From NCBI GenBank assembly GCA_025363295.1, contig JANYEC010000074.1, positions 1 through 64,000 of the forward strand: a stretch of DNA of 64,000 nt, in the 5' to 3' direction. A program made the translations under genes and the position numbers. The notes beneath the pieces were generated by a model. That model was not told where the DNA came from and did no database searches. It saw only the letters and a list, made by a program, of their open reading frames with translations. The stretch comes from Akkermansiaceae bacterium. GTDB lineage: Bacteria > Verrucomicrobiota > Verrucomicrobiia > Verrucomicrobiales > Akkermansiaceae. This document shows positions 1-64,000 of this stretch, one piece after another; position 1 is the stretch's first letter; the number at the start of each line of letters is the position of its first letter.

Positions 1-322
1 TGATGGGCTTCGTGGTGGAAGCGAGCCGGACTTGCCGTCCGGGGAAGATAGGCTTACAAGAACTCTGCATCGTTTGGTGAAGGGGTGTGGTGTGCGGTTA
101 TTCGACACAACCCTTCTACCACACGGCCTGTAGCCAAACGAGGCCTAATCTAACTTCGGTTTTCGGGCTTATTGCAACCGTGACGAGGAGCGGAACGGAC
201 AATTTCATGGGGCCGCCGGATTTTTTTCGATCCTGATGACGTGGGCACTCATTCGCCGCCGAGCCCGGGCACGGGCTCAAGTTCGACGACGTTGTGAAAC
301 GCGATAGAATCTTGATTGATAA

Positions 323-2065
323 TCAGTGAATGGGAGTCAGCCAGACATGACGAAGGCTGAGTCCTTTCCAGCCGGAGGGGGCGCCCTTGAGTTCGACGCT
401 CGTCTCACCGGCGGGCAGGTCGATGACACCGAGCGTGACGGTTGACCATGTGAGCCCCGGACCGGTCGCGGCGACGGCGGCGGGCGTCTCGGTTTTGCCG
501 ACGGCAATCAAGAGCGCGGTAGCCTCAGGCGCGGCGACTTCGGCGGTAACGGTCCACTTGGAAGCGACGGGAGTTTTGAGCATGTATTCAAGGCGCCACT
601 TCGGGTTTTTCCAATCGGTGAGGTAGGCGTCGAGGCCGGAATCGCGGAGCTGGATGTTGCCATCATAGGAGCCGTGGGCGTCGGCGTCTTGCGCGGAGAA
701 CGTGATGCGGCCATCGGCGTCCGGCGTGTTGAACGACTCCTGCGTGACGACGACCGGAGCGGCGAAATCGAGGCGGACGACTGATACATCGGCATCGGTG
801 GCCGTGCCGGGCAAGGCAACGACGAGGCCTTCGGGCGAGGCTGTGGTTTTCACGTCAACGCCGTTGGCCAGCACTTTTCCGGAGACCGGAGTTTGCTTCA
901 CGGTCGGAAGCACGATCTTTCCATCGGCGGGCCAGTCCCAGACGTGGAGGAACAGCGTCGTGGCGCCATTCGCCGCGCGCTTCTGCGTGACGCGGCCCCA
1001 AGGCAGGCGGCGCGGGAACGGTCCGGCTTCGGTGGCGTAGATCGCCTCGCTGTTGACTTTCATCCAGCGACCCACGGCTTCGAGGCGTTCGATGCTGGCG
1101 TCGGGGATGCGACCATCGGCGGTGGGGCCGACGTTGAGGAGGAAGTTGCCGCCCTTGCTGGAGATGTCGGAGAGGTTGCGGAGGATCTGCCGCACGCTCT
1201 TCCAGTTGGTGTCGTTCTTTTTGAAACCCCACGTGTCGTTCATGGTCATGCAGACCTCGAACAACTCGCCGGGATAGCCGCGCGGCGGGATGTATTGCTC
1301 AGGCGTCTTGGTGTCACCTTTGAAGCCGGTGCCGAGACGGTTGTTGCTAATGATGGCCGGATGCGCGGCCAAGAGATCGGCGAAGGGTTTGACGCGTTCG
1401 CGCGTCATATCCATCGGCGTGTCCCACCAGATGATGGCCGGGTCGTAGCGGTCGATGATTTCGCGGACCTGCGGGAGGGATACCTTTTGGAGATAGGCGT
1501 CGTAGTCGCCGTCTTGCGCGGGGTCCCAGCTGCCCTTGCCACCGGCCTTCGCGCCGCCGGGGTGGTTCCAATCCTGTGCCTGTGAATAGTAGAGGCCGAA
1601 CTTTAACCCTTCGGCGCGGACCGCTTGGGCGAGCGGGGCGATCAGATCGCGACCGGCGCCGGAGGCTTTGACCGCGTTCCAATCGCTCGCAGCCGAATCG
1701 TAGAGCGCGAAGCCGTCGTGGTGTTTCGCGGTGATGACCACGTATTTCATACCGGCCGTGTGCGCGAGCCGCGCCCAGGCCTGCGGGTCGTAGTTGGCCG
1801 CGGTGAAGTCCTTCGCAAACGCGCGGTAGTCGGCCACGGGAATCTTCCCGTTCTTCATGATCCATTCGCCGATGCCGTTGACGGGCTTGCCCTGCCATTC
1901 GCCGGCCGGCACGGCGTAAACGCCCCAGTGGATAAACATCCCGAAGCGGGCTTCCCGGAACCATTGAGTGCGGTCGGGAACATCCTTCACGGACGGAGTG
2001 GTTTCGGTGGCCCACAAAGCGGCACCTGATAAAACGAGGGCGAGAACGGAACGGAGTGCTTTCAT
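323..2065 (-). CDS. Secreted alpha-L-fucosidase, GH29-like
   Basis: 580 aa ORF, signal peptide MKALRSVLALVLSGAALWA; GH29-type motifs (WFREARFGMFIHWGVYAVPAGEW, VVITAKHHDGFALYDS, FGLYYSQAQDW, IIWWDTP, GGNFLLNVGPTADGRIP). Confidence 0.93.
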   Translation of the reverse strand: MKALRSVLALVLSGAALWATETTPSVKDVPDRTQWFREARFGMFIHWGVYAVPAGEWQGKPVNGIGEWIMKNGKIPVADYRAFAKDFTAANYDPQAWARLAHTAGMKYVVITAKHHDGFALYDSAASDWNAVKASGAGRDLIAPLAQAVRAEGLKFGLYYSQAQDWNHPGGAKAGGKGSWDPAQDGDYDAYLQKVSLPQVREIIDRYDPAIIWWDTPMDMTRERVKPFADLLAAHPAIISNNRLGTGFKGDTKTPEQYIPPRGYPGELFEVCMTMNDTWGFKKNDTNWKSVRQILRNLSDISSKGGNFLLNVGPTADGRIPDASIERLEAVGRWMKVNSEAIYATEAGPFPRRLPWGRVTQKRAANGATTLFLHVWDWPADGKIVLPTVKQTPVSGKVLANGVDVKTTASPEGLVVALPGTATDADVSVVRLDFAAPVVVTQESFNTPDADGRITFSAQDADAHGSYDGNIQLRDSGLDAYLTDWKNPKWRLEYMLKTPVASKWTVTAEVAAPEATALLIAVGKTETPAAVAATGPGLTWSTVTLGVIDLPAGETSVELKGAPSGWKGLSLRHVWLTPIH

Positions 2066-2095
2066 AATTTAAAAAAAACGGACGTTGAAAAAGGT

Positions 2096-3859
2096 TTAGT
2101 TAACGGGGGTAAGCCAGAGGCGGCGAAGCCGGGGGCCACCTTGCCAGCCTTCGCGCACGGGCTTGAGTTCCAGGGTGATTTCCTTGGCCGGGAACTCGAT
2201 CTCACCCAGGTCAACTACCGTCCATTCGCGATCACTCTTCGTGACGGCGATGTCAGCGATAACCGGGGGCTTTTGTTTTACACCGACAGAGATCTTCGCG
2301 CGCTGGTCGGCGCCGACTTCGGCCGACACCCGCCAGCGACCGGCTTTGGGCACGCGGACGGTGTAGTCGATGGACCAGGAGGCTTGCTTCCAACCCGCGG
2401 CGTAGGCGTCGGCACCCGAACCGGTGATCACAAAGTTGCCCTCGGCGCCGCCATGGAAATCGGCGTCAGCAACGCCCATCTCGATGCGCCCGTCGGACCC
2501 GGGCAGCGTGTAGGCGAACTGGGTGACGTTGACCGGACCCGGGAAGTCGAGCCGCACGACCGATACGTCGGCGTCCGGCGCAGCGCCCGGCAGCCGCACC
2601 TGAAGGCCATCCGAAGCGGGCTCGGCAGAGACCTCGCCGGACAGGGCCAGCAACCGGCCGGCCGAGGGAATCTCGCGCACGGTCGGCAGCAAGATGCGGC
2701 CATCGGCCGGCCACTCCCACACGTGCAGGTAAAGCGTGACGCCGCCGTCTTCACGGCGCTTCTGGGTGACGCGCCCCCAAGGCAGGCGACGCGGGAACGG
2801 ACCGGCCTCGGTCGCATAGATTGCCTCGCCGTTAACCTTCATCCAGCGGCCCACCGCCTGCAGGCGCTCGACGCTCGCCGCCGGAATCTGGCCGGAGGCG
2901 TCGGGTCCCACGTTGAGGAGAAAATTGCCGCCCTTGCTGGAGATGTCGGAGAGGTGCTGGAGCAACTGGCGCACGCTTTTCCAATCCGTGTCCTTGGTCT
3001 TGTAGCCCCACGTGTTGTTCATGGTCATGCAGACCTCGAACAACTCGCCCGGATAACCGCGCGGCGGGATGTGCTGCTCGGGCGTCTTGGTATCGCCCTT
3101 GAAGCCCTGGCCGAGGCGGTTGTTGCTGATGATGTCGGGCGCGAGTTCGGCCAGTGCGTCGGCAAATGGTTTCACGCGTTCGGGCGTCATGCCGACGGGC
3201 GTATCCCACCAGATGATGTCGGGGTGGTAGCTGGAAAGGATTTCGCGGACTTGCGGGACGGCGACGTTCTTGAGGTAGGTGTCGTAGTCGCCGAGTTGCG
3301 CGGGGTCCCAACGCTTGGCATCACCGTAGTTTCCCCCGCCGGGATTCGTCCAATCCTGCGACTGCGAGTAGTAGGCGCCGAAGCGCAAACCCTCGGCGCG
3401 CACGGCGGCGGCAAGCGGCGCGAGCAGGTCGCGACCGGCGGCAGTGGCTTTGACGACGTTCCAATCGCTCGCGGCGGAATCGTAGAGCGCGAGGCCGTCG
3501 TGGTGCTTGGCGGTGATGACCACGTATTTCATCCCGGCCTCTCGGGCGAGCGCAGCCCACGCCTTTGGGTCGTAATGGTCGGCGGTGAACTTCGGGCCGA
3601 GCGCCTTATAGTCGGCGATAGGGATCGACGCGATGCGCTGCAGCCACTCGCCGCCCTGGGTGTGGTAGCGGCCGTTCCACTCGCCGGCGGGCACAGCATA
3701 GATGCCCCAGTGAACGAACATACCGAAGCGCGCCTCGCGGAACCACGCGGTGCGCGCGCCATCGTTGGCTGGCGAGGCAGGGGGTGATGCGGCCGGGCTT
3801 TGTGCATACAGCAACGGACTGAGTGCAAGGACGAGAAGTAGGCGGAGAGGCGGTTTCAT
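2096..3859 (-). CDS. Secreted alpha-L-fucosidase, GH29-like (paralog of the neighbouring gene)
   Basis: ORF track 2096..3922; likely start is MKPPLRLLLVLALSPLLYAQ at 3859. Same GH29 motifs (FREARFGMFVHWGIYAVPAGEW, KHHDGLALYDS, IIWWDTP, LLNVGPDASG). Confidence 0.92.
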   Translation of the reverse strand: MKPPLRLLLVLALSPLLYAQSPAASPPASPANDGARTAWFREARFGMFVHWGIYAVPAGEWNGRYHTQGGEWLQRIASIPIADYKALGPKFTADHYDPKAWAALAREAGMKYVVITAKHHDGLALYDSAASDWNVVKATAAGRDLLAPLAAAVRAEGLRFGAYYSQSQDWTNPGGGNYGDAKRWDPAQLGDYDTYLKNVAVPQVREILSSYHPDIIWWDTPVGMTPERVKPFADALAELAPDIISNNRLGQGFKGDTKTPEQHIPPRGYPGELFEVCMTMNNTWGYKTKDTDWKSVRQLLQHLSDISSKGGNFLLNVGPDASGQIPAASVERLQAVGRWMKVNGEAIYATEAGPFPRRLPWGRVTQKRREDGGVTLYLHVWEWPADGRILLPTVREIPSAGRLLALSGEVSAEPASDGLQVRLPGAAPDADVSVVRLDFPGPVNVTQFAYTLPGSDGRIEMGVADADFHGGAEGNFVITGSGADAYAAGWKQASWSIDYTVRVPKAGRWRVSAEVGADQRAKISVGVKQKPPVIADIAVTKSDREWTVVDLGEIEFPAKEITLELKPVREGWQGGPRLRRLWLTPVN

Positions 3860-3890
3860 AGGGAGAGTGTGAGAGGGAAGGGTTTTCAGA

Positions 3891-6134
3891 TTATTGGGAT
3901 TTGACGGTGGACAACTTAGCATCGAGTTTGATTGGAGTGCCGGCTCGGAGCGCGACCTGGGTCGAGACCGCGCCGTAGCTTACGCGGACAGAGGCCGGAC
4001 TGTTGGCCGAGCCGCGCAGGATGGCGGAGACGAGCGTTCCTGCTTTCCAGGTGAGGTCGATCTCGACACCGCCTCGCGCGCGCAGGCCGCGAACCGAGCC
4101 GGTTGCCCAGTCGGAGGGAAGCGCCGGCAGCAGCACGATCGCGTTTTCGTGGCTTTGCACGAGCATCTCGGCGATGCCGGCGGTCATGCCGAAGTTTCCG
4201 TCCATCTGCATCGGCGGGTGGTTGCCGAACAGATTAGGACAGGTGGTGCCGAAGAAGTGCATGATCTGCCCGTGGGCGCCTGCGGCATCCTGCAGGCGGG
4301 CGTAGAGCGCGGTCCGCCAGGCGAAGGACCATTCGCGGACGTCGCCCTTGTCGGAGCGGGCGGCGAGGGAAACGTGGGCGGCTTTGGCAAATTCCGGCGT
4401 GATGTGCGGGCCGATCTGGCGGCCTGGGAACACGGCGAAGAGATGCGACGTGTGGCGGTGGTGGTCGTCGGGTGTGTCGAGAAGCGGCTCCTTGGGGTTG
4501 CTGCCCTTTTTCTCGGTCATCCATTCGAGCACCTGGCCCCACGAACCGATCTGCGGGCCAAGCAGTTTGTCGCGCAACGCGGTGATGCGGGCGCGGTCGG
4601 CGGGATCGACGTTGAGGATGCGGGAGGCTTCGACGAAGTTGTTGAAGAGATCCCACACGATCTGCTGCGAGTAGCTTACGCCGTCTTCGGTGGGGCCGTG
4701 TTCGGGTGACCAGCCGTTGGGCACGACGACGCGGCCGTCGGGCAAGGTTTTCAGGTGGTCTTCCCAGTAGCCGACGACCTCTTTCATCATTGGGTAGGCG
4801 GTGTCGCGCAGGTAGGCTTGATCACGGCCAAAGGCGTAGTGTTCCCAGAAGTGCTGGGCATACCACGCGTTGGCGGTCATGTCCCATTTCCAGTCCATGC
4901 CGCCCATGATGTTATGGGAAGTGCGCACGGCCCAGCCGCGTTTGGGGAGTTCTCCTTTGACGGTTTTGAGGGAGTTGTCCTGGAACGTGATTTCGCGCCA
5001 AGACGGAATCTGGCTGGCGACCAGATCGAGCAGCGGTTGGTGGCACTCGGCGAGGTTGGCGGGCTCGGCGGGCCAGTAATTCATCTCAATGTTGATGTTG
5101 GTGTGGTAATCGGAATTCCACGCGGGGGTATTGCTGTCGTTCCAAAGGCCTTGAAGATTGGCCGGCAGGCCGCCCGGGCGGGAGCAAGAGATGAGCAGGT
5201 AACGCCCATACTGAAAAAGCGTGGCCTCCAATTCCGGGTCGCAGACCTTGACGGCGGCGAGGCGGCGCTGGTCGGTGGGCAAGGCGCGCTGTGCGGCGGT
5301 GGACAGGCCGAGATCCAACTCCACGCGACCAAACAGAGACTGGTAATCGCGAACGTGGTCGGATCGAAGTGCATCGGGTGACACGGCCGCGGCGGCGGCG
5401 AGCTGTGCGAGGACACGAGGTGAGGGATCGTCGCCGCGAAATTTGCGAGTGCCGTCCATGGCGTAATCTGTCCCGGCGGCGATCAGGATCGTCAGGCTGT
5501 CGCAGCCGGTGAAGGCGATGGCGTCGCCTTGGACGACGGATCGTCCGCCGACTGGCAGAATGCGGGCGCGCGTGTCGTAGCGGAGACCGTTGGGTAGCGC
5601 GCCGCTGAAGTGGAGCATGCCCGCGGCGGCTTCAGCGGAGGTGCCGTGGGCATCGGCGAGTTTAACGGTGCCGGTGTAGCGACCGGGTTTGTCGGCGGTC
5701 AACCGGACAACAATCACGTTCGCGACGTGGCTGGAGAAAACTTCCCGTCGATAGGCAACTGCGTCCTTGCTGTAGGTGACGTTCGCAGTCGCGGTGTTGA
5801 GATCCAGTTCACGACGGTAACCGGTCGCAATGTCGTGGCCCGGCAAGTCAATGATCAGGTCTCCCAGGGCCTGATAGGCACCCATGGTTTTGGCGTCACC
5901 CGTCCAAAGGGTATTATCGTTCAGACGCAGGAGTTCATGCGCGGTTCCACCCGTAACCAGTGCGCCCAGCCGGCCGTTGCCGACCGGCAGCGCGGTGTTG
6001 ATGTAGGTGGTCCATGATACCTTCGCCCATTGTTCAGTGCGCGGACTGGCAGGCTGGTCGAAAACGATGTGCGGGCACTCGCTGAACGCCGGGCTGACGC
6101 AGAAAGCAAGGATGAGGTAAACGAGGAGTTTCAT
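3891..6134 (-). CDS. Secreted alpha-L-fucosidase, GH95-like
   Basis: 747 aa, signal peptide; [16 protein letters not shown]...[71 protein letters not shown] are GH95 hallmarks. Confidence 0.93.
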
Positions 6135-6142
6135 ATTGGAGT

Positions 6143-6310
6143 TTAACGGGGATGGGTGAAGGTCAACGCGTGGCGATTTGGGGGCAACCCCTGAGCACGG
6201 TCGCGGGCAAGACGATGAGGGCGAGCGGCAGTGGGTGTTGTGTCCTGGCTTTGCGCAAATAGTAACGGACTTACGGCTAGAGCGAGAACGAGGCGGGGGA
6301 TAAATTTCAT
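6143..6310 (-). pseudogene. Orphan signal-peptide remnant of a deleted secreted protein
   Basis: ORF reads [29 protein letters not shown] then an Arg/Pro-rich tail to stop; resembles the GH29 leader MKPPLRLLLVLALSPLLYAQS but no enzyme follows. Confidence 0.55.
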
Positions 6311-6509
6311 GGGGTTATGCTTCAAGGAAGGATCAGTCTTGTTTAATTTTTTTATCGAAATGCAGGGTTTCATCCAAGCGGGGCTAGTTTTTATTGGTCG
6401 CAACAACTGGTCCATAATCGGTTACACGTGGGCCTGCCATGCAACGTAGCCCAACTTATCGTGAAGAGGGGGAAATTCACCGGAGTTTCGTCGTCGCGAA
6501 GACGTTTCG

Positions 6510-8477
6510 TTAGAGGGTTGGAATTGGTTTTGAAGCCCAGTGATCGGTCCGAAAGGGAATCGTCGGCAAGTTGCTATCGTCCGTGAGATTCAGACCGTCT
6601 GGATCGTTCGTCCAAGCGTAGCGCACCGCTTCAGGTTGAGAGATCAAATCGCAGGAAAGCACCACTTCATTGCCTTGAACCAGGGCATCCGCGGGCATGA
6701 ATTTGTGGTCAGCCCCGGCAAGGGTGAACTGACGCGGAGCCGCGCCGTCTCGTGTTTTTAGAACTCCCGCGGTCAGGAATTTGAGGTGCCATTTTCCGCT
6801 GGCGTCTCTTCCCGCTGAATCCAGCGCCGGCCCGGAGCAAAGGACTTTTTGGCCATAGACTTTGTTCAAGGCAACGAGAGCCAGACGATCCCCGATGTCC
6901 CGCTTATTAGCGGGGTGCAGGTCATGGGAAGCTCCAATATCAATCCCGACGGAAAGAAGGGCGTTGGGAACGGTCTGGGAGACATTCCACTGAGCCTCGC
7001 GGAGCTCGGCCCACTTGGTGACCGCCCGTCCCTTGTCGTCGTAATTTGGGAGTTGCTGAATCAGGAACGGAAAATCGCCTTGTGCCCAGCGAGAGCGCCA
7101 ATCCCGGATGAGGAGGGGCAATAACTTTTGGTAGCCCTCGGCTCCCGAGACATTGCTTTCGCCCTGATACCAAACCACGCCGCGCATCGCGAAGGGAATG
7201 AGCGGATGGATCATTCCGCCGAACAGCGTCGTGACGCGACTGTTCTTGGGTAAAGCGGGACGTGTGCCCGCAGCGTCTCCGGCAAGCGGTAGAAACGTGC
7301 TTTCAATTCTCACGCTGCACAGACCATCGTCCGCACCGGATATTTTGGGAAGCATCAGACTACGGTTTCCCACGTGTGCCACAAAACGGACCGCGAGCAG
7401 ATTAGCACCCACAGTTACTTCCGATGAAGGGATGTTGAAAACGACAGGGCCCATCATGTAGGCCGGAGGAGTATGACCAAACTGCCCGACCTTTTTTCCG
7501 TTCCAATAAACCGTCAAGTATTGGTCCAGATTGGGTCCAAACTCCAGACGCAGGTTCTTTCCCGCACTCACGGCGGGGACCTGGATCTCTTCACGGACCC
7601 AAGCGACGCCGCCCGCGGGCAAGCCCAGTTCGGACAATTTCATACCGGCTTTGACGGGGCGCCACGGTGACTGCTCGCTCTGCGGATTCATCCAGCCCGC
7701 TTTTTCGCCTTCGTTGGAAGAATCGGTGCGGTTGTTGGCCTTTTCCCAAGCCGCCAGCGCATCCGGATAGGCGGCGATCCGACTTGGAAACTGCTCGGCG
7801 AAGGCAATCTCGCGTTCAGCCATCTCCTTGAATTCAGGAACCCCATCGAGCGACTCTTTGCTTGTCCAGTAATCGACCCCCGTCGCACCCACGGCGGAAA
7901 GAATAATTCCCACCGGCACCTTCATCTCAAGGTAAAGGTGGCGCGCAAAGTAGAATGCGGTAGCTCCGTAAATTTGCACCGTAGTCGGCGTGCAAACCGA
8001 CCAGTTCACCGGCGTGGTCGGCAACGGTTTGATGGATGCGGTTGTCGGCACGAGCCCCTGGCGGATGAGCGGGAAATTCGCGCTGTTTAAATCTTCTCCA
8101 TAAATCGGGCTTTTTCGCACCCCCGCCATTGTCATCGCCATGTTGGATTGGCCGGAGCAGAGCCACACCTCACCGACCAGGATGTCATCGATTTTGATTT
8201 CATTACTTCCTTTGACCACCAAAGCAGCCGGGTTGGCATTGGCGGGCATCGGATCCAATTGGAGCGTCCAGGCTCCGGCCGCATTGGCTACGGTTTCCTT
8301 CGTCTGACTCTGGAATGTCACCGCGATTTTTTCGCCGGGATCGGCTAGGCCCCACACAGGAACTTTCGCGTCTCGCTGCAAGACCATGTGATCGCCGAAC
8401 ACACCGTTGAGCTGCACGGCAGCGGGCGCCCATTGTTGGGCCAAAACTAACAAACCGAAAATAGGGCCGAATTTCAT
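6510..8477 (-). CDS. Secreted sialate O-acetylesterase-like protein (SASA/SGNH-type carbohydrate esterase)
   Basis: 655 aa; VFGDHMVLQRD, ILVGEVWLCSGQSNMAMTM, MRGVVWYQGESN, GASHDLHPANKRDIGDRLA. Confidence 0.9.
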   Translation of the reverse strand: MKFGPIFGLLVLAQQWAPAAVQLNGVFGDHMVLQRDAKVPVWGLADPGEKIAVTFQSQTKETVANAAGAWTLQLDPMPANANPAALVVKGSNEIKIDDILVGEVWLCSGQSNMAMTMAGVRKSPIYGEDLNSANFPLIRQGLVPTTASIKPLPTTPVNWSVCTPTTVQIYGATAFYFARHLYLEMKVPVGIILSAVGATGVDYWTSKESLDGVPEFKEMAEREIAFAEQFPSRIAAYPDALAAWEKANNRTDSSNEGEKAGWMNPQSEQSPWRPVKAGMKLSELGLPAGGVAWVREEIQVPAVSAGKNLRLEFGPNLDQYLTVYWNGKKVGQFGHTPPAYMMGPVVFNIPSSEVTVGANLLAVRFVAHVGNRSLMLPKISGADDGLCSVRIESTFLPLAGDAAGTRPALPKNSRVTTLFGGMIHPLIPFAMRGVVWYQGESNVSGAEGYQKLLPLLIRDWRSRWAQGDFPFLIQQLPNYDDKGRAVTKWAELREAQWNVSQTVPNALLSVGIDIGASHDLHPANKRDIGDRLALVALNKVYGQKVLCSGPALDSAGRDASGKWHLKFLTAGVLKTRDGAAPRQFTLAGADHKFMPADALVQGNEVVLSCDLISQPEAVRYAWTNDPDGLNLTDDSNLPTIPFRTDHWASKPIPTL

Positions 8478-8499
8478 TTTGTAGACTCAGTCGATTATC

Positions 8500-9999
8500 T
8501 TACAGAGCGTCAGCGGGAGACGTCTTGCTGTTTTTGTCTCCGCCGGGAGCCGGAAACACGGCGGCGCAATCCGCGTTGGCCGGTAGCAGGAGTTTGCCGG
8601 GCGTTCCATTCATGATCAGATCGAGAACCACCGGAGCGTCGCTCTGATTTTGCGCGAGGATCACCGTTTCTCCCCGTGCATTCCCAAACGCCGCGACCGG
8701 AGTGGAAAACTTAATGCCGTTGGCATTGTGAAACGCGGCGGTTACGCGCACGTCGCCCGGACGCACGAAACGGCTGGCGAGACATACCGGCTGAAAATCG
8801 GCGTTGTAGCGGATTTCGTGCGTGACGCGATCGATGGTAACCAAGGAGTTTTGCTTCCAGCCCCAGCCGCTCTTTTGTTGTTCGTCGAGGAGCATGTTCC
8901 AGTAAGCGTAGTTGTCGCAGCCGGCGTTGAAGTTACCGATCATCTCACCAAACCGATTGAGGGCTTGCTTCGCGGTGTTCTTGCCATCATCGCAACTGGC
9001 TTCGGTGTGCATGAAGCGCACACCGGGATAGTTCTTGGCCATGTCCTCGATGAGGTGGCCGTTGTAATATTGAATGCCTAGGCCCGATGCGGCGGCCCGG
9101 AAGGCGTCGTTTTTCATGCACTCCGTAGCCCAGGGGGCTTTCGGAGTTTCGCGGAAGGTGCCAGGCCAAATTTCGGTCGTGATTTTAGAGGCTTTGAAGC
9201 GGGGGGCGAGATGCCCGGTGACGAGTTTGATGGTTTGAGCGGGCTCCATCACGCAGCCGGGATAACCGGGATTGCAGTCCATCTCGTTTTGCGGGCAGAG
9301 GCGGGCGATCGGAATGCCGTGCTGGAGATAGCCAGTGAGGTATTTCTCAAAGTAGAGCGCGTAGGCGGCGTAGATGGGTTCCTCGTCGCGCAGCCGGTTG
9401 TTCTCGTGGTTCTTGCCGCCTCCGCCGTCCATTTTTCCGGAGAGCTTCATCCAACCTGGAGGACTCCAGGGTGAGGCGAAGAGCTGGAGACTGGGATTCA
9501 CCTGACGGGCGGCGACCACGGCGGGAATGATGGATTTCTCATCGCGCGCCAGGCTGAAATTTTTCATTTCATAATCATCCGGCACCTCGGAATAGGAGTA
9601 GGCGCTGGTCGCGAAATCGCTGGACCCGACGGGCAGCCGGCAGAAGGAAAGGCCCGCGCCTTCCTTGGCGTCGAAAAGCGCGTGGAGCAAAATCTGTTGC
9701 TGGTCCGCAGGCAGAGTAGCCCATGCGAGGGTGCCGATTTCGCTGAAGGCCGCGCCGATGCCGGTCATGTTCTGGTGGCGTTCGGCGGTGTTGATGTCGA
9801 TTCGCCCCACGCTGAGTTCTGCGGCGGTGAGGGGAGCTGTCAGCTCACGGATGGGCTTTTCTGGGACGGGGCTTTCGAGGTTATTGGATACATAGTATAT
9901 TCTCGCAGATGAGACTGCGCCAACTTGGGCTTGGACGGCTAAAGGCAGGGCAAACGTCGCGAGTGCGACCAAGCCGCTGGGGTAAAGAAATTTTATCAT
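8500..9999 (-). CDS. Secreted GH30-like glycosidase (glucosylceramidase / beta-xylosidase type)
   Basis: Start MIKFLYPSGLVALATFALPLAVQA at 9999; MTGIGAAFSEIG, FCRLPVGSSDFATSAYSYSE, LFASPWSPPGWMKLSGKMDGGG, LCPQNEMDCNPGYPGC. Confidence 0.87.
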   Translation of the reverse strand: MIKFLYPSGLVALATFALPLAVQAQVGAVSSARIYYVSNNLESPVPEKPIRELTAPLTAAELSVGRIDINTAERHQNMTGIGAAFSEIGTLAWATLPADQQQILLHALFDAKEGAGLSFCRLPVGSSDFATSAYSYSEVPDDYEMKNFSLARDEKSIIPAVVAARQVNPSLQLFASPWSPPGWMKLSGKMDGGGGKNHENNRLRDEEPIYAAYALYFEKYLTGYLQHGIPIARLCPQNEMDCNPGYPGCVMEPAQTIKLVTGHLAPRFKASKITTEIWPGTFRETPKAPWATECMKNDAFRAAASGLGIQYYNGHLIEDMAKNYPGVRFMHTEASCDDGKNTAKQALNRFGEMIGNFNAGCDNYAYWNMLLDEQQKSGWGWKQNSLVTIDRVTHEIRYNADFQPVCLASRFVRPGDVRVTAAFHNANGIKFSTPVAAFGNARGETVILAQNQSDAPVVLDLIMNGTPGKLLLPANADCAAVFPAPGGDKNSKTSPADAL

Positions 10000-10147
10000 G
10001 GCGGTCGGGTTTAGGGCGGGGGACTGAGGGGTTTTCAAAGGTTTAAAGCGTTGGAAGAGTTAGCGCGGGAAACACGAATCTCGGGTTTACCGGCGCACAC
10101 TGTTCGGGAGATGATCTGCCCGGTGGCAGAGTGTGGGGTGGCGTGGT

Positions 10148-13100
10148 TTAAAGGTGGGAGGGAGGGGCATACTTGCCCCACAGGTAGAGGTTTTCCACGG
10201 CCTGGGGGGTGAATCCGGTTTTGTAGAAATAGATGCTTTGGACGCTTATCTCGCCGGCGCCGTAGCCGTTCTTACCGCCGATTGAAAACTTTTTGCCGAG
10301 GTTCAGTTTTCGGCTGGTCGAACGAGGAGCCGATGACATGAGGATGCCGTTGCGATAGAGGGACGCGGTGGTGCCATCAAACGTGAAGACGACATGAGTC
10401 CAGCTGGACACCATAGCGGTTGACCATCCATCGCTGATCACGTCGCGTGATCCGAGTCTTAGGTTACCCTGGATAAATTCAGCGCTCAAGGTGTCTTCAA
10501 CGTTGAGGTATTTACCCATTTCCGGCCCTTCTTTGGTCTTGAGCCAACAAGCGATGGTGAAGGGTGTGCCCTCCATTTCCTTCGTAACCGGCAGAGGCGA
10601 TTCTAGCGACTGCGGACCGATCGCTAGGGCGTGGCGGCCGTTTATACCATCGGTCGGTTTACGGTCAGCCAGCGCAATGGGCAACGCGCCGGGATCGCTG
10701 CCCCCGAGAGGAGCAAACGCTCCTGAGACGGTGCGATCAAAGCTCCAACCCGCGAAGAAGCCGGGTTGTTTCAGTGGATCGTATTGCTGCCGGAGGAGGG
10801 TCGTGAGATGGTTGGGAGTTAGTTTGAGGTGAGCGGTCATGGCATCGGATTCCGGATCGTTGAGCGGGGTGACCGGCTTGTCCATTTTGGCGAGAGTCGC
10901 ACCTTGGCGGGTGATGACGATGTCGGTCTTGCCGGAGGTGGCCGGGGTGAACGCGATAATATCCTGCTGATCGGGGAAGGACACCGAGACGGCGGTGCGG
11001 CCAGCGTTCCAGGTGGTGGCCGGGAGGGGGGCACCGGCGCGGAAGGCGTAGAGCATGATTTTAAAGTCCGGCGCGGGGGTGACCGTGCGAATGGTGAGCA
11101 GGTTCACTTTATCGTGCAGCCCGATTTTTGCCGCGACGCGTTTGCCCTCGCAAGCAAGGGTGCGCACGAGGAGCGCGGGCTCGCCGGGTTTGAGCGAACC
11201 GTCGGTATCGAGGCTATCTTTACCAACGAGAATGACGTCGCCTTCGGCGCCGAGGGCTTTCTTTGGTTTTAGTTCCACCACATCAGACTCAAGAGTGAGG
11301 TTCCACTCGTAGCTGGTGGGCATGGCGTCGCGCTGCACATCGTCCACCACGAGCACGTAGGGGCGCGGACCGCGGACGATCCCTGCGGTGCGGAACGATT
11401 TCAAAACTGGGGTGTTGATCTGGCGTTTGTAGGGGGCGAGAACACCATCCAGCGCCAGCCAGTGGTTGTTGAATTTCATGGGCCGCTGGTAAACTGGGTG
11501 GTCGGTTTTGGTCCACGCAAAGTCGTTGAAGGACTGCTCGATCAGCTTCCAAGACGGACCGGTGTCCGCGTTGTTGCTCACGACGTCTTGGCGGGTGATC
11601 TCTTTCCCGTCCTTGGTCTTTGCGGCTACGCTCCAGACCCAATCCCAGCAATACTTGGCGTCACCGGTCATGAATGTGGCTTGGGGTTGATCGACGTAAT
11701 CCACCACCCGCGCCGGGGTGGAGGGAGTTTGCCCTGCGCCGTCAACGATGACCGTGCTGCACGCCCAAGGTCCCTGATCCTTGCCTGGGATGGTGATCCA
11801 GGTCCGTCCCTGCGCCGCCAGCATGATGCCATTGCGATCGGGGTAGGGGTGGCCGCCGCTGGCCCCGCGCGTGTGCATGGTCAGCAGCGTCGCATTCCGG
11901 TCCCAAGAGGAGCGGGTCATCATCAAGGCGCGCTGCCCGCAGAAGAAACTCTTTCCGAGATTCAACTTCTCAGGGTCAATTTCAGGCGAGTAAGCCGTGG
12001 CAAAAATGGCCGAAGTGATGGCTTGATGGGCTAAAGAGTGCAGACTGGCAGGCAGTTCCTTATAATCGTCCCGGACCAGGGCACGATAGATAAAGTCCGT
12101 GGTCTTGTCGTTAGGAAAAAGATAATGGGCGACGACCAGATCATGCGGCGTGGTGAATCCACCGCCCATGTGCCCCAGAATATCGAAGACGGCGAATTTG
12201 TCGCGCGTAGGTAGCATCGCGTAGGCGGAAAATTTCCCGTAATACGAGCGCGGTAGCGGATGCTGAGTCAGCAGCTCAAGCCCATATTTGTGAGCCACAC
12301 GATCCATCGTCACGGCGGCATCGAGCCCGAAGAGCAGTTTGCCCTCCCCTTCAAAAGCCGCGCCGCTGTCGAAAAACGAATAGGTGTAGAAATTTCTCCA
12401 ACCGCGATAGAGCGCAAGATATTTCAGGTCGTTGAACCCGGGTTCACCCTCAATGGCCATAAGATCATAAACCCAATACGAGAAGGTGGCCCAGTTGCTG
12501 CGGCTGGCCTCCGCGTTGTTGAACGAGCCGTAGTTGTCTGACCACGCGGACAGGGTGACGAGTTCGTCATGCAGAGTCGTTTTTTGCTCGGGGGTGAGGT
12601 AGTTGAAGATAAAATCGTAAATAAACCCGAGGGAGCAGGCATCTGTGCGGCTGGTAGACGGGTGGGGCGGCTGCCCCGAACTGACCGGTTTGTCGTTTTG
12701 CAAGCGACGCGCCTGCTCGAGTTTAATGGCGGTAACGGTGGCCTTTGCGAGAACTTCGGCTCCCGCCTTGTCCTCTTCGATCAGGCAACGAAAGGCTTCG
12801 CAGGCCGCCGGTTTGAAAAAGTTAGCGGGTGAGCTTTTTTCATAAGATTTAGGAGAGCCACCCTCGGCCAAAATTTTATAGTAGTCCTCGCGGTTCCGAT
12901 CATAGCCACCAATGCGCATGAAATCGACAAACCTCCCATGCACATGGAATCCGCCATTCGCCCAGTCGGGCTGCGCGTAATCGGCTTTTTCATCGTAAGT
13001 CAATTTCAGGGCGTGAGTCCAAGCGAGGATGTTTTTCCAGGCAGCTTGGGCGGCGACGTCTTCTTTAAACCGTTTGCGCAGGGCGGGCAGATCTTCGGGT

Positions 13101-13390
13101 GAGAAAAATAAGCGCGGATGCACGCCCGGTGCGGGCACGCGGCCCACGGAGCGCACGCCATCGGCGCTAAACTGGATCTTCGTTGAGCCGTAATCGCGTG
13201 GTTTAAAAATACTCCACGGAATCGGCTCGCTGCCGTGATAGGACCAGACGGATTTGTTGGCATACGCGGAGGCGGCGACGAGCGGATCGACTGCCGCTGG
13301 GGGCGTGGAAGCCGTCGGGGTGTCGGCAGCGACAAGAGGGCTCGCGAAGGCGAGAAGCAGAAGCGCGGTGGAGGTAGCGTTTATTTTCAT
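10148..13390 (-). CDS. Secreted heparinase II/III-like protein with C-terminal LamG/concanavalin-like domain
   Basis: 1080 aa; PGVHPRLFFSPEDLPALRKRF leader domain, MHTRGASGGHPYPDRNGIMLAAQGRTWI, C-terminal FTIACWLKTKEG...WTHVVFTFDGTTASLYRNG. Confidence 0.78.
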   Translation of the reverse strand: MKINATSTALLLLAFASPLVAADTPTASTPPAAVDPLVAASAYANKSVWSYHGSEPIPWSIFKPRDYGSTKIQFSADGVRSVGRVPAPGVHPRLFFSPEDLPALRKRFKEDVAAQAAWKNILAWTHALKLTYDEKADYAQPDWANGGFHVHGRFVDFMRIGGYDRNREDYYKILAEGGSPKSYEKSSPANFFKPAACEAFRCLIEEDKAGAEVLAKATVTAIKLEQARRLQNDKPVSSGQPPHPSTSRTDACSLGFIYDFIFNYLTPEQKTTLHDELVTLSAWSDNYGSFNNAEASRSNWATFSYWVYDLMAIEGEPGFNDLKYLALYRGWRNFYTYSFFDSGAAFEGEGKLLFGLDAAVTMDRVAHKYGLELLTQHPLPRSYYGKFSAYAMLPTRDKFAVFDILGHMGGGFTTPHDLVVAHYLFPNDKTTDFIYRALVRDDYKELPASLHSLAHQAITSAIFATAYSPEIDPEKLNLGKSFFCGQRALMMTRSSWDRNATLLTMHTRGASGGHPYPDRNGIMLAAQGRTWITIPGKDQGPWACSTVIVDGAGQTPSTPARVVDYVDQPQATFMTGDAKYCWDWVWSVAAKTKDGKEITRQDVVSNNADTGPSWKLIEQSFNDFAWTKTDHPVYQRPMKFNNHWLALDGVLAPYKRQINTPVLKSFRTAGIVRGPRPYVLVVDDVQRDAMPTSYEWNLTLESDVVELKPKKALGAEGDVILVGKDSLDTDGSLKPGEPALLVRTLACEGKRVAAKIGLHDKVNLLTIRTVTPAPDFKIMLYAFRAGAPLPATTWNAGRTAVSVSFPDQQDIIAFTPATSGKTDIVITRQGATLAKMDKPVTPLNDPESDAMTAHLKLTPNHLTTLLRQQYDPLKQPGFFAGWSFDRTVSGAFAPLGGSDPGALPIALADRKPTDGINGRHALAIGPQSLESPLPVTKEMEGTPFTIACWLKTKEGPEMGKYLNVEDTLSAEFIQGNLRLGSRDVISDGWSTAMVSSWTHVVFTFDGTTASLYRNGILMSSAPRSTSRKLNLGKKFSIGGKNGYGAGEISVQSIYFYKTGFTPQAVENLYLWGKYAPPSHL

Positions 13391-13427
13391 AGGAAGTGGG
13401 GATGGGTTGCGGTGTGACGATTAAGAA

Positions 13428-16196
13428 TTAAGGCGCGGCAGGAGTCGGCGCACATTGCAGAACGGTCGTGGCGGGGGGCAGCCCTGCCGACGTAGCCCGG
13501 AGCGTGATCGGATCGGTGGCACCCGGCTTCGCCCGGATGATAACGAGCGCTAGGCCGTTGTAGGCTTTACGCTCGCTTGCCTGAAAGGACTCGAAGCTCG
13601 TGGCGTCGCCGTTATCCACGCCAGCAATCTCGCCGGGGCCACTGATTTCAAATTTCACCAAATTCTTGGATCGGGGAACAAGCAGGCCGTTTTTGTCTGC
13701 CACCGTGACGGTCACAAACGAAAGGTCGCGGCCGTCGCCGAGAATCGCCGCGCGATCCGGATTGAGGAGAAGTTGCTCCGCTGGGCCGGTGGTCTTCATC
13801 ACGTCCTGTGCCCATTCCTTGCCGTTTTTGTAAGAGACGACCTTGAGCTCGCCGGGCTGATAAATGACGTCGTTCCAACGCAGGCGGTATTCAAGCGAAG
13901 CTCTCTTTTTGCGACCGAGGGATTTTCCATTAACGAATAGCTCAGCCTCGTCTCCCGAGGTATAAACATACACCGGTGTCACCAGTCCCATTCGCTCGGG
14001 CCAGTTCCAGTGCGGCAGAATGTGGGCCATGGGAAAATCCGGGCGCCAGCGAGCTTGGTAGAGGTAGAAGCGGTCTTTTTTAAATCCCGCGAGATCGACA
14101 ATGCCAAAGTAGCTGCTGCGCGAGGGGACCCGAATTTTGCCAAGTTCCTTGAGTTGGCGCTCCATCTCAGCGCGCCCTTCGGCGTCATGGAAATTCAGGA
14201 TATTCGTCGCATCCCCGTTGTAAGGTGTGGGCTCGCCGAGGTAGTCGAATCCGGTCCAGACGAACTCGCCGGTGACGGAGGGATTCTGGTCAAGTGCACT
14301 GAACTCTCCGTCGGGAGTGTGCGCCCAGCCCGGCCCGTAAAGATCGTATGAGCTGACTTGGAAATCCGACTTGCCCTGACTTTTGTCCTCGCTGACGGGA
14401 GTGAACGGCGGCAGCGGCAGTGGTGACGGCGCGGGCTTGCCTTGCATGGTCGCTTTTTCCGCCGCCTTCTTCGCGTCCTCGTCGGCGCGGGTGGAGACCT
14501 GTTCCGGAGTCTGGAAAAAATACTCCCCGCGTGAACTGACCGCAGAGGAGGTTTCGCTGCCGACGAGCGGGATGGTGGGGTTCTCCTTTTTAAAGCGGCC
14601 GTAACCGCCGAACTGATAGTTCTGGCCCATGACACCGACGTTTTTTTGGACGCCGTTGTAGCTGGCACTGCCATTGTTAGAGCCGACCACGGTGAGGCGG
14701 GTCGGGTCTTCCTCGCGGGCAATGGCGGTGAGTTCCGCCGCGATGACCGGGCCGTTGACGGCGTCACCGAGTTCTATCACTTCGTTGCCGATGCTCCAAA
14801 GGATGATAGAGGGATGGTTCCGATCACGATGGTATTCGGCGCGCAGATCCAGAGCGTGCCAATCGGGCCAAAGCTGATTGTAGTCGTTGCCTTTCTTGCC
14901 CTTTTTCCAGCAGTCGAAGGATTCGTCCATGACGAGGATGCCCATGCGGTCGCAAAGATCGAGCAGCTCGGGCGCGGGAGGATTATGGCTGGTGCGCAAG
15001 GCGTTGACGCCCATTTCCTTCATAATCTCGAGCTGGCGCTGGGCGGCGCGAAAGTTGAACGCCGTGCCGAGCGCGCCGAGGTCGTGGTGGTTGCAAACGC
15101 CCTGGAGAGGCACGTGCTGGCCATTGAGGAGGAAGCCGCGGTCGGCGGTGAATTCAATCGTGCGAATGCCGAAGGTGGTTTCATAGGTGTCCACGACTTT
15201 TCCGTCCTGTAGGAGTGTCGTGACGGCCACGTAGCGGTTGGGCGTTTCCGTGGACCAGAGCTTCGGGCTTTTTACGGTCGCCGTGACGGGGACGACGGTC
15301 TCCTGACCGGCGGGAATGGCCACGGAGGAAGAGTTCACCGAGAAGGCAGCACTGCCGGCGCGGCGGCCCTCCGTATCGAGAAGGAAGGCGTCGGTCTTCA
15401 CGGTTAAGGTGGCGGGGACCGCAGAGTTATTGGCCACGGTAGTCTTCAATGAAACCCCCGCCTGATCTGCGGTGATCTCGGGGGTGGTGATATACGTCCC
15501 CCATTGCGCGACGTGGACGGGATTCGTTTTCAGCAGCCAGACGTTGCGGTAGATGCCGGCCCCGGGATACCAACGCGAGGACTGCTCGGGATTGATGAGG
15601 CGGATGACGAGCGTGTTCTTCGCGCCGGGTTTCAAGACGGGAGTGAGGTCGAGATGGAACGACGAATAGCCGTAAGGCCAACCGCCCACGAACTGGCCGT
15701 TGCACCAGACCATCGCATAGGCCATGGCACCGTCGATTTGAAGCGTGAAGCGTTTCCCCACGTCTTCAGCAGGCACGGTCAATGTTTTACGATACCAGCC
15801 GACCCCAGCCCAGGGAAGCTTGCCGGATTCCCCCGGCAGTTTTTGATCAAACGGGCCTTCGATGCCCCAATCGTGTGGCAGACTCAACGCGCGCCAATCC
15901 ACTTCCTTGAACGACGGATTCACGTAGCTGACGGCGGCGCCAAACTCGCGCTGCGGTCCAGTGAGTTGGGATGGAGGCACGGAGGCAAGCAACGCCTCAC
16001 GCACGGCAGGATTTTTAAAATAGCTGAGTGTGTCGTGGGCATCGGCGGGGTCGCCCTTGGTGAAGCGCCAGTCACCATTGAATGACACGCGCTGGCGCGG
16101 GGAGGATTCCGTCTGGGCCACCACGGAGGGAATCGCGACGAGGGGGCTCGCGAAGGCGAGGAGCATAAGCGCGGTGGGGATGGATTTGGTTTTCAC
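13428..16196 (-). CDS. Secreted GH2-family beta-galactosidase-like enzyme
   Basis: 922 aa; RALSLPHDWGIEGPF, ALRTSHNPPAPELLDLCDRMGILVMDESFDCW, HPSIILWSIGNEV, GEFVWTGFDYLGEPTPY. Confidence 0.93.
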   Translation of the reverse strand: MKTKSIPTALMLLAFASPLVAIPSVVAQTESSPRQRVSFNGDWRFTKGDPADAHDTLSYFKNPAVREALLASVPPSQLTGPQREFGAAVSYVNPSFKEVDWRALSLPHDWGIEGPFDQKLPGESGKLPWAGVGWYRKTLTVPAEDVGKRFTLQIDGAMAYAMVWCNGQFVGGWPYGYSSFHLDLTPVLKPGAKNTLVIRLINPEQSSRWYPGAGIYRNVWLLKTNPVHVAQWGTYITTPEITADQAGVSLKTTVANNSAVPATLTVKTDAFLLDTEGRRAGSAAFSVNSSSVAIPAGQETVVPVTATVKSPKLWSTETPNRYVAVTTLLQDGKVVDTYETTFGIRTIEFTADRGFLLNGQHVPLQGVCNHHDLGALGTAFNFRAAQRQLEIMKEMGVNALRTSHNPPAPELLDLCDRMGILVMDESFDCWKKGKKGNDYNQLWPDWHALDLRAEYHRDRNHPSIILWSIGNEVIELGDAVNGPVIAAELTAIAREEDPTRLTVVGSNNGSASYNGVQKNVGVMGQNYQFGGYGRFKKENPTIPLVGSETSSAVSSRGEYFFQTPEQVSTRADEDAKKAAEKATMQGKPAPSPLPLPPFTPVSEDKSQGKSDFQVSSYDLYGPGWAHTPDGEFSALDQNPSVTGEFVWTGFDYLGEPTPYNGDATNILNFHDAEGRAEMERQLKELGKIRVPSRSSYFGIVDLAGFKKDRFYLYQARWRPDFPMAHILPHWNWPERMGLVTPVYVYTSGDEAELFVNGKSLGRKKRASLEYRLRWNDVIYQPGELKVVSYKNGKEWAQDVMKTTGPAEQLLLNPDRAAILGDGRDLSFVTVTVADKNGLLVPRSKNLVKFEISGPGEIAGVDNGDATSFESFQASERKAYNGLALVIIRAKPGATDPITLRATSAGLPPATTVLQCAPTPAAP

Positions 16197-16216
16197 GAAA
16201 AAGTTGGGTATGGAAT

Positions 16217-17905
16217 TTAAGGTAGCGGGAAAAGCTCAAAGACGCCGACGCGGATTTCAGGTTTGGCGCTTTTGATCGTGAGCCGCACCATTTGGCCGGT
16301 GACGGGCGGGAAGGTTTGTATGAAGGAGATGCCCTTGGGATTTTCTTCTGACCAGACGGGTTTCCACGCCTCGCCATCTTTAACCTCTAGCAGAACTTTA
16401 CTGGCTTGGGTGTAGGGGAGGGTGAGTCGCATGACGGAAAACGTCTGGGGCTGCCCCATGTTCACTTCGAGCGTGCCAGTGGTATTTTTGATGCGCCAGT
16501 CGCCGCCGGCACCACCGTTCACGACCGTGCCGCCATTCGGTTGATTTTCAGATGCAACCACCGGTTTGTTGAGCAAGAGTGAGTGAAGGGGCGCAATCTC
16601 GCCGCGAACTTTGAGCGCGATCACGGTCACGTTGGCATCCGGCGCGGTCTTGGGAGTTTTCACCATCGCCACGCTGCCCGTTTGCTCGACGGGTAAATCC
16701 TGCCCGGGGGAAGCGAGCAGCGAGGCTTTTTCAATCATGTTGGTCATCGGCAGCTTGATCGTGCCGTCCTCGGGCCAGCGTTGGACAAACAAGTAAAGCA
16801 TGTCTCCCTTGAGGCTGGTCCAGCCCCATGGCAGGTAGTCAAAGGGGCCCCGGGTGGAGCCGTAAACTGCTTCGCCGTTGACCTTGAGCCAAGTGCCGAT
16901 CTCGCGCAGTCTCACGGCGGTGTCGGCGGGGATCACGCCCGTTGCATCGGGTCCCACGTTGAGGAGAACGTTACCGCCCTTGCCCCAGGCCTCGGTTAAC
17001 TCGTCTAGCAGACTTTTAAGCGTACGAGCAGGGGCCTTCGTGTAGCCCCAGGACCCGTTGGCGCGGGTGCACAGTTCCCAGTCTTTTTGCGGAGGGAGCA
17101 TGGGGATGCTGGCTTCGGAGGTCTCGAAATCCCCCGGGTAGCCGAGGAGGCGCGGAGTGACGAGCGCCTGGGGCTGTAGCTTCACCGCCTCGGCGATCCG
17201 CGCGACCTGTTCTGGGGAAGCCTTAGCGGAGCCGTCGTTGTCGAACCACAGTTCCGCGATCGGACCGTAGTTGGTGAGCAGTTCCTTTACCTGGGGCACC
17301 GCGACTTTATTCAAATAATCGTCAAAGGAGCCCTGCTGCGCCGGATCCCATTTGGGTTCGCCCGCTCCTCCGCCAGGATGGCCCCAGTCGGCCAGAATCG
17401 AATAATAGGTGCCAAGCTTCACTCCGTATTTCGGCAGGGCGATGGACAATTCCTTGAGCGGGTCCCGCTTGAAGGGTGTAGCTTGAGTGATGTTATAATC
17501 GCTCGCCTTGGAGTCGAACATCGCGAAGCCATCGTGGTGCTTGGCGGTGAGCACCATGTATTTCATGCCGGCGTCGTGGGCGAGGGACGCCCACTCGTCG
17601 GCGTTAAATTTCGTGGGGTTAAACTGCTCGGCCAACTTTTGGTAGTCGGCCATCGGCATCTTGTGTTGGCGCATGTGCCACTCGCCGTCGGCAGGAATGG
17701 CGTAGAGCCCCCAGTGGATAAACATACCGAACTTGGCATCCCGCCACCACGCCATGCGGGCGTCATGTTGCGCCGAAGTTTCAGGGTCCCGGAGCTGGGG
17801 CGACATGGGGCTGAGGGCGGGTGTTTGGGCACCGAGAAAACCGGGCAAACAGGAGCCGGCGATTATCGAGAGAAGAAGTGACTTAGCGGTTGTGCGTGGG
17901 CTCAT
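16217..17905 (-). CDS. Secreted alpha-L-fucosidase, GH29-like (third, divergent copy)
   Basis: 562 aa; WWRDAKFGMFIHWGLYAIPADGEWHMR, VLTAKHHDGFAMFDSKASDYNI, AELWFDNDGS, GGNVLLNVGPDATGVIP. Confidence 0.92.
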   Translation of the reverse strand: MSPRTTAKSLLLSIIAGSCLPGFLGAQTPALSPMSPQLRDPETSAQHDARMAWWRDAKFGMFIHWGLYAIPADGEWHMRQHKMPMADYQKLAEQFNPTKFNADEWASLAHDAGMKYMVLTAKHHDGFAMFDSKASDYNITQATPFKRDPLKELSIALPKYGVKLGTYYSILADWGHPGGGAGEPKWDPAQQGSFDDYLNKVAVPQVKELLTNYGPIAELWFDNDGSAKASPEQVARIAEAVKLQPQALVTPRLLGYPGDFETSEASIPMLPPQKDWELCTRANGSWGYTKAPARTLKSLLDELTEAWGKGGNVLLNVGPDATGVIPADTAVRLREIGTWLKVNGEAVYGSTRGPFDYLPWGWTSLKGDMLYLFVQRWPEDGTIKLPMTNMIEKASLLASPGQDLPVEQTGSVAMVKTPKTAPDANVTVIALKVRGEIAPLHSLLLNKPVVASENQPNGGTVVNGGAGGDWRIKNTTGTLEVNMGQPQTFSVMRLTLPYTQASKVLLEVKDGEAWKPVWSEENPKGISFIQTFPPVTGQMVRLTIKSAKPEIRVGVFELFPLP

Positions 17906-17993
17906 GGGGACGAGTAGTTTGTTTACGGTAAAATTGGATTTTTTCCGAAACCCGCCAGAGGTCGCGTGCCGGAATCGATGATGTCGTTTTTTG

Positions 17994-19616
17994 TCATTTA
18001 TCGCGATCTGTCCGAAAGGTCAGAGCAGGAAAGCCGTCTTGATTAAAAAAGTTCGCCCAAGGAATCGGACCGTCCCAAGCGTAGCGAACATAGAGCGGAC
18101 TCGGCACCGATGGAGCAGTGACCACCACAGCTTCTCCATCAACAATCGCCTGTGCCCAGACAAACTTTTTGTCGGCACCTGCAATCGCAAAACCCTGCAA
18201 GCTCTCGGCATGACGGGTCACGAGCCCGAGCCCGACATGCTGGAAGCGGAGGCGGATGGAGCTTCCTTCGACGCGGCTCTCTGCGAGCGTGGGGCCATTC
18301 CATTCGCCGGGTAGTCCGTAAATGGCACCTTGAATCACTCGGGCTGCGCGGGCGCCGTAGGCAAATTTGTTCATCGGGTGCAGCCCACCGCCTAGGTCAC
18401 TGGTCGGCACCATGAAAATTTTCGGATACATCGAGGCAATGCGGACCATTTCCTCGCGTCCCGTGCCATTGCCCGACGGGGCCGCAGGCAGAGGCTGGAA
18501 TTTGTCGGAAGCCCAACCATTGACGGGATCGTTTTCATCGAAGGCGCAGCCACCGCCGCTGGGTTTTTGCACGATCACAAAAGGAAATTCCCCCTGCCCC
18601 CATTCCTTGCGCCAACTGGAAAACAGCGCTCCCATCATAGTGAACTGGTCTATTCCGCGGATGAAGGCCCCCGACTCTCCCTGATCCCAGAACACGCCTT
18701 TAATTCCGTAACCAATCAGCGGCTTCAAGACCTCTTCGTGTAAATCCCCCACTGACCAACGTCCGACTCCGGGTGGCACCGGAGGATTTGGTTTTCCGGG
18801 GGCTTTTTTGCCTTTCTTCTCTTCCTCGGAGAGCTGTGTCCACGCTGCCTGGTCGGCGTCGTATTTTTTGAGCGCCACTTCATATGCCGCCTGCTCTTTT
18901 TCCGGGAAATAAGTCGCGCGGGCTTTGGTCAACGACTCCTGACAGGCGGCATCCTCCGCGACGGCTTGCGGGGTTACCCATCGTGACGAAGGCGAACCAC
19001 CGATCGCGGCCAGTATTAGACCTACCGGCACATCCAGCTTTTTGGAAAGGGTCACTCCCATCGCGCTGAGTTGGGCCGAAGAAATTTTAAGCGTTTCGGA
19101 TGTGGCAGGCTCCCATTTCATTTCCGCTGCGGGAACGGGCTTGTTATTCACGGCTGCGGCAAAAAAGCGCACCTTTGGATAAGGTGCCGCGTTGACGAGG
19201 GCCTCCAGATTCTTGTCGGCCCGGGTGCTGACCATGGGGTTGTTTGGGTTGCCGATGAAGCTCGATGTCGGTATTTGCATGTTGGATTGTCCCGCTCCGA
19301 CCCAAACTTCGCCGACCAAAATATCTGTGACGGTGAGAGTGTTTGAACCGCGCACCGTCATAATTTCTGGTCCACCGGCGGCCAAGGCTTCCAGTTTGAT
19401 CCGCCAATCGCCCCCGAGATCCGTCACCGCAGATTTCTCCTGGGTTTGGAACTTCACGGTGACTTTCTCACCCGGCGCCGCCCGGCCCCACAGCGGCACT
19501 TCGATGCCTCGTTGCAAAACCATGTGATCACCGAAAACCGGAGCCAGTGTCACCCCTGCAGGCAGCGCCAGTGTTGAAGTTAATCCGAGGGCTAAAACTA
19601 AAAAAACTTTGTTCAT
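17994..19616 (-). CDS. Secreted sialate O-acetylesterase-like protein (second copy)
   Basis: 540 aa; VFGDHMVLQRGIEVPLWG, ILVGEVWVGAGQSNMQIPTS, IKGVFWDQGESGAF, DLGGGLHPMNKFAYGARAA. Confidence 0.9.
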   Translation of the reverse strand: MNKVFLVLALGLTSTLALPAGVTLAPVFGDHMVLQRGIEVPLWGRAAPGEKVTVKFQTQEKSAVTDLGGDWRIKLEALAAGGPEIMTVRGSNTLTVTDILVGEVWVGAGQSNMQIPTSSFIGNPNNPMVSTRADKNLEALVNAAPYPKVRFFAAAVNNKPVPAAEMKWEPATSETLKISSAQLSAMGVTLSKKLDVPVGLILAAIGGSPSSRWVTPQAVAEDAACQESLTKARATYFPEKEQAAYEVALKKYDADQAAWTQLSEEEKKGKKAPGKPNPPVPPGVGRWSVGDLHEEVLKPLIGYGIKGVFWDQGESGAFIRGIDQFTMMGALFSSWRKEWGQGEFPFVIVQKPSGGGCAFDENDPVNGWASDKFQPLPAAPSGNGTGREEMVRIASMYPKIFMVPTSDLGGGLHPMNKFAYGARAARVIQGAIYGLPGEWNGPTLAESRVEGSSIRLRFQHVGLGLVTRHAESLQGFAIAGADKKFVWAQAIVDGEAVVVTAPSVPSPLYVRYAWDGPIPWANFFNQDGFPALTFRTDRDK

Positions 19617-19623
19617 ATTGATG

Positions 19624-19767
19624 TCATTTTTTAACAGATTTGAGGGCGGGTGTTTGGCGCAGGCGAACTGGGAGCGACGAAGGGGCGGCCTCTTGAGCGT
19701 TGGCCTTTGCCTGCGCGGTCAAACCAGGTCCGGTGCAAAGCAGCAGGCAAAAGGCATAAGATGTCAT
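19624..19767 (-). pseudogene. Short leader-like ORF remnant (copy A of a duplicated intergenic block)
   Basis: Hand translation gives MTSYAFCLLLCTGPGLTAQAKANAQEAAPSSLPVRLRQTPALKSVKK*; nucleotide-similar block lies at 22198-22332. Confidence 0.5.
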
Positions 19768-19777
19768 TGGGTAGGGT

Positions 19778-19819
19778 TTATTCGTGAGAAATCAGTTGGA
19801 CCGGTTCGAGCAGGTTACT
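19778..19819 (-). pseudogene. Remnant C-terminal tail of a GH106-like gene
   Basis: Minus-strand frame reads SNLLEPVQLISHE*, nearly identical to SGLLGPVQLISHE* at the end of the intact GH106 gene (stop at 22351). Confidence 0.6.
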
Positions 19820-22139
19820 TCACTTCAAAAGTGGTTCCCCCGGCCCCATCGGAACTGAAGACGATAGTTTGTTCTCCCCCGGGCCACTGCACCAGTAGCG
19901 TGTTCTCGTCCTGCCACTTCGTCACCGGGAGAGCCTCCCCCTCGCGATAGGGATAAATCAGGACACGATAGCCGGGGTCCTGGGCTCGCGCATAAACCTC
20001 CAGGCTTGGCCCCTTGGTTTCGCTCGGTGGCGCTTCCTTCGAATTGACCAAACCGTTGACGGAGAGAACGCGGACCAAGAGATGACGTGGGACCGGCCCA
20101 GGGGTGTCTTCCGACACGATGAAATCACGACGGAACCCTTTTGGCCCTTGCTCCTCCAGCAGAGGGCTGGGCGTCAGACCCTTGTCCAACGCGAGATGCC
20201 AGCGGAACAAATGCTGGGCGTCATCTTCCTGCCGGAGATGGTCCGTGACCAAAACGAAGGGATGGTTCCCTTTGATCAACCCGGCCGTGCGACGGGAATA
20301 GCGGACCTGCGGCTCGAGTTTTTTCCAATATTCGCTCCCTTTTATTCCGGTTTGCCAGTTGGGCAGATCGGTGAGCGGAAGCGACATCCATGGAAGAGGG
20401 CTCGGTTTAAGCCGGAAATAATTCAGATTGACCTCGGTGCGGTCCTTGCCCCCTACCTTGAAGTTGTAGGCGAGTGTGGTGTCCACGGTAAGAGACGTCT
20501 GACGGGAATCGTTTCTCATCCCCGCGCAGCGACCGGCTAGGTCCGACGGGCCGCGGCCATCCACTGTCATGAGCGAGCGGTGAATCGGCCGGTAGTTGTC
20601 GGGCTCTTTCTGCCACGTGTTGCGATAGACCGACCAGGATCGACCGAGCGCCTTGAGTTCGATGTGTCCGCGATCCGGAAACCTGTGTCCGCCCGGCAGG
20701 CTTCGGGAAAAAACCATCAATTGCAGAGCCTCCGGATCCCACGAGCTGTGGGCGATGAGGTTGCCCGTGTCGTTGTTAAAATAGACGGGCTCCACTCCGG
20801 CGGTGGCCGCCGCCCGTGCCTGCTCCAGCGTCCGGTTCGGCAGGTATTCGTGGGCGAAGAGGACGAACGGAATGGCCGAGAGGACATTCATGGGGTGATC
20901 TCCGCGGATCGTGACCTTGAATGCCTTGTAATCCTCGCCCACGGAGCAGCGATAGACGTAGTCCACTTTGGGATCCTGCGGGTAGAGATGCTTCATCACG
21001 AGCACATCGGTTAGCTGCGGCGTGCAGGCGCTGCCCCCGTTGGAATCATAGAAGGTCCAACCCTTGCCCCACGGGCTGACCGAGTGGAGAAAATAGTCCC
21101 GGACTTCGTTGCGCACCTTGGCCAGGGTCAGGAGGGGTACCCCCCGCCGTTGGTAGGGCAGCGCGTTCTCGGGCATCAGCCAGTTTTTGCCCATTCCTTC
21201 ATAGAGTTCCCCCCTCTCGGTGACATTGATGGTGTAATATCGTTCGAGGGCCCCGCGCAGGCGTGCCGACGTGCCCGCGTCAAAGCCCGGCTCGCCCTCA
21301 ATGGCAAGGGTTTGATAAGCCTGGCGCAGGTGGAATCCGATCCAATTGGAGGTATTGGCCGGCAGGGCAGGCGGGACGTCACACCCGATCTGGGTCATGT
21401 CGCGGCTCGATTCCGCCAGAAAGGCGCGCACGATGTCGCGCTGGGGCCCATCCATCCATCCATACGCGAAATCGTAGGCCAGGCCGATCATTCCCCAGCG
21501 CACGGTGTACGACAGGACTTGGAAGTCGTGCGCATCCTCAGGCTTCTTCGCTTCAGCGCGGCGCTTCCGCAATTCGGCCTGCAGGGCCTTGGCCACCTCG
21601 ACCGTGGCAGCGGCGGCCCTGCGGCCCCCGGCCTTGTCGTCATCGATCAAGCAGCGCAGGGTTTCATGGGCCAGCAAATGAGCCAAGTTCCCAATATCGG
21701 CTCCGGGAGGCGTCTTGCCTTCACAAAGGGAAGACCAGACCGGTTCATTTTTCTTGATGCCGCTCTGCAGCGCCGCCCGCATCGAATCCATCGCCATTCT
21801 GCCGGGAATGGTTTCCTTGAGACGTCGCCGCAGATCGGGGAGATCCTCAGGCTGAAGCAGAACCCGGGGATGAATTCCTGGCTGGGGCGGAGGAGAAACG
21901 CGCGTCACATCCAGGCCGGACCGGTCTTCTTTCTCAGTGATCGGGTGGCTGAAATACTTTTCCACCTCCTCGCGGGTGTAACCCCAATAATTTTTCGCTT
22001 CGGCCACTTTCCAATCGAAGGGGAACACCGCCTGTGTCGGCGCAGATGGCGCGGACGGCGCAGCCTGCGCCCAAAGCAAACTTCGAGCACCGCCTGCCAA
22101 AAGGAAACAAAGGATCAAACGAATGGGGGCATTTTTCAT
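19815..22139 (-). CDS. Secreted heparinase II/III-like protein
   Basis: Start MKNAPIRLILCFLLAGGARSLLWAQA at 22139; PGIHPRVLLQPEDLPDLRRRLKE, LPGGHRFPDRGHIELKALGRSWSVYRNTW; related in layout to 10148..13390. Confidence 0.75.
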   Translation of the reverse strand: MKNAPIRLILCFLLAGGARSLLWAQAAPSAPSAPTQAVFPFDWKVAEAKNYWGYTREEVEKYFSHPITEKEDRSGLDVTRVSPPPQPGIHPRVLLQPEDLPDLRRRLKETIPGRMAMDSMRAALQSGIKKNEPVWSSLCEGKTPPGADIGNLAHLLAHETLRCLIDDDKAGGRRAAAATVEVAKALQAELRKRRAEAKKPEDAHDFQVLSYTVRWGMIGLAYDFAYGWMDGPQRDIVRAFLAESSRDMTQIGCDVPPALPANTSNWIGFHLRQAYQTLAIEGEPGFDAGTSARLRGALERYYTINVTERGELYEGMGKNWLMPENALPYQRRGVPLLTLAKVRNEVRDYFLHSVSPWGKGWTFYDSNGGSACTPQLTDVLVMKHLYPQDPKVDYVYRCSVGEDYKAFKVTIRGDHPMNVLSAIPFVLFAHEYLPNRTLEQARAAATAGVEPVYFNNDTGNLIAHSSWDPEALQLMVFSRSLPGGHRFPDRGHIELKALGRSWSVYRNTWQKEPDNYRPIHRSLMTVDGRGPSDLAGRCAGMRNDSRQTSLTVDTTLAYNFKVGGKDRTEVNLNYFRLKPSPLPWMSLPLTDLPNWQTGIKGSEYWKKLEPQVRYSRRTAGLIKGNHPFVLVTDHLRQEDDAQHLFRWHLALDKGLTPSPLLEEQGPKGFRRDFIVSEDTPGPVPRHLLVRVLSVNGLVNSKEAPPSETKGPSLEVYARAQDPGYRVLIYPYREGEALPVTKWQDENTLLVQWPGGEQTIVFSSDGAGGTTFEVK

Positions 22140-22197
22140 GGGTGGGAGCAAGTTGGTGATTCCGCGCTGAGAAGAATTGGTGGGATTAACATCACTA

Positions 22198-22332
22198 CTA
22201 ACAGAAGGCTGCTTCGGCAAGGAATTTCGCTTTCGCGTCCTCCGCATCGAAGCGGTCAGAACGCGGACAGGCGCCTCCAACCTTCGTCCTTGGCGCGGTG
22301 CATAGCAGCAGGCGAAAAGCATATGATGTCAT
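22198..22332 (-). pseudogene. Short leader-like ORF remnant (copy B of a duplicated intergenic block)
   Basis: Hand translation gives MTSYAFRLLLCTAPRTKVGGACPRSDRFDAEDAKAKFLAEAAFC*; same first ten residues as copy A except one. Confidence 0.45.
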
Positions 22333-22350
22333 TGTGGTTGGTGTCGTGTT

Positions 22351-25119
22351 TTATTCGTGAGAAATCAGCTGGACTGGTCCGAGGAGGCCGGACATGAGCA
22401 GCGGGGAATCCTTGGTGAAGTAATTCCAATTCGAGAACGTCGTCCGGGTTGAGGGTCTCGAAGCGTGGTGGGTGAGCCAGTCGGGGAACTGGGTCAATCG
22501 GCGACCGACCAACACCGGCTTGCCCTCCTTGTCTTTGCCGAAACTAACGGGAGCCGTATAGGTGCAGTCTTCCGCCTGCTGTTCATCGCCAATCAGGCGA
22601 TTGGCCCAGGTGTTAGTAATTTCGATTTCCAGGATATTTTTGCCCGGCTTGAGCGCGGATTCGAGCGGCACTTGAAACGGCGCGTGCCAAGCGACGCCGC
22701 AATCCATGCCGTTGATGCGCACGTGCGCCAGCTCGCGCACGTCGCCAAGATCGAGCCAAGGTTTGCCAGCGAGTCGCAGCCAATTGGCAGGGACTTCAAT
22801 TTCTTTTCGATAAGTTGCCGTGCCGGAAAAGTATTTTACCGGAGTTGCACTGGATTCTGTCCAGGAGGCGAGCGAGGGAAAGGTGACCTTCCCAGCTTCC
22901 GGAAACAGAACGTCCCACGCGCCGTCGATGACCAAAGGCGCGGGAGCCAGTTTGGTTTCCGGCAGCGGTGCCGAGGCGGTGGCCGCAGTCGTTTCGCGGA
23001 GCACTATGAAGACGGATGTGTTGGCGGGCAGGTTCAAATCCACTTCCGTGTAACCGGAATGCTGGCGCCAAGTCGGCGCGGTCCGGTGGGTGCCGCGCTC
23101 GGCGTCCCACAGCTCGGGAATTTTTCCGGATGCGCGCAGTTGAGCGGTGAATTTCAGTTGTTTCTGATCCCGGCTGGTCACGAAGTAAATCTCGGTGTCG
23201 CCATCGCGGCGATGCGTATAGCGGACGGTGGACTGGGCCGGCTGCGCGGCGAAATCGGGGCCCAGCTGGAGAGCGGCCAAGGCAGCGTCGGTGCGTAAAA
23301 ATACACGGCCTTTTCCTACGCGGCGTTCAGCTTCGGATTTTTCACCCCAAAGTTCACCACCCACGGCTGCGACCGCCGCATCGGCTTTGGGGTAATCTTG
23401 CAAACTCGGCGAGGCGTCGGGGCGCGTGCCGACGACCACCGCGCCGGCGTTGACCCACTCTTTGAGTTTGGTCGCGAGGGCGGGCAACATCTTGGACGTC
23501 GAGGGCAGCTGCAACAAGGCGTAGCTGCGACCGCTCGGCAGCACGATGCGACCATTTTTGACCGAGCCCTGCGCCATGAGATCGGCGGCGGAAATCGTAT
23601 CGCTACGATTGGGGCCAAGGTTCGAGCCTTTGTCCACCGCTAGGTAATCGGAGACTGGTTCACCGCGCTGGAGTAGGGCCTGCGAACGAGCGATGTAAGC
23701 CAGCCACGCCTTGCCGGGTTCATACCAAGTCTGATGGCGGCCGAAATGCGTGCCCCACCAGCCCATGCTCAGGCCGGGTTTTAGGTTGTCGGCGAGCGGT
23801 TGGTGCACCCAGTGATGGAGAAAAAACTGGTTGATACCGCTGCTCCAGGCGCCATCGCCTGACGATTTTAGTAAAGCGGGAGTTTCAGACCATGCCCCGT
23901 TACTCGGCGACGCGGTGAAGGATTCGGTCGCGATGATCTTGATGCCGGCGGCCTGCGCGGACCCCACGATGTCTCGGCTGATTTCACCGCCGCTGCCGAG
24001 CCAGAATTCCCCCATGGTCATGTCTGGCACTGCGGCAGCCTCAATGGTGTTAAACGGGCCCGAGTAAGGTTCCAAATACATCTGCACACCCTCCGCATTC
24101 GTGAGCGCCTTGCCTTGGCGGAAATTATTTTGGACGAATAAATCCGAGACGGTGGTTTTGAAATCCCACGCAAACCGCACGCTCTGATCTGCATTGCCGA
24201 TGATCCTCTTGTCGAGCGTGGGCAACCAGATCACAGGGTCGTAGCCGCGCCGAGTTTTGAACTCTTCGCGGAAGGTTTCAGTCCAGTTAAGATTTCCTGC
24301 TTCGTAGCTATCGAGCGTGAGGTGGCGGAGCGATTTTCCCAGAAGCGGCCCGAGATTTTCTTTGAGCGGTTGCAGCACCTGCTCGAAATGGAAGTGGGAA
24401 TCCGTGGCGCTCAATTTGTCGCATTCGAGCGTCTTCAACTCCTCGGGCGCCGGAGCGCAGCCGTGCCCGGTCGTGGTGTAGCCGAAGCGATAAACTAGCC
24501 AAGCTCCAGCGGGAGCCGTCCAGTGAAGCGTGCCGTCGGCGGAGAGTTGTCCGCTCAAGTCGAGCACTTGCTCCCGAGGAATTTCCGCCAAGTCGGGCAC
24601 CGCAACGACCGCGATCTCGCGATAAAAACCTAGTTTCGTCTCCGGCTGCGCCAGTTTTCCAGAGAAGGGTGCGCCGCCTGTCACCGGGGTTTTTGACCAT
24701 ACGACGGTCTTCATCGAACGCTCCGGCGTGATCCATGGCCCGCCGGTGGCGGAGTAGCCTACGCAGTTATGCATGCCGAGGTTGAGGCCGAGACGATCCG
24801 CCTCCTCCGCCGCGTGGCGCACCAGTTTCCACCAAGCGGGGCTGCGGTAATCGTTTTCCGGCCATGGCGTGTTTTGCATGGGCGCACCGCCGGATTGCAC
24901 GTTGGACGTGAGATTAAAGATCGTGGCCCCGCCTATGCCCGAAGCTTTCATCGCTTCGAGGTCTTTGGTGATGCCGTCCTTGCTAATGTTGTGCCCCATC
25001 CAATGCCACCAGACCATCGGCTTCGCGGCGGCGGGAGGGGTTTTAAAATCTTCTTCCAGGGTGGCGGCGCTGGCGGCTTGAAAGAACAGAACGAAACAGA
25101 GCAGGGGCAGGATTTTCAT
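22351..25119 (-). CDS. Secreted GH106-like alpha-L-rhamnosidase
   Basis: 922 aa; PPAAAKPMVWWHWMGHNISKDGITKDLEAMKASGIGGATIFNL, LTLDSYEAGNLNWTETFREEFKTRRGYDP, C-terminal galactose-binding-like AHVRINGMDCGVAWHAPF. Confidence 0.88.
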   Translation of the reverse strand: MKILPLLCFVLFFQAASAATLEEDFKTPPAAAKPMVWWHWMGHNISKDGITKDLEAMKASGIGGATIFNLTSNVQSGGAPMQNTPWPENDYRSPAWWKLVRHAAEEADRLGLNLGMHNCVGYSATGGPWITPERSMKTVVWSKTPVTGGAPFSGKLAQPETKLGFYREIAVVAVPDLAEIPREQVLDLSGQLSADGTLHWTAPAGAWLVYRFGYTTTGHGCAPAPEELKTLECDKLSATDSHFHFEQVLQPLKENLGPLLGKSLRHLTLDSYEAGNLNWTETFREEFKTRRGYDPVIWLPTLDKRIIGNADQSVRFAWDFKTTVSDLFVQNNFRQGKALTNAEGVQMYLEPYSGPFNTIEAAAVPDMTMGEFWLGSGGEISRDIVGSAQAAGIKIIATESFTASPSNGAWSETPALLKSSGDGAWSSGINQFFLHHWVHQPLADNLKPGLSMGWWGTHFGRHQTWYEPGKAWLAYIARSQALLQRGEPVSDYLAVDKGSNLGPNRSDTISAADLMAQGSVKNGRIVLPSGRSYALLQLPSTSKMLPALATKLKEWVNAGAVVVGTRPDASPSLQDYPKADAAVAAVGGELWGEKSEAERRVGKGRVFLRTDAALAALQLGPDFAAQPAQSTVRYTHRRDGDTEIYFVTSRDQKQLKFTAQLRASGKIPELWDAERGTHRTAPTWRQHSGYTEVDLNLPANTSVFIVLRETTAATASAPLPETKLAPAPLVIDGAWDVLFPEAGKVTFPSLASWTESSATPVKYFSGTATYRKEIEVPANWLRLAGKPWLDLGDVRELAHVRINGMDCGVAWHAPFQVPLESALKPGKNILEIEITNTWANRLIGDEQQAEDCTYTAPVSFGKDKEGKPVLVGRRLTQFPDWLTHHASRPSTRTTFSNWNYFTKDSPLLMSGLLGPVQLISHE

Positions 25120-25132
25120 GACGGAGGATGAA

Positions 25133-26572
25133 TCAGGGCCTAGGTAAAGTGGCCGGATGGGAACTTAGATCTCGGCACGAGGTGGTTTTGACATCGGCGT
25201 CTTCTATGGCGAGCCAAGGGCGTGCATCGGGTTTACGCAGGCGGACGGTGACGTTTTCGAAGGCGACTCCATCGGCGTGGCGAACGTAAAAAGCCCAACC
25301 CGGTGGATCGCCGAACAAATTTGACTGCGGGTAGTCAGTTTCCTTTTCGCCGGGAGTCTTTGGTACGGTGGGCAAACCGCCGGGCATCTCGAAGTAACAA
25401 TTGCGGATAACGACGTCCTTCACGCGCATGCCTGGGACTCCGCTGATGGTACTCGCGCCCCGCGTGCGGGTGTGGGTGCCCAGCGCGCGCACTCGCTCGA
25501 TGGTAACGCCAGAGAGAGTGGCCGCTGGCAGCCCCCTGGCCGGAGTGTTGATGTGACGTGGGGCAAGCCGAATGAAGATTGGCTGGCCCGTGTTCTTGAG
25601 ATCGAGGCCGCGCACAAGAACGTCGCTCACGGAGGAACCGTCCACCGACTCGATGCACAGGCCGGCGTATTGGGCGGAGAGCACGGTGTTGTTGAGAATG
25701 CGAAGACCAAAGATCGGGCCGGTGGTGGCGGTGCCGAGTTTGATGGCGTTGGCGCGGCGGCAGCGGATCGTATTGTTCTCGACGAGGATGTTTTGAAGCC
25801 CCGGCGCGCCATGGGTTTTCAGGCAGATGCTGTCGTCCTCGGAATCAATATTGCAGTCGCGAATGACCACGTCGCGGGAGTCGCAAATGTCCATGCCGTC
25901 GAGGTTTTGATAGACGGGCGGAGCGAGCACGGTGAGGTGGCCGATGAAAAGGTGTTCGCACTCGCTGTACACCTGAGTCCACATCCGCGGGTTTTTGAGC
26001 GTGAGGTTGCGCACGGTCACGTCCTTGCTGCTGAAGATGCGGATCAAAGACGGGCGGAAAGGTTCGCGTCCGTTCATTTTGACGAACTTCCCTTGACCGT
26101 CGATGACGCCGTCGCCGTCGAGCACCAGGTGGTCGGCTCGATCGGCGAAAAGCAGGCTACGACGGTTGGCGCTAGCGGCGGTTTTGGCGGGCATGTGATC
26201 GGGGTAGTCCGCAGCTTCGATGCCTCCGAGGAGGACGGCGTCTTTGGCAATGTAGAACGTCATGCCTGCCTTCAGGGTGAGTGCGGCGGAGAGAAATCTG
26301 CCGCCCGCGAGATAAACGCTGCCACCGGTGCCAGCGCAGGAGTCGATGGCTTTTTGGAGGGCGGCGGTGTCGTAGGTTGCACCGTCGGCTTTGGCACCAT
26401 AGGTGCGTGGGTCGAAGAGCGGCTTGGGCGGCGGTCCGGCATGAGTGGTGACAGGGGTCATCACGGCGGCGGGATGATCCGGGCCCACCTCAGGGCCCGA
26501 CTCTGCGCGGGCGGTCGCAGTGGCTGCGAAGCCAAGCAATAACAGGGATAGACTTCTTCTTTTCGTAAACAC
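25133..26572 (-). CDS. Secreted GH28-like polygalacturonase / pectate-active glycosidase
   Basis: 479 aa; FDPRTYGAKADGATYDTAALQKAIDSCAG, right-handed beta-helix, LDGMDICDSRDVVIRDCNIDSEDDSICLKTHG, RRANAIKLGTATTG. Confidence 0.88.
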   Translation of the reverse strand: MFTKRRSLSLLLLGFAATATARAESGPEVGPDHPAAVMTPVTTHAGPPPKPLFDPRTYGAKADGATYDTAALQKAIDSCAGTGGSVYLAGGRFLSAALTLKAGMTFYIAKDAVLLGGIEAADYPDHMPAKTAASANRRSLLFADRADHLVLDGDGVIDGQGKFVKMNGREPFRPSLIRIFSSKDVTVRNLTLKNPRMWTQVYSECEHLFIGHLTVLAPPVYQNLDGMDICDSRDVVIRDCNIDSEDDSICLKTHGAPGLQNILVENNTIRCRRANAIKLGTATTGPIFGLRILNNTVLSAQYAGLCIESVDGSSVSDVLVRGLDLKNTGQPIFIRLAPRHINTPARGLPAATLSGVTIERVRALGTHTRTRGASTISGVPGMRVKDVVIRNCYFEMPGGLPTVPKTPGEKETDYPQSNLFGDPPGWAFYVRHADGVAFENVTVRLRKPDARPWLAIEDADVKTTSCRDLSSHPATLPRP

Positions 26573-26582
26573 GGGCAGAAAC

Positions 26583-26801
26583 CTAAATCGGGTTGAAGTT
26601 TTTAGGAAGATTTTGGATTACGACCCGCGTCGAATTTCTTGTTTCTGTGCCCAGCTGCGCCGAATGCATCTCGTGGCTGTTGGCTTTTGCCGCCTCTGGA
26701 TTCTTGGGAATACAGGCCTCCCGTGAAGTTTTAGCCTGAAGCGAACAGACGCCGAACGCCATTAAGGCGCACATCATCCACATGAAATTCGAGGTCATCA
26801 T
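26583..26801 (-). CDS. Small putative secreted peptide, or leader remnant, at the head of the CAZyme block
   Basis: 72 aa ORF MMTSNFMWMMCALMAFGVCSLQAKTSREAC...; signal-peptide-like N-terminus, 10 bp upstream of the GH28 gene. Confidence 0.35.
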   Translation of the reverse strand: MMTSNFMWMMCALMAFGVCSLQAKTSREACIPKNPEAAKANSHEMHSAQLGTETRNSTRVVIQNLPKNFNPI

Positions 26802-26924
26802 AATTAGTAAGAAACTTTCAAACGTGAAAAACGGGACAAAATTTCAGGAAAATGAATAAAAATGATGTTTTCACCAACATTGCCTCAATTCACCACCCAA
26901 TAATTTAAAAGGTTACCCTCCCGA

Positions 26925-27143
26925 CTAACTTGAATGTGATGCTGCGGCGGCTGGAGTGTTAGGCCGAGTGCGGCAGTGATCCGCGAGAGCGAACAAAAAG
27001 ATCTCAACGGCATCTTGGACCTGATTGATTGCGACGAACAGATTGAGGTCGTGTGATGACTTCGCTGCGACTTGAGCCAGATCAAAAAATGACCTGGCCT
27101 GCTCAACTTTCTTAATGACTTCAGGTTTCAAAGAAGTAGTCAT
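26925..27143 (-). CDS. Small helical hypothetical protein, possibly truncated or frameshifted
   Basis: MTTSLKPEVIKKVEQARSFFDLAQVAAKSSHDLNLFVAINQVQDAVEIFLFALADHC then a low-complexity tail; the N-terminal 50 residues look like real protein. Confidence 0.35.
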   Translation of the reverse strand: MTTSLKPEVIKKVEQARSFFDLAQVAAKSSHDLNLFVAINQVQDAVEIFLFALADHCRTRPNTPAAAASHSS

Positions 27144-27273
27144 ATTTTTGTTATAAACTGGTGAGTGATCATGAACGTAACGGGAGTTGCCGAGCTTTTC
27201 AGGCTTCAGTTAGGGGACGGAAGTTGCTTGCTCTATCGCTGGGTTCTCGGATCGAGGCCTGAGACAAACCGGC

Positions 27274-27597
27274 TCACTTCGATTGTCGGAAGAGTGCTTG
27301 TTCGAACAAAGAATCCACGGTCTCGTTGGCAAAGAGAGCATCGCGGCCTTTAACGCAATCGCCGTTGCCGATTGGGGTGGGCATATCGCGAGAGACCGAG
27401 GAAAGTTCGCCGCCGTAAAATCGCTCGAAGAGGAGCTCCTTGCGTTGCTCGTCGGTGATTCCCGGAGGAAACGAAGCCATCACCATGCGGCGGGCGGCTT
27501 CGTGCATGCGGATGCCCATGAGAAAGCGTTCCTCGCCGCTCTTCGCCATCAGGCGAGCGTGAACCATGGCGGCGATTTCCGGTGAGGTGTCGTTCAT
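27274..27597 (-). CDS. Small conserved-type partner protein of the upstream nucleotidyltransferase
   Basis: MNDTSPEIAAMVHARLMAKSGEERFLMGIRMHEAARRMVMASFPPGITDEQRKELLFERFYGG; start codon overlaps the upstream stop as ATGA at 27594-27597. Confidence 0.55.
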   Translation of the reverse strand: MNDTSPEIAAMVHARLMAKSGEERFLMGIRMHEAARRMVMASFPPGITDEQRKELLFERFYGGELSSVSRDMPTPIGNGDCVKGRDALFANETVDSLFEQALFRQSK

Positions 27598-28133
27598 GAT
27601 TGAATTTGCGACCACAAACTACCCAGTCCGAGGATTTCTGTCCAGTGAGCGATGTATGGGATGTCGCAGTCCGTGGAGAGGAGATTCCGGACGTCGCCAA
27701 ATTGCTGGGACGAGCGGGTGTCTTTCGCCCAGTCGAGCTTGGAGATGATGAGGTCTTCCTTGCTGACAATCCAAGTGGTGAAGTCCTCGATTTCGATGCG
27801 TTTGCGGCGACCGAACTCCGCGAGTCGATAGGGGCTGCGTTTGCGAACGATGAAGTCCACTTTGGTAATGCTGTCCTCATGGATGAGGTTGAACATCGAC
27901 TCGTGAGTGATCGCATCGCAAACGGCTTCGGGCGAAACGTAGTAGTCTGGCGCGAAGACGGTCACGATTTTCGAGGCGTTGGTTGCAGTCAGGGCGATGA
28001 CGAGGTCTATGTCCCGGGTCATTCGGGGTTGGGCATAGAAGTTCATCGCCATCGAACCGGTCAGCATGAACTCGAGCCCAGCCGCATCAAGGCGGCTGGA
28101 GACGTCCCGGACGACATCGAGTTCATTCCACAT
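27594..28133 (-). CDS. Nucleotidyltransferase-fold protein (DUF6036/AbiEii-like)
   Basis: 179 aa; LEFMLTGSMAMNFYAQPRMTRDIDLVIAL (G-S...D-x-D NTase motif), KVDFIVRK, SKEDLIISKLDWAKD. Confidence 0.7.
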   Translation of the reverse strand: MWNELDVVRDVSSRLDAAGLEFMLTGSMAMNFYAQPRMTRDIDLVIALTATNASKIVTVFAPDYYVSPEAVCDAITHESMFNLIHEDSITKVDFIVRKRSPYRLAEFGRRKRIEIEDFTTWIVSKEDLIISKLDWAKDTRSSQQFGDVRNLLSTDCDIPYIAHWTEILGLGSLWSQIQS

Positions 28134-28144
28134 GGCGGAAGCGG

Positions 28145-30325
<2,181 letters not shown>

Positions 30326-30337
30326 CTACTGGATGTT

Positions 30338-30435
30338 TCGACTTCCTACGGCGGCATGACCCGCGTCAGGTTCGGAGGGTGTATTCCGCGCATCGGAAAA
30401 TCTCGGCTCCATGATCGTGAAGCTCCCCTGTCGTG
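30338..30435 (-). promoter_or_regulatory. TPP riboswitch (THI element)
   Basis: Minus strand GGGGAGC...GAGCCGAGA...ACCCTCCGAACCTGACGCGGGTCATGCCGCCGTAGGAAGT matches the THI-box consensus; sits upstream of thiC. Confidence 0.9.
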
Positions 30436-30682
30436 TGGATGCAATGTGGCGAGGGATGAGAGAAGTGCCAAGAGAGAAGTTCGCCTGTCCTTGATTTGGA
30501 TGAAACCGGATGGATACCCTAATTTCGGCCATGGCTGAGGATTGCGCACTGCGAACTACGACTCCAACTCGCTGTTTTTCAGGGGATTTAGAGTGTTTGA
30601 TCGGCGTGGATGATGGGAAATGAAATTTCATTAAAGAATTTCTTGATTCGCATCGCCGATTCGCCAAGGGTCCGCCCGTGTA

Positions 30683-30759
30683 CGGGGCGTAGCTCAGCCT
30701 GGTAGAGCGCCGCGTTTGGGACGCGGATGTCGTCAGTTCGAATCTGGCCGCCCCGACCA
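30683..30759 (+). tRNA. tRNA-Pro (TGG)
   Basis: Cloverleaf CGGGGCG...CGCCCCG acceptor, anticodon loop TTTGGGA (anticodon TGG), GTTCGAATC T-loop, encoded CCA. Confidence 0.95.
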
Positions 30760-30927
30760 CTTTTTTCTTATTTTTTATAGAGCAGAAAGTTGGTTTCCCC
30801 GTACACGCTTCTGCTATTTTTGGCGGGAACAGCGGGGAGGTTTTATCTCTCTGAATATCCTTTGGTCGCAGAGAGGTGCTTTTGCCTTTGCAGACGTGAG
30901 TGGCTGGTTCAGTTTCCCTGCCCAACC

Positions 30928-31887
30928 ATGTCCACCGCGATTCCTAATCCAAGTATTGTCATCGGCGGCACGATCGCCATCGATCATGTAAAAACTCCCG
31001 AAGCGGAGGCGCAGAATCTGCTAGGTGGATCTGCGGCCTACGCCGCGCTGGCCTCCTCGTTTTTCAGCCGACCAGTCAATCTGATTGGCATCATCGGCCA
31101 TGATTTTCCGGTAGAGCATTTGAAGATGTTAGAGGCTCAGGGCGTTTCGTTAGGTGGCGTGGAGCGTTCAGAAAATGAGTCTTTCACCTGGTCCGGCGAG
31201 TATCACACAAACATGAACGACCGCACGACACACCGGGTCGGGCTGAATGTACTGGAAAGTTGGCAGGTCAAAGTGCCCGCGGAATCCGCGAGCTCCGAGA
31301 TTGTCGTGCTGGCTAACATGTCGCCCGATAATCAATTAGAAATGCTCACCCAATGTGATGCTTTAAAGGGAAATGACGCCAATGCATCGAAGCGTTTCAT
31401 CATCGCGGACACCATGGATCTGTGGATCGAAATCGCGAACGAGCGTCTGCATGAAGTGCTGCCACATCTGGATCTCTTCGTCCTCAACGAAGGCGAGGCC
31501 CGTGATCTGGCAGGCACTACCAATCTGGTGAAAGCTGGTAGAATACTTCTCGAAAAAGGTCCCCGCCATGTCGTCGTGAAGCTTGGCGAATTCGGAGCCA
31601 TGATGTTTTCGCCAGGCGGCGAGATTTTCCGTGCAAGTGCCTATCCGCTTGAACACGTCGCCGATCCAACGGGCGCGGGCGACACATTCCTCGGCGGCAT
31701 GGCTGGATTCCTCGCATCTCAAGGACATCCACCCTACTCCGATGCCGTTCTCCGTGAAGCGATTGTCAAAGGCTCGATTCTTGCTTCTTTCACCTGTGAA
31801 GCATTCTCTACCAGAAAGCTTGAGGGACTCACAGAATCGGATATCGAATCGCGCCTCCAAGCCTTTCGCGGAGCGACTCATTGGTAA
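30928..31887 (+). CDS. PfkB/ribokinase-family sugar kinase
   Basis: Likely start MSTAIPNPSIVIGGTIAIDHV at 30928; LGGSAAYAALA, C-terminal DPTGAGDTFLGGMAGFLA. Confidence 0.9.
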   Translation: MSTAIPNPSIVIGGTIAIDHVKTPEAEAQNLLGGSAAYAALASSFFSRPVNLIGIIGHDFPVEHLKMLEAQGVSLGGVERSENESFTWSGEYHTNMNDRTTHRVGLNVLESWQVKVPAESASSEIVVLANMSPDNQLEMLTQCDALKGNDANASKRFIIADTMDLWIEIANERLHEVLPHLDLFVLNEGEARDLAGTTNLVKAGRILLEKGPRHVVVKLGEFGAMMFSPGGEIFRASAYPLEHVADPTGAGDTFLGGMAGFLASQGHPPYSDAVLREAIVKGSILASFTCEAFSTRKLEGLTESDIESRLQAFRGATHW

Positions 31888-31945
31888 TCGAAAATCAACG
31901 GCTTCGTGCGAGTGCAGCGTTTCAACTCGGAGATTTTGCTAGAAT

Positions 31946-33064
31946 CTAGCGGTCATAGCTGTCCATGATCTGCCTCACTGCGGTGGCGGCGGGAAGTGTT
32001 TGATCCGCCACGCGCTTTTCGATTTCAGGGAGCTGTTTTCTAACGGATAAATTGCGGAAAAAGCGGCGATGGAGTTCTTCCTGGATCATCGCGTGCATCC
32101 AGTCGATCGACTGATGTTCACGGCGGGAGTCGAACGCGCCCGACATGCGGGTGAGCACGGAAAACTTTTCGATCGTCTGCCAGAGTAAAGCGAGTGTCTC
32201 AGGAATGAGCGCGGAGCAAGTGGTGCAGCAAGTTTCCCATCCCGGCGTGGCGAATTGCAGACAATGGAGGACGCGATTGTATTCGACGCAGGCGAGTTTC
32301 GCAGATTTCACGTTGCCACCATCTGCCTTGTTAATGACTAACAGATCCGCAATTTCGATGACGCCCTTTTTCATGGCTTGCAGCTCATCGCCCGCACCAG
32401 CGATCATCATCAGCAGGAAAAAATCCACCATCGAGCGCACCGTGATCTCGTTCTGACCTACGCCGACGGTTTCTACCAGAATCACATTAAAACCCGCGGC
32501 CTCGCACAGCAGCATCGTTTCCCTACTCTTGCGTCCTACTCCGCCGAGCGATCCTGCGGAGGGCGACGGCCGAATATAGGCATTCTTTTCTGCGACGAGA
32601 TTTTGCATACGCGTTTTGTCGCCTAGAATGCTTCCGCCAGTTACGCTGCTGCTAGGGTCTACGGCCAGCACCGCGACACGATGCCCCATTTCACAGAGCT
32701 GACAACCGAGCGCCTCGATGAGCGTGCTTTTCCCCGCACCGGGCACGCCTGAGATGCCGACGCGAATGGAGTTTCCAGTTCTCGGCAGCAAGCGGGTGAG
32801 GAGTTCTTGCGCCAGCGCTTCGTGTTCCGGCAGGTTGCTTTCCACGAGCGTGATCGCGCGGGACAAAATACTGACATCAAGCCTAACAATTCCTTGCTCG
32901 TATTCATCGAGCGAGAGCTTGCGGCGTTTAGCGGGCTTGTGTTCCACGTCTTTGAAATCTGAGGAAATCCTTGGCACCACGCGACACCCAAAATGTGAAT
33001 CGCTTTGGCAATGCCTACCCAAGCTACCATTATTGTCACTGGAAAAATTCGTTGATGGTGGCAA
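31946..33064 (-). CDS. MeaB/ArgK-family G3E-type GTPase (methylmalonyl-CoA mutase chaperone family); start uncertain
   Basis: SRAITLVESNLPEHEALAQELL, GISGVPGAGKSTLIEALG, AVDPSSSVTGGSILGDKTRM, ETVGVGQNE, DLLVINKADG. Confidence 0.9.
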   Translation of the reverse strand: MPPSTNFSSDNNGSLGRHCQSDSHFGCRVVPRISSDFKDVEHKPAKRRKLSLDEYEQGIVRLDVSILSRAITLVESNLPEHEALAQELLTRLLPRTGNSIRVGISGVPGAGKSTLIEALGCQLCEMGHRVAVLAVDPSSSVTGGSILGDKTRMQNLVAEKNAYIRPSPSAGSLGGVGRKSRETMLLCEAAGFNVILVETVGVGQNEITVRSMVDFFLLMMIAGAGDELQAMKKGVIEIADLLVINKADGGNVKSAKLACVEYNRVLHCLQFATPGWETCCTTCSALIPETLALLWQTIEKFSVLTRMSGAFDSRREHQSIDWMHAMIQEELHRRFFRNLSVRKQLPEIEKRVADQTLPAATAVRQIMDSYDR

Positions 33065-33073
33065 GGTCGCCGC

Positions 33074-33841
33074 ATGCTCAATGCCACACCCATTCTCGAA
33101 GCCGACCGACTCGTCAAAATTTTTGGCGATTCCACCGCGCTCGACGGGCTCTCCTTCAAGGTGGGCACGGGCGAATCCCTCGGCCTGCTAGGCGTGAACG
33201 GTGCAGGAAAAACCACAGCGATGAACTTGCTGCTCGGTCTCACGACTCCCACGTCGGGCACCATCCGCATTTTCGGCAAGGATTTTTGGAAACACCGGAT
33301 CGAGATTCTCAAACAAGTCAATTTCTCCTCCGCCTATACAAGCCTTCCGTCCAATCTACTCGTGTGGCAAAACCTGAATGTTTTTGCCCGGCTTTATGGA
33401 GTCCGGCAGCCGAAACAGAAGATCGATGAACTGCTAGAGTTGCTTGAAATCACTCACCTGTGGAAATCCGTCACTGGAAAACTCTCTGCTGGCGAGTCCA
33501 CCCGAGTGAACCTCGCGAAGGCTCTTCTCAATGAACCGCGGTTACTCCTGCTAGATGAGCCCACTGCCTCGCTCGATCCCGACATCGCTGACCGCGTGCG
33601 CAAGCTACTCCGTAAACTTCAGTTAGAAAAGGGGCTCTCTATTCTCTACACGTCCCACAACATGCGCGATATCGAGGAAGTCTGCGACCGACTTATCTTC
33701 CTTCACGGCGGCAAGGTGCTCGCAGAGGGTACGCCAGGCGAGGTGCACGAACGCTTCCACCGTTCCTCGTTAGAAGATCTTTTCATCGGCGTAGCGCGCG
33801 GCGAGATTTCTGAAATAGGGAAAAAGTTGATAGAAAGGTAA
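33074..33841 (+). CDS. ABC transporter ATP-binding protein
   Basis: 255 aa; GVNGAGKTTAMNLLLG (Walker A), LSAGESTRVNLAKAL (signature), RLLLLDEPTASLDPD (Walker B). Confidence 0.93.
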   Translation: MLNATPILEADRLVKIFGDSTALDGLSFKVGTGESLGLLGVNGAGKTTAMNLLLGLTTPTSGTIRIFGKDFWKHRIEILKQVNFSSAYTSLPSNLLVWQNLNVFARLYGVRQPKQKIDELLELLEITHLWKSVTGKLSAGESTRVNLAKALLNEPRLLLLDEPTASLDPDIADRVRKLLRKLQLEKGLSILYTSHNMRDIEEVCDRLIFLHGGKVLAEGTPGEVHERFHRSSLEDLFIGVARGEISEIGKKLIER

Positions 33842-33856
33842 CAGCCAACCCCGTGA

Positions 33857-34021
33857 CACAGACATTCCTGTCTATTCTTCAGCCTCCCACCACCGTGGGG
33901 AAATGTCCAATCCGCCGTGTTTCTCAACCTGATCTGGGGCACCGTCGCAGGATTGTTTTTCGCCGCTAATCTCCGCCATGTAAGAAAAACCGGACTTTTA
34001 GTGAAGGTGGCGACGCAGTGA
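33857..34021 (+). pseudogene. C-terminal remnant of an ABC-2-type permease
   Basis: Hand translation of the frame ending at TGA 34019-34021: ...PPPWGNVQSAVFLNLIWGTVAGLFFAANLRHVRKTGLLVKVATQ*; no start or other TM segments present. Confidence 0.6.
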
Positions 34022-34120
34022 AGATCCAAAACGATTTCTAACGGATCGCAATCGGAAAGCTTGAAAGAAATTCCAAACATCTCAGTATCCAGATCCCACC
34101 CCACTAAAATCCTATTCACT

Positions 34121-35503
34121 ATGAGCCATCGTCGCCAATTCATCAAAACACTCGGGGTGATTGCTCTTCCCAATATCTTTACCGGCTCGTTATTCGCCGC
34201 GACCTCACCTAACAAAATCATCCAAGTCGCACAGATCGGCTGTGGTCGGATGGGCTTGGCGGACATGAGAAATGTGCTCGATGTGCCGATGGCGCGGGTT
34301 GTTGCCGTCTGTGAGCTTGACTCGAAGCGTGCTGCTGAGGGTAAGAGAAGGATCGAGGAATTCTACAAGAAAAAGGGTGAGACCACTGTCGAGGTTAAAG
34401 TTTACAGCGACTACCGGGAGCTATTAGCGAACCAAGAAATTGATGCGGTCGTCGTCAGCACGCCGGACCACTGGCATGGTCTTGTTGCGGTGGAAGCTGC
34501 CATCGCGGGCAAGCATATCTATTGTCAAAAACCTCTAACCTATAATATTGCCGAAGCCATTGCACTTCGCACCACCGTGAAGGCGAAAAAGGTGATCCTG
34601 CAAGTGGGCTCCCAACAGCGCTCGGAGCATCCTTTCGCCGCGTTCCGCCCAGCAAGCGAAGCAGTTTTGAATGGGCGTATTGGTAAGTTGAAAAGTATCA
34701 AAATCGGGATTGGGCTCGATAAACTAAGTGGGAAAGCTCCGGCTGCAATGCCGGTGCCTGCGAATTTCAACTACGAGCGCTGGCTCGGCCCCGCACCCCA
34801 ACAGGATTACATGGAAGGCCGCTGCCACCCGCAGGATAGTTTTACTGGGCGCCCCGGCTGGATCACCACCGAGGATTTCGGGCTTGGCATGATCACCAAC
34901 TGGGGGGCACATCATATTGATATCGCGCAGTGGGCGATGGGTCAACAGTTAGGCGGGCCATCCATGATTGATGCCAAGGCCGACTTCATGACAAACGATG
35001 TTTGGAACGTCCATCATCACTATCATGTAGAAATGCTCTATCCAAATGACGTCCAAGTCATCCTTGACGATAAATTTGAAAACGGTCTGAGGTTTGAAGG
35101 CGAGGAAGGCTGGATTTTCTGCACGCGCAGCGAGGAGAAAGTGACTGCCAGTGATGGCAACAAGCCCAGTAATGGGAAAAGCCCCCTGCTGGCGAGTGCC
35201 GCGAATCTACTTTCGCCACTTGGCCCCGACGCTAAGCGCTGGCCCGCGAGCAAGGAGCACAAATTAAACTGGATCGAATCCATCCTCGCCAATCGTGAGC
35301 CAATCGCCCCGGTCGATCAGGCTACCCGCAGCTTGGAAACTTGCGCCGCCGCTTGGATCGGCATGAAACTCGGGCGCAAACTCCATTGGGACGTTGCTAC
35401 CGAATCGTTCGTCGGTGATGACGAGGCAAACGCCCTCCGTTCACGCAAGCCTCGTAGCTTGGATTACGATGTTCATGCGATCATGAAAAAAGCGGGAATT
35501 TGA
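34121..35503 (+). CDS. Gfo/Idh/MocA-family oxidoreductase with Tat-like signal
   Basis: Start MSHRRQFIKTLGVIALPNIFTGSLFAA at 34121; QIGCGRMGLADMRN, DAVVVSTPDHWHGLVAVEAAIAGKHIYCQKPLTYN. Confidence 0.93.
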   Translation: MSHRRQFIKTLGVIALPNIFTGSLFAATSPNKIIQVAQIGCGRMGLADMRNVLDVPMARVVAVCELDSKRAAEGKRRIEEFYKKKGETTVEVKVYSDYRELLANQEIDAVVVSTPDHWHGLVAVEAAIAGKHIYCQKPLTYNIAEAIALRTTVKAKKVILQVGSQQRSEHPFAAFRPASEAVLNGRIGKLKSIKIGIGLDKLSGKAPAAMPVPANFNYERWLGPAPQQDYMEGRCHPQDSFTGRPGWITTEDFGLGMITNWGAHHIDIAQWAMGQQLGGPSMIDAKADFMTNDVWNVHHHYHVEMLYPNDVQVILDDKFENGLRFEGEEGWIFCTRSEEKVTASDGNKPSNGKSPLLASAANLLSPLGPDAKRWPASKEHKLNWIESILANREPIAPVDQATRSLETCAAAWIGMKLGRKLHWDVATESFVGDDEANALRSRKPRSLDYDVHAIMKKAGI

Positions 35504-35518
35504 TCCTCGCTGCCGGCA

Positions 35519-36013
35519 TCAAATCGCTCCACCGCGCGCGGCGAGGGAGCGAAAGACTGGTTCTGGCACGTAGCGACAGACGGTTTCCTCCCAACCGGCG
35601 GGTCCGATGAGGCCCTTGATCATATTCGAGGAAAGCTCCGCAATGTCTCGCGGCGGCATCAGGAATACCGTGTTAACTTCAGGAGCCATGTCCGCATTGA
35701 TGTGGCGCATGACCCGTTCGTATTCGTAGTCGTTTGGCGAGCGGATTCCCCGCAGGATGTATTTTGCCCCCATTTTTTTCGCATAATCCACCAAGTAGCG
35801 ATTGTCGAAATGAGCGATGACTAAGCGCTCGCTTGTTTTGGTGGACTCACGCAGCAGTTCAAGCCGTTCCTCGACGGTAAATGAATAACGTTTCGACGGG
35901 TTGTTGCCGATCGCGACGATCAAGTGGTCAAACATTTCCAGCCCCTGTTCGATCATCCAGAGATGACCATTCGTCGGAGGATCGAAGGAACCGGCGTAAA
36001 CCGCAGTGCGCAT
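35519..36013 (-). CDS. coaD: Phosphopantetheine adenylyltransferase
   Basis: 164 aa; [53 protein letters not shown]. Confidence 0.95.
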
Positions 36014-36126
36014 GGGGAAAGGCTAGGGGTAAAAATCTGAAACCGGAAATGCTAAATGTACCGCGAAAACAAATCGAACCATTTTTTGACTTCAAGGCGG
36101 GTCCTTGTTATCAGCCCGACGTGCAA

Positions 36127-36203
36127 GCGCTCGTAGCTCAGTTGGATAGAGCATCCGCCTTCTAAGCGGACGGTCACTGGTTCGAATCCAGTCGAGCGCG
36201 CCA
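36127..36203 (+). tRNA. tRNA-Arg (TCT)
   Basis: GCGCTCG...CGAGCGC acceptor, anticodon loop CTTCTAA (anticodon TCT), GTTCGAATC T-loop, encoded CCA. Confidence 0.95.
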
Positions 36204-36452
36204 GTGCTACCTTGAAAGAGTCCAGGGGATGCTCACAGGCTGGACCGATGAGGTCAATTTAGCCGATCGGGCTTTTTGATTTTCGCTCGTCGTGAAGAAC
36301 CCCCAATTGAATAAAGGTGTTACGGGCGGCGCATTGGCGCTGAGTTCCTAGAATAGATGCATTCTCACCTCAGCCGGAGAAACTTGGATGCATTCTCTGT
36401 TCCCTAAAATCGATTAGTTAGGCAGTATGGCGGATTGTTCGACAACCTCGGT

Positions 36453-36773
36453 TCAGCTCCGTCCGCTAGAATTTGCCCTGGCGTATTCCTCAATGCCCAT
36501 GAATCCGGTGACAATCCACTCGTTGAGGGTGGAGTTGAGCGGTGATCCGCAGTAAGGACAGTTGATATCCAGCGAATCGCTGGCTCCACCCGCACGCGCG
36601 GAAAGGCGGGTAAGGAATCCGAGCGTGAGCCAAAAGCACGAGCTTAGACCTGTTTTGAACGGGAGAGAAATGGACCGAAGATTCATGGAATGAAAATGAG
36701 CTTCAATTCGATAGATGGAACCATGCGGGTCCGGGGGACGCGGCGCAAGCATGGAGGTGTGCAGCCATCGCAA
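36453..36773 (-). CDS. Small hypothetical protein with a CPYCG motif (doubtful)
   Basis: 106 aa ORF with NCPYCGSPLN; an internal start MNLRSISLPFKTGL would give a leader-like N-terminus. Confidence 0.25.
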   Translation of the reverse strand: MRWLHTSMLAPRPPDPHGSIYRIEAHFHSMNLRSISLPFKTGLSSCFWLTLGFLTRLSARAGGASDSLDINCPYCGSPLNSTLNEWIVTGFMGIEEYARANSSGRS

Positions 36774-36782
36774 GCACAGTAA

Positions 36783-36965
36783 TTATTTGCAACCGAGCAC
36801 CCATGCGAGCACACCTAGCAGAAAATTGATAGCCCCCGGCAGGAGCGAAACAATGGATAATTCATCCGTGTTTGGTACCAGCACGGATTCGAGGGCCACA
36901 ACCATTGCGCTGACGCTGATTGTAAGGAGAATGAAGCGGCGGAAGGTAAGCAGTAGCAATTTCAC
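36783..36965 (-). CDS. Small membrane protein (PgaD-like position)
   Basis: 60 aa, two hydrophobic segments; GTG start overlaps the glycosyltransferase stop (GTGA). Confidence 0.6.
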   Translation of the reverse strand: MKLLLLTFRRFILLTISVSAMVVALESVLVPNTDELSIVSLLPGAINFLLGVLAWVLGCK

Positions 36966-38305
36966 AGTAACGGAGGGGCGGCGGGGTGCTCTATCTCATC
37001 GAACCGAACCGTGCGCGACCACTTGCCACTATCAAAACGGAAGAAGCCCTCTGGGAAGCCCACAAGAAACGTGGTGAATGAGATGACGAGATAGTAGAGC
37101 GGATAGAGTGGTGCTAGTAACAACAGCAGCGGATACGATGACCACGAGCGCCGATCGATCGCGATTGCAATGCCAATCTGGATGTAAAACAGCGCACTAC
37201 AAATGCCGTAGAAATAAACCGTCCGGCTGAAAAACGCATCGTCGAACACAGGATCGCCGCGGAGAAAATCCTTCGACATATCGTATGCGGTGTAAGAGGT
37301 GAGAACCACACCTGCCAGAGCCCAGAGCACGGTTAGAAACGAAATGAAGATGACGGGAAAGTTGGTGGCTCTGCCAGAGACCCCTTTGCTGAGAAGATGT
37401 TCGCGCACGACGTGGCCGAAGCCGCTGCTCCATCGTTTGCGCTGATGCCACAAGCTTTTCCAAGTGGGAGCCATTTCCACCGAGGCGGTCCACGATGGTT
37501 CGTAATCGGCTCTCCAGCCAGCCAGTTGGAGCCGCCAACTCAGATCGATATCTTCCGCACTGGTAGCTTCATTGAAATTCTCCAGCTCGCTCAAGGCGCC
37601 TCTGCGGTAAGCCACCCATGCACCGGAGACCGTTAGAAGACAACCCCATTGGCTCTCAGCATTTTTCACCAGCCCGATCACCGCCAGGTAGTCAAGACAT
37701 TGGAAAAGATGGACAAAACGGGTCACCGCCATGGGCCAGATTTTACCGGTGATGGCGGCGAGTCTCGAATGCCTGTTAAACTGGGAAAGCATCCGGCTCC
37801 AATCGCGGCTAACAGCGATCGTATCGGCATCCATGCAAACGACGACCTCGGCGGAGGTATTGCTGAGCCCCACGTTCAGGGCGTGGGCCTTTCCCGCGTT
37901 CTTCTCGTAACGAATCAAGCGGGCATAAGGAATTTCGGCCACGGCCTGAAATTCGGACGACTGGGGTGCCTTCGGCGATCCGTCATCGATCAGAAGAATT
38001 TCCAATGGTGCCGGACGGATACCTGATAGACTGCGCGCCGTTTTCAGGGCTCCATCACATTCCCCGTAAAATGGAATCATGACCGAATAGCTGGGTAGCT
38101 CGGAGCACGGAGCGGGACGAACTAACCATTTCAAAAGGCTGACCAAAGCGAAGGTGCTCCAGAGCACGCTAATTAGGATGGGGAAAACCTCAATGTAATA
38201 GGTGATTTGATCGATGGTCCCTTCGGGCCAGTTTCTGATCTGATCGAAATGTTCCTGCCAACCCATCGCCATGGCTTGAAGCAGGTGGGTGAAAAAAGGC
38301 ATCAT
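36962..38305 (-). CDS. GT2-family membrane glycosyltransferase (PgaC-like)
   Basis: 447 aa; SVMIPFYGECDG, VCMDADTIAVSRDW, SAEDIDLSWRLQLAGW, HQRKRWSSGFG, multiple TM segments. Confidence 0.88.
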   Translation of the reverse strand: MMPFFTHLLQAMAMGWQEHFDQIRNWPEGTIDQITYYIEVFPILISVLWSTFALVSLLKWLVRPAPCSELPSYSVMIPFYGECDGALKTARSLSGIRPAPLEILLIDDGSPKAPQSSEFQAVAEIPYARLIRYEKNAGKAHALNVGLSNTSAEVVVCMDADTIAVSRDWSRMLSQFNRHSRLAAITGKIWPMAVTRFVHLFQCLDYLAVIGLVKNAESQWGCLLTVSGAWVAYRRGALSELENFNEATSAEDIDLSWRLQLAGWRADYEPSWTASVEMAPTWKSLWHQRKRWSSGFGHVVREHLLSKGVSGRATNFPVIFISFLTVLWALAGVVLTSYTAYDMSKDFLRGDPVFDDAFFSRTVYFYGICSALFYIQIGIAIAIDRRSWSSYPLLLLLAPLYPLYYLVISFTTFLVGFPEGFFRFDSGKWSRTVRFDEIEHPAAPPLL

Positions 38306-40762
38306 TTAGAGAGGAGGGGGATTGTATTTTTTAATCAAATCAGCGACCGCATTGCCTACCGCTGGATTCAACGGATAGGCCTTCTGGATCAGGCTCAGTC
38401 GGGCGCATGCTCCGGCCGGGTCGCCGTGCAGGAAATCCAGAGCGGCCACTGCGAGCTTCGCTTCGGTCCGGTTCTGGTTTTGCTTGGTAAGTCGGGAGAG
38501 AGTCGCATTGAGAAGTGGAATGCTGCGGGAGTCGATTCCTGCCTGAAGAAAGGCGAGCCACCAAGTTTGAGCCTCATCCGGCTGCGAAGGGAAAACCAGC
38601 GGGACGGACTCGTCCGCATGAAGCACTGGCAGACGCGGGATTCCCTGACGGCTGTTGCGGGCATTCGCGATGACAGGGGGTGTGTCAAATAGAAGGAAGT
38701 GGGTGAATCCTGCGCTTTCGGCGATCGCTCTGGAGGTCTGATTATATTCCCCGTACGGCCAGCAGAAAATACTGGAGGCCCGGAAGCCGTGGCTAGCAAG
38801 CAAACTGCGGCTAGTCTCCATGTCTATGCGGATGCGGCGCATATATTCCGAGTTGGTTTCGGGACGGCCAAATTCCTTGAGAAACTGCGTCGAAACCTCC
38901 GCTGGCAATGAATCTTCAGAAAAGATCGAGAGAGCCGTCTGATAGTGCATCGCATCCGAGTGCGACACCACTTCTAGCAGGCCAGTGTCATACATCTCGC
39001 GAACCTCTTTCCAGGTCATAGATTTATCGCTGCGATCCGGTTCAATGGTCGAGTGGTTGGATTGGTCCCCATCACTCAACCAACTGGTGACGAGCGCCGT
39101 GGTGAAAGGGATTTTCAGTTTTTTAGCACGAGGAAAAAACTGTTGATAGACACTTTCCGAACCGTCGTCGATGGTGATCACGAGGGGTTTGGACGGAAGC
39201 ATCGCAGTGTCGCGAGTGATCAGATAGGACTGAAACCGTGACATTGGAGCGACATTAAATCCGCTGACTTTGATAAATGCGAATAGATTGTCCAGATACT
39301 CAGTGCTGCATTTGTAGGGGAATCTATCACCGCTGGCTGCCCCTTCCTCCAAGGTATGCAGGGCGAGCACTGGCACCAACGGATCGTCTCCTTTGGCCTC
39401 GAGCGCTCCAGTTTTATAAAGTTCAGCAAGACATATCACCGACCAGATCGATGAGTCTTTCGGGAAAAGGTGAGGCCCCTCGCTGCGGTGAAGATTTGTC
39501 TGGGCAGCCGCATGAATCGCCCGGGTTTCGGTCGTGTCTGGGTTGGGTCTCACGTAGCCGAAGAGTTCCCTTGCTCTGTCGCTTTTGCGAAGAAGGTTTT
39601 CCAATCGATCGAAGCTCTTTTGTTCCCAAGTTCCAAAGGTGAACCACGACAATCCTGCGAGTGCTCCGTTTGGCACACTCGTAAGCGCACGTTCGGTTTC
39701 CGCAGGTGGTGCGTCGATGCCCAATGTGAGCCACTGTGAAGTCCCGTCCGTGAGTTCATCATGCTGGGAAAGCAGCTTGTTGCCCACCCACTCGGGCTCT
39801 TGCTTCCAATCCTGCCAGTATCCCATCGGCTCGAGGTAATCGAGACCGGCACGGCCCAACATGCCATAGTTCAGGCTGGTTTCCGTAAACTGCCATGGCT
39901 CCAGAAACGCCCCCCATCTCACCTCCGGGTGCGCCGCCCGCGTGCTGCGAACCAGATCCGCGACCCAATCGGCCAACAGTTGCGCCCTCATCTCATACCA
40001 GCGGGCTTTTGAATAGTCGTTGCCCAGGATATCCGGAAACCCTTTAAACTCGGGATATTTCTGCACGAATTTCACTCCTAACGGCCCATCTTTCCCTGCG
40101 GGCCACCCTTCATAACGGACCCAATCCAATGAAACTCCGTCAAACGGATAGCTCTCGAGCAGCTTGGAAATCAGCATCGACTGCCGCTCCCTCACGCCCG
40201 CCACAGCCGGGTCCACGAAAGTCTCACCGCGTTCGCTCTGGTATTTGGCCGCAGGAAACAGGTCCGCTGCCTGCACATCGTGAAAACACGGCCACCATGC
40301 CCATATTTTGATGTGGCGCAGTTTTGCCTGCACGAACATTTCGCGCAGCCATCCTGCGTCCTCCCAGCCGGGCGCACATTTCTCACCGGAAAGCGGAAGA
40401 AGAAGATCTCCCGATTGAAGGGTCGCCCCAGTGCGCTGGCTGTGAAAATTATCCTCATCCTGCTTCACCAGCAAATCAATCCGGTCGATCCCCAGGCGCT
40501 CACATTGGTTGAGGATCCAGACCCATCCGCCTTTCGTCACGTTTTCCGTGGTCCGCACAACGATGCCTTGCCCGATCCCGGCGCCCGGAATTTTAGAATC
40601 CATGGAAGGAGGCACTGCATCTGGCGGAGGCGTTTCAGTCGGAATGGCCCCGAGGGCATGCATGCCCGCCAAAAGCAAAACCGCCAGAATGGCAGGCAGA
40701 CATTCAAAATCAACGAAGGCTTTTCGCGTCAGGTGTTTCGGATGAGATGTGGGAAAGTTCAT
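38306..40762 (-). CDS. PgaB-like protein with N-terminal glycoside-hydrolase-like domain and C-terminal CE4 polysaccharide deacetylase domain
   Basis: 818 aa; N-terminal YPFDGVSLDWVRYEGW (GHL10/GH153-like), C-terminal KPLVITIDDGSESVYQQFFP, LLEVVSHSDAMH (HxxxxH), FCWPYGEYNQ; start lies next to the glycosyltransferase gene. Confidence 0.8.
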   Translation of the reverse strand: MNFPTSHPKHLTRKAFVDFECLPAILAVLLLAGMHALGAIPTETPPPDAVPPSMDSKIPGAGIGQGIVVRTTENVTKGGWVWILNQCERLGIDRIDLLVKQDEDNFHSQRTGATLQSGDLLLPLSGEKCAPGWEDAGWLREMFVQAKLRHIKIWAWWPCFHDVQAADLFPAAKYQSERGETFVDPAVAGVRERQSMLISKLLESYPFDGVSLDWVRYEGWPAGKDGPLGVKFVQKYPEFKGFPDILGNDYSKARWYEMRAQLLADWVADLVRSTRAAHPEVRWGAFLEPWQFTETSLNYGMLGRAGLDYLEPMGYWQDWKQEPEWVGNKLLSQHDELTDGTSQWLTLGIDAPPAETERALTSVPNGALAGLSWFTFGTWEQKSFDRLENLLRKSDRARELFGYVRPNPDTTETRAIHAAAQTNLHRSEGPHLFPKDSSIWSVICLAELYKTGALEAKGDDPLVPVLALHTLEEGAASGDRFPYKCSTEYLDNLFAFIKVSGFNVAPMSRFQSYLITRDTAMLPSKPLVITIDDGSESVYQQFFPRAKKLKIPFTTALVTSWLSDGDQSNHSTIEPDRSDKSMTWKEVREMYDTGLLEVVSHSDAMHYQTALSIFSEDSLPAEVSTQFLKEFGRPETNSEYMRRIRIDMETSRSLLASHGFRASSIFCWPYGEYNQTSRAIAESAGFTHFLLFDTPPVIANARNSRQGIPRLPVLHADESVPLVFPSQPDEAQTWWLAFLQAGIDSRSIPLLNATLSRLTKQNQNRTEAKLAVAALDFLHGDPAGACARLSLIQKAYPLNPAVGNAVADLIKKYNPPPL

Positions 40763-41146
40763 TTCTTTCTCAACTCATCGTCCTAGAACCTCAAGTTTGT
40801 CATTAAAAAACAATCATCCGAGTAAAGTGCCCGTGCGCTCGATTGGATTCGGCTAAACGTCACTTGGAATATTTCCCACCTTTTAATTTGCTGCCCATGT
40901 GGGTCGCGCAAAGCAAGACATCGACGAGAAAAAACTCTCTACCAGGAAACTCTTGGATGAGTTCCGCCTGCGCCTCGCCCAGGTCATCAGACTAGCCTCG
41001 CGTTTGACAGTTGATGAAGGCGTTTTTCAAAGTGTTGCGGATTGTCCCGGCGTCCAAAAATCTGGCATCGAATTTCCGGAACATGGTCATCGTGCAATGA
41101 TTGTTCACTCCATTGGCGGAATAAATACCGCGCTCCTGTTGTTGGA

Positions 41147-42340
41147 TTAGCGCCGCTTCTTGCCGCCGACTTTTTTACGGCGCACGGATTTGCCGGGGGA
41201 ATCATCTAGCAGTGCAGTGTAGATGTATTCGAAATCCTCTAGTTTCCGGCGGGGGATGACTTGGTCGATGAAAATTTCCACGGACTTCGCGTAGTCTAAC
41301 TCATCGGCGGTTAGAATAGTGAAGGCATCGCCCTCGGCTTCGGCGCGGCCGGTGCGGCCGATCCGGTGCACGTAGTCCTCGGCATTTTCCGGGACGCGAT
41401 AGTTGATCACGTGGGAAACGTTGGAAATATCGATGCCGCGGGCGGCGACGTCGGTGGCGACGAGGATTTCATACTCGCCCGCTTTGAATCCGGCGAGCGC
41501 CTTCATGCGATCGACCTGGTTGATGTCGGAGTGCATGGCAGCGACCTTGACTTGGCCGGTCGTTTTGATGAGTGAAGTGAGCTGGTCCGCTTCCTTGCGG
41601 GTGCGGGTGAAAATCATGACCGAGTGGTATTCGGTCTGTTTGAGGAGCTCTAGCAGGAGTTCATCGCGCTGGTCCATCGCCACCGGATAGAAGGCGTGGG
41701 TGACGCTGGTGGGGATGGAGGTGCGGGCGATCTCGATGCTTACAGGATCGGTGAGGCACCATTGGGCGAAGGTTTGGATCGCCGGGGGCATGGTGGCCGA
41801 GAAGAACAAGGTTTGGCGCTCGTCCCATGGGCAGAGATTGACGATTTTCCGGACTTGAGGGAGAAATCCCATATCGAGCATGCGATCCACTTCGTCGAGG
41901 ATGAGCACCTTAATTTCGCCAAAACGCATGGAAGTGCGATAGAAGTGATCGACGAGGCGGCCGGGGGTAGCAACGACAATGTCCGCCCCGGCGGCGAGTT
42001 GTTCCGACTGGGTGCCGACGCCGACGCCGCCGTAGAGCAGAGCGACCTTCATACCGGTGTGTTTCCCGTATTTTTCGAATTGCTCGGCGACTTGGTGGGC
42101 CAGTTCGCGTGTCGGTTCCAACACAAGAATTTGGGGTTTGCCCATCTTGGTGATCTTCGAAAGCGTGGGGAGGGCAAAAGCTGCAGTTTTTCCAGTGCCA
42201 GTTTGAGAAGCACCGATCACGTCCTTTCCTTCAAGAATGATCGGAATCGCTTGTGCCTGGATCGGCGTAGGCGTGGTATAACCGGATTCCTCAATGGCTT
42301 CCAGAACGGCTGCTGAGAGCCCAAGTGTGTCAAATCCCAT
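41147..42340 (-). CDS. DEAD-box RNA helicase
   Basis: Start MGFDTLGLSAAVLEAIEESGYTTPTPIQAQAIP at 42340; ASQTGTGKTAAFALP, LDEVDRMLDMGF, FSATMP, YVHRIGRTGRAEAEG. Confidence 0.96.
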   Translation of the reverse strand: MGFDTLGLSAAVLEAIEESGYTTPTPIQAQAIPIILEGKDVIGASQTGTGKTAAFALPTLSKITKMGKPQILVLEPTRELAHQVAEQFEKYGKHTGMKVALLYGGVGVGTQSEQLAAGADIVVATPGRLVDHFYRTSMRFGEIKVLILDEVDRMLDMGFLPQVRKIVNLCPWDERQTLFFSATMPPAIQTFAQWCLTDPVSIEIARTSIPTSVTHAFYPVAMDQRDELLLELLKQTEYHSVMIFTRTRKEADQLTSLIKTTGQVKVAAMHSDINQVDRMKALAGFKAGEYEILVATDVAARGIDISNVSHVINYRVPENAEDYVHRIGRTGRAEAEGDAFTILTADELDYAKSVEIFIDQVIPRRKLEDFEYIYTALLDDSPGKSVRRKKVGGKKRR

Positions 42341-42453
42341 ACGGGCGGGGTAGGTAGATGGCGGAGCGGCTTGGGTCAAGGGGCGATTGTCTCGGTAAAT
42401 ACGCACAGGCAGGTTTGAGCTGCATGTCGATCCAGTCAGAAGAGTGTCTCAAA

Positions 42454-43443
42454 TCAAGCCGCGCTGGCGGGTGCTTGGATCAGCAGGCAGTCCTCAAGAA
42501 AAGGCTGCAAGGGATAGAGCAGGGGGGAGCCTTCCTGTTGGAAATGCTCGCGGAAACGGTCCTCGATCCGGCGCAGTGCGAATTCTAGGTCAGTGATGAC
42601 GATATCGTTAGGGCGGCCGCGGATGACGGCGATCAGAGTGACGTATTTGCCCTCGCTGGAAATTGCGTTTCGCTGATCCGCCATTTCAATCGTCGGCCGA
42701 ATTTTTCCATCCTCGCCGCGGAGTTGTAAGGCGATGCGCTGCACGGTGCTGCCGACGCGTTTGGCCGACGCATGGCGGGCGGGATCGCAACTGGCGAATG
42801 AAACCAGCGCAAGGCTGGCGGCATCGACGAGGAAAACTTCCTCCACCTGAAAGCGGCGGGTTTTATCAAACAGAATGTCCTCGTAGGTCCGGCTGGTGAA
42901 GAGCGCTTGAAGGTGCCAGACGAATCGGTCAAACGCAGCGGGTGCGCGAAATGGCCGCGACGTCGGGGAATACTCAGCGAGAGCACGACGGATCGTGGCG
43001 CGCAGCATCGGTTCTAGATAAGTGTCCATGCCGTTTTCATTGGCATAGACGGCTTTGCGAACGGCATGCTCGACGATCGGCCCGAAGGCTTCACGGAGAT
43101 CATCATCAGTGAAGTCAGGGAGGAGGACCGGGGGAACTGGCGGAGGTCCGAGCGGTGCAGGTGGTGGGACTTCTCTAACTACTGCTTGAGGAATCGGGCT
43201 AACAGGAGCCGGGGCGCGAGTCGCTGAAGGTAAAAGTGATAGAGGTGAAGGCCACGAGGTGGGAAACACCGGAGAAGTATGCGCGGAAGTGCCAGGCAGG
43301 GCAGGTAGCGGAGATACCATCGGCCGCGGCGTTTGATTAATAAATGCTGCGGGAAAAGGTACAGTGTTCAATGCAGCTGGCTTCACCACGCGTGCAGCGA
43401 GTCCCGGTGCTGGGCTGGGGAGGGGAGAAAGGTGGGCGGACAT
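42454..43443 (-). CDS. Uncharacterised protein with proline-rich N-terminus and conserved-looking C-terminal domain
   Basis: Start MSAHLSPLPSPAPG at 43443; DDDLREAFGPIVEHAVRKAVYANENGMDTYLEPMLRATIRRAL...FQVEEVFLVDAASLALVSFASCDPARHASAKRVG. Confidence 0.65.
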   Translation of the reverse strand: MSAHLSPLPSPAPGLAARVVKPAALNTVPFPAAFINQTPRPMVSPLPALPGTSAHTSPVFPTSWPSPLSLLPSATRAPAPVSPIPQAVVREVPPPAPLGPPPVPPVLLPDFTDDDLREAFGPIVEHAVRKAVYANENGMDTYLEPMLRATIRRALAEYSPTSRPFRAPAAFDRFVWHLQALFTSRTYEDILFDKTRRFQVEEVFLVDAASLALVSFASCDPARHASAKRVGSTVQRIALQLRGEDGKIRPTIEMADQRNAISSEGKYVTLIAVIRGRPNDIVITDLEFALRRIEDRFREHFQQEGSPLLYPLQPFLEDCLLIQAPASAA

Positions 43444-44054
43444 TAGCGTGTGGCGAATGGGGTGCCGGAGCTTGAAGGAGAGGCACACTCTGCTAGAGCG
43501 CGAGCGGCGGTGGCGATACGATTGAAGCGCTCTTCAATCGCGTCCCGATCCATAACGCGGCTTTGAAGTCGGGTGATCTGGGACTCGGTATTTTCCCAAA
43601 GTGTGGCCACTTCCTGGCGGAGTTGGTTGGCGAGACGGTGATCCCGATCATTCAATTGTCCGTGAAACGAGCTTTGCCAATCCGTGAGCCATGTGCCGAT
43701 CTTGCGTTCTAACTGACCAAGAGCCGGAAAGCTGGCCTCGTTAGATTTCATGGCCGCGACCTGTTGGATTTGGGCGGCGAGGCGTTGGGTTTCTTCGCGG
43801 TACTGGCTGAGGCGCTGCTCGTTTCCTTCACGGTTAGAATCTATCAGACGGCTGACGTTTTCCTGCCACGCTTCAAGACGGGCTTCGTGGGCGAAAAGAC
43901 GGTCTTCCACATGGAGTGGCGCCACTGGCGTGGTTCCGGTGGATTCGAGTTGGGCGACGCGGTGCTCCAGTCGTTCGAGGTGGCGTCCGACGATAATTTC
44001 GCGGATCCGCTCGACGGCCTGAGAAGGATTGAGGGGAGATTGGGTGGTGGTCAT
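43443..44054 (-). CDS. Uncharacterised coiled-coil protein
   Basis: Start MTTTQSPLNPSQAVERIREIIVGRHLERLEHRVAQLES; long heptad-rich region; stop/start overlap TAATG with the downstream gene. Confidence 0.6.
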   Translation of the reverse strand: MTTTQSPLNPSQAVERIREIIVGRHLERLEHRVAQLESTGTTPVAPLHVEDRLFAHEARLEAWQENVSRLIDSNREGNEQRLSQYREETQRLAAQIQQVAAMKSNEASFPALGQLERKIGTWLTDWQSSFHGQLNDRDHRLANQLRQEVATLWENTESQITRLQSRVMDRDAIEERFNRIATAARALAECASPSSSGTPFATR

Positions 44055-44289
44055 GCTCGTTCCGTAGGGGGAGTCTGCGGCGGGTGAAACCGAGGACACG
44101 GTGGAGTGGAGGGGGGCGGATTAGGATGATAGAACAACGAGGGGAGAAATGTAAATAACATCCACGATCCTTCGGTTTTCGGGATTTTTCACGGATCATT
44201 AGTAACTTTTTCCCAGCAGGGTTCCGGAGCTTGTGAAAAAAGCGAATCGGTGAAAGACAGTTGGCCTTGGATAAGGTAAACAGTGGCCG

Positions 44290-44961
44290 ATGTCCGAGGA
44301 CGAAGACGAAAAAGGCGATCCGCGCGATGCGATTTTGGTGCAGGCTTATGCGAAGACCCGGAAGAGTCTGATTGCCCGTTTGGACAATTGGGAAGACCAG
44401 CGGACTTGGGATGAATTCTATCAAACTTACTGGAGGCTGATCTACTCGGTGGCGGTGAAGGCGGGTTTACGCCAAGATGAGGCCTTTGATTGCGTGCAAG
44501 AGACGATCCTTTCCATCGCCAAACAGAGCAAAAAGAAACTCTACGATCCCGAACAAGGGTCTTTCAAAACCTGGCTGATGAACATGACGCGCTGGCGCAT
44601 CAACGATCAGTTTCGCAAGCGGAAAAAGGATACGGCCATGTTCACGGGCGAATGGGAAAATGACCGTAAAACCGCCGTCATCGACCGGGTGGAAGATCCG
44701 AATGGCGATGTCCTGTCCCGGCTCTGGAGCGTGGAATGGAAAAAGAATGTGGCAGACGCCGCTTTGTCCCGCGTGAAAGCGCAAGTTTCCCCCAAGCAGT
44801 ATCAGATTTTCGACTGCTATGTGATTAAACAATGGGATGCAAAACGAGTGCAGGACCAACTGAACGTGAGCATGGCGCAAGTCTATTTGGCGAAGCATCG
44901 CGTGGGCACTGTGCTCAAGCGGGAACTCGCCAAACTCGAAGAAGAAGACGATGGCGATTAA
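44290..44961 (+). CDS. ECF-type RNA polymerase sigma factor
   Basis: 223 aa; FYQTYWRLIYSVAVKAGLRQDEAFDCVQETILSIAKQ (region 2), FKTWLMNMTRWRINDQFRKRKK, C-terminal HTH-like region. Confidence 0.85.
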   Translation: MSEDEDEKGDPRDAILVQAYAKTRKSLIARLDNWEDQRTWDEFYQTYWRLIYSVAVKAGLRQDEAFDCVQETILSIAKQSKKKLYDPEQGSFKTWLMNMTRWRINDQFRKRKKDTAMFTGEWENDRKTAVIDRVEDPNGDVLSRLWSVEWKKNVADAALSRVKAQVSPKQYQIFDCYVIKQWDAKRVQDQLNVSMAQVYLAKHRVGTVLKRELAKLEEEDDGD

Positions 44962-47497
44962 GATCCGTCCGAATCCGGTTGTCCCCGATCACGAGGTTTT
45001 ACGTAAGATTGGTGGAGGGGCCTATGGCGAGGTGTGGCTGGCGCGCGGCGTGACCGGAGCGCTGCGCGCGGTGAAAGTGGTGTGGCGCGAGGATTTTGAA
45101 GATACCCGTGGGTTTGAAAGGGAGTTCGAGGGGATCTTGAAATTCGAGCCAATGTCGCGGGACCACCCGGCACTGGTAAACATTCTCCATGTCGGGCGCA
45201 GTCCTGATAGTGTATCATTCTACTACTATGTGATGGAGATCGGTGACGACCTCACGTCCGGGCAAGATATCAATCCGATAGAATACCAGCCACGCACCTT
45301 GCGGGCGGATAACCATCAGGCAGGTGGGGTGCAGTGGGAGACGAGTGACTGCATCGACGTCGGACTGCGCTTGGCTGAAGCTCTCGATCACCTGCATGAG
45401 CGGGGATTAGCGCATCGCGATGTGAAGCCTTCTAACGTGATTTTTGTCAATGGCCGTGCCAAGCTTGCGGACATCGGACTGGTGGCGGCACGCGGGCAGC
45501 GGACATTCGTCGGGACTGAAGGATTTGTGCCACCGGAAGGCCCTGGATCGGCCCAAGCGGATGTCTATAGTTTGGGCAAGGTGCTATATGAAATTGCTAC
45601 GGGAAATGACCGCATGTCATTTCCCGAGCTGCCGGAAGAGATGCCTTCTGGGGTGGATAAAAAACGCTGGTTAGAACTCAACAAAATCATCTGCGATATT
45701 TGCGAGCCACGCATTTCCAAACGGAAAATTTCCACTGCCGCAGATCTAGCAGATGCATTGCGGCGGCTGCAGCGTGGGAAACGCAGGCGACAGAGCGGCC
45801 TTGCGGTTTGGGTGACGACCTCGATTCTGGGAGGTTTTTTCGCTTGGACCACCTGGGCCATGATCAAAGACAGCGAGTGGGTGACCCGGTGGACTGCATT
45901 GCCGCCACCGGCTCCTGCTCCGATGGGAATGTTGCGGGTATTCAGCGCTCCCGAAGGTGCCGAGGTGACCGACGCGAATGATAACTATATCGCACGCACT
46001 AACACCCCGATCATTTCGGTGAAAGTAGGAGATGATTATTATTATACGATGCGGAAAAATGGATTCCGCGAATTCATTCTGCAAGGGAAGGTCCCCATGT
46101 CGGCCGTGACGGAGCCGCTTGTTCTGTCCGGGACTCTTGAGAATTTCTCACCCCCCTTCGCCGGTGAACCGTGGAATGATCAACTGGGTAATCTCTATCA
46201 GCCGGAGGGGGACGAACACATCAGTTCGGGTTTTATGTCTAAGGGGGTATGGGCGCAGTTTGTAAAGAATGCCAAGAGATCGCCGGACACGGTAGAATAC
46301 CTGAAAATCCCGCAAAACGGAACTGAAGCCGAGGTGGTCCTATCATCAGCAGAGGATGCGAATGCGTTTTGCAACTGGCTGAGAGCGGGTGGAAAAAGGG
46401 GCGGCTATCTCACAGAAGATCACGAGGTTCAAGCCATCCGTGACACGTCGTTTGATAACGTCGGCCTTAGCGAACGTGCGCGCAAGGATGGTCTGAAGCC
46501 CTTTCGGGTAATGGTCCGTGAGATTGTCTACGGTGCCATCAATCTAACCAGCAATCCCGCAGGAGCGGACGTCTATCTGAATGGCCCATTGGTGGGAACC
46601 ACAAATGGCTCGTTGCTGATTCCAAAAGTGAAGCCCGGCAAGGTGGATTTGCTTTTGGTGTTAGAGGGATACAAGCCGCTTTCCAAGGAGATCCAGTTGA
46701 AAGAAGGGGAGACCTTTGCCGAGAGCGTGACTTTGGAAAAAAACCAAGGAGTCGTTTTCGGGAAGCCTTGGGAAAATGGGATTAAAATGCGCTTTGCCCC
46801 GGTAGAGCAGGATCTAATGGCATCCATTTGGGAAACCCGGGTGTGCGACTATGATCTGTTCGTCAAGGAATCAGGCCGTAGAGCCCCGCGCTTGCCGGAT
46901 TATCCGCAAAGTCCTAATCATCCGGTGGTGCAGGTAACCCGCGAAGATGCCGAGGCATTTTGTGAGTGGCTGACCCAGCGCGAGCGGAAAGATGAGAGGA
47001 TCGCACAGTCTCATGTGTATCGACTTCCCACCGACCTAGAATGGAGCTTGATGGCCGGTCTTAAGGAAGAGGAGGGGATCAGCCCCGGTTGGCGGGATGC
47101 TCGTAAAGAGCGGACTTTCCCATGGGGCGCGGACTGGCCAACTGTAGGCGCAGTGGGGAATTTTGCAGATGTGACCACCTCTCGAACCCCCGGCGTTTCT
47201 ATCGACCAGACCATTCCAAATTATGATGATGGCTTCGCCTACGCTGCCCCTGTTGGCTCCTTTGCTCCAAATTTTTACGGTCTCTATGATCTCAGCGGGA
47301 ACGTTCAAGAATGGGTCGGGGATGAATACTCTAAACTCGGGAATAATCAGCTAGGCGTGCTGCGTGGCGGAGGCTGGAACACCTATCAGTTTGAAAATCT
47401 CTACACAGGTGCGCGAAATGCGGTGCCGCCGAAATTCCAAGATTGGATCTATGGTTTCCGCGTCGTGCTTGCCAAGGTGCCAGTCAAAGCGGAATGA
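44951..47497 (+). CDS. Ser/Thr protein kinase fused to TM segment, PEGA-like and SUMF1/FGE-sulfatase-like domains
   Basis: 848 aa; IGGGAYGEVWLARG, AHRDVKPSNVIFVNGRAKLADIG, TEGFVPPEG; TM at WVTTSILGGFFAWTTWAMI; NLTSNPAGADVYLNGPLVGTT (PEGA); YRLPTDLEWSLMAGL...DLSGNVQEWVGDEY...LRGGGWN...YGFRVVL (SUMF1). Confidence 0.88.
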   Translation: MAIKIRPNPVVPDHEVLRKIGGGAYGEVWLARGVTGALRAVKVVWREDFEDTRGFEREFEGILKFEPMSRDHPALVNILHVGRSPDSVSFYYYVMEIGDDLTSGQDINPIEYQPRTLRADNHQAGGVQWETSDCIDVGLRLAEALDHLHERGLAHRDVKPSNVIFVNGRAKLADIGLVAARGQRTFVGTEGFVPPEGPGSAQADVYSLGKVLYEIATGNDRMSFPELPEEMPSGVDKKRWLELNKIICDICEPRISKRKISTAADLADALRRLQRGKRRRQSGLAVWVTTSILGGFFAWTTWAMIKDSEWVTRWTALPPPAPAPMGMLRVFSAPEGAEVTDANDNYIARTNTPIISVKVGDDYYYTMRKNGFREFILQGKVPMSAVTEPLVLSGTLENFSPPFAGEPWNDQLGNLYQPEGDEHISSGFMSKGVWAQFVKNAKRSPDTVEYLKIPQNGTEAEVVLSSAEDANAFCNWLRAGGKRGGYLTEDHEVQAIRDTSFDNVGLSERARKDGLKPFRVMVREIVYGAINLTSNPAGADVYLNGPLVGTTNGSLLIPKVKPGKVDLLLVLEGYKPLSKEIQLKEGETFAESVTLEKNQGVVFGKPWENGIKMRFAPVEQDLMASIWETRVCDYDLFVKESGRRAPRLPDYPQSPNHPVVQVTREDAEAFCEWLTQRERKDERIAQSHVYRLPTDLEWSLMAGLKEEEGISPGWRDARKERTFPWGADWPTVGAVGNFADVTTSRTPGVSIDQTIPNYDDGFAYAAPVGSFAPNFYGLYDLSGNVQEWVGDEYSKLGNNQLGVLRGGGWNTYQFENLYTGARNAVPPKFQDWIYGFRVVLAKVPVKAE

Positions 47498-47527
47498 TTC
47501 ACTGGTCACAAACAATCTCTATCAATC

Positions 47528-47941
47528 ATGGTTGAAATCAAACTCACTTACGAAGGCGATCTGCATTGCAACGCAGTGCACGGCCCCTCTGGACAGACTC
47601 TCGACACCGATGCGCCCGTGGACAACAACGGTCGGGGTTTGGCTTTTTCTCCGACGGATCTTGTCGCCACAGCGCTTGGTTCCTGCATGGCCACCGTGAT
47701 TGGCATCGTTGCGAAGCGGAAGGAAATCGCCGTAGAGGGGATGACTGTGGCCGTGCGTAAGTTCATGTCTGAAGATCAGCCACGTCGCATCAAGCGGTTG
47801 GAGCTCGACCTGGAAGTGCCGCTTCCAGGCTCGCACCCGGATCGCAAGCTGCTCGAAAGTGCCGCCCGCAGTTGTCCGGTGCACCACAGCATCCATCCGG
47901 AGATTGAGGTCGTAATGCACTGGAAATGGCTAAACGGCTGA
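47528..47941 (+). CDS. OsmC family protein
   Basis: 137 aa; GLAFSPTDLVATALGSCMATVIGIVAKRK, CPVHHSIHPEIEV. Confidence 0.9.
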   Translation: MVEIKLTYEGDLHCNAVHGPSGQTLDTDAPVDNNGRGLAFSPTDLVATALGSCMATVIGIVAKRKEIAVEGMTVAVRKFMSEDQPRRIKRLELDLEVPLPGSHPDRKLLESAARSCPVHHSIHPEIEVVMHWKWLNG

Positions 47942-48086
47942 GTCTGGAGCAGTTTAACCAACACTTTTAAACTCGGTTTCGGCACTGAGAAATCCTTGTT
48001 TTTCGGCAAAAAAAAGTTGCGTTCGCGGGGCTTTGCATGCACGTTTTCCCCGAAACCTCATAAAACAAGGTAATTAACTAAGGATT

Positions 48087-49859
48087 ATGCTTCCAGAGCA
48101 CGCCCCATTCACAACTGACCAGCGCCGTGCGTTGGACTCGCTGCTTATTGGCCTCGATCCCGTGCAGCGCGGATGGCTCAGCGGCTTTCTTGCCGCCGGT
48201 GCCGCGCCCTCCCCCTCGCCAGTCGCCGCTGCTCCGGTTTCCGCTGGGAAACTAACGGTGCTTTATGGAACCGAGTCGGGGAATTCCGAATCTTTAGCGG
48301 ATCGCGCAGTAAAGGATGCCAAAAAGCGTGGCTTCCAAGCGGTCATGAAAAACATGTCCGACATTTCGCCCGCAGATCTCGCGAAGTCCTCGAATCTGCT
48401 GGTGATTATCTCGACATGGGGCGACGGCGAACCTCCGGAAACCGCCACTTCATTTTACAAAGAATTCATGTCCGCAAATCTTTCGCTTTCCGGCGTGCGT
48501 TTTTCAGTCTGTGCGTTGGGTGACACTTCCTATGAGAAGTTCTGCCAGACGGGGAAAGACATCGATGCTCGCCTCGAAGCACTCGGGGCAGTCCGCGTTT
48601 TTCCCCGTCAAGATTGCGATGTGGACTACGAGGAAAATTACTCCGATTGGCTCGCTGGCTCGCTTTCCGCGTTGGCTCCAGCATCCGCAGCGCCGGTGGC
48701 TGCCTTCGTCGCCCCTCCAATCGCGTCAGGAGTGGAATATGGGAAAAAGAACCCGTTCCCTGCTGAGACGATCGACACCGTCGTGCTCAATGGCGAGGGC
48801 TCTTTCAAAGAAACGCTACACCTCGAATTTTCACTCGCGGGCTCGGGACTGACCTATGAACCAGGCGATGCGCTTGCGGTTCTCCCGGTCAATGCTCCGA
48901 ATGTGATTAAGGCGATTCTCGAAGCTGCCAAACTCACGGGTAACGAAGAAGTCGAGGTGAAGAACGTAGGCCGCAAACTGCTCGCGGATGCGCTTCGCGA
49001 AGACTACGACATCACAGCTCTGTCTCGCGCAGTCCTAACCAAACTCGCCGATGCCCTCGATTCCACGGTTTTGCGCGGTTTGTTAGCGGACGATGCGAAA
49101 GATCGGCTCAAGGAATACAGCGCAGGGCGAGAGATCATCGATGCGATCCTAGACTTCGCTCCTAAAGGCCTTTCCGCCGATAAGCTCACTGGCATTTTCC
49201 GAAAGCTTCCGCCGCGGCTTTATTCGATCGCTTCCAGCCCGCTGGCCCACGCTGATGAAGTTCATCTCACGGTAGCTGCGGTTCGTTACGAAACCCACGG
49301 TCGCCAGCGCAAGGGCGTTTGCTCCACCTATCTGGCCGACCTCGTGAAATCGGGCGATCCAGTGCAAATATTCGTTCAACCTAACAAAAATTTCCGCCTT
49401 CCCACTGACTCTTCCACGCCGGTGATCATGGTCGGTCCTGGCACGGGCGTTGCGCCATTTCGGGCTTTTGTCGAACACCGCGCCACCCTCGGTGGCAGTG
49501 GGAAGAACTGGCTATTTTTTGGCGATCAGCATTATACCTACGATTTCCTCTATCAGCTCGAATGGCAGGATTTTCTGAAAGACGGTGCACTCACCCGCCT
49601 CGATGTCGCATTTTCCCGCGATCAACCGGAGAAAGTCTATGTCCAAGACCGCATGATTGAGCATTCGAAAGAACTCTATCAGTGGCTGCAAGAGGGCGCT
49701 CACTTCTACGTGTGTGGCGATGCTAACCGAATGGCTCACGACGTCCACAAGGCTCTAATCTCGGTCGTCGAGAGTCAGGCGGGAATCTCCCACGAGGCTG
49801 CCGAGGCTTACGTCGAGGATCTTAAGAAAACCAAACGCTATCAACGCGACGTCTATTGA
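48087..49859 (+). CDS. cysJ: Sulfite reductase flavoprotein subunit (CysJ-type)
   Basis: 590 aa; TVLYGTESGNSESLADRAV (flavodoxin), RLYSIASS, GPGTGVAPFRAFVEHR, CGDANRMAHDVHKAL; adjacent to CysI-type gene. Confidence 0.9.
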   Translation: MLPEHAPFTTDQRRALDSLLIGLDPVQRGWLSGFLAAGAAPSPSPVAAAPVSAGKLTVLYGTESGNSESLADRAVKDAKKRGFQAVMKNMSDISPADLAKSSNLLVIISTWGDGEPPETATSFYKEFMSANLSLSGVRFSVCALGDTSYEKFCQTGKDIDARLEALGAVRVFPRQDCDVDYEENYSDWLAGSLSALAPASAAPVAAFVAPPIASGVEYGKKNPFPAETIDTVVLNGEGSFKETLHLEFSLAGSGLTYEPGDALAVLPVNAPNVIKAILEAAKLTGNEEVEVKNVGRKLLADALREDYDITALSRAVLTKLADALDSTVLRGLLADDAKDRLKEYSAGREIIDAILDFAPKGLSADKLTGIFRKLPPRLYSIASSPLAHADEVHLTVAAVRYETHGRQRKGVCSTYLADLVKSGDPVQIFVQPNKNFRLPTDSSTPVIMVGPGTGVAPFRAFVEHRATLGGSGKNWLFFGDQHYTYDFLYQLEWQDFLKDGALTRLDVAFSRDQPEKVYVQDRMIEHSKELYQWLQEGAHFYVCGDANRMAHDVHKALISVVESQAGISHEAAEAYVEDLKKTKRYQRDVY

Positions 49860-49883
49860 TCTCAATTTTAAATTCCATTTCCC

Positions 49884-51605
49884 ATGTCCGAGAAAAAACT
49901 CTCAGCGAACGAATACATCAAGATCGACAGCAACTATCTCCGCGGCACCATCGCCGAGGGGCTGGCTGATCTATCCACCGGAGCGATGGTCGAGGACGAC
50001 CAGCAGCTCCTGAAATTCCATGGCACCTATCAGCAGGACGACCGCGACATCCGCGCCGGACGCCGCAAGCACAAGCTGGAGAAGGCTTATTCTTTCATGA
50101 TTCGTATCCGCGTTCCTGGCGGTGTCGCCACCCCGGCGCAGTGGTTAGAAACAGATCGTCTTGCCACACAGTATGCGAACGGCACCATCAAGCTCACCAC
50201 GCGCCAAGCGTTCCAGTTCCACGGCATCATCAAAACCAACCTCAAACGCACGATCAAGGAGATCAACCAGTGCGCCATGGACACCATCGCCGCATGCGGT
50301 GACGTGAATCGCAACGTGATGTGCAATCCAAATCCATATCTATCAGAAATCCATGCACAGGCATTGCAAGCTGCCAAGGATATCTCCACACACCTCACTC
50401 CGCAGACTCGCGCCTATCATGAGATCTGGCTAGATGGCGAGAAAATCGAATCGAGCGAAGAAGAGATCGAACCGATCTATGGCAAGACCTATCTGCCGCG
50501 TAAATTTAAGATCACCATCGCGGTGCCGCCATCCAATGATGTCGATATCTATGCGAACTGCCTTTCGTTCATCGCGATCGTGGAGGGCGGCAAGCTCGTC
50601 GGCTACAACGTCGCCGTCGGCGGCGGCATGGGCTCGACTCACGGAAATGAAGCCACCTATCCGCGGATTGCGGACGTGATCGGTTTTTGCACTCCAGAGC
50701 AGGTGGTGGACGTCGCGGAAAAGGTCGTGCTCGTGCAGCGTGATTTCGGAGACCGCACGGACCGCAAGCACTCGCGTTTCAAATACACCGTGGATGACCG
50801 CGGCCCCGACTGGATTCTTGCCAAGATCAATGAGTATCTCGGCTATAATCTTGGCCCTGTGCGCGATTTTAAATTCGAGGATAACGGCGACCGCTACGGC
50901 TGGACCGAAGATACTAACGGGAATTCCCACCTCACCCTATTCATCGCCGGGGGGCGCGTGCTCGACACTCCCTCCTATCCGATGCGCACCGGCCTCCGCG
51001 AGATCGCGAAGATCCACGATGGCGACTTCCGCCTTACCGCGAATCAGAATCTAATCATTGCTAACGTATCCCCAGCCAAACGCTTAGAGATTGAAAGTCT
51101 GTTGGAGAAATACGGCATTCAAGACAGCCACCTGAAAAGCGCGTTGCGGCTCAACTCGCTGGCCTGCGTTGCGCTGCCGACTTGCGCACTCGCACTTGCC
51201 GAAGCCGAGCGTTTTCTCCCAGATCTCCTCACCAATCTCGAACAGTCGTTAGAGGAAAATGGTTTGCGCCACGATGCGATCACCATCCGGATGACCGGTT
51301 GTCCGAATGGTTGCGCACGTCCGTTCATCTCGGAAATCGGCTTCGTCGGACGTGGACCCGACCGCTACAATGTTTATCTCGGCGGTGGATTCGCCGGCCA
51401 GCGTCTCTCGAAACTCTATCGGGAAGACGTCACGGCAGCAGACATCCAACCCTTGCTCGCTCCGATTTTCAGCCACTATGCCAAGGCACGAAATGATGGC
51501 GAGCGCTTTGGTGACTTCTGTATTCGCACAGGTTATGTGAATGCCACCATCCAAGGGCCTGATTTCCACAAGAATATCAAGCCAGAGGCGCAAGTCGCCG
51601 TTTAA
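49884..51605 (+). CDS. cysI: Sulfite reductase hemoprotein subunit (CysI-type)
   Basis: 573 aa; [70 protein letters not shown] (siroheme/4Fe-4S). Confidence 0.92.
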
Positions 51606-51628
51606 TTTTTACTAACGCTAACTCCGCC

Positions 51629-52375
51629 ATGGAAGCGCTCAAATTCGAAATACCTCCTGTGATCTCCCACGATATTGATCCCGCAGAACTCTCTGCGGTT
51701 CTCGCGCCAATGCGTGCGGGGGAGCGACTCCGCGCTCTTTATGACCAGCTCGGTGACCGCCTCGTGGCCACCACCAGTTTTGGGATCCAAGCGGCGGTCA
51801 TGCTGCATTTGATCCACGAACACGCGCCCAAGGTTCCAGTGGTCTTTATTGATACCGGATTTCTATTTCCTGAAACCTATCAATATGCCGAGGAATTGAC
51901 AGCGAAGCTCAACCTTGACCTTAGAATCTATCAACCCACGGTTTCCGCTGCGCGCCTCCAAGCGATCTACGGAAACCTCTGGGAAAACGGCAAAGAAGGT
52001 GCGGATCGCTACGGCCTTATCACCAAAGTGGAGCCGATGAACCGTGCCTTGCGGGAGACAGGAGCGGACGTCTGGCTCAGTGGTCTGCGTCGTTCCCAAT
52101 CGCAGAGCCGAGTGGACCGTCCCTTCGTGGAGCAGCAGAAAAAAACCGTAAAAGCTTATCCGATCCTTGATTGGGCAGACGCGCAGGTCGATCTCTACTT
52201 CTATCAGAATAGCCTTCCACGCCATCCGCTCGCGGAAAAGGGCTATGTGACGATGGGTGATTGGCACAGCACACGTCCTTCCGTAGATGGATCGGCGGAG
52301 TCCACGCGCTTCGACGGTGAAAAGTTCGAGTGCGGCTTGCACCTTGACTCCGGGACTCCAGATTTCCAGATTTGA
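51629..52375 (+). CDS. cysH: Phosphoadenylyl-sulfate reductase
   Basis: 248 aa; ATTSFGIQAAVMLHLI, VVFIDTGFLFPETYQYA, DVWLSGLRRSQSQSR, FECGLH catalytic Cys; no CC-type Fe-S motif seen. Confidence 0.92.
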   Translation: MEALKFEIPPVISHDIDPAELSAVLAPMRAGERLRALYDQLGDRLVATTSFGIQAAVMLHLIHEHAPKVPVVFIDTGFLFPETYQYAEELTAKLNLDLRIYQPTVSAARLQAIYGNLWENGKEGADRYGLITKVEPMNRALRETGADVWLSGLRRSQSQSRVDRPFVEQQKKTVKAYPILDWADAQVDLYFYQNSLPRHPLAEKGYVTMGDWHSTRPSVDGSAESTRFDGEKFECGLHLDSGTPDFQI

Positions 52376-52480
52376 GACAAGATATAAGACTTAATACAAT
52401 CTAATGATCATCAATCGCCGTCACGTAATTATATCTTTTGTGCGTCTTACATCTTGAATTTTTGTGTCTCATTTTTAATC
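52372..52480. repeat. Degenerate heptad repeats arranged as an imperfect inverted repeat
   Basis: gagaca agatataagac on the left; gtcttac atcttga atttttg tgtctca on the right. Confidence 0.5.
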
Positions 52481-52500
52481 TCCAAACCTAACAAATACTC

Positions 52501-53460
52501 ATGAACATCGCCGAAAACATGGTTGCCACCGTTGGTAATACTCCTCTGATCCGCCTTAATCACGTCACCGTCGGTCTCGCCGCCGAGATCTGTGTGAAAG
52601 CCGAATTTTTCAACCCGCTTTTCAGTGTGAAAGACCGGATCGGCAAGGCCATGATCGAAGCCGCTGAGAAAGACGGGTCGCTCAAGCCCGGTGGCCTCAT
52701 CATCGAGCCAACATCCGGGAACACCGGAATTGCTCTCGCCTTCATCGCACGCTCCAAAGGCTATCGCTGTATTTTAACGATGCCTGAGAGTATGTCGATC
52801 GAACGCCGAGTTTTACTCCGTCTGTTAGGCGCAGAAATTGTACTCACCCCGCGTGCCCGAGGCATGAATGGTGCCATCGCGATGGCGAAAAAGTTGATCG
52901 AGGAAAACCCCGGTTCATTCGGTCCGGGACAATTCGACAATCCTGCCAACCCGCAAGTCCACCGCGAGACAACCGCCGAAGAAATCTGGCGCGATACCGA
53001 CGGTGAAGTGGATGTGTTTGTGGCCGCCGTCGGCACGGGTGGCACACTCACCGGTGTGGGGGAGGTTCTAAAATCCCGCCGGGATGTGAAAGTTTTCGCA
53101 GTTGAACCAGTAGGAAGTCCCGTAATCTCGGGGGGCCAACCTGGGCCTCACATGATTCAGGGCATCGGAGCCGGTTTCATCCCAAAAAACCTCAATGTCT
53201 CGGTCATCGACGAGGTCATTCTCGTTTCAAATGAGGATGCAATCGCCACCGCTCAAGCACTTGCCCAACAGGAAGGACTACCCGCAGGAATTTCAACCGG
53301 GGCCAATGTGTGGGCGGCCATCCAGATCGCCAAGCGCCCTGAATTCAAAGGCAAACGAATTGTGACCATTGGATGTTCATCCACCGAGCGCTACCTCTCC
53401 ACCGCACTCGCAGAAAAAGTCCGTGAAGAAGTGGTCAACTTACCGGTTCACGAAATCTAA
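52501..53460 (+). CDS. cysK: Cysteine synthase (O-acetylserine sulfhydrylase)
   Basis: 319 aa; VGNTPLIRLN, EFFNPLFSVKDRIGKAMIEAAE, IEPTSGNTGIALAFIA, VAAVGTGGTLTGVGEVLK. Confidence 0.95.
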   Translation: MNIAENMVATVGNTPLIRLNHVTVGLAAEICVKAEFFNPLFSVKDRIGKAMIEAAEKDGSLKPGGLIIEPTSGNTGIALAFIARSKGYRCILTMPESMSIERRVLLRLLGAEIVLTPRARGMNGAIAMAKKLIEENPGSFGPGQFDNPANPQVHRETTAEEIWRDTDGEVDVFVAAVGTGGTLTGVGEVLKSRRDVKVFAVEPVGSPVISGGQPGPHMIQGIGAGFIPKNLNVSVIDEVILVSNEDAIATAQALAQQEGLPAGISTGANVWAAIQIAKRPEFKGKRIVTIGCSSTERYLSTALAEKVREEVVNLPVHEI

Positions 53461-53476
53461 CTTTTAAATTGTAAGT

Positions 53477-53516
53477 GACGCCGGTGCTTTCCCGCAAAGC
53501 CCCGGCGTCTTTATTT
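53477..53516 (+). terminator. Intrinsic terminator after cysK
   Basis: gacgccgg tgcttt cccgc aaagcc ccggcgtc stem followed by tttattt. Confidence 0.85.
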
Positions 53517-53535
53517 CTCGATGAAATTTAGAACC

Positions 53536-54162
53536 TCACTTCAGGGTAAGCCCTGCTAGATTCGGCTTAAAGAGGGAATCGGGGAGGGGAGTGTTGATGT
53601 GTGAATTACGGAAAATGGTCCTCACTCGCGACTTGTCTTGGAGTTCAAGTTCGAGCGCTGTTAGTTCGTTTTTGACTGGATCAATATCGAGAAAAATCCA
53701 CGGCACCTGCGAACGCATCCGGCGGTCTTTGGCCTTGAGCGTGTATTGGGAGATGCCAGAGGTGACGCGAGATTCGATGATTTCAAACGCGGATTGAAAA
53801 GCCTCGGGCGACTCGAATGCCTTGCCTGAAAGTAGCGAGAAACGAGCGGCTTGCGGAGAGTCCGCGGAAATCTGCTGGGCGGTTTTTTGCGCAGATTCGA
53901 TCAGTGTTAGAGTTTGTCCATCGGAGACAGCTAGCGTCTCGGCTGGCTCGCCCAGTTGCCAGCGGAACTTCCCAGGCTTCACGAAGGATAGCCGGCCATT
54001 CGCTGAGGTTGGTTCTTTCAAAGCGGGTAGTTTGCGCTCTTGTGTGAAAGTGATGTCAAGCGACTGGATTGATGGTTGGCGCTTGAGCCATGCATCGAGC
54101 ACGGCATTGTCCGCGCGCAGGGTGGCGAGACTGAAAACGACAAATATAATGCTGTGGCGCAT
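53536..54162 (-). CDS. lolA: Outer membrane lipoprotein carrier protein LolA-like
   Basis: 208 aa; LDAWLKRQPSIQSLDITFTQERKLPALKEPTSANGRLSFVKPGKFRWQLGEPAETLAVSDGQTL. Confidence 0.82.
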   Translation of the reverse strand: MRHSIIFVVFSLATLRADNAVLDAWLKRQPSIQSLDITFTQERKLPALKEPTSANGRLSFVKPGKFRWQLGEPAETLAVSDGQTLTLIESAQKTAQQISADSPQAARFSLLSGKAFESPEAFQSAFEIIESRVTSGISQYTLKAKDRRMRSQVPWIFLDIDPVKNELTALELELQDKSRVRTIFRNSHINTPLPDSLFKPNLAGLTLK

Positions 54163-54223
54163 GGTGGGTCCAGTTTCGCGAGTGAGTAGGAAGTTACAAG
54201 TGCGCAGATTTTCCTTATCTGGC

Positions 54224-56188
54224 TTATGGTCGGGTGATTTTGAGGCGAATCATCCGTTTCGGTGCGGTGCTGGCAAGAATGTTGTCACGGGCTTGGAAGC
54301 TGCTATCCGAATTAGTGATGATCACAGCAGGAGTCCAATTCGTTAGATTATCGGTGACTTCGGCGCTCCAGTTGATGTCTGTAGCGGAAATATTTTTAGC
54401 GACCGTTAGAGTGAGATAGCCACTCGTTTGATCGACCACGGCGGTGCTTGCACTGAATGCTTTCGGATCGAGATTCATGGCATATTCAATGAGATTTTGA
54501 AGTTGGTCCGCATCTGGATCGGCGTTTGCTCCGCTGATGTTAGGGTCGGCGAGCTCGCTTGCGTCGAATTTTGCGAAGCGCCATGCATCGAAGGGTTTAT
54601 CCTGAAGGGTCACTGTGGCAAGTTGCGCGGGATTGCTCACGAGGGCGAAATCACTCGCGATCCCCACCGCCACACTGCGACTCCCTTGCGCGACATTGTC
54701 CGCAATGGGAATGACTTGGATGGAGATAGAAGCGAGTCCAGCAGGAATCGTCACGCTGGCGGGGAGTGCTTGAAAATGAGTGCCCGCAACGGCGGTTCCC
54801 CCAATGCTGAGCGGCACATAAAGCGGCAATGTCGCATCACCGCTGCGGGTAATCGTAAAGGTGCCCTGTTGGAGATCGAGTTCCCGAGCGCTGGGGTTAG
54901 TGGCAACGATTTCAACAGAAGGAAGACTGTGCCATGCGAGTGCGAAAGTGGTGGCGACGGCGGAGGTATTCTCCACCACGATCACATAGTCACCGGGAGA
55001 AAGCATAGGCTGATAGACGAGTTCCACGTTATCCAAGTAGCCCACGCTTTCACTGACGAGAGCTCCTTGGGTAAATCCAGAGGCATGATAGAGATGCAAA
55101 TCCAGATCAGCCATGGAGGTGCTCAAGTTTCCCCAGTTAGGGCCTGGGATGTTGTCGGTAACAATTCTGTGCCACGTCATCGCGGCACAGAACGGGGTAG
55201 GGGATGTGCCATTGGGAATTGAGAAAAAATAAGATTTTGTGGAGTTCCCATTCACGCTTTCCGCGCTCCATCCGCGGGATTTTTGCAAGCTGCTAGTCGA
55301 TGCGTTGCCTCTGCCCGCGCGGAGATCGTGATAGGCGTGGTTTATGTTCAGCTCGCCAGCGCCGAAGCGAAGATCGAGTGGGCGATTTGAAGTATTAGCC
55401 CACGTGCCCGCTACGGTGTCTTTCCTCGCTGAAGCCAAGAGGAGTGCTTTGATAACGCGCGGCAGGTCGGCTCCGCTCAGCGAATACGGAGTGGCGGTGA
55501 GTTTCGAATAAAGTAGCCCCGCTGCGCTTGATATCATCGGAGTCGTGAAACTGGTGGCGGACTCCGGCGCAACGATGTCAGGCTTAATTCGACCCGGGGT
55601 ATCAACAGTGGTGAATCCTGCACTGTGTAAACCATCAGTTCGGCCCACTGAAATTGTATGGTATCCCTGCCCAATAAGCTCTGGAAGCACGGTGCTCGAG
55701 CCATTGTTTTCCCCCACCACACAGACGAACCCATCGCGATCAATGGCGAAATCTAAACGCTGGTTCGTTTCTGCTGCGAAAGAATAGGTGGGAGCGATCC
55801 AACTAAGATTTACGACTGCATGCGTTTCCACAGCGGGGGCGGAAAGGCTGCCCACTTTGAGAAACTCGCTGCCCACCCAAGGGCTTGCACTATATAGATC
55901 GACCGGAGTGTTTCCCGATAAGAGGCTCGTTGAATTGCCATAAAAATACGATGCCACCAAGTTTGCGTGATTGCTAACACCAGTGGTTCCCGATTTCACG
56001 GTGAACGTCTTCCCTGTAAAATTGGAACTTACGGTATCAGGCACATAGTTTGCTGCACTTTCGAGGGCCTCCACCTGGGTGAAACCTTGCACCGGCGCGC
56101 CTGGCAATTCAGGCCCCGCGAGCAACTGCAATCTGGTAAAGCCAATTTGATTCTTCCAATCCGCCTGCGCCGTCGCAGCGAAAGACAA
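54224..56188 (-). CDS. Secreted subtilase-like (S8) protein with degenerate catalytic residues
   Basis: 654 aa; GFTQVEALES, SNHANLVASYFYG, PGRIKPDIVAPESATSFTTPMISSAAGLLYSKL; Calx-beta-like and C-terminal verrucomicrobial-style domain; track start is TTG within a probable signal peptide. Confidence 0.65.
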   Translation of the reverse strand: MSFAATAQADWKNQIGFTRLQLLAGPELPGAPVQGFTQVEALESAANYVPDTVSSNFTGKTFTVKSGTTGVSNHANLVASYFYGNSTSLLSGNTPVDLYSASPWVGSEFLKVGSLSAPAVETHAVVNLSWIAPTYSFAAETNQRLDFAIDRDGFVCVVGENNGSSTVLPELIGQGYHTISVGRTDGLHSAGFTTVDTPGRIKPDIVAPESATSFTTPMISSAAGLLYSKLTATPYSLSGADLPRVIKALLLASARKDTVAGTWANTSNRPLDLRFGAGELNINHAYHDLRAGRGNASTSSLQKSRGWSAESVNGNSTKSYFFSIPNGTSPTPFCAAMTWHRIVTDNIPGPNWGNLSTSMADLDLHLYHASGFTQGALVSESVGYLDNVELVYQPMLSPGDYVIVVENTSAVATTFALAWHSLPSVEIVATNPSARELDLQQGTFTITRSGDATLPLYVPLSIGGTAVAGTHFQALPASVTIPAGLASISIQVIPIADNVAQGSRSVAVGIASDFALVSNPAQLATVTLQDKPFDAWRFAKFDASELADPNISGANADPDADQLQNLIEYAMNLDPKAFSASTAVVDQTSGYLTLTVAKNISATDINWSAEVTDNLTNWTPAVIITNSDSSFQARDNILASTAPKRMIRLKITRP

Positions 56189-56326
56189 AACCCCACCGAC
56201 GAAAGCCAGAAAAACCCCTCGCCCATCCAGACATGTCGATCCTTGGAAATGTAATAACTTGATCGCAAAACATACCTCGCGTCATCAAAGAATCAAGACG
56301 CTTTCCCTTTTATCCGCGCAGGTTAG

Positions 56327-58693
56327 TCACTGGGTTTTCCAACCTGGCAGGAGAAAAATCGAAACGCCCATACTCAGGACAATGCCGATCACCGAAACAA
56401 TTCCCAAGCTCACTAAAGCATCGCTCGATGAAAATACCAGCGAACCAAAACCTATTACATTGGAGGCACCACAGAAAAGCAGCGCCTTCCCCGTGCCTTG
56501 CCAGAGTTCCTGATAGTCGCCATGGGTGCGGCGCAGGCTTAGGGTGACGTGAATCGCATAGTCGATGCCAGTGCCAAGCAGCAGCGGTGTGGCCATTAGA
56601 TTGACAAAATTCCATTTCAGACCAGTCACGCTCATGATAGCTAACAGAATCACCGTGCAGACTACCATCGCGAACAAGGCCAGCATCACATCGCTCGCCC
56701 GGCGGAAGATGACGATCATCATCCCAACGAGCAGAACGAACATAGGCACGAGCATCCGAGCCATGTCCTTACTGACTAACCGGGCGATGGCTGGCTTGAA
56801 AAGTGCCCAGCCGCTGAGCCAGATACCGCCGCCTGTGATGCTGCGGAAAGTTTCATAATCCTTTCCGGCGGGATCGATTCCAGGTGCGGGCTCGATATTT
56901 CCCAAAAGATAGCCACCACCGTTTTCTTTGCGAGATAGGAAAAGCCGCATGACCTCCCGGGCAGACTCGGATTTCGGAAATACGGTGGAACGGACATCAT
57001 TGGATTGGCGGGCCATCGCCTCCAGCACGGACTTCCCTAACGCAAGTCCTTCATCCGTGAAACCCGCAGCATCAGCCTCGCGCAGCAGGCGTTCACGATC
57101 GGCGGCGAAGGAGGCTAACAAAGGGCGGTTCGCGGCTTGGCGTGCTGCATCCGGCCACCAGCCGATGGGGAGTTTCCCCTCGGCGATCGCTCCCGATTTT
57201 TTGATCGATGCGATGCGTCGATTCGCTTCAGTGATGCGCTGGAGCATGTCAGCGTCGTTATCCCCCTCGACGACGATGCCGAGGGATTTTCCGCTCCAGC
57301 TGGGGAAATCCTTTTGGATACGCTCGAAGGATTCCATCGCATTGCTATTCCTTGGGCGCATGATTTTCGAGTCGAACTCAGCACCCGGCATTCCGTGAAT
57401 TAGCAGGGTCGCGATGGCGGAGAGAACCAAGACGCCCGTGATAGACCATGCGAGTTTGTGGCGTGGTAGAAATTTTCCTGAACCCTTGGCAGGCGCGCGA
57501 TTCACTCCGAACTTCGCGACAAAAGGCAGATAGATCACTAACATCAGGATACCCGCCGCTGCTAGACCGATGGCAACAATGGTGCCGAGCTGGGCCATGC
57601 CTGGAAGCCCACCAAGATTGAGTGCCATGAAAACGACAGTGGTGGTAATGGCACCGCACATCACCGGCGGGCCCGAGGATTTCCTCAACTCATGTTTGTC
57701 ATGCCCGGCGAGCTTTGCTTCCTGACAAATCACCAGCCCATAGTCCACCGCGAGGCCAATCAGAATTTCGATAGAACTCAGAGCCATGATGCTGAGCTCT
57801 CCATAAAGCCAACCCGCGAGCCCCAGTGCGACGGCGAAAACGATGACAAGCACTCCCACAAGACCTAGCAGAAGACTGAAGCGCCGCTGCATCCACCAGA
57901 AAAGAATCCCTATCAAACCCAGCGTAATACTGATAGATCCGCTCAAATCATATTCCATCGCCACGCCGATCTCAGAGGAAAATGCGGGCTCGCCGGTGAG
58001 ACGGACGTTCAAGCCCTTGCCCTCGCCAGCCTGCCAAGTGGCGGTGGAGGCGCGGATTTTTTTCAGCCATGCATCGGCTTCACGATAACCTTTGATCTCG
58101 CCCGGGGCATCAGCAAAAAGCAGGTGTGAGCGGCCATCGGGACTTTCAAATGCCTCACCACCTTGCTCGGAGGATGTTAGCGCAGTGACAGATGGATGAT
58201 CGAGGAAACCAAACGGATCGTGAGCTAGCATCACCATCGAAAGACCCTCCATGGCCGTGCCGACTTTCTCTAACGAGGCTTTCACCGTCGCATTCGAATT
58301 TGCTGGCGATAGCCGCGCCGCCTGCACTTGGGTGGCAGCAGAATCGCCATTAAGCCAGAGATAAGCCAGCAGCTCTGCGATGCCCTCGGGCTCGTCGCTC
58401 CAGCGCGGTTTCCAACGGGCGCGTTTCACCACTCCATCGGCCTTCAGGTGCTTTGCTAAAGACTCAGCTGCTGCTGGCATGCTTCCTTCATCTGCCTCGC
58501 CTCCTTCGATGAGCATGATTAACTCGTTGTCGCGGGAAAACGCTTGATGAAACGCCTTCAAGCCCTTCACCTCGGGTAGATCGGCGGGCATCATCGAGAG
58601 GATGTCCGTGTCGAAGCGCAACCGTAACAGACCGGAAGATGCTGCTAGAATCGAGACGACAAGAATAATGGGAACAGCCAAGCGGCGCAGCAT
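56327..58693 (-). CDS. RND/MMPL-family exporter
   Basis: Start MLRRLAVPIILVVSILAASSGLLRLRFDTDILSMMPAD at 58693; two clusters of TM helices, GLAVDYGLVICQEAK and GTGIDYAIHVTLSLR motifs. Confidence 0.88.
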   Translation of the reverse strand: MLRRLAVPIILVVSILAASSGLLRLRFDTDILSMMPADLPEVKGLKAFHQAFSRDNELIMLIEGGEADEGSMPAAAESLAKHLKADGVVKRARWKPRWSDEPEGIAELLAYLWLNGDSAATQVQAARLSPANSNATVKASLEKVGTAMEGLSMVMLAHDPFGFLDHPSVTALTSSEQGGEAFESPDGRSHLLFADAPGEIKGYREADAWLKKIRASTATWQAGEGKGLNVRLTGEPAFSSEIGVAMEYDLSGSISITLGLIGILFWWMQRRFSLLLGLVGVLVIVFAVALGLAGWLYGELSIMALSSIEILIGLAVDYGLVICQEAKLAGHDKHELRKSSGPPVMCGAITTTVVFMALNLGGLPGMAQLGTIVAIGLAAAGILMLVIYLPFVAKFGVNRAPAKGSGKFLPRHKLAWSITGVLVLSAIATLLIHGMPGAEFDSKIMRPRNSNAMESFERIQKDFPSWSGKSLGIVVEGDNDADMLQRITEANRRIASIKKSGAIAEGKLPIGWWPDAARQAANRPLLASFAADRERLLREADAAGFTDEGLALGKSVLEAMARQSNDVRSTVFPKSESAREVMRLFLSRKENGGGYLLGNIEPAPGIDPAGKDYETFRSITGGGIWLSGWALFKPAIARLVSKDMARMLVPMFVLLVGMMIVIFRRASDVMLALFAMVVCTVILLAIMSVTGLKWNFVNLMATPLLLGTGIDYAIHVTLSLRRTHGDYQELWQGTGKALLFCGASNVIGFGSLVFSSSDALVSLGIVSVIGIVLSMGVSIFLLPGWKTQ

Positions 58694-58778
58694 GCCGCTA
58701 CTCAATCGACAAATCCCGCCAACGGAAAACTGAATTTCAAAAATCTCCGACGGGCAACACGTTTTCCGTCTGCTAGAA

Positions 58779-61700
58779 TCAGGTCGCCTTCGCATCCACC
58801 GGGATCGATGCCGCCTCATGCAACTCCTCCGCCGCTTCGAGTTCCGCATGTTCTTTGGCGATGACGCGGACAAGCTTGCGAACGCTTTCCTCCCAATTAG
58901 AGAGCAACTTCTTTGCCTGATGGCTACCGGTTCGCTCGAGGTGGAGTTCGATGAGAGATCTGATTTCGGCAATGTCCTGGGCTCGTTTGATCGGCAAGGC
59001 GACCACCATCTCGGAATTCACCCGCGAGAAAAATTTGCCATCCACGTCGTAAACATAAGCGGTGCCGCCAGACATTCCGGCGCCGAAGTTTTTCCCGGTT
59101 TTGCCAAGAATAACCACCTTGCCATTGGTCATGTATTCGCAGCCATGATCGCCCACGCCTTCCACGACGGTGGTGGCTCCTGAGTTTCTCACGGCAAAAC
59201 GCTCACCCGCGCGACCGTTTGCAAACAGCTTGCCACCGGTCGCCCCGTAAAGGCAGGTGTTGCCACAAATGGTGTTGGTGGCGGCTTCAAATTTCGCGGT
59301 CTTGGAAACTCGGATGATGATTTCGCCCGCAGCCATGCCTTTGCCGACGTAATCATTTGCCTCGCCGATGAGTTCGAGTTTGATGCCGGAAACGAGGAAG
59401 CAGCCGAAGGACTGCCCCGCGCTGCCACGGCAGGTGATATGAATCGAGTTGGCCGGCAAGCTGCGATCGCCATGCACCTCCGCAATCCGGCCAGCGAGGC
59501 GGGTCCCGATGTTGCGATCCGTGTTGACAACTTCGTAGCTAAGTGCAGTTGGCGGGCGATCCGGGAGGAGTTTGACGGCGTTGAGAATCTCTTCTGGGAC
59601 GGAATCAGGGCCGTATTCTGGAGACTGCTGGTTCTGGATGCCCGAAACTGCGGACACGAGATCGGAAAGGATTCGTAGGTCGAGTGCAGGCTTGGCGAGA
59701 CCATCGTTGCGATCCTTCGAGCAGATTCGAGAAATGGACTCGGGGGATTTTCCGGAATTTTCTGCTAGTGTAGGGACGACATCCTTGAGAAGGGCACTGA
59801 GATCGAGGGTATTTGCCTTCGGGTGATCGGTGACGTGGCGCTGCACCAGAAATTCCGGGCGGCCGATTAATTCATCCAGAGTGCGAACGCCAATACGGGC
59901 CATGATGCCGCGGGCTTCATCGGCGACGGCGGTGAAGTAGTTGATGACCATTTCCGGCGTGCCTTTGAACTTGGCGCGGAATTTTGGATCCGTCGTAGCA
60001 ATGCCGACCGGGCAGGTATTCAAGTGGCACTTGCGGACGTAAACGCAGCCCATGGCGATCATGGCGGTGGTGCCGAAGTTGAATTGCTCGGCTCCGAGGA
60101 TCGCGGCGATCACGACGTCGCGGCCATTGCGGATGCCACCATCCGTGCGGAGGACGACACGGTCGCGGAGATTATTGATGAGTAGGGTTTGCTGAGCCTC
60201 GGCAAGTCCGAGTTCCCATGGCGAGCCGGCGTGTTTGGTGGAGGAAAGTGGAGATGCGCCTGTTCCTCCATCATGGCCGGAAATGAGGATATTGTCGGCG
60301 GACGCTTTGGCACAGCCGGAGGCGACAGTGCCCACGCCGGACTCCGCCACCAATTTCACCGTGATCCGAGCGCGTGGATTGACTTCTTTGAGGTCGTGAA
60401 TGAGCTGCGCCAGATCCTCGATGGAGTAAATATCGTGATGCGGAGGCGGTGAAATGAGCTGAACTCCAGGTTGGGTGTTTCTCAAACGGGCGATTAAAGC
60501 ATTCACTTTATGGCCCGGAAGTTGCCCTCCTTCACCGGGCTTCGCGCCCTGGGCCATCTTGATCTCCAACTCCGCAGCATTGACGAGATAGTAGGCCGAA
60601 ACACCAAAGCGACCCGATGCCACCTGCTTGATGTAGGATCGCGCAAAATCGCCATTAGGATACGGCTTATAGCGCACTGGATCTTCACCGCCCTCGCCAG
60701 AGTCTGATTTACCGCCGATGCGGTTCATCGCGATGGCAAGCGTCTCGTGAGCCTCGGGAGAAAGCGCTCCGAGGGACATCGCGGCAGTGGTGAAACGGCG
60801 GCGGATACTCTCCATCGACTCAACTTCTTCGAGCGGAATCGGGCCGCTACTTGCAGAGACGAAATCGACCAAATCTTTAATTGCTACAGGTTTGGATTCC
60901 AACGATACACGAACATATTCCTCGTAATCCTCGGCACGGCCAGATTTCACGTAGGTATGGAAATTTTTGATGACCTCCGTGGTATAAACATGGCGCTCGC
61001 CTGCTTTGCGGTAGCGGTTGTAACCGGGGTCGCCTAGGTCAAGAGTTTGGCCTTCTAAAACGACTGTTTCAAATGCCGCCCGATGACGGATGATTGACTC
61101 TTCGGCGATTTCAACGAAGCCCACACCGCCGATTTTTGAAGGGACGCCTGTGAAGGAGAAATCGACTACTTCACGGCCGACACCGATGGCCTCAAAAGTC
61201 TGCGCACCTTGGTAAGAGTTCAGTACCGAGATGCCCATCTTGGACATGATCTTGAGAATGCCTTTTTCGAGCGCCTTTCGGTAATTGGTCATCGCTTTTT
61301 GAGCGGTGATCTCCCCGAGCTTGTTTTTACCTGTGTCCCCGGAAACGAGTTGGCGGACGGTGGCGTAGCCGAGATAGGGGCAGATCGCAGTCGCCCCAAA
61401 TCCAAAACAGCAGGCGATTTGATGCACATCGCGAGCCTCGCCAGTTTCCAAGACGATCGAAGCCCGCATCCGCATGCGAATGCGGGTGAGGTGATGGTGC
61501 ACCGTGCCAATCGCCAACAGCATGGGAATCGGGATGCGCGAAGCTGAGGTGGCGCGATCAGAAAGGATCAGAACATTGTTATCTTCCCGGACGGCAGTTT
61601 CCGCTTCCGCGCAGATTTCATCCAAGCGAGCTTTCATGCCAGAGGCACCGCTGGAGCTTAGCCAGGTGCAGTCGATTGTCACAGATGGGAAACCATGCTC

Positions 61701-63458
61701 CTCAAGGTGCTTGATCTTCTCAAGTTGGTGCTCAAAGAGGATCGCACTGTCCAAGCTGACCGTCATGCAGTGCAGGGGGGTTTCGTCCAAGAGGTTGCGC
61801 TCCACCCCGAGTCCGGCTCCGAGTGACATGACCGCCCATTCACGAATCGGGTCGATGGGGGGATTCGTCACCTGAGCAAACAATTGTTTAAAATAAGTGT
61901 ATAGAAGTCGCGGCTGAGTCGAGAGAATCGCGAGCGGAATATCATCGCCCATTGAAAAAACTGCCTCTTGGGCGCTCTTCATCATAGGGGGAAAAACCAT
62001 GTCCAGTTCCTCCGTAGAAATACCGTGAGTGACTTGATTACGAGAGAGTTCCAGCGGTGAATAGTCCACCTCGGGAACGTGTGCTTGCGGTGATACAAAC
62101 TTGCGGAGTTCGAGTGCGTTATCGTCGATCCAACGGCGGTAGGTTTTTTGCTTGGCGAGCTCCTCTTTGATCTCGCGATCGTATTTGAACTCACCCGTGA
62201 CCGTGTTGGCGGAAAGCATTTGTCCGGGGCCTAAGCGGCCCTTTCGAACGATCGTTGCATCGTCGAGAATCACCGCTCCAGCCTCGGAACCGATGTAAAG
62301 GATCCCGTCCTCGGTGATTTTGTAGCGCGACGGCCGGAGCCCGTTGCGATCGAGCGAGGCGCAAAGTTTCGTGCCATCGGTGAAGACAAGGCCGGCCGGA
62401 CCGTCCCACGGCTCTGAGAATGAGCGGATGAATTGGTAAAATGCCCGGACCTCATCCGAGATGTCCTGATCATTCCGATAAGCGGGTGGGACCAGCATGC
62501 ACATCGCATGCTCCGGCGAGCGACCGGAAAGAATGAGCAGCTCGAGCGCATGATCGAGTGAGGCGGAATCCGATTCTCCGTGGCGGATGAGATTTTTCAC
62601 CAACTCGATATCTTCACCCCAAACGGGCGAGGCAAAAAACTCTTCGCGCGAGGTCATCCAATTGCGGTTACCCTCGACGGTGTTAATTTCACCGTTATGG
62701 CACATCATACGGAATGGTTGCCCGAGGGGCCATGCTGGAAAGGTGTTCGTTGAGAACCGCTGGTGATACAGTGCGATGGCGACTTGGTAATCTGGATCGC
62801 TGAAATCTAGGTAAAACGCCCGCAGTGCGGCAGGCATGGCGAGGGCTTTGTAAGAGATCAGTCGGCTCGAAAATGTCGGTATGTAAAAGCTCTGGATCGA
62901 CCTGGTGCGATGTTCGATCTCCCGGCGGCAAAGATAGAGTTTTCTCTCAAAATCGTCTGCAGTCATATCCGCCGGACGAATCATCAGCAGATGCTCGATC
63001 TGCGGTCGGCTAACAAGGGCGATTTTCCCGAGCGCATCTGGATCGACAGGCACCTCGCGCCAGCCGATGGCGGTGATGCCACGTTTTCCGATCACATCCC
63101 GGGTAATTTCTCGGATCTCTGAAATCACATTGGCATTTTCAGCTGGAAAAAAGAACACTCCGACTGCTAGATCCGCATCATTTTCGACCGTAAATCCGAG
63201 TTTTTCCGCCGCTTTGCGAAACAGCGGGCGGGGGATCTGAGTGAGGACGCCGGAACCATCACCGGTCTTCATATCCGCATCGACTGCGCCGCGGTGAGTC
63301 ATGCAGCACACAGAAGTGAGCGCATAATCGAGAATCTGATAGCTCGCTTTTCCCTTCAAATGGGCGATCGCGCCCATGCCGCAATTGTCGTGTTCTTGTG
63401 AAAGCCGGTGCAAGGAGCCGGGAACGAGGGGGGTGCTGGAGTGATAGAACGCGTTCAT
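58779..63458 (-). CDS. gltB: Glutamate synthase large subunit
   Basis: 1559 aa; DNCGMGAIAHLKG (Ntn amidotransferase), RFSTNTFPAWPLGQPFRMMCHNGEINT, GEGGEDPVRY, GHDGGTGASPLSS, CHLNTCPVGIATTDP, TGGTAYVYD. Confidence 0.98.
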   Translation of the reverse strand: MNAFYHSSTPLVPGSLHRLSQEHDNCGMGAIAHLKGKASYQILDYALTSVCCMTHRGAVDADMKTGDGSGVLTQIPRPLFRKAAEKLGFTVENDADLAVGVFFFPAENANVISEIREITRDVIGKRGITAIGWREVPVDPDALGKIALVSRPQIEHLLMIRPADMTADDFERKLYLCRREIEHRTRSIQSFYIPTFSSRLISYKALAMPAALRAFYLDFSDPDYQVAIALYHQRFSTNTFPAWPLGQPFRMMCHNGEINTVEGNRNWMTSREEFFASPVWGEDIELVKNLIRHGESDSASLDHALELLILSGRSPEHAMCMLVPPAYRNDQDISDEVRAFYQFIRSFSEPWDGPAGLVFTDGTKLCASLDRNGLRPSRYKITEDGILYIGSEAGAVILDDATIVRKGRLGPGQMLSANTVTGEFKYDREIKEELAKQKTYRRWIDDNALELRKFVSPQAHVPEVDYSPLELSRNQVTHGISTEELDMVFPPMMKSAQEAVFSMGDDIPLAILSTQPRLLYTYFKQLFAQVTNPPIDPIREWAVMSLGAGLGVERNLLDETPLHCMTVSLDSAILFEHQLEKIKHLEEHGFPSVTIDCTWLSSSGASGMKARLDEICAEAETAVREDNNVLILSDRATSASRIPIPMLLAIGTVHHHLTRIRMRMRASIVLETGEARDVHQIACCFGFGATAICPYLGYATVRQLVSGDTGKNKLGEITAQKAMTNYRKALEKGILKIMSKMGISVLNSYQGAQTFEAIGVGREVVDFSFTGVPSKIGGVGFVEIAEESIIRHRAAFETVVLEGQTLDLGDPGYNRYRKAGERHVYTTEVIKNFHTYVKSGRAEDYEEYVRVSLESKPVAIKDLVDFVSASSGPIPLEEVESMESIRRRFTTAAMSLGALSPEAHETLAIAMNRIGGKSDSGEGGEDPVRYKPYPNGDFARSYIKQVASGRFGVSAYYLVNAAELEIKMAQGAKPGEGGQLPGHKVNALIARLRNTQPGVQLISPPPHHDIYSIEDLAQLIHDLKEVNPRARITVKLVAESGVGTVASGCAKASADNILISGHDGGTGASPLSSTKHAGSPWELGLAEAQQTLLINNLRDRVVLRTDGGIRNGRDVVIAAILGAEQFNFGTTAMIAMGCVYVRKCHLNTCPVGIATTDPKFRAKFKGTPEMVINYFTAVADEARGIMARIGVRTLDELIGRPEFLVQRHVTDHPKANTLDLSALLKDVVPTLAENSGKSPESISRICSKDRNDGLAKPALDLRILSDLVSAVSGIQNQQSPEYGPDSVPEEILNAVKLLPDRPPTALSYEVVNTDRNIGTRLAGRIAEVHGDRSLPANSIHITCRGSAGQSFGCFLVSGIKLELIGEANDYVGKGMAAGEIIIRVSKTAKFEAATNTICGNTCLYGATGGKLFANGRAGERFAVRNSGATTVVEGVGDHGCEYMTNGKVVILGKTGKNFGAGMSGGTAYVYDVDGKFFSRVNSEMVVALPIKRAQDIAEIRSLIELHLERTGSHQAKKLLSNWEESVRKLVRVIAKEHAELEAAEELHEAASIPVDAKAT

Positions 63459-63562
63459 CAGAATTCGAAATACAAGGCCTGGTTAAAGCGCCGGGCGGAG
63501 CGCGAAATAAACGGCAGGTCACCGATACAGCCAAGCAGGAAATATGCCTAACGCTGAGTCAC

Positions 63563-64000
63563 CTATGAAGAAGATGACATCTCCGAATCTTCTTCCGGCG
63601 GCAGCAGTCCTCGCTCCACGAGAAAACGATCAGCAGCCCCCAAGGTGACCTCGAAATTTTTATGGCTGACGTTAAAATTGAAGAAACTGTGATCCGCTTT
63701 GATAAAGTCGATCAGCTCACAGCTATTGCCACGCCAGCGCAATCGGCGACGGAATTTCTCCACTTCCTCAAACGGCGTAATCCGGTCAGATTTTCCATGG
63801 AAAAAAAGCATCGGAGGCAGCTTGCGCCGCATTAGGTTTGTCGGACTCAGTCGCTTGGCAGTTTTAGCGTCTGGGAAACGCTCAGCCGCAGGGCCTTTTC
63901 CAGCGGTGTTGACTAAGGCGCTGAACAAAATCAGGGCCTGCGGGGTACACGTTAGACCATCCATCGGTGGCAGATCTTTGGCCTTCGGCATGGCAGTCAG
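63563..64000 (-). CDS. Alpha/beta hydrolase-fold esterase, N-terminus beyond the window
   Basis: Frame stays open through the window edge; MLFFHGKSDRITPFEEVEKF, KADHSFFNF (Asp and His region of an alpha/beta hydrolase). Confidence 0.7.
   Translation of the reverse strand: MTAMPKAKDLPPMDGLTCTPQALILFSALVNTAGKGPAAERFPDAKTAKRLSPTNLMRRKLPPMLFFHGKSDRITPFEEVEKFRRRLRWRGNSCELIDFIKADHSFFNFNVSHKNFEVTLGAADRFLVERGLLPPEEDSEMSSSS

Follow-up and report, generated by a model that had tools for sequence, protein, structure and literature searches.

A GHL10-like barrel fused to a NodB2-type deacetylase next to a PgaC-like synthase in an Akkermansiaceae genome

Gene layout and domains of the fusion protein

The window analyzed here is a stretch of 64,000 nucleotides from the genome of an Akkermansiaceae bacterium. 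A first-pass annotation had placed an open reading frame at 38306-40762, and a gene is indeed present at exactly these coordinates, on the minus strand. It starts with ATG and encodes an 818-aa protein with a hydrolase-type barrel in its N-terminal and a CE4 deacetylase in its C-terminal half. The gene had also been described as abutting a PgaC-like GT2 gene, which is correct: the ATG of the GT2 gene follows the TAA stop of the fusion gene on the very next base (38305), with zero gap. The features are as follows.

38306..40762, minus: gene for the 818-aa fusion of a GHL10-like barrel and a NodB2-type CE4 domain (open reading frame, translation and family matches)
40643..40699, minus: hydrophobic segment, aa 22-40, a signal peptide or inner-membrane anchor (hydropathy and sequence)
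39563..40579, minus: (beta/alpha)8 barrel, aa ~62-400 (AlphaFold2, Foldseek and conservation)
39374..39562, minus: linker, aa ~401-463 (low-confidence stretch between the domains in the AlphaFold2 model)
38624..39373, minus: CE4 deacetylase, aa ~464-713 (Pfam, NCBIfam and PDB matches, motif alignment, and the NodB2 topology rule of PMC10967932)
38324..38581, minus: alpha-helical tail of five helices, aa 728-813, TPR-like at most (AlphaFold2)
36962..38305, minus: PgaC-like GT2 synthase, 447 aa, with four predicted TM segments (TIGR03937, alignment, tree and TM prediction)
36783..36965, minus: 60-aa open reading frame with a GTG start and two predicted TM segments, overlapping the GT2 stop codon

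By inspection of the sequence, no lipobox Cys is found behind the hydrophobic segment. The helical tail matches Pfam TPR_19 with an E of 0.12. A tRNA-Arg(TCT) gene (36127-36203, plus strand) sits between coaD and the fusion/GT2 locus, and the coaD-tRNA-Arg linkage is present in four of eight sampled congeners. In the single-contig congener G104, coaD lies 356 kb from the helicase gene that forms the other flank, so the locus occupies a rearranged junction. A recent insertion was considered as well and rejected, since with these flanks so far apart in G104 no clean empty site was seen.

The assignment of the C-terminal half to the CE4 deacetylases holds. Polysacc_deac_1 of Pfam matches aa 523-687 (E 1e-15), and the NCBIfam PgaB model TIGR03938 matches aa 465-711 (E 1.3e-44) through its positions 5-248 only, which correspond to the deacetylase part. 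The score of 152.5 bits is below the curated cut-off of 321.9, with the PgaB of L140 at 677. The nearest PDB chains are BpsB (5bu6, E 4e-30) and E. coli PgaB (4f9d, E 3e-21), together with 4u10, which is PgaB according to PMC10967932. In an alignment of the fusion with eight PgaBs, H469, D532, D533, H601 and H606 align with H55, D114, D115, H184 and H189 of E. coli PgaB. The motif set is complete and runs in the order MT5 (H469), MT1 (D532/D533), MT2 (H601/H606) and MT3 (P669/Y670). Because MT5 precedes MT1, we assign this domain to the NodB2 topology, a circular permutation. According to PMC10967932, all CE4 PNAG deacetylases in its data set are NodB2, CE4 enzymes for chitin, peptidoglycan GlcNAc/MurNAc and xylan are NodB1, and one NodB2 enzyme has another substrate, namely GAC-decorated peptidoglycan. 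The intact motifs and the PNAG-associated topology strongly support that this half acts as a deacetylase, probably one that removes N-acetyl groups partially.

For the N-terminal half, which had been called GHL10/GH153-like, a glycosidase fold was found. The AlphaFold2 model, run with seven sequences, has eight strands alternating with helices (pLDDT mostly ~80-93), a TIM barrel of the glycoside hydrolase type, and in a Foldseek search of the PDB the GHL10 protein Cwp19 ranked first (E 3e-13), ahead of the C-terminal domain of PgaB (E 1e-11, TM 0.66 by target); another Foldseek run ranked the two alike. The Pfam GHL10 model (PF02638) matches below threshold, with 15.9 bits and an E of 0.007 at a gathering cut-off of 27.9 bits. 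A single hhalign comparison of the barrel with PgaB GH domains gave P 92% and E 5e-7, and a barrel profile built without the fusion itself picks up the GH region of PgaBs from the phylum, at best with E 1.8e-10 for that of L141. Since both results agree with the fold match, we regard the barrel as a GH153 homologue at the superfamily level. Membership of GH153 proper was rejected: the position of the catalytic Asp (D466 in E. coli; D474 in Bordetella GH153, PMC5933820; D196 in Cwp19, PMC5765458) is W214 in the fusion and Phe in all relatives from the GHL10-CE4 loci described below, and the barrel tree places the domain outside GH153. It is nearer to the GHL10 group and only a distant homologue of the PgaB GH153 domain, so of the original label the GHL10 side stands and the GH153 side does not beyond the superfamily.

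Several residues, D102, D162, D213-x-x-R216, D318 and D350, are invariant between the barrel and these relatives. The DxxR motif reaches further, with D213 in 74 and R216 in 72 of 75 GHL10-like proteins and both in all GHL10-CE4 relatives. Model and conservation support the predicted fold and an acidic pocket. With the catalytic Asp replaced by W214 the barrel may serve for binding without cleavage, and that it cuts a polymer is uncertain.

The GT2 scores 191.7 bits against TIGR03937 (PgaC/IcaA), below the cut-off of 422.3, yet this is its best NCBIfam model. The motifs of processive GT2 enzymes are kept in the alignment as DADT, AEDIDLSW and QRKRW (DAD, ED and QxxRW). The 60-aa protein lies where PgaD would be expected and has zero matches to family models; by its position and TM segments it is possibly a PgaD-like partner. 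No PgaA homologue scored over threshold in the 94%-complete genome (best 21 bits, cut-off 367), which makes the route of polymer export uncertain. The PgaA TPR region binds the PgaB deacetylase domain and stimulates it (PMC9384988), and one might speculate that the five-helix tail directly after the deacetylase stands in for this scaffold.

Recurrent GHL10-CE4 loci and the distribution of the architecture

The barrel and the synthase of the fusion locus have relatives of their own. We scanned the genomes of 84,980 species with an alignment of the fusion and its first relative, using only two short peptide patterns, and obtained seven loci with a complete gene in six. In all six, which come from six genomes of five phyla, the barrel is followed by a CE4 domain and a PgaC-like GT2 lies directly downstream. 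They belong to Ectothiorhodospiraceae (L078), Anaerolineales (L079), Thermoleophilia (L080), Phycisphaerae (L083) and Verrucomicrobiota (L081 and L084). Four of the GT2s were scanned (L078, L079, L083 and L084), and for each PgaC/IcaA was the best NCBIfam model (254-300 bits). The L078 protein reaches 38.2 bits against Pfam GHL10. We found no description of such a GHL10-CE4-GT2 locus in the open-access literature.

The deacetylases of these relatives are of another kind. They are NodB1-like, match XrtA, PdaB and NodB models, and read DTEPD...HEQ...LDIHQW, with the MT5-like LDIHQW at the C-terminal end. BLAST of the fusion CE4 against theirs gave one chance alignment of 27 aa (E 6.7), compared with E 4e-33 against PgaB. 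A Cys-rich stretch (e.g. SCACxxC) after the DFIRYDDD motif is conserved in the relatives (L078, L079, L083); it also occurs in many GHL10-like proteins, is possibly metal-binding, and is absent from the fusion. In the Verrucomicrobiia relative L076, the same locus as L081 (positions 6833-8052 and 7617-9077), the GT2 appears as two open reading frames in different frames, possibly by a frameshift. The open reading frame directly downstream, which overlaps it, has a match to OprB, a family of carbohydrate porins (E 3e-8), and is a candidate for the exporter in the outer membrane.

In the barrel tree the fusion groups with the GHL10-CE4 relatives (97/92) and GH153 forms a separate clade (100/100). 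In the GT2 tree the neighbor of the fusion falls outside the PgaC clade, on the side of the GHL10-CE4 loci (100/99). The branches of the fusion barrel and of its GT2 are very long, with 2.9 and 3.8 changes per column, and because their placement may be distorted we consider the tree support for a hybrid good and not final.

The first-pass annotation had noted that the domain order is opposite to that of canonical PgaB, and this was confirmed within the phylum. A search with the CE4 half among 388 Verrucomicrobiota genomes matched eight other genomes. Five of these hold PgaBs (L138-L142) that match E. coli PgaB nearly end to end in canonical order, and one match (L143) is broken off by a contig end. 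The remaining two (L144, L145) are shorter CE4-first NodB2 proteins (475-547 aa) whose genes immediately precede that of a PgaC-like GT, and their GH153 part seems lost or shortened. A complete canonical pgaABCD set is present in L077, which belongs to the same order as the source genome. As to whether the reversed order occurs elsewhere in Verrucomicrobiota, it does in L081 and L084, both with NodB1-type CE4, and was not seen with NodB2: a hydrolase-first protein with NodB2 CE4 was found in none of 190 genomes of the order, 384 of the class and 388 of the phylum, nor in any of eight sampled congeners. Plasmids yielded only canonical PgaB CE4 or other CE4 matches. The scan of 84,980 species gave no further such combination, although with its two short patterns absence is not proven. 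GHL10-like barrels with a DGxxxD[YF]IR[YF] motif occur in 143 of the 388 Verrucomicrobiota genomes at E 1e-8, many in proteins of 600-900 aa; those that we fetched (L108-L136 and others) match neither of the two CE4 profiles used.

Function and origin of the fusion

We favor, with a probability of about 0.6, the reading that the fusion is a hybrid enzyme that works in the periplasm and modifies the product of a small synthase-dependent exopolysaccharide locus, most likely a polymer of the PNAG type (beta-1,6-GlcNAc). Judged by homology, the GT2, perhaps together with the 60-aa two-TM protein, would polymerize and extrude a poly-GlcNAc chain. The secreted fusion would meet this chain in the periplasm, where its C-terminal CE4 domain would strip part of the N-acetyl groups and its N-terminal GHL10-clade barrel would bind the chain and may cut it. 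That the polymer is of the PNAG type we infer.

A different polymer is the strongest competitor, though an unlikely one. The NodB2 domain might have been recruited with a changed specificity, and the fusion might then act on something other than PNAG, as the NodB1 relatives may do. This would fit the grouping of barrel and GT2 with the GHL10-CE4 loci instead of PNAG operons, the scores below the NCBIfam PgaC and PgaB cut-offs and the failure to find PgaA. However, the characterized CE4 PNAG deacetylases are all NodB2 (PMC10967932), the motif set of the fusion is complete, and PgaC/IcaA is still the best model for the GT2.

Less probable again is a canonical PgaB whose GH153 domain moved from the C- to the N-terminus with function and substrate kept. 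The PgaB-type CE4, the adjoining PgaC-like GT2, the second-best fold match and the remote profile homology are all compatible with it. The profiles themselves argue against it: a GH153 profile gives the fusion barrel only 2.8 bits and L078 37.5, while the profile of the GHL10-CE4 relatives gives the fusion 97.7, the best GHL10-like protein 81.5 and PgaBs 13-34. The separation of GH153 in the barrel tree and the loss of the catalytic D466 point the same way, and a plain shuffle of PgaB domains is strongly disfavored by profile cross-scores and tree. Hence the hydrolase and deacetylase domains, which had been called swapped, are reversed in order, but most likely not by rearrangement of a PgaB, since barrel and GT2 sit with the GHL10-CE4 + GT2 loci.

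That two unrelated genes were joined in metagenome assembly, or that the gene is degenerate, is very improbable even though the combination is a singleton that no sampled congener carries, since the frame is single and unbroken within a 113-kb contig, the order GH-CE4-GT2 is repeated in six independent genomes and the GC content of the two halves (barrel 0.57, CE4 0.54) is like that of the neighbors. The gene and its domain layout are real, far beyond chance, and no artefact.

As to the origin of the hybrid, the simplest reading would be that the NodB1 CE4 of a GHL10-CE4 + GT2 locus was exchanged for one of the NodB2 type. Alternatively, the reverse direction might apply and NodB2 would be ancestral in these loci. 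More tentatively, and with the odds somewhat against it, GHL10-CE4 with a PgaC-like GT2 might form a class of its own among the synthase-dependent exopolysaccharide systems, so far undescribed and present in at least five phyla, able to switch between NodB1 and NodB2 deacetylases, i.e. to change its chemistry or to converge on that of PNAG by domain replacement.

Relation to known exopolysaccharide systems

Exopolysaccharide deacetylases that carry a GH-type barrel and are encoded beside their synthase are already known, and the locus is a variation and not a new kind of system. Its interest lies in the hybrid make-up and the recurrent GHL10-CE4 + GT2 locus behind it. The deacetylate-then-cleave model of PgaB assumes a fixed two-domain layout; the fusion, a natural enzyme that shares the deacetylase class but has the order reversed, another barrel and no PgaA, could serve to test what barrel and order contribute. 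The recurrent locus suggests that there is an exopolysaccharide system which goes unseen by the curated PgaB and PgaC models, so biofilm capacity may be under-called in Verrucomicrobiota, Planctomycetota, Chloroflexota and Actinomycetota.

Deviant PgaB architectures are already known: PMC7112194 describes divergent Gram-negative pgaB clades that lack GH153 and PgaA/PgaD and have N-terminal fusions, mainly of GT domains. We found no hydrolase-first PgaB described there or elsewhere in the open-access literature, so the order does not appear to be catalogued as a common PgaB architecture. Cwp19 of C. difficile (GHL10) is the best solved-structure match to the barrel, but it is a cell-wall autolysin with CWB2 domains and without a deacetylase or synthase partner. 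Streptomyces MatB, which makes PNAG, likewise combines GT2 and CE4 outside the pgaABCD scheme (PMC5972031), but in a single polypeptide whose CE4 is nearest to PgdA/NodB and in which no barrel is recognized. PelA of P. aeruginosa is a dual-function periplasmic modifier that also has its hydrolase N-terminal and its deacetylase C-terminal (PMC12022489), whereas its GH and CE families are others (CE21) and its polymer is alpha-1,4-GalNAc.

With PgaB (E. coli, or Bordetella BpsB) the fusion shares a NodB2 CE4 with identical catalytic motifs, a distantly homologous TIM barrel and an adjacent PgaC-like synthase. It differs in the opposite domain order, the GHL10-clade barrel without the GH153 catalytic Asp and the helical tail; moreover, PgaB is an outer-membrane lipoprotein, whereas the fusion has no lipobox, comes from a genome in which PgaA was not found and scores about half the PgaB cut-off. 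The GHL10-CE4 + GT2 loci, in contrast, have NodB1 CE4 domains, no helical tail and a Cys-rich loop kept after the DFIR motif, but with them the fusion has in common the barrel-first order, a barrel of the same family (domain identity 21-28%), a GT2 directly downstream and a similar N-terminal membrane segment.
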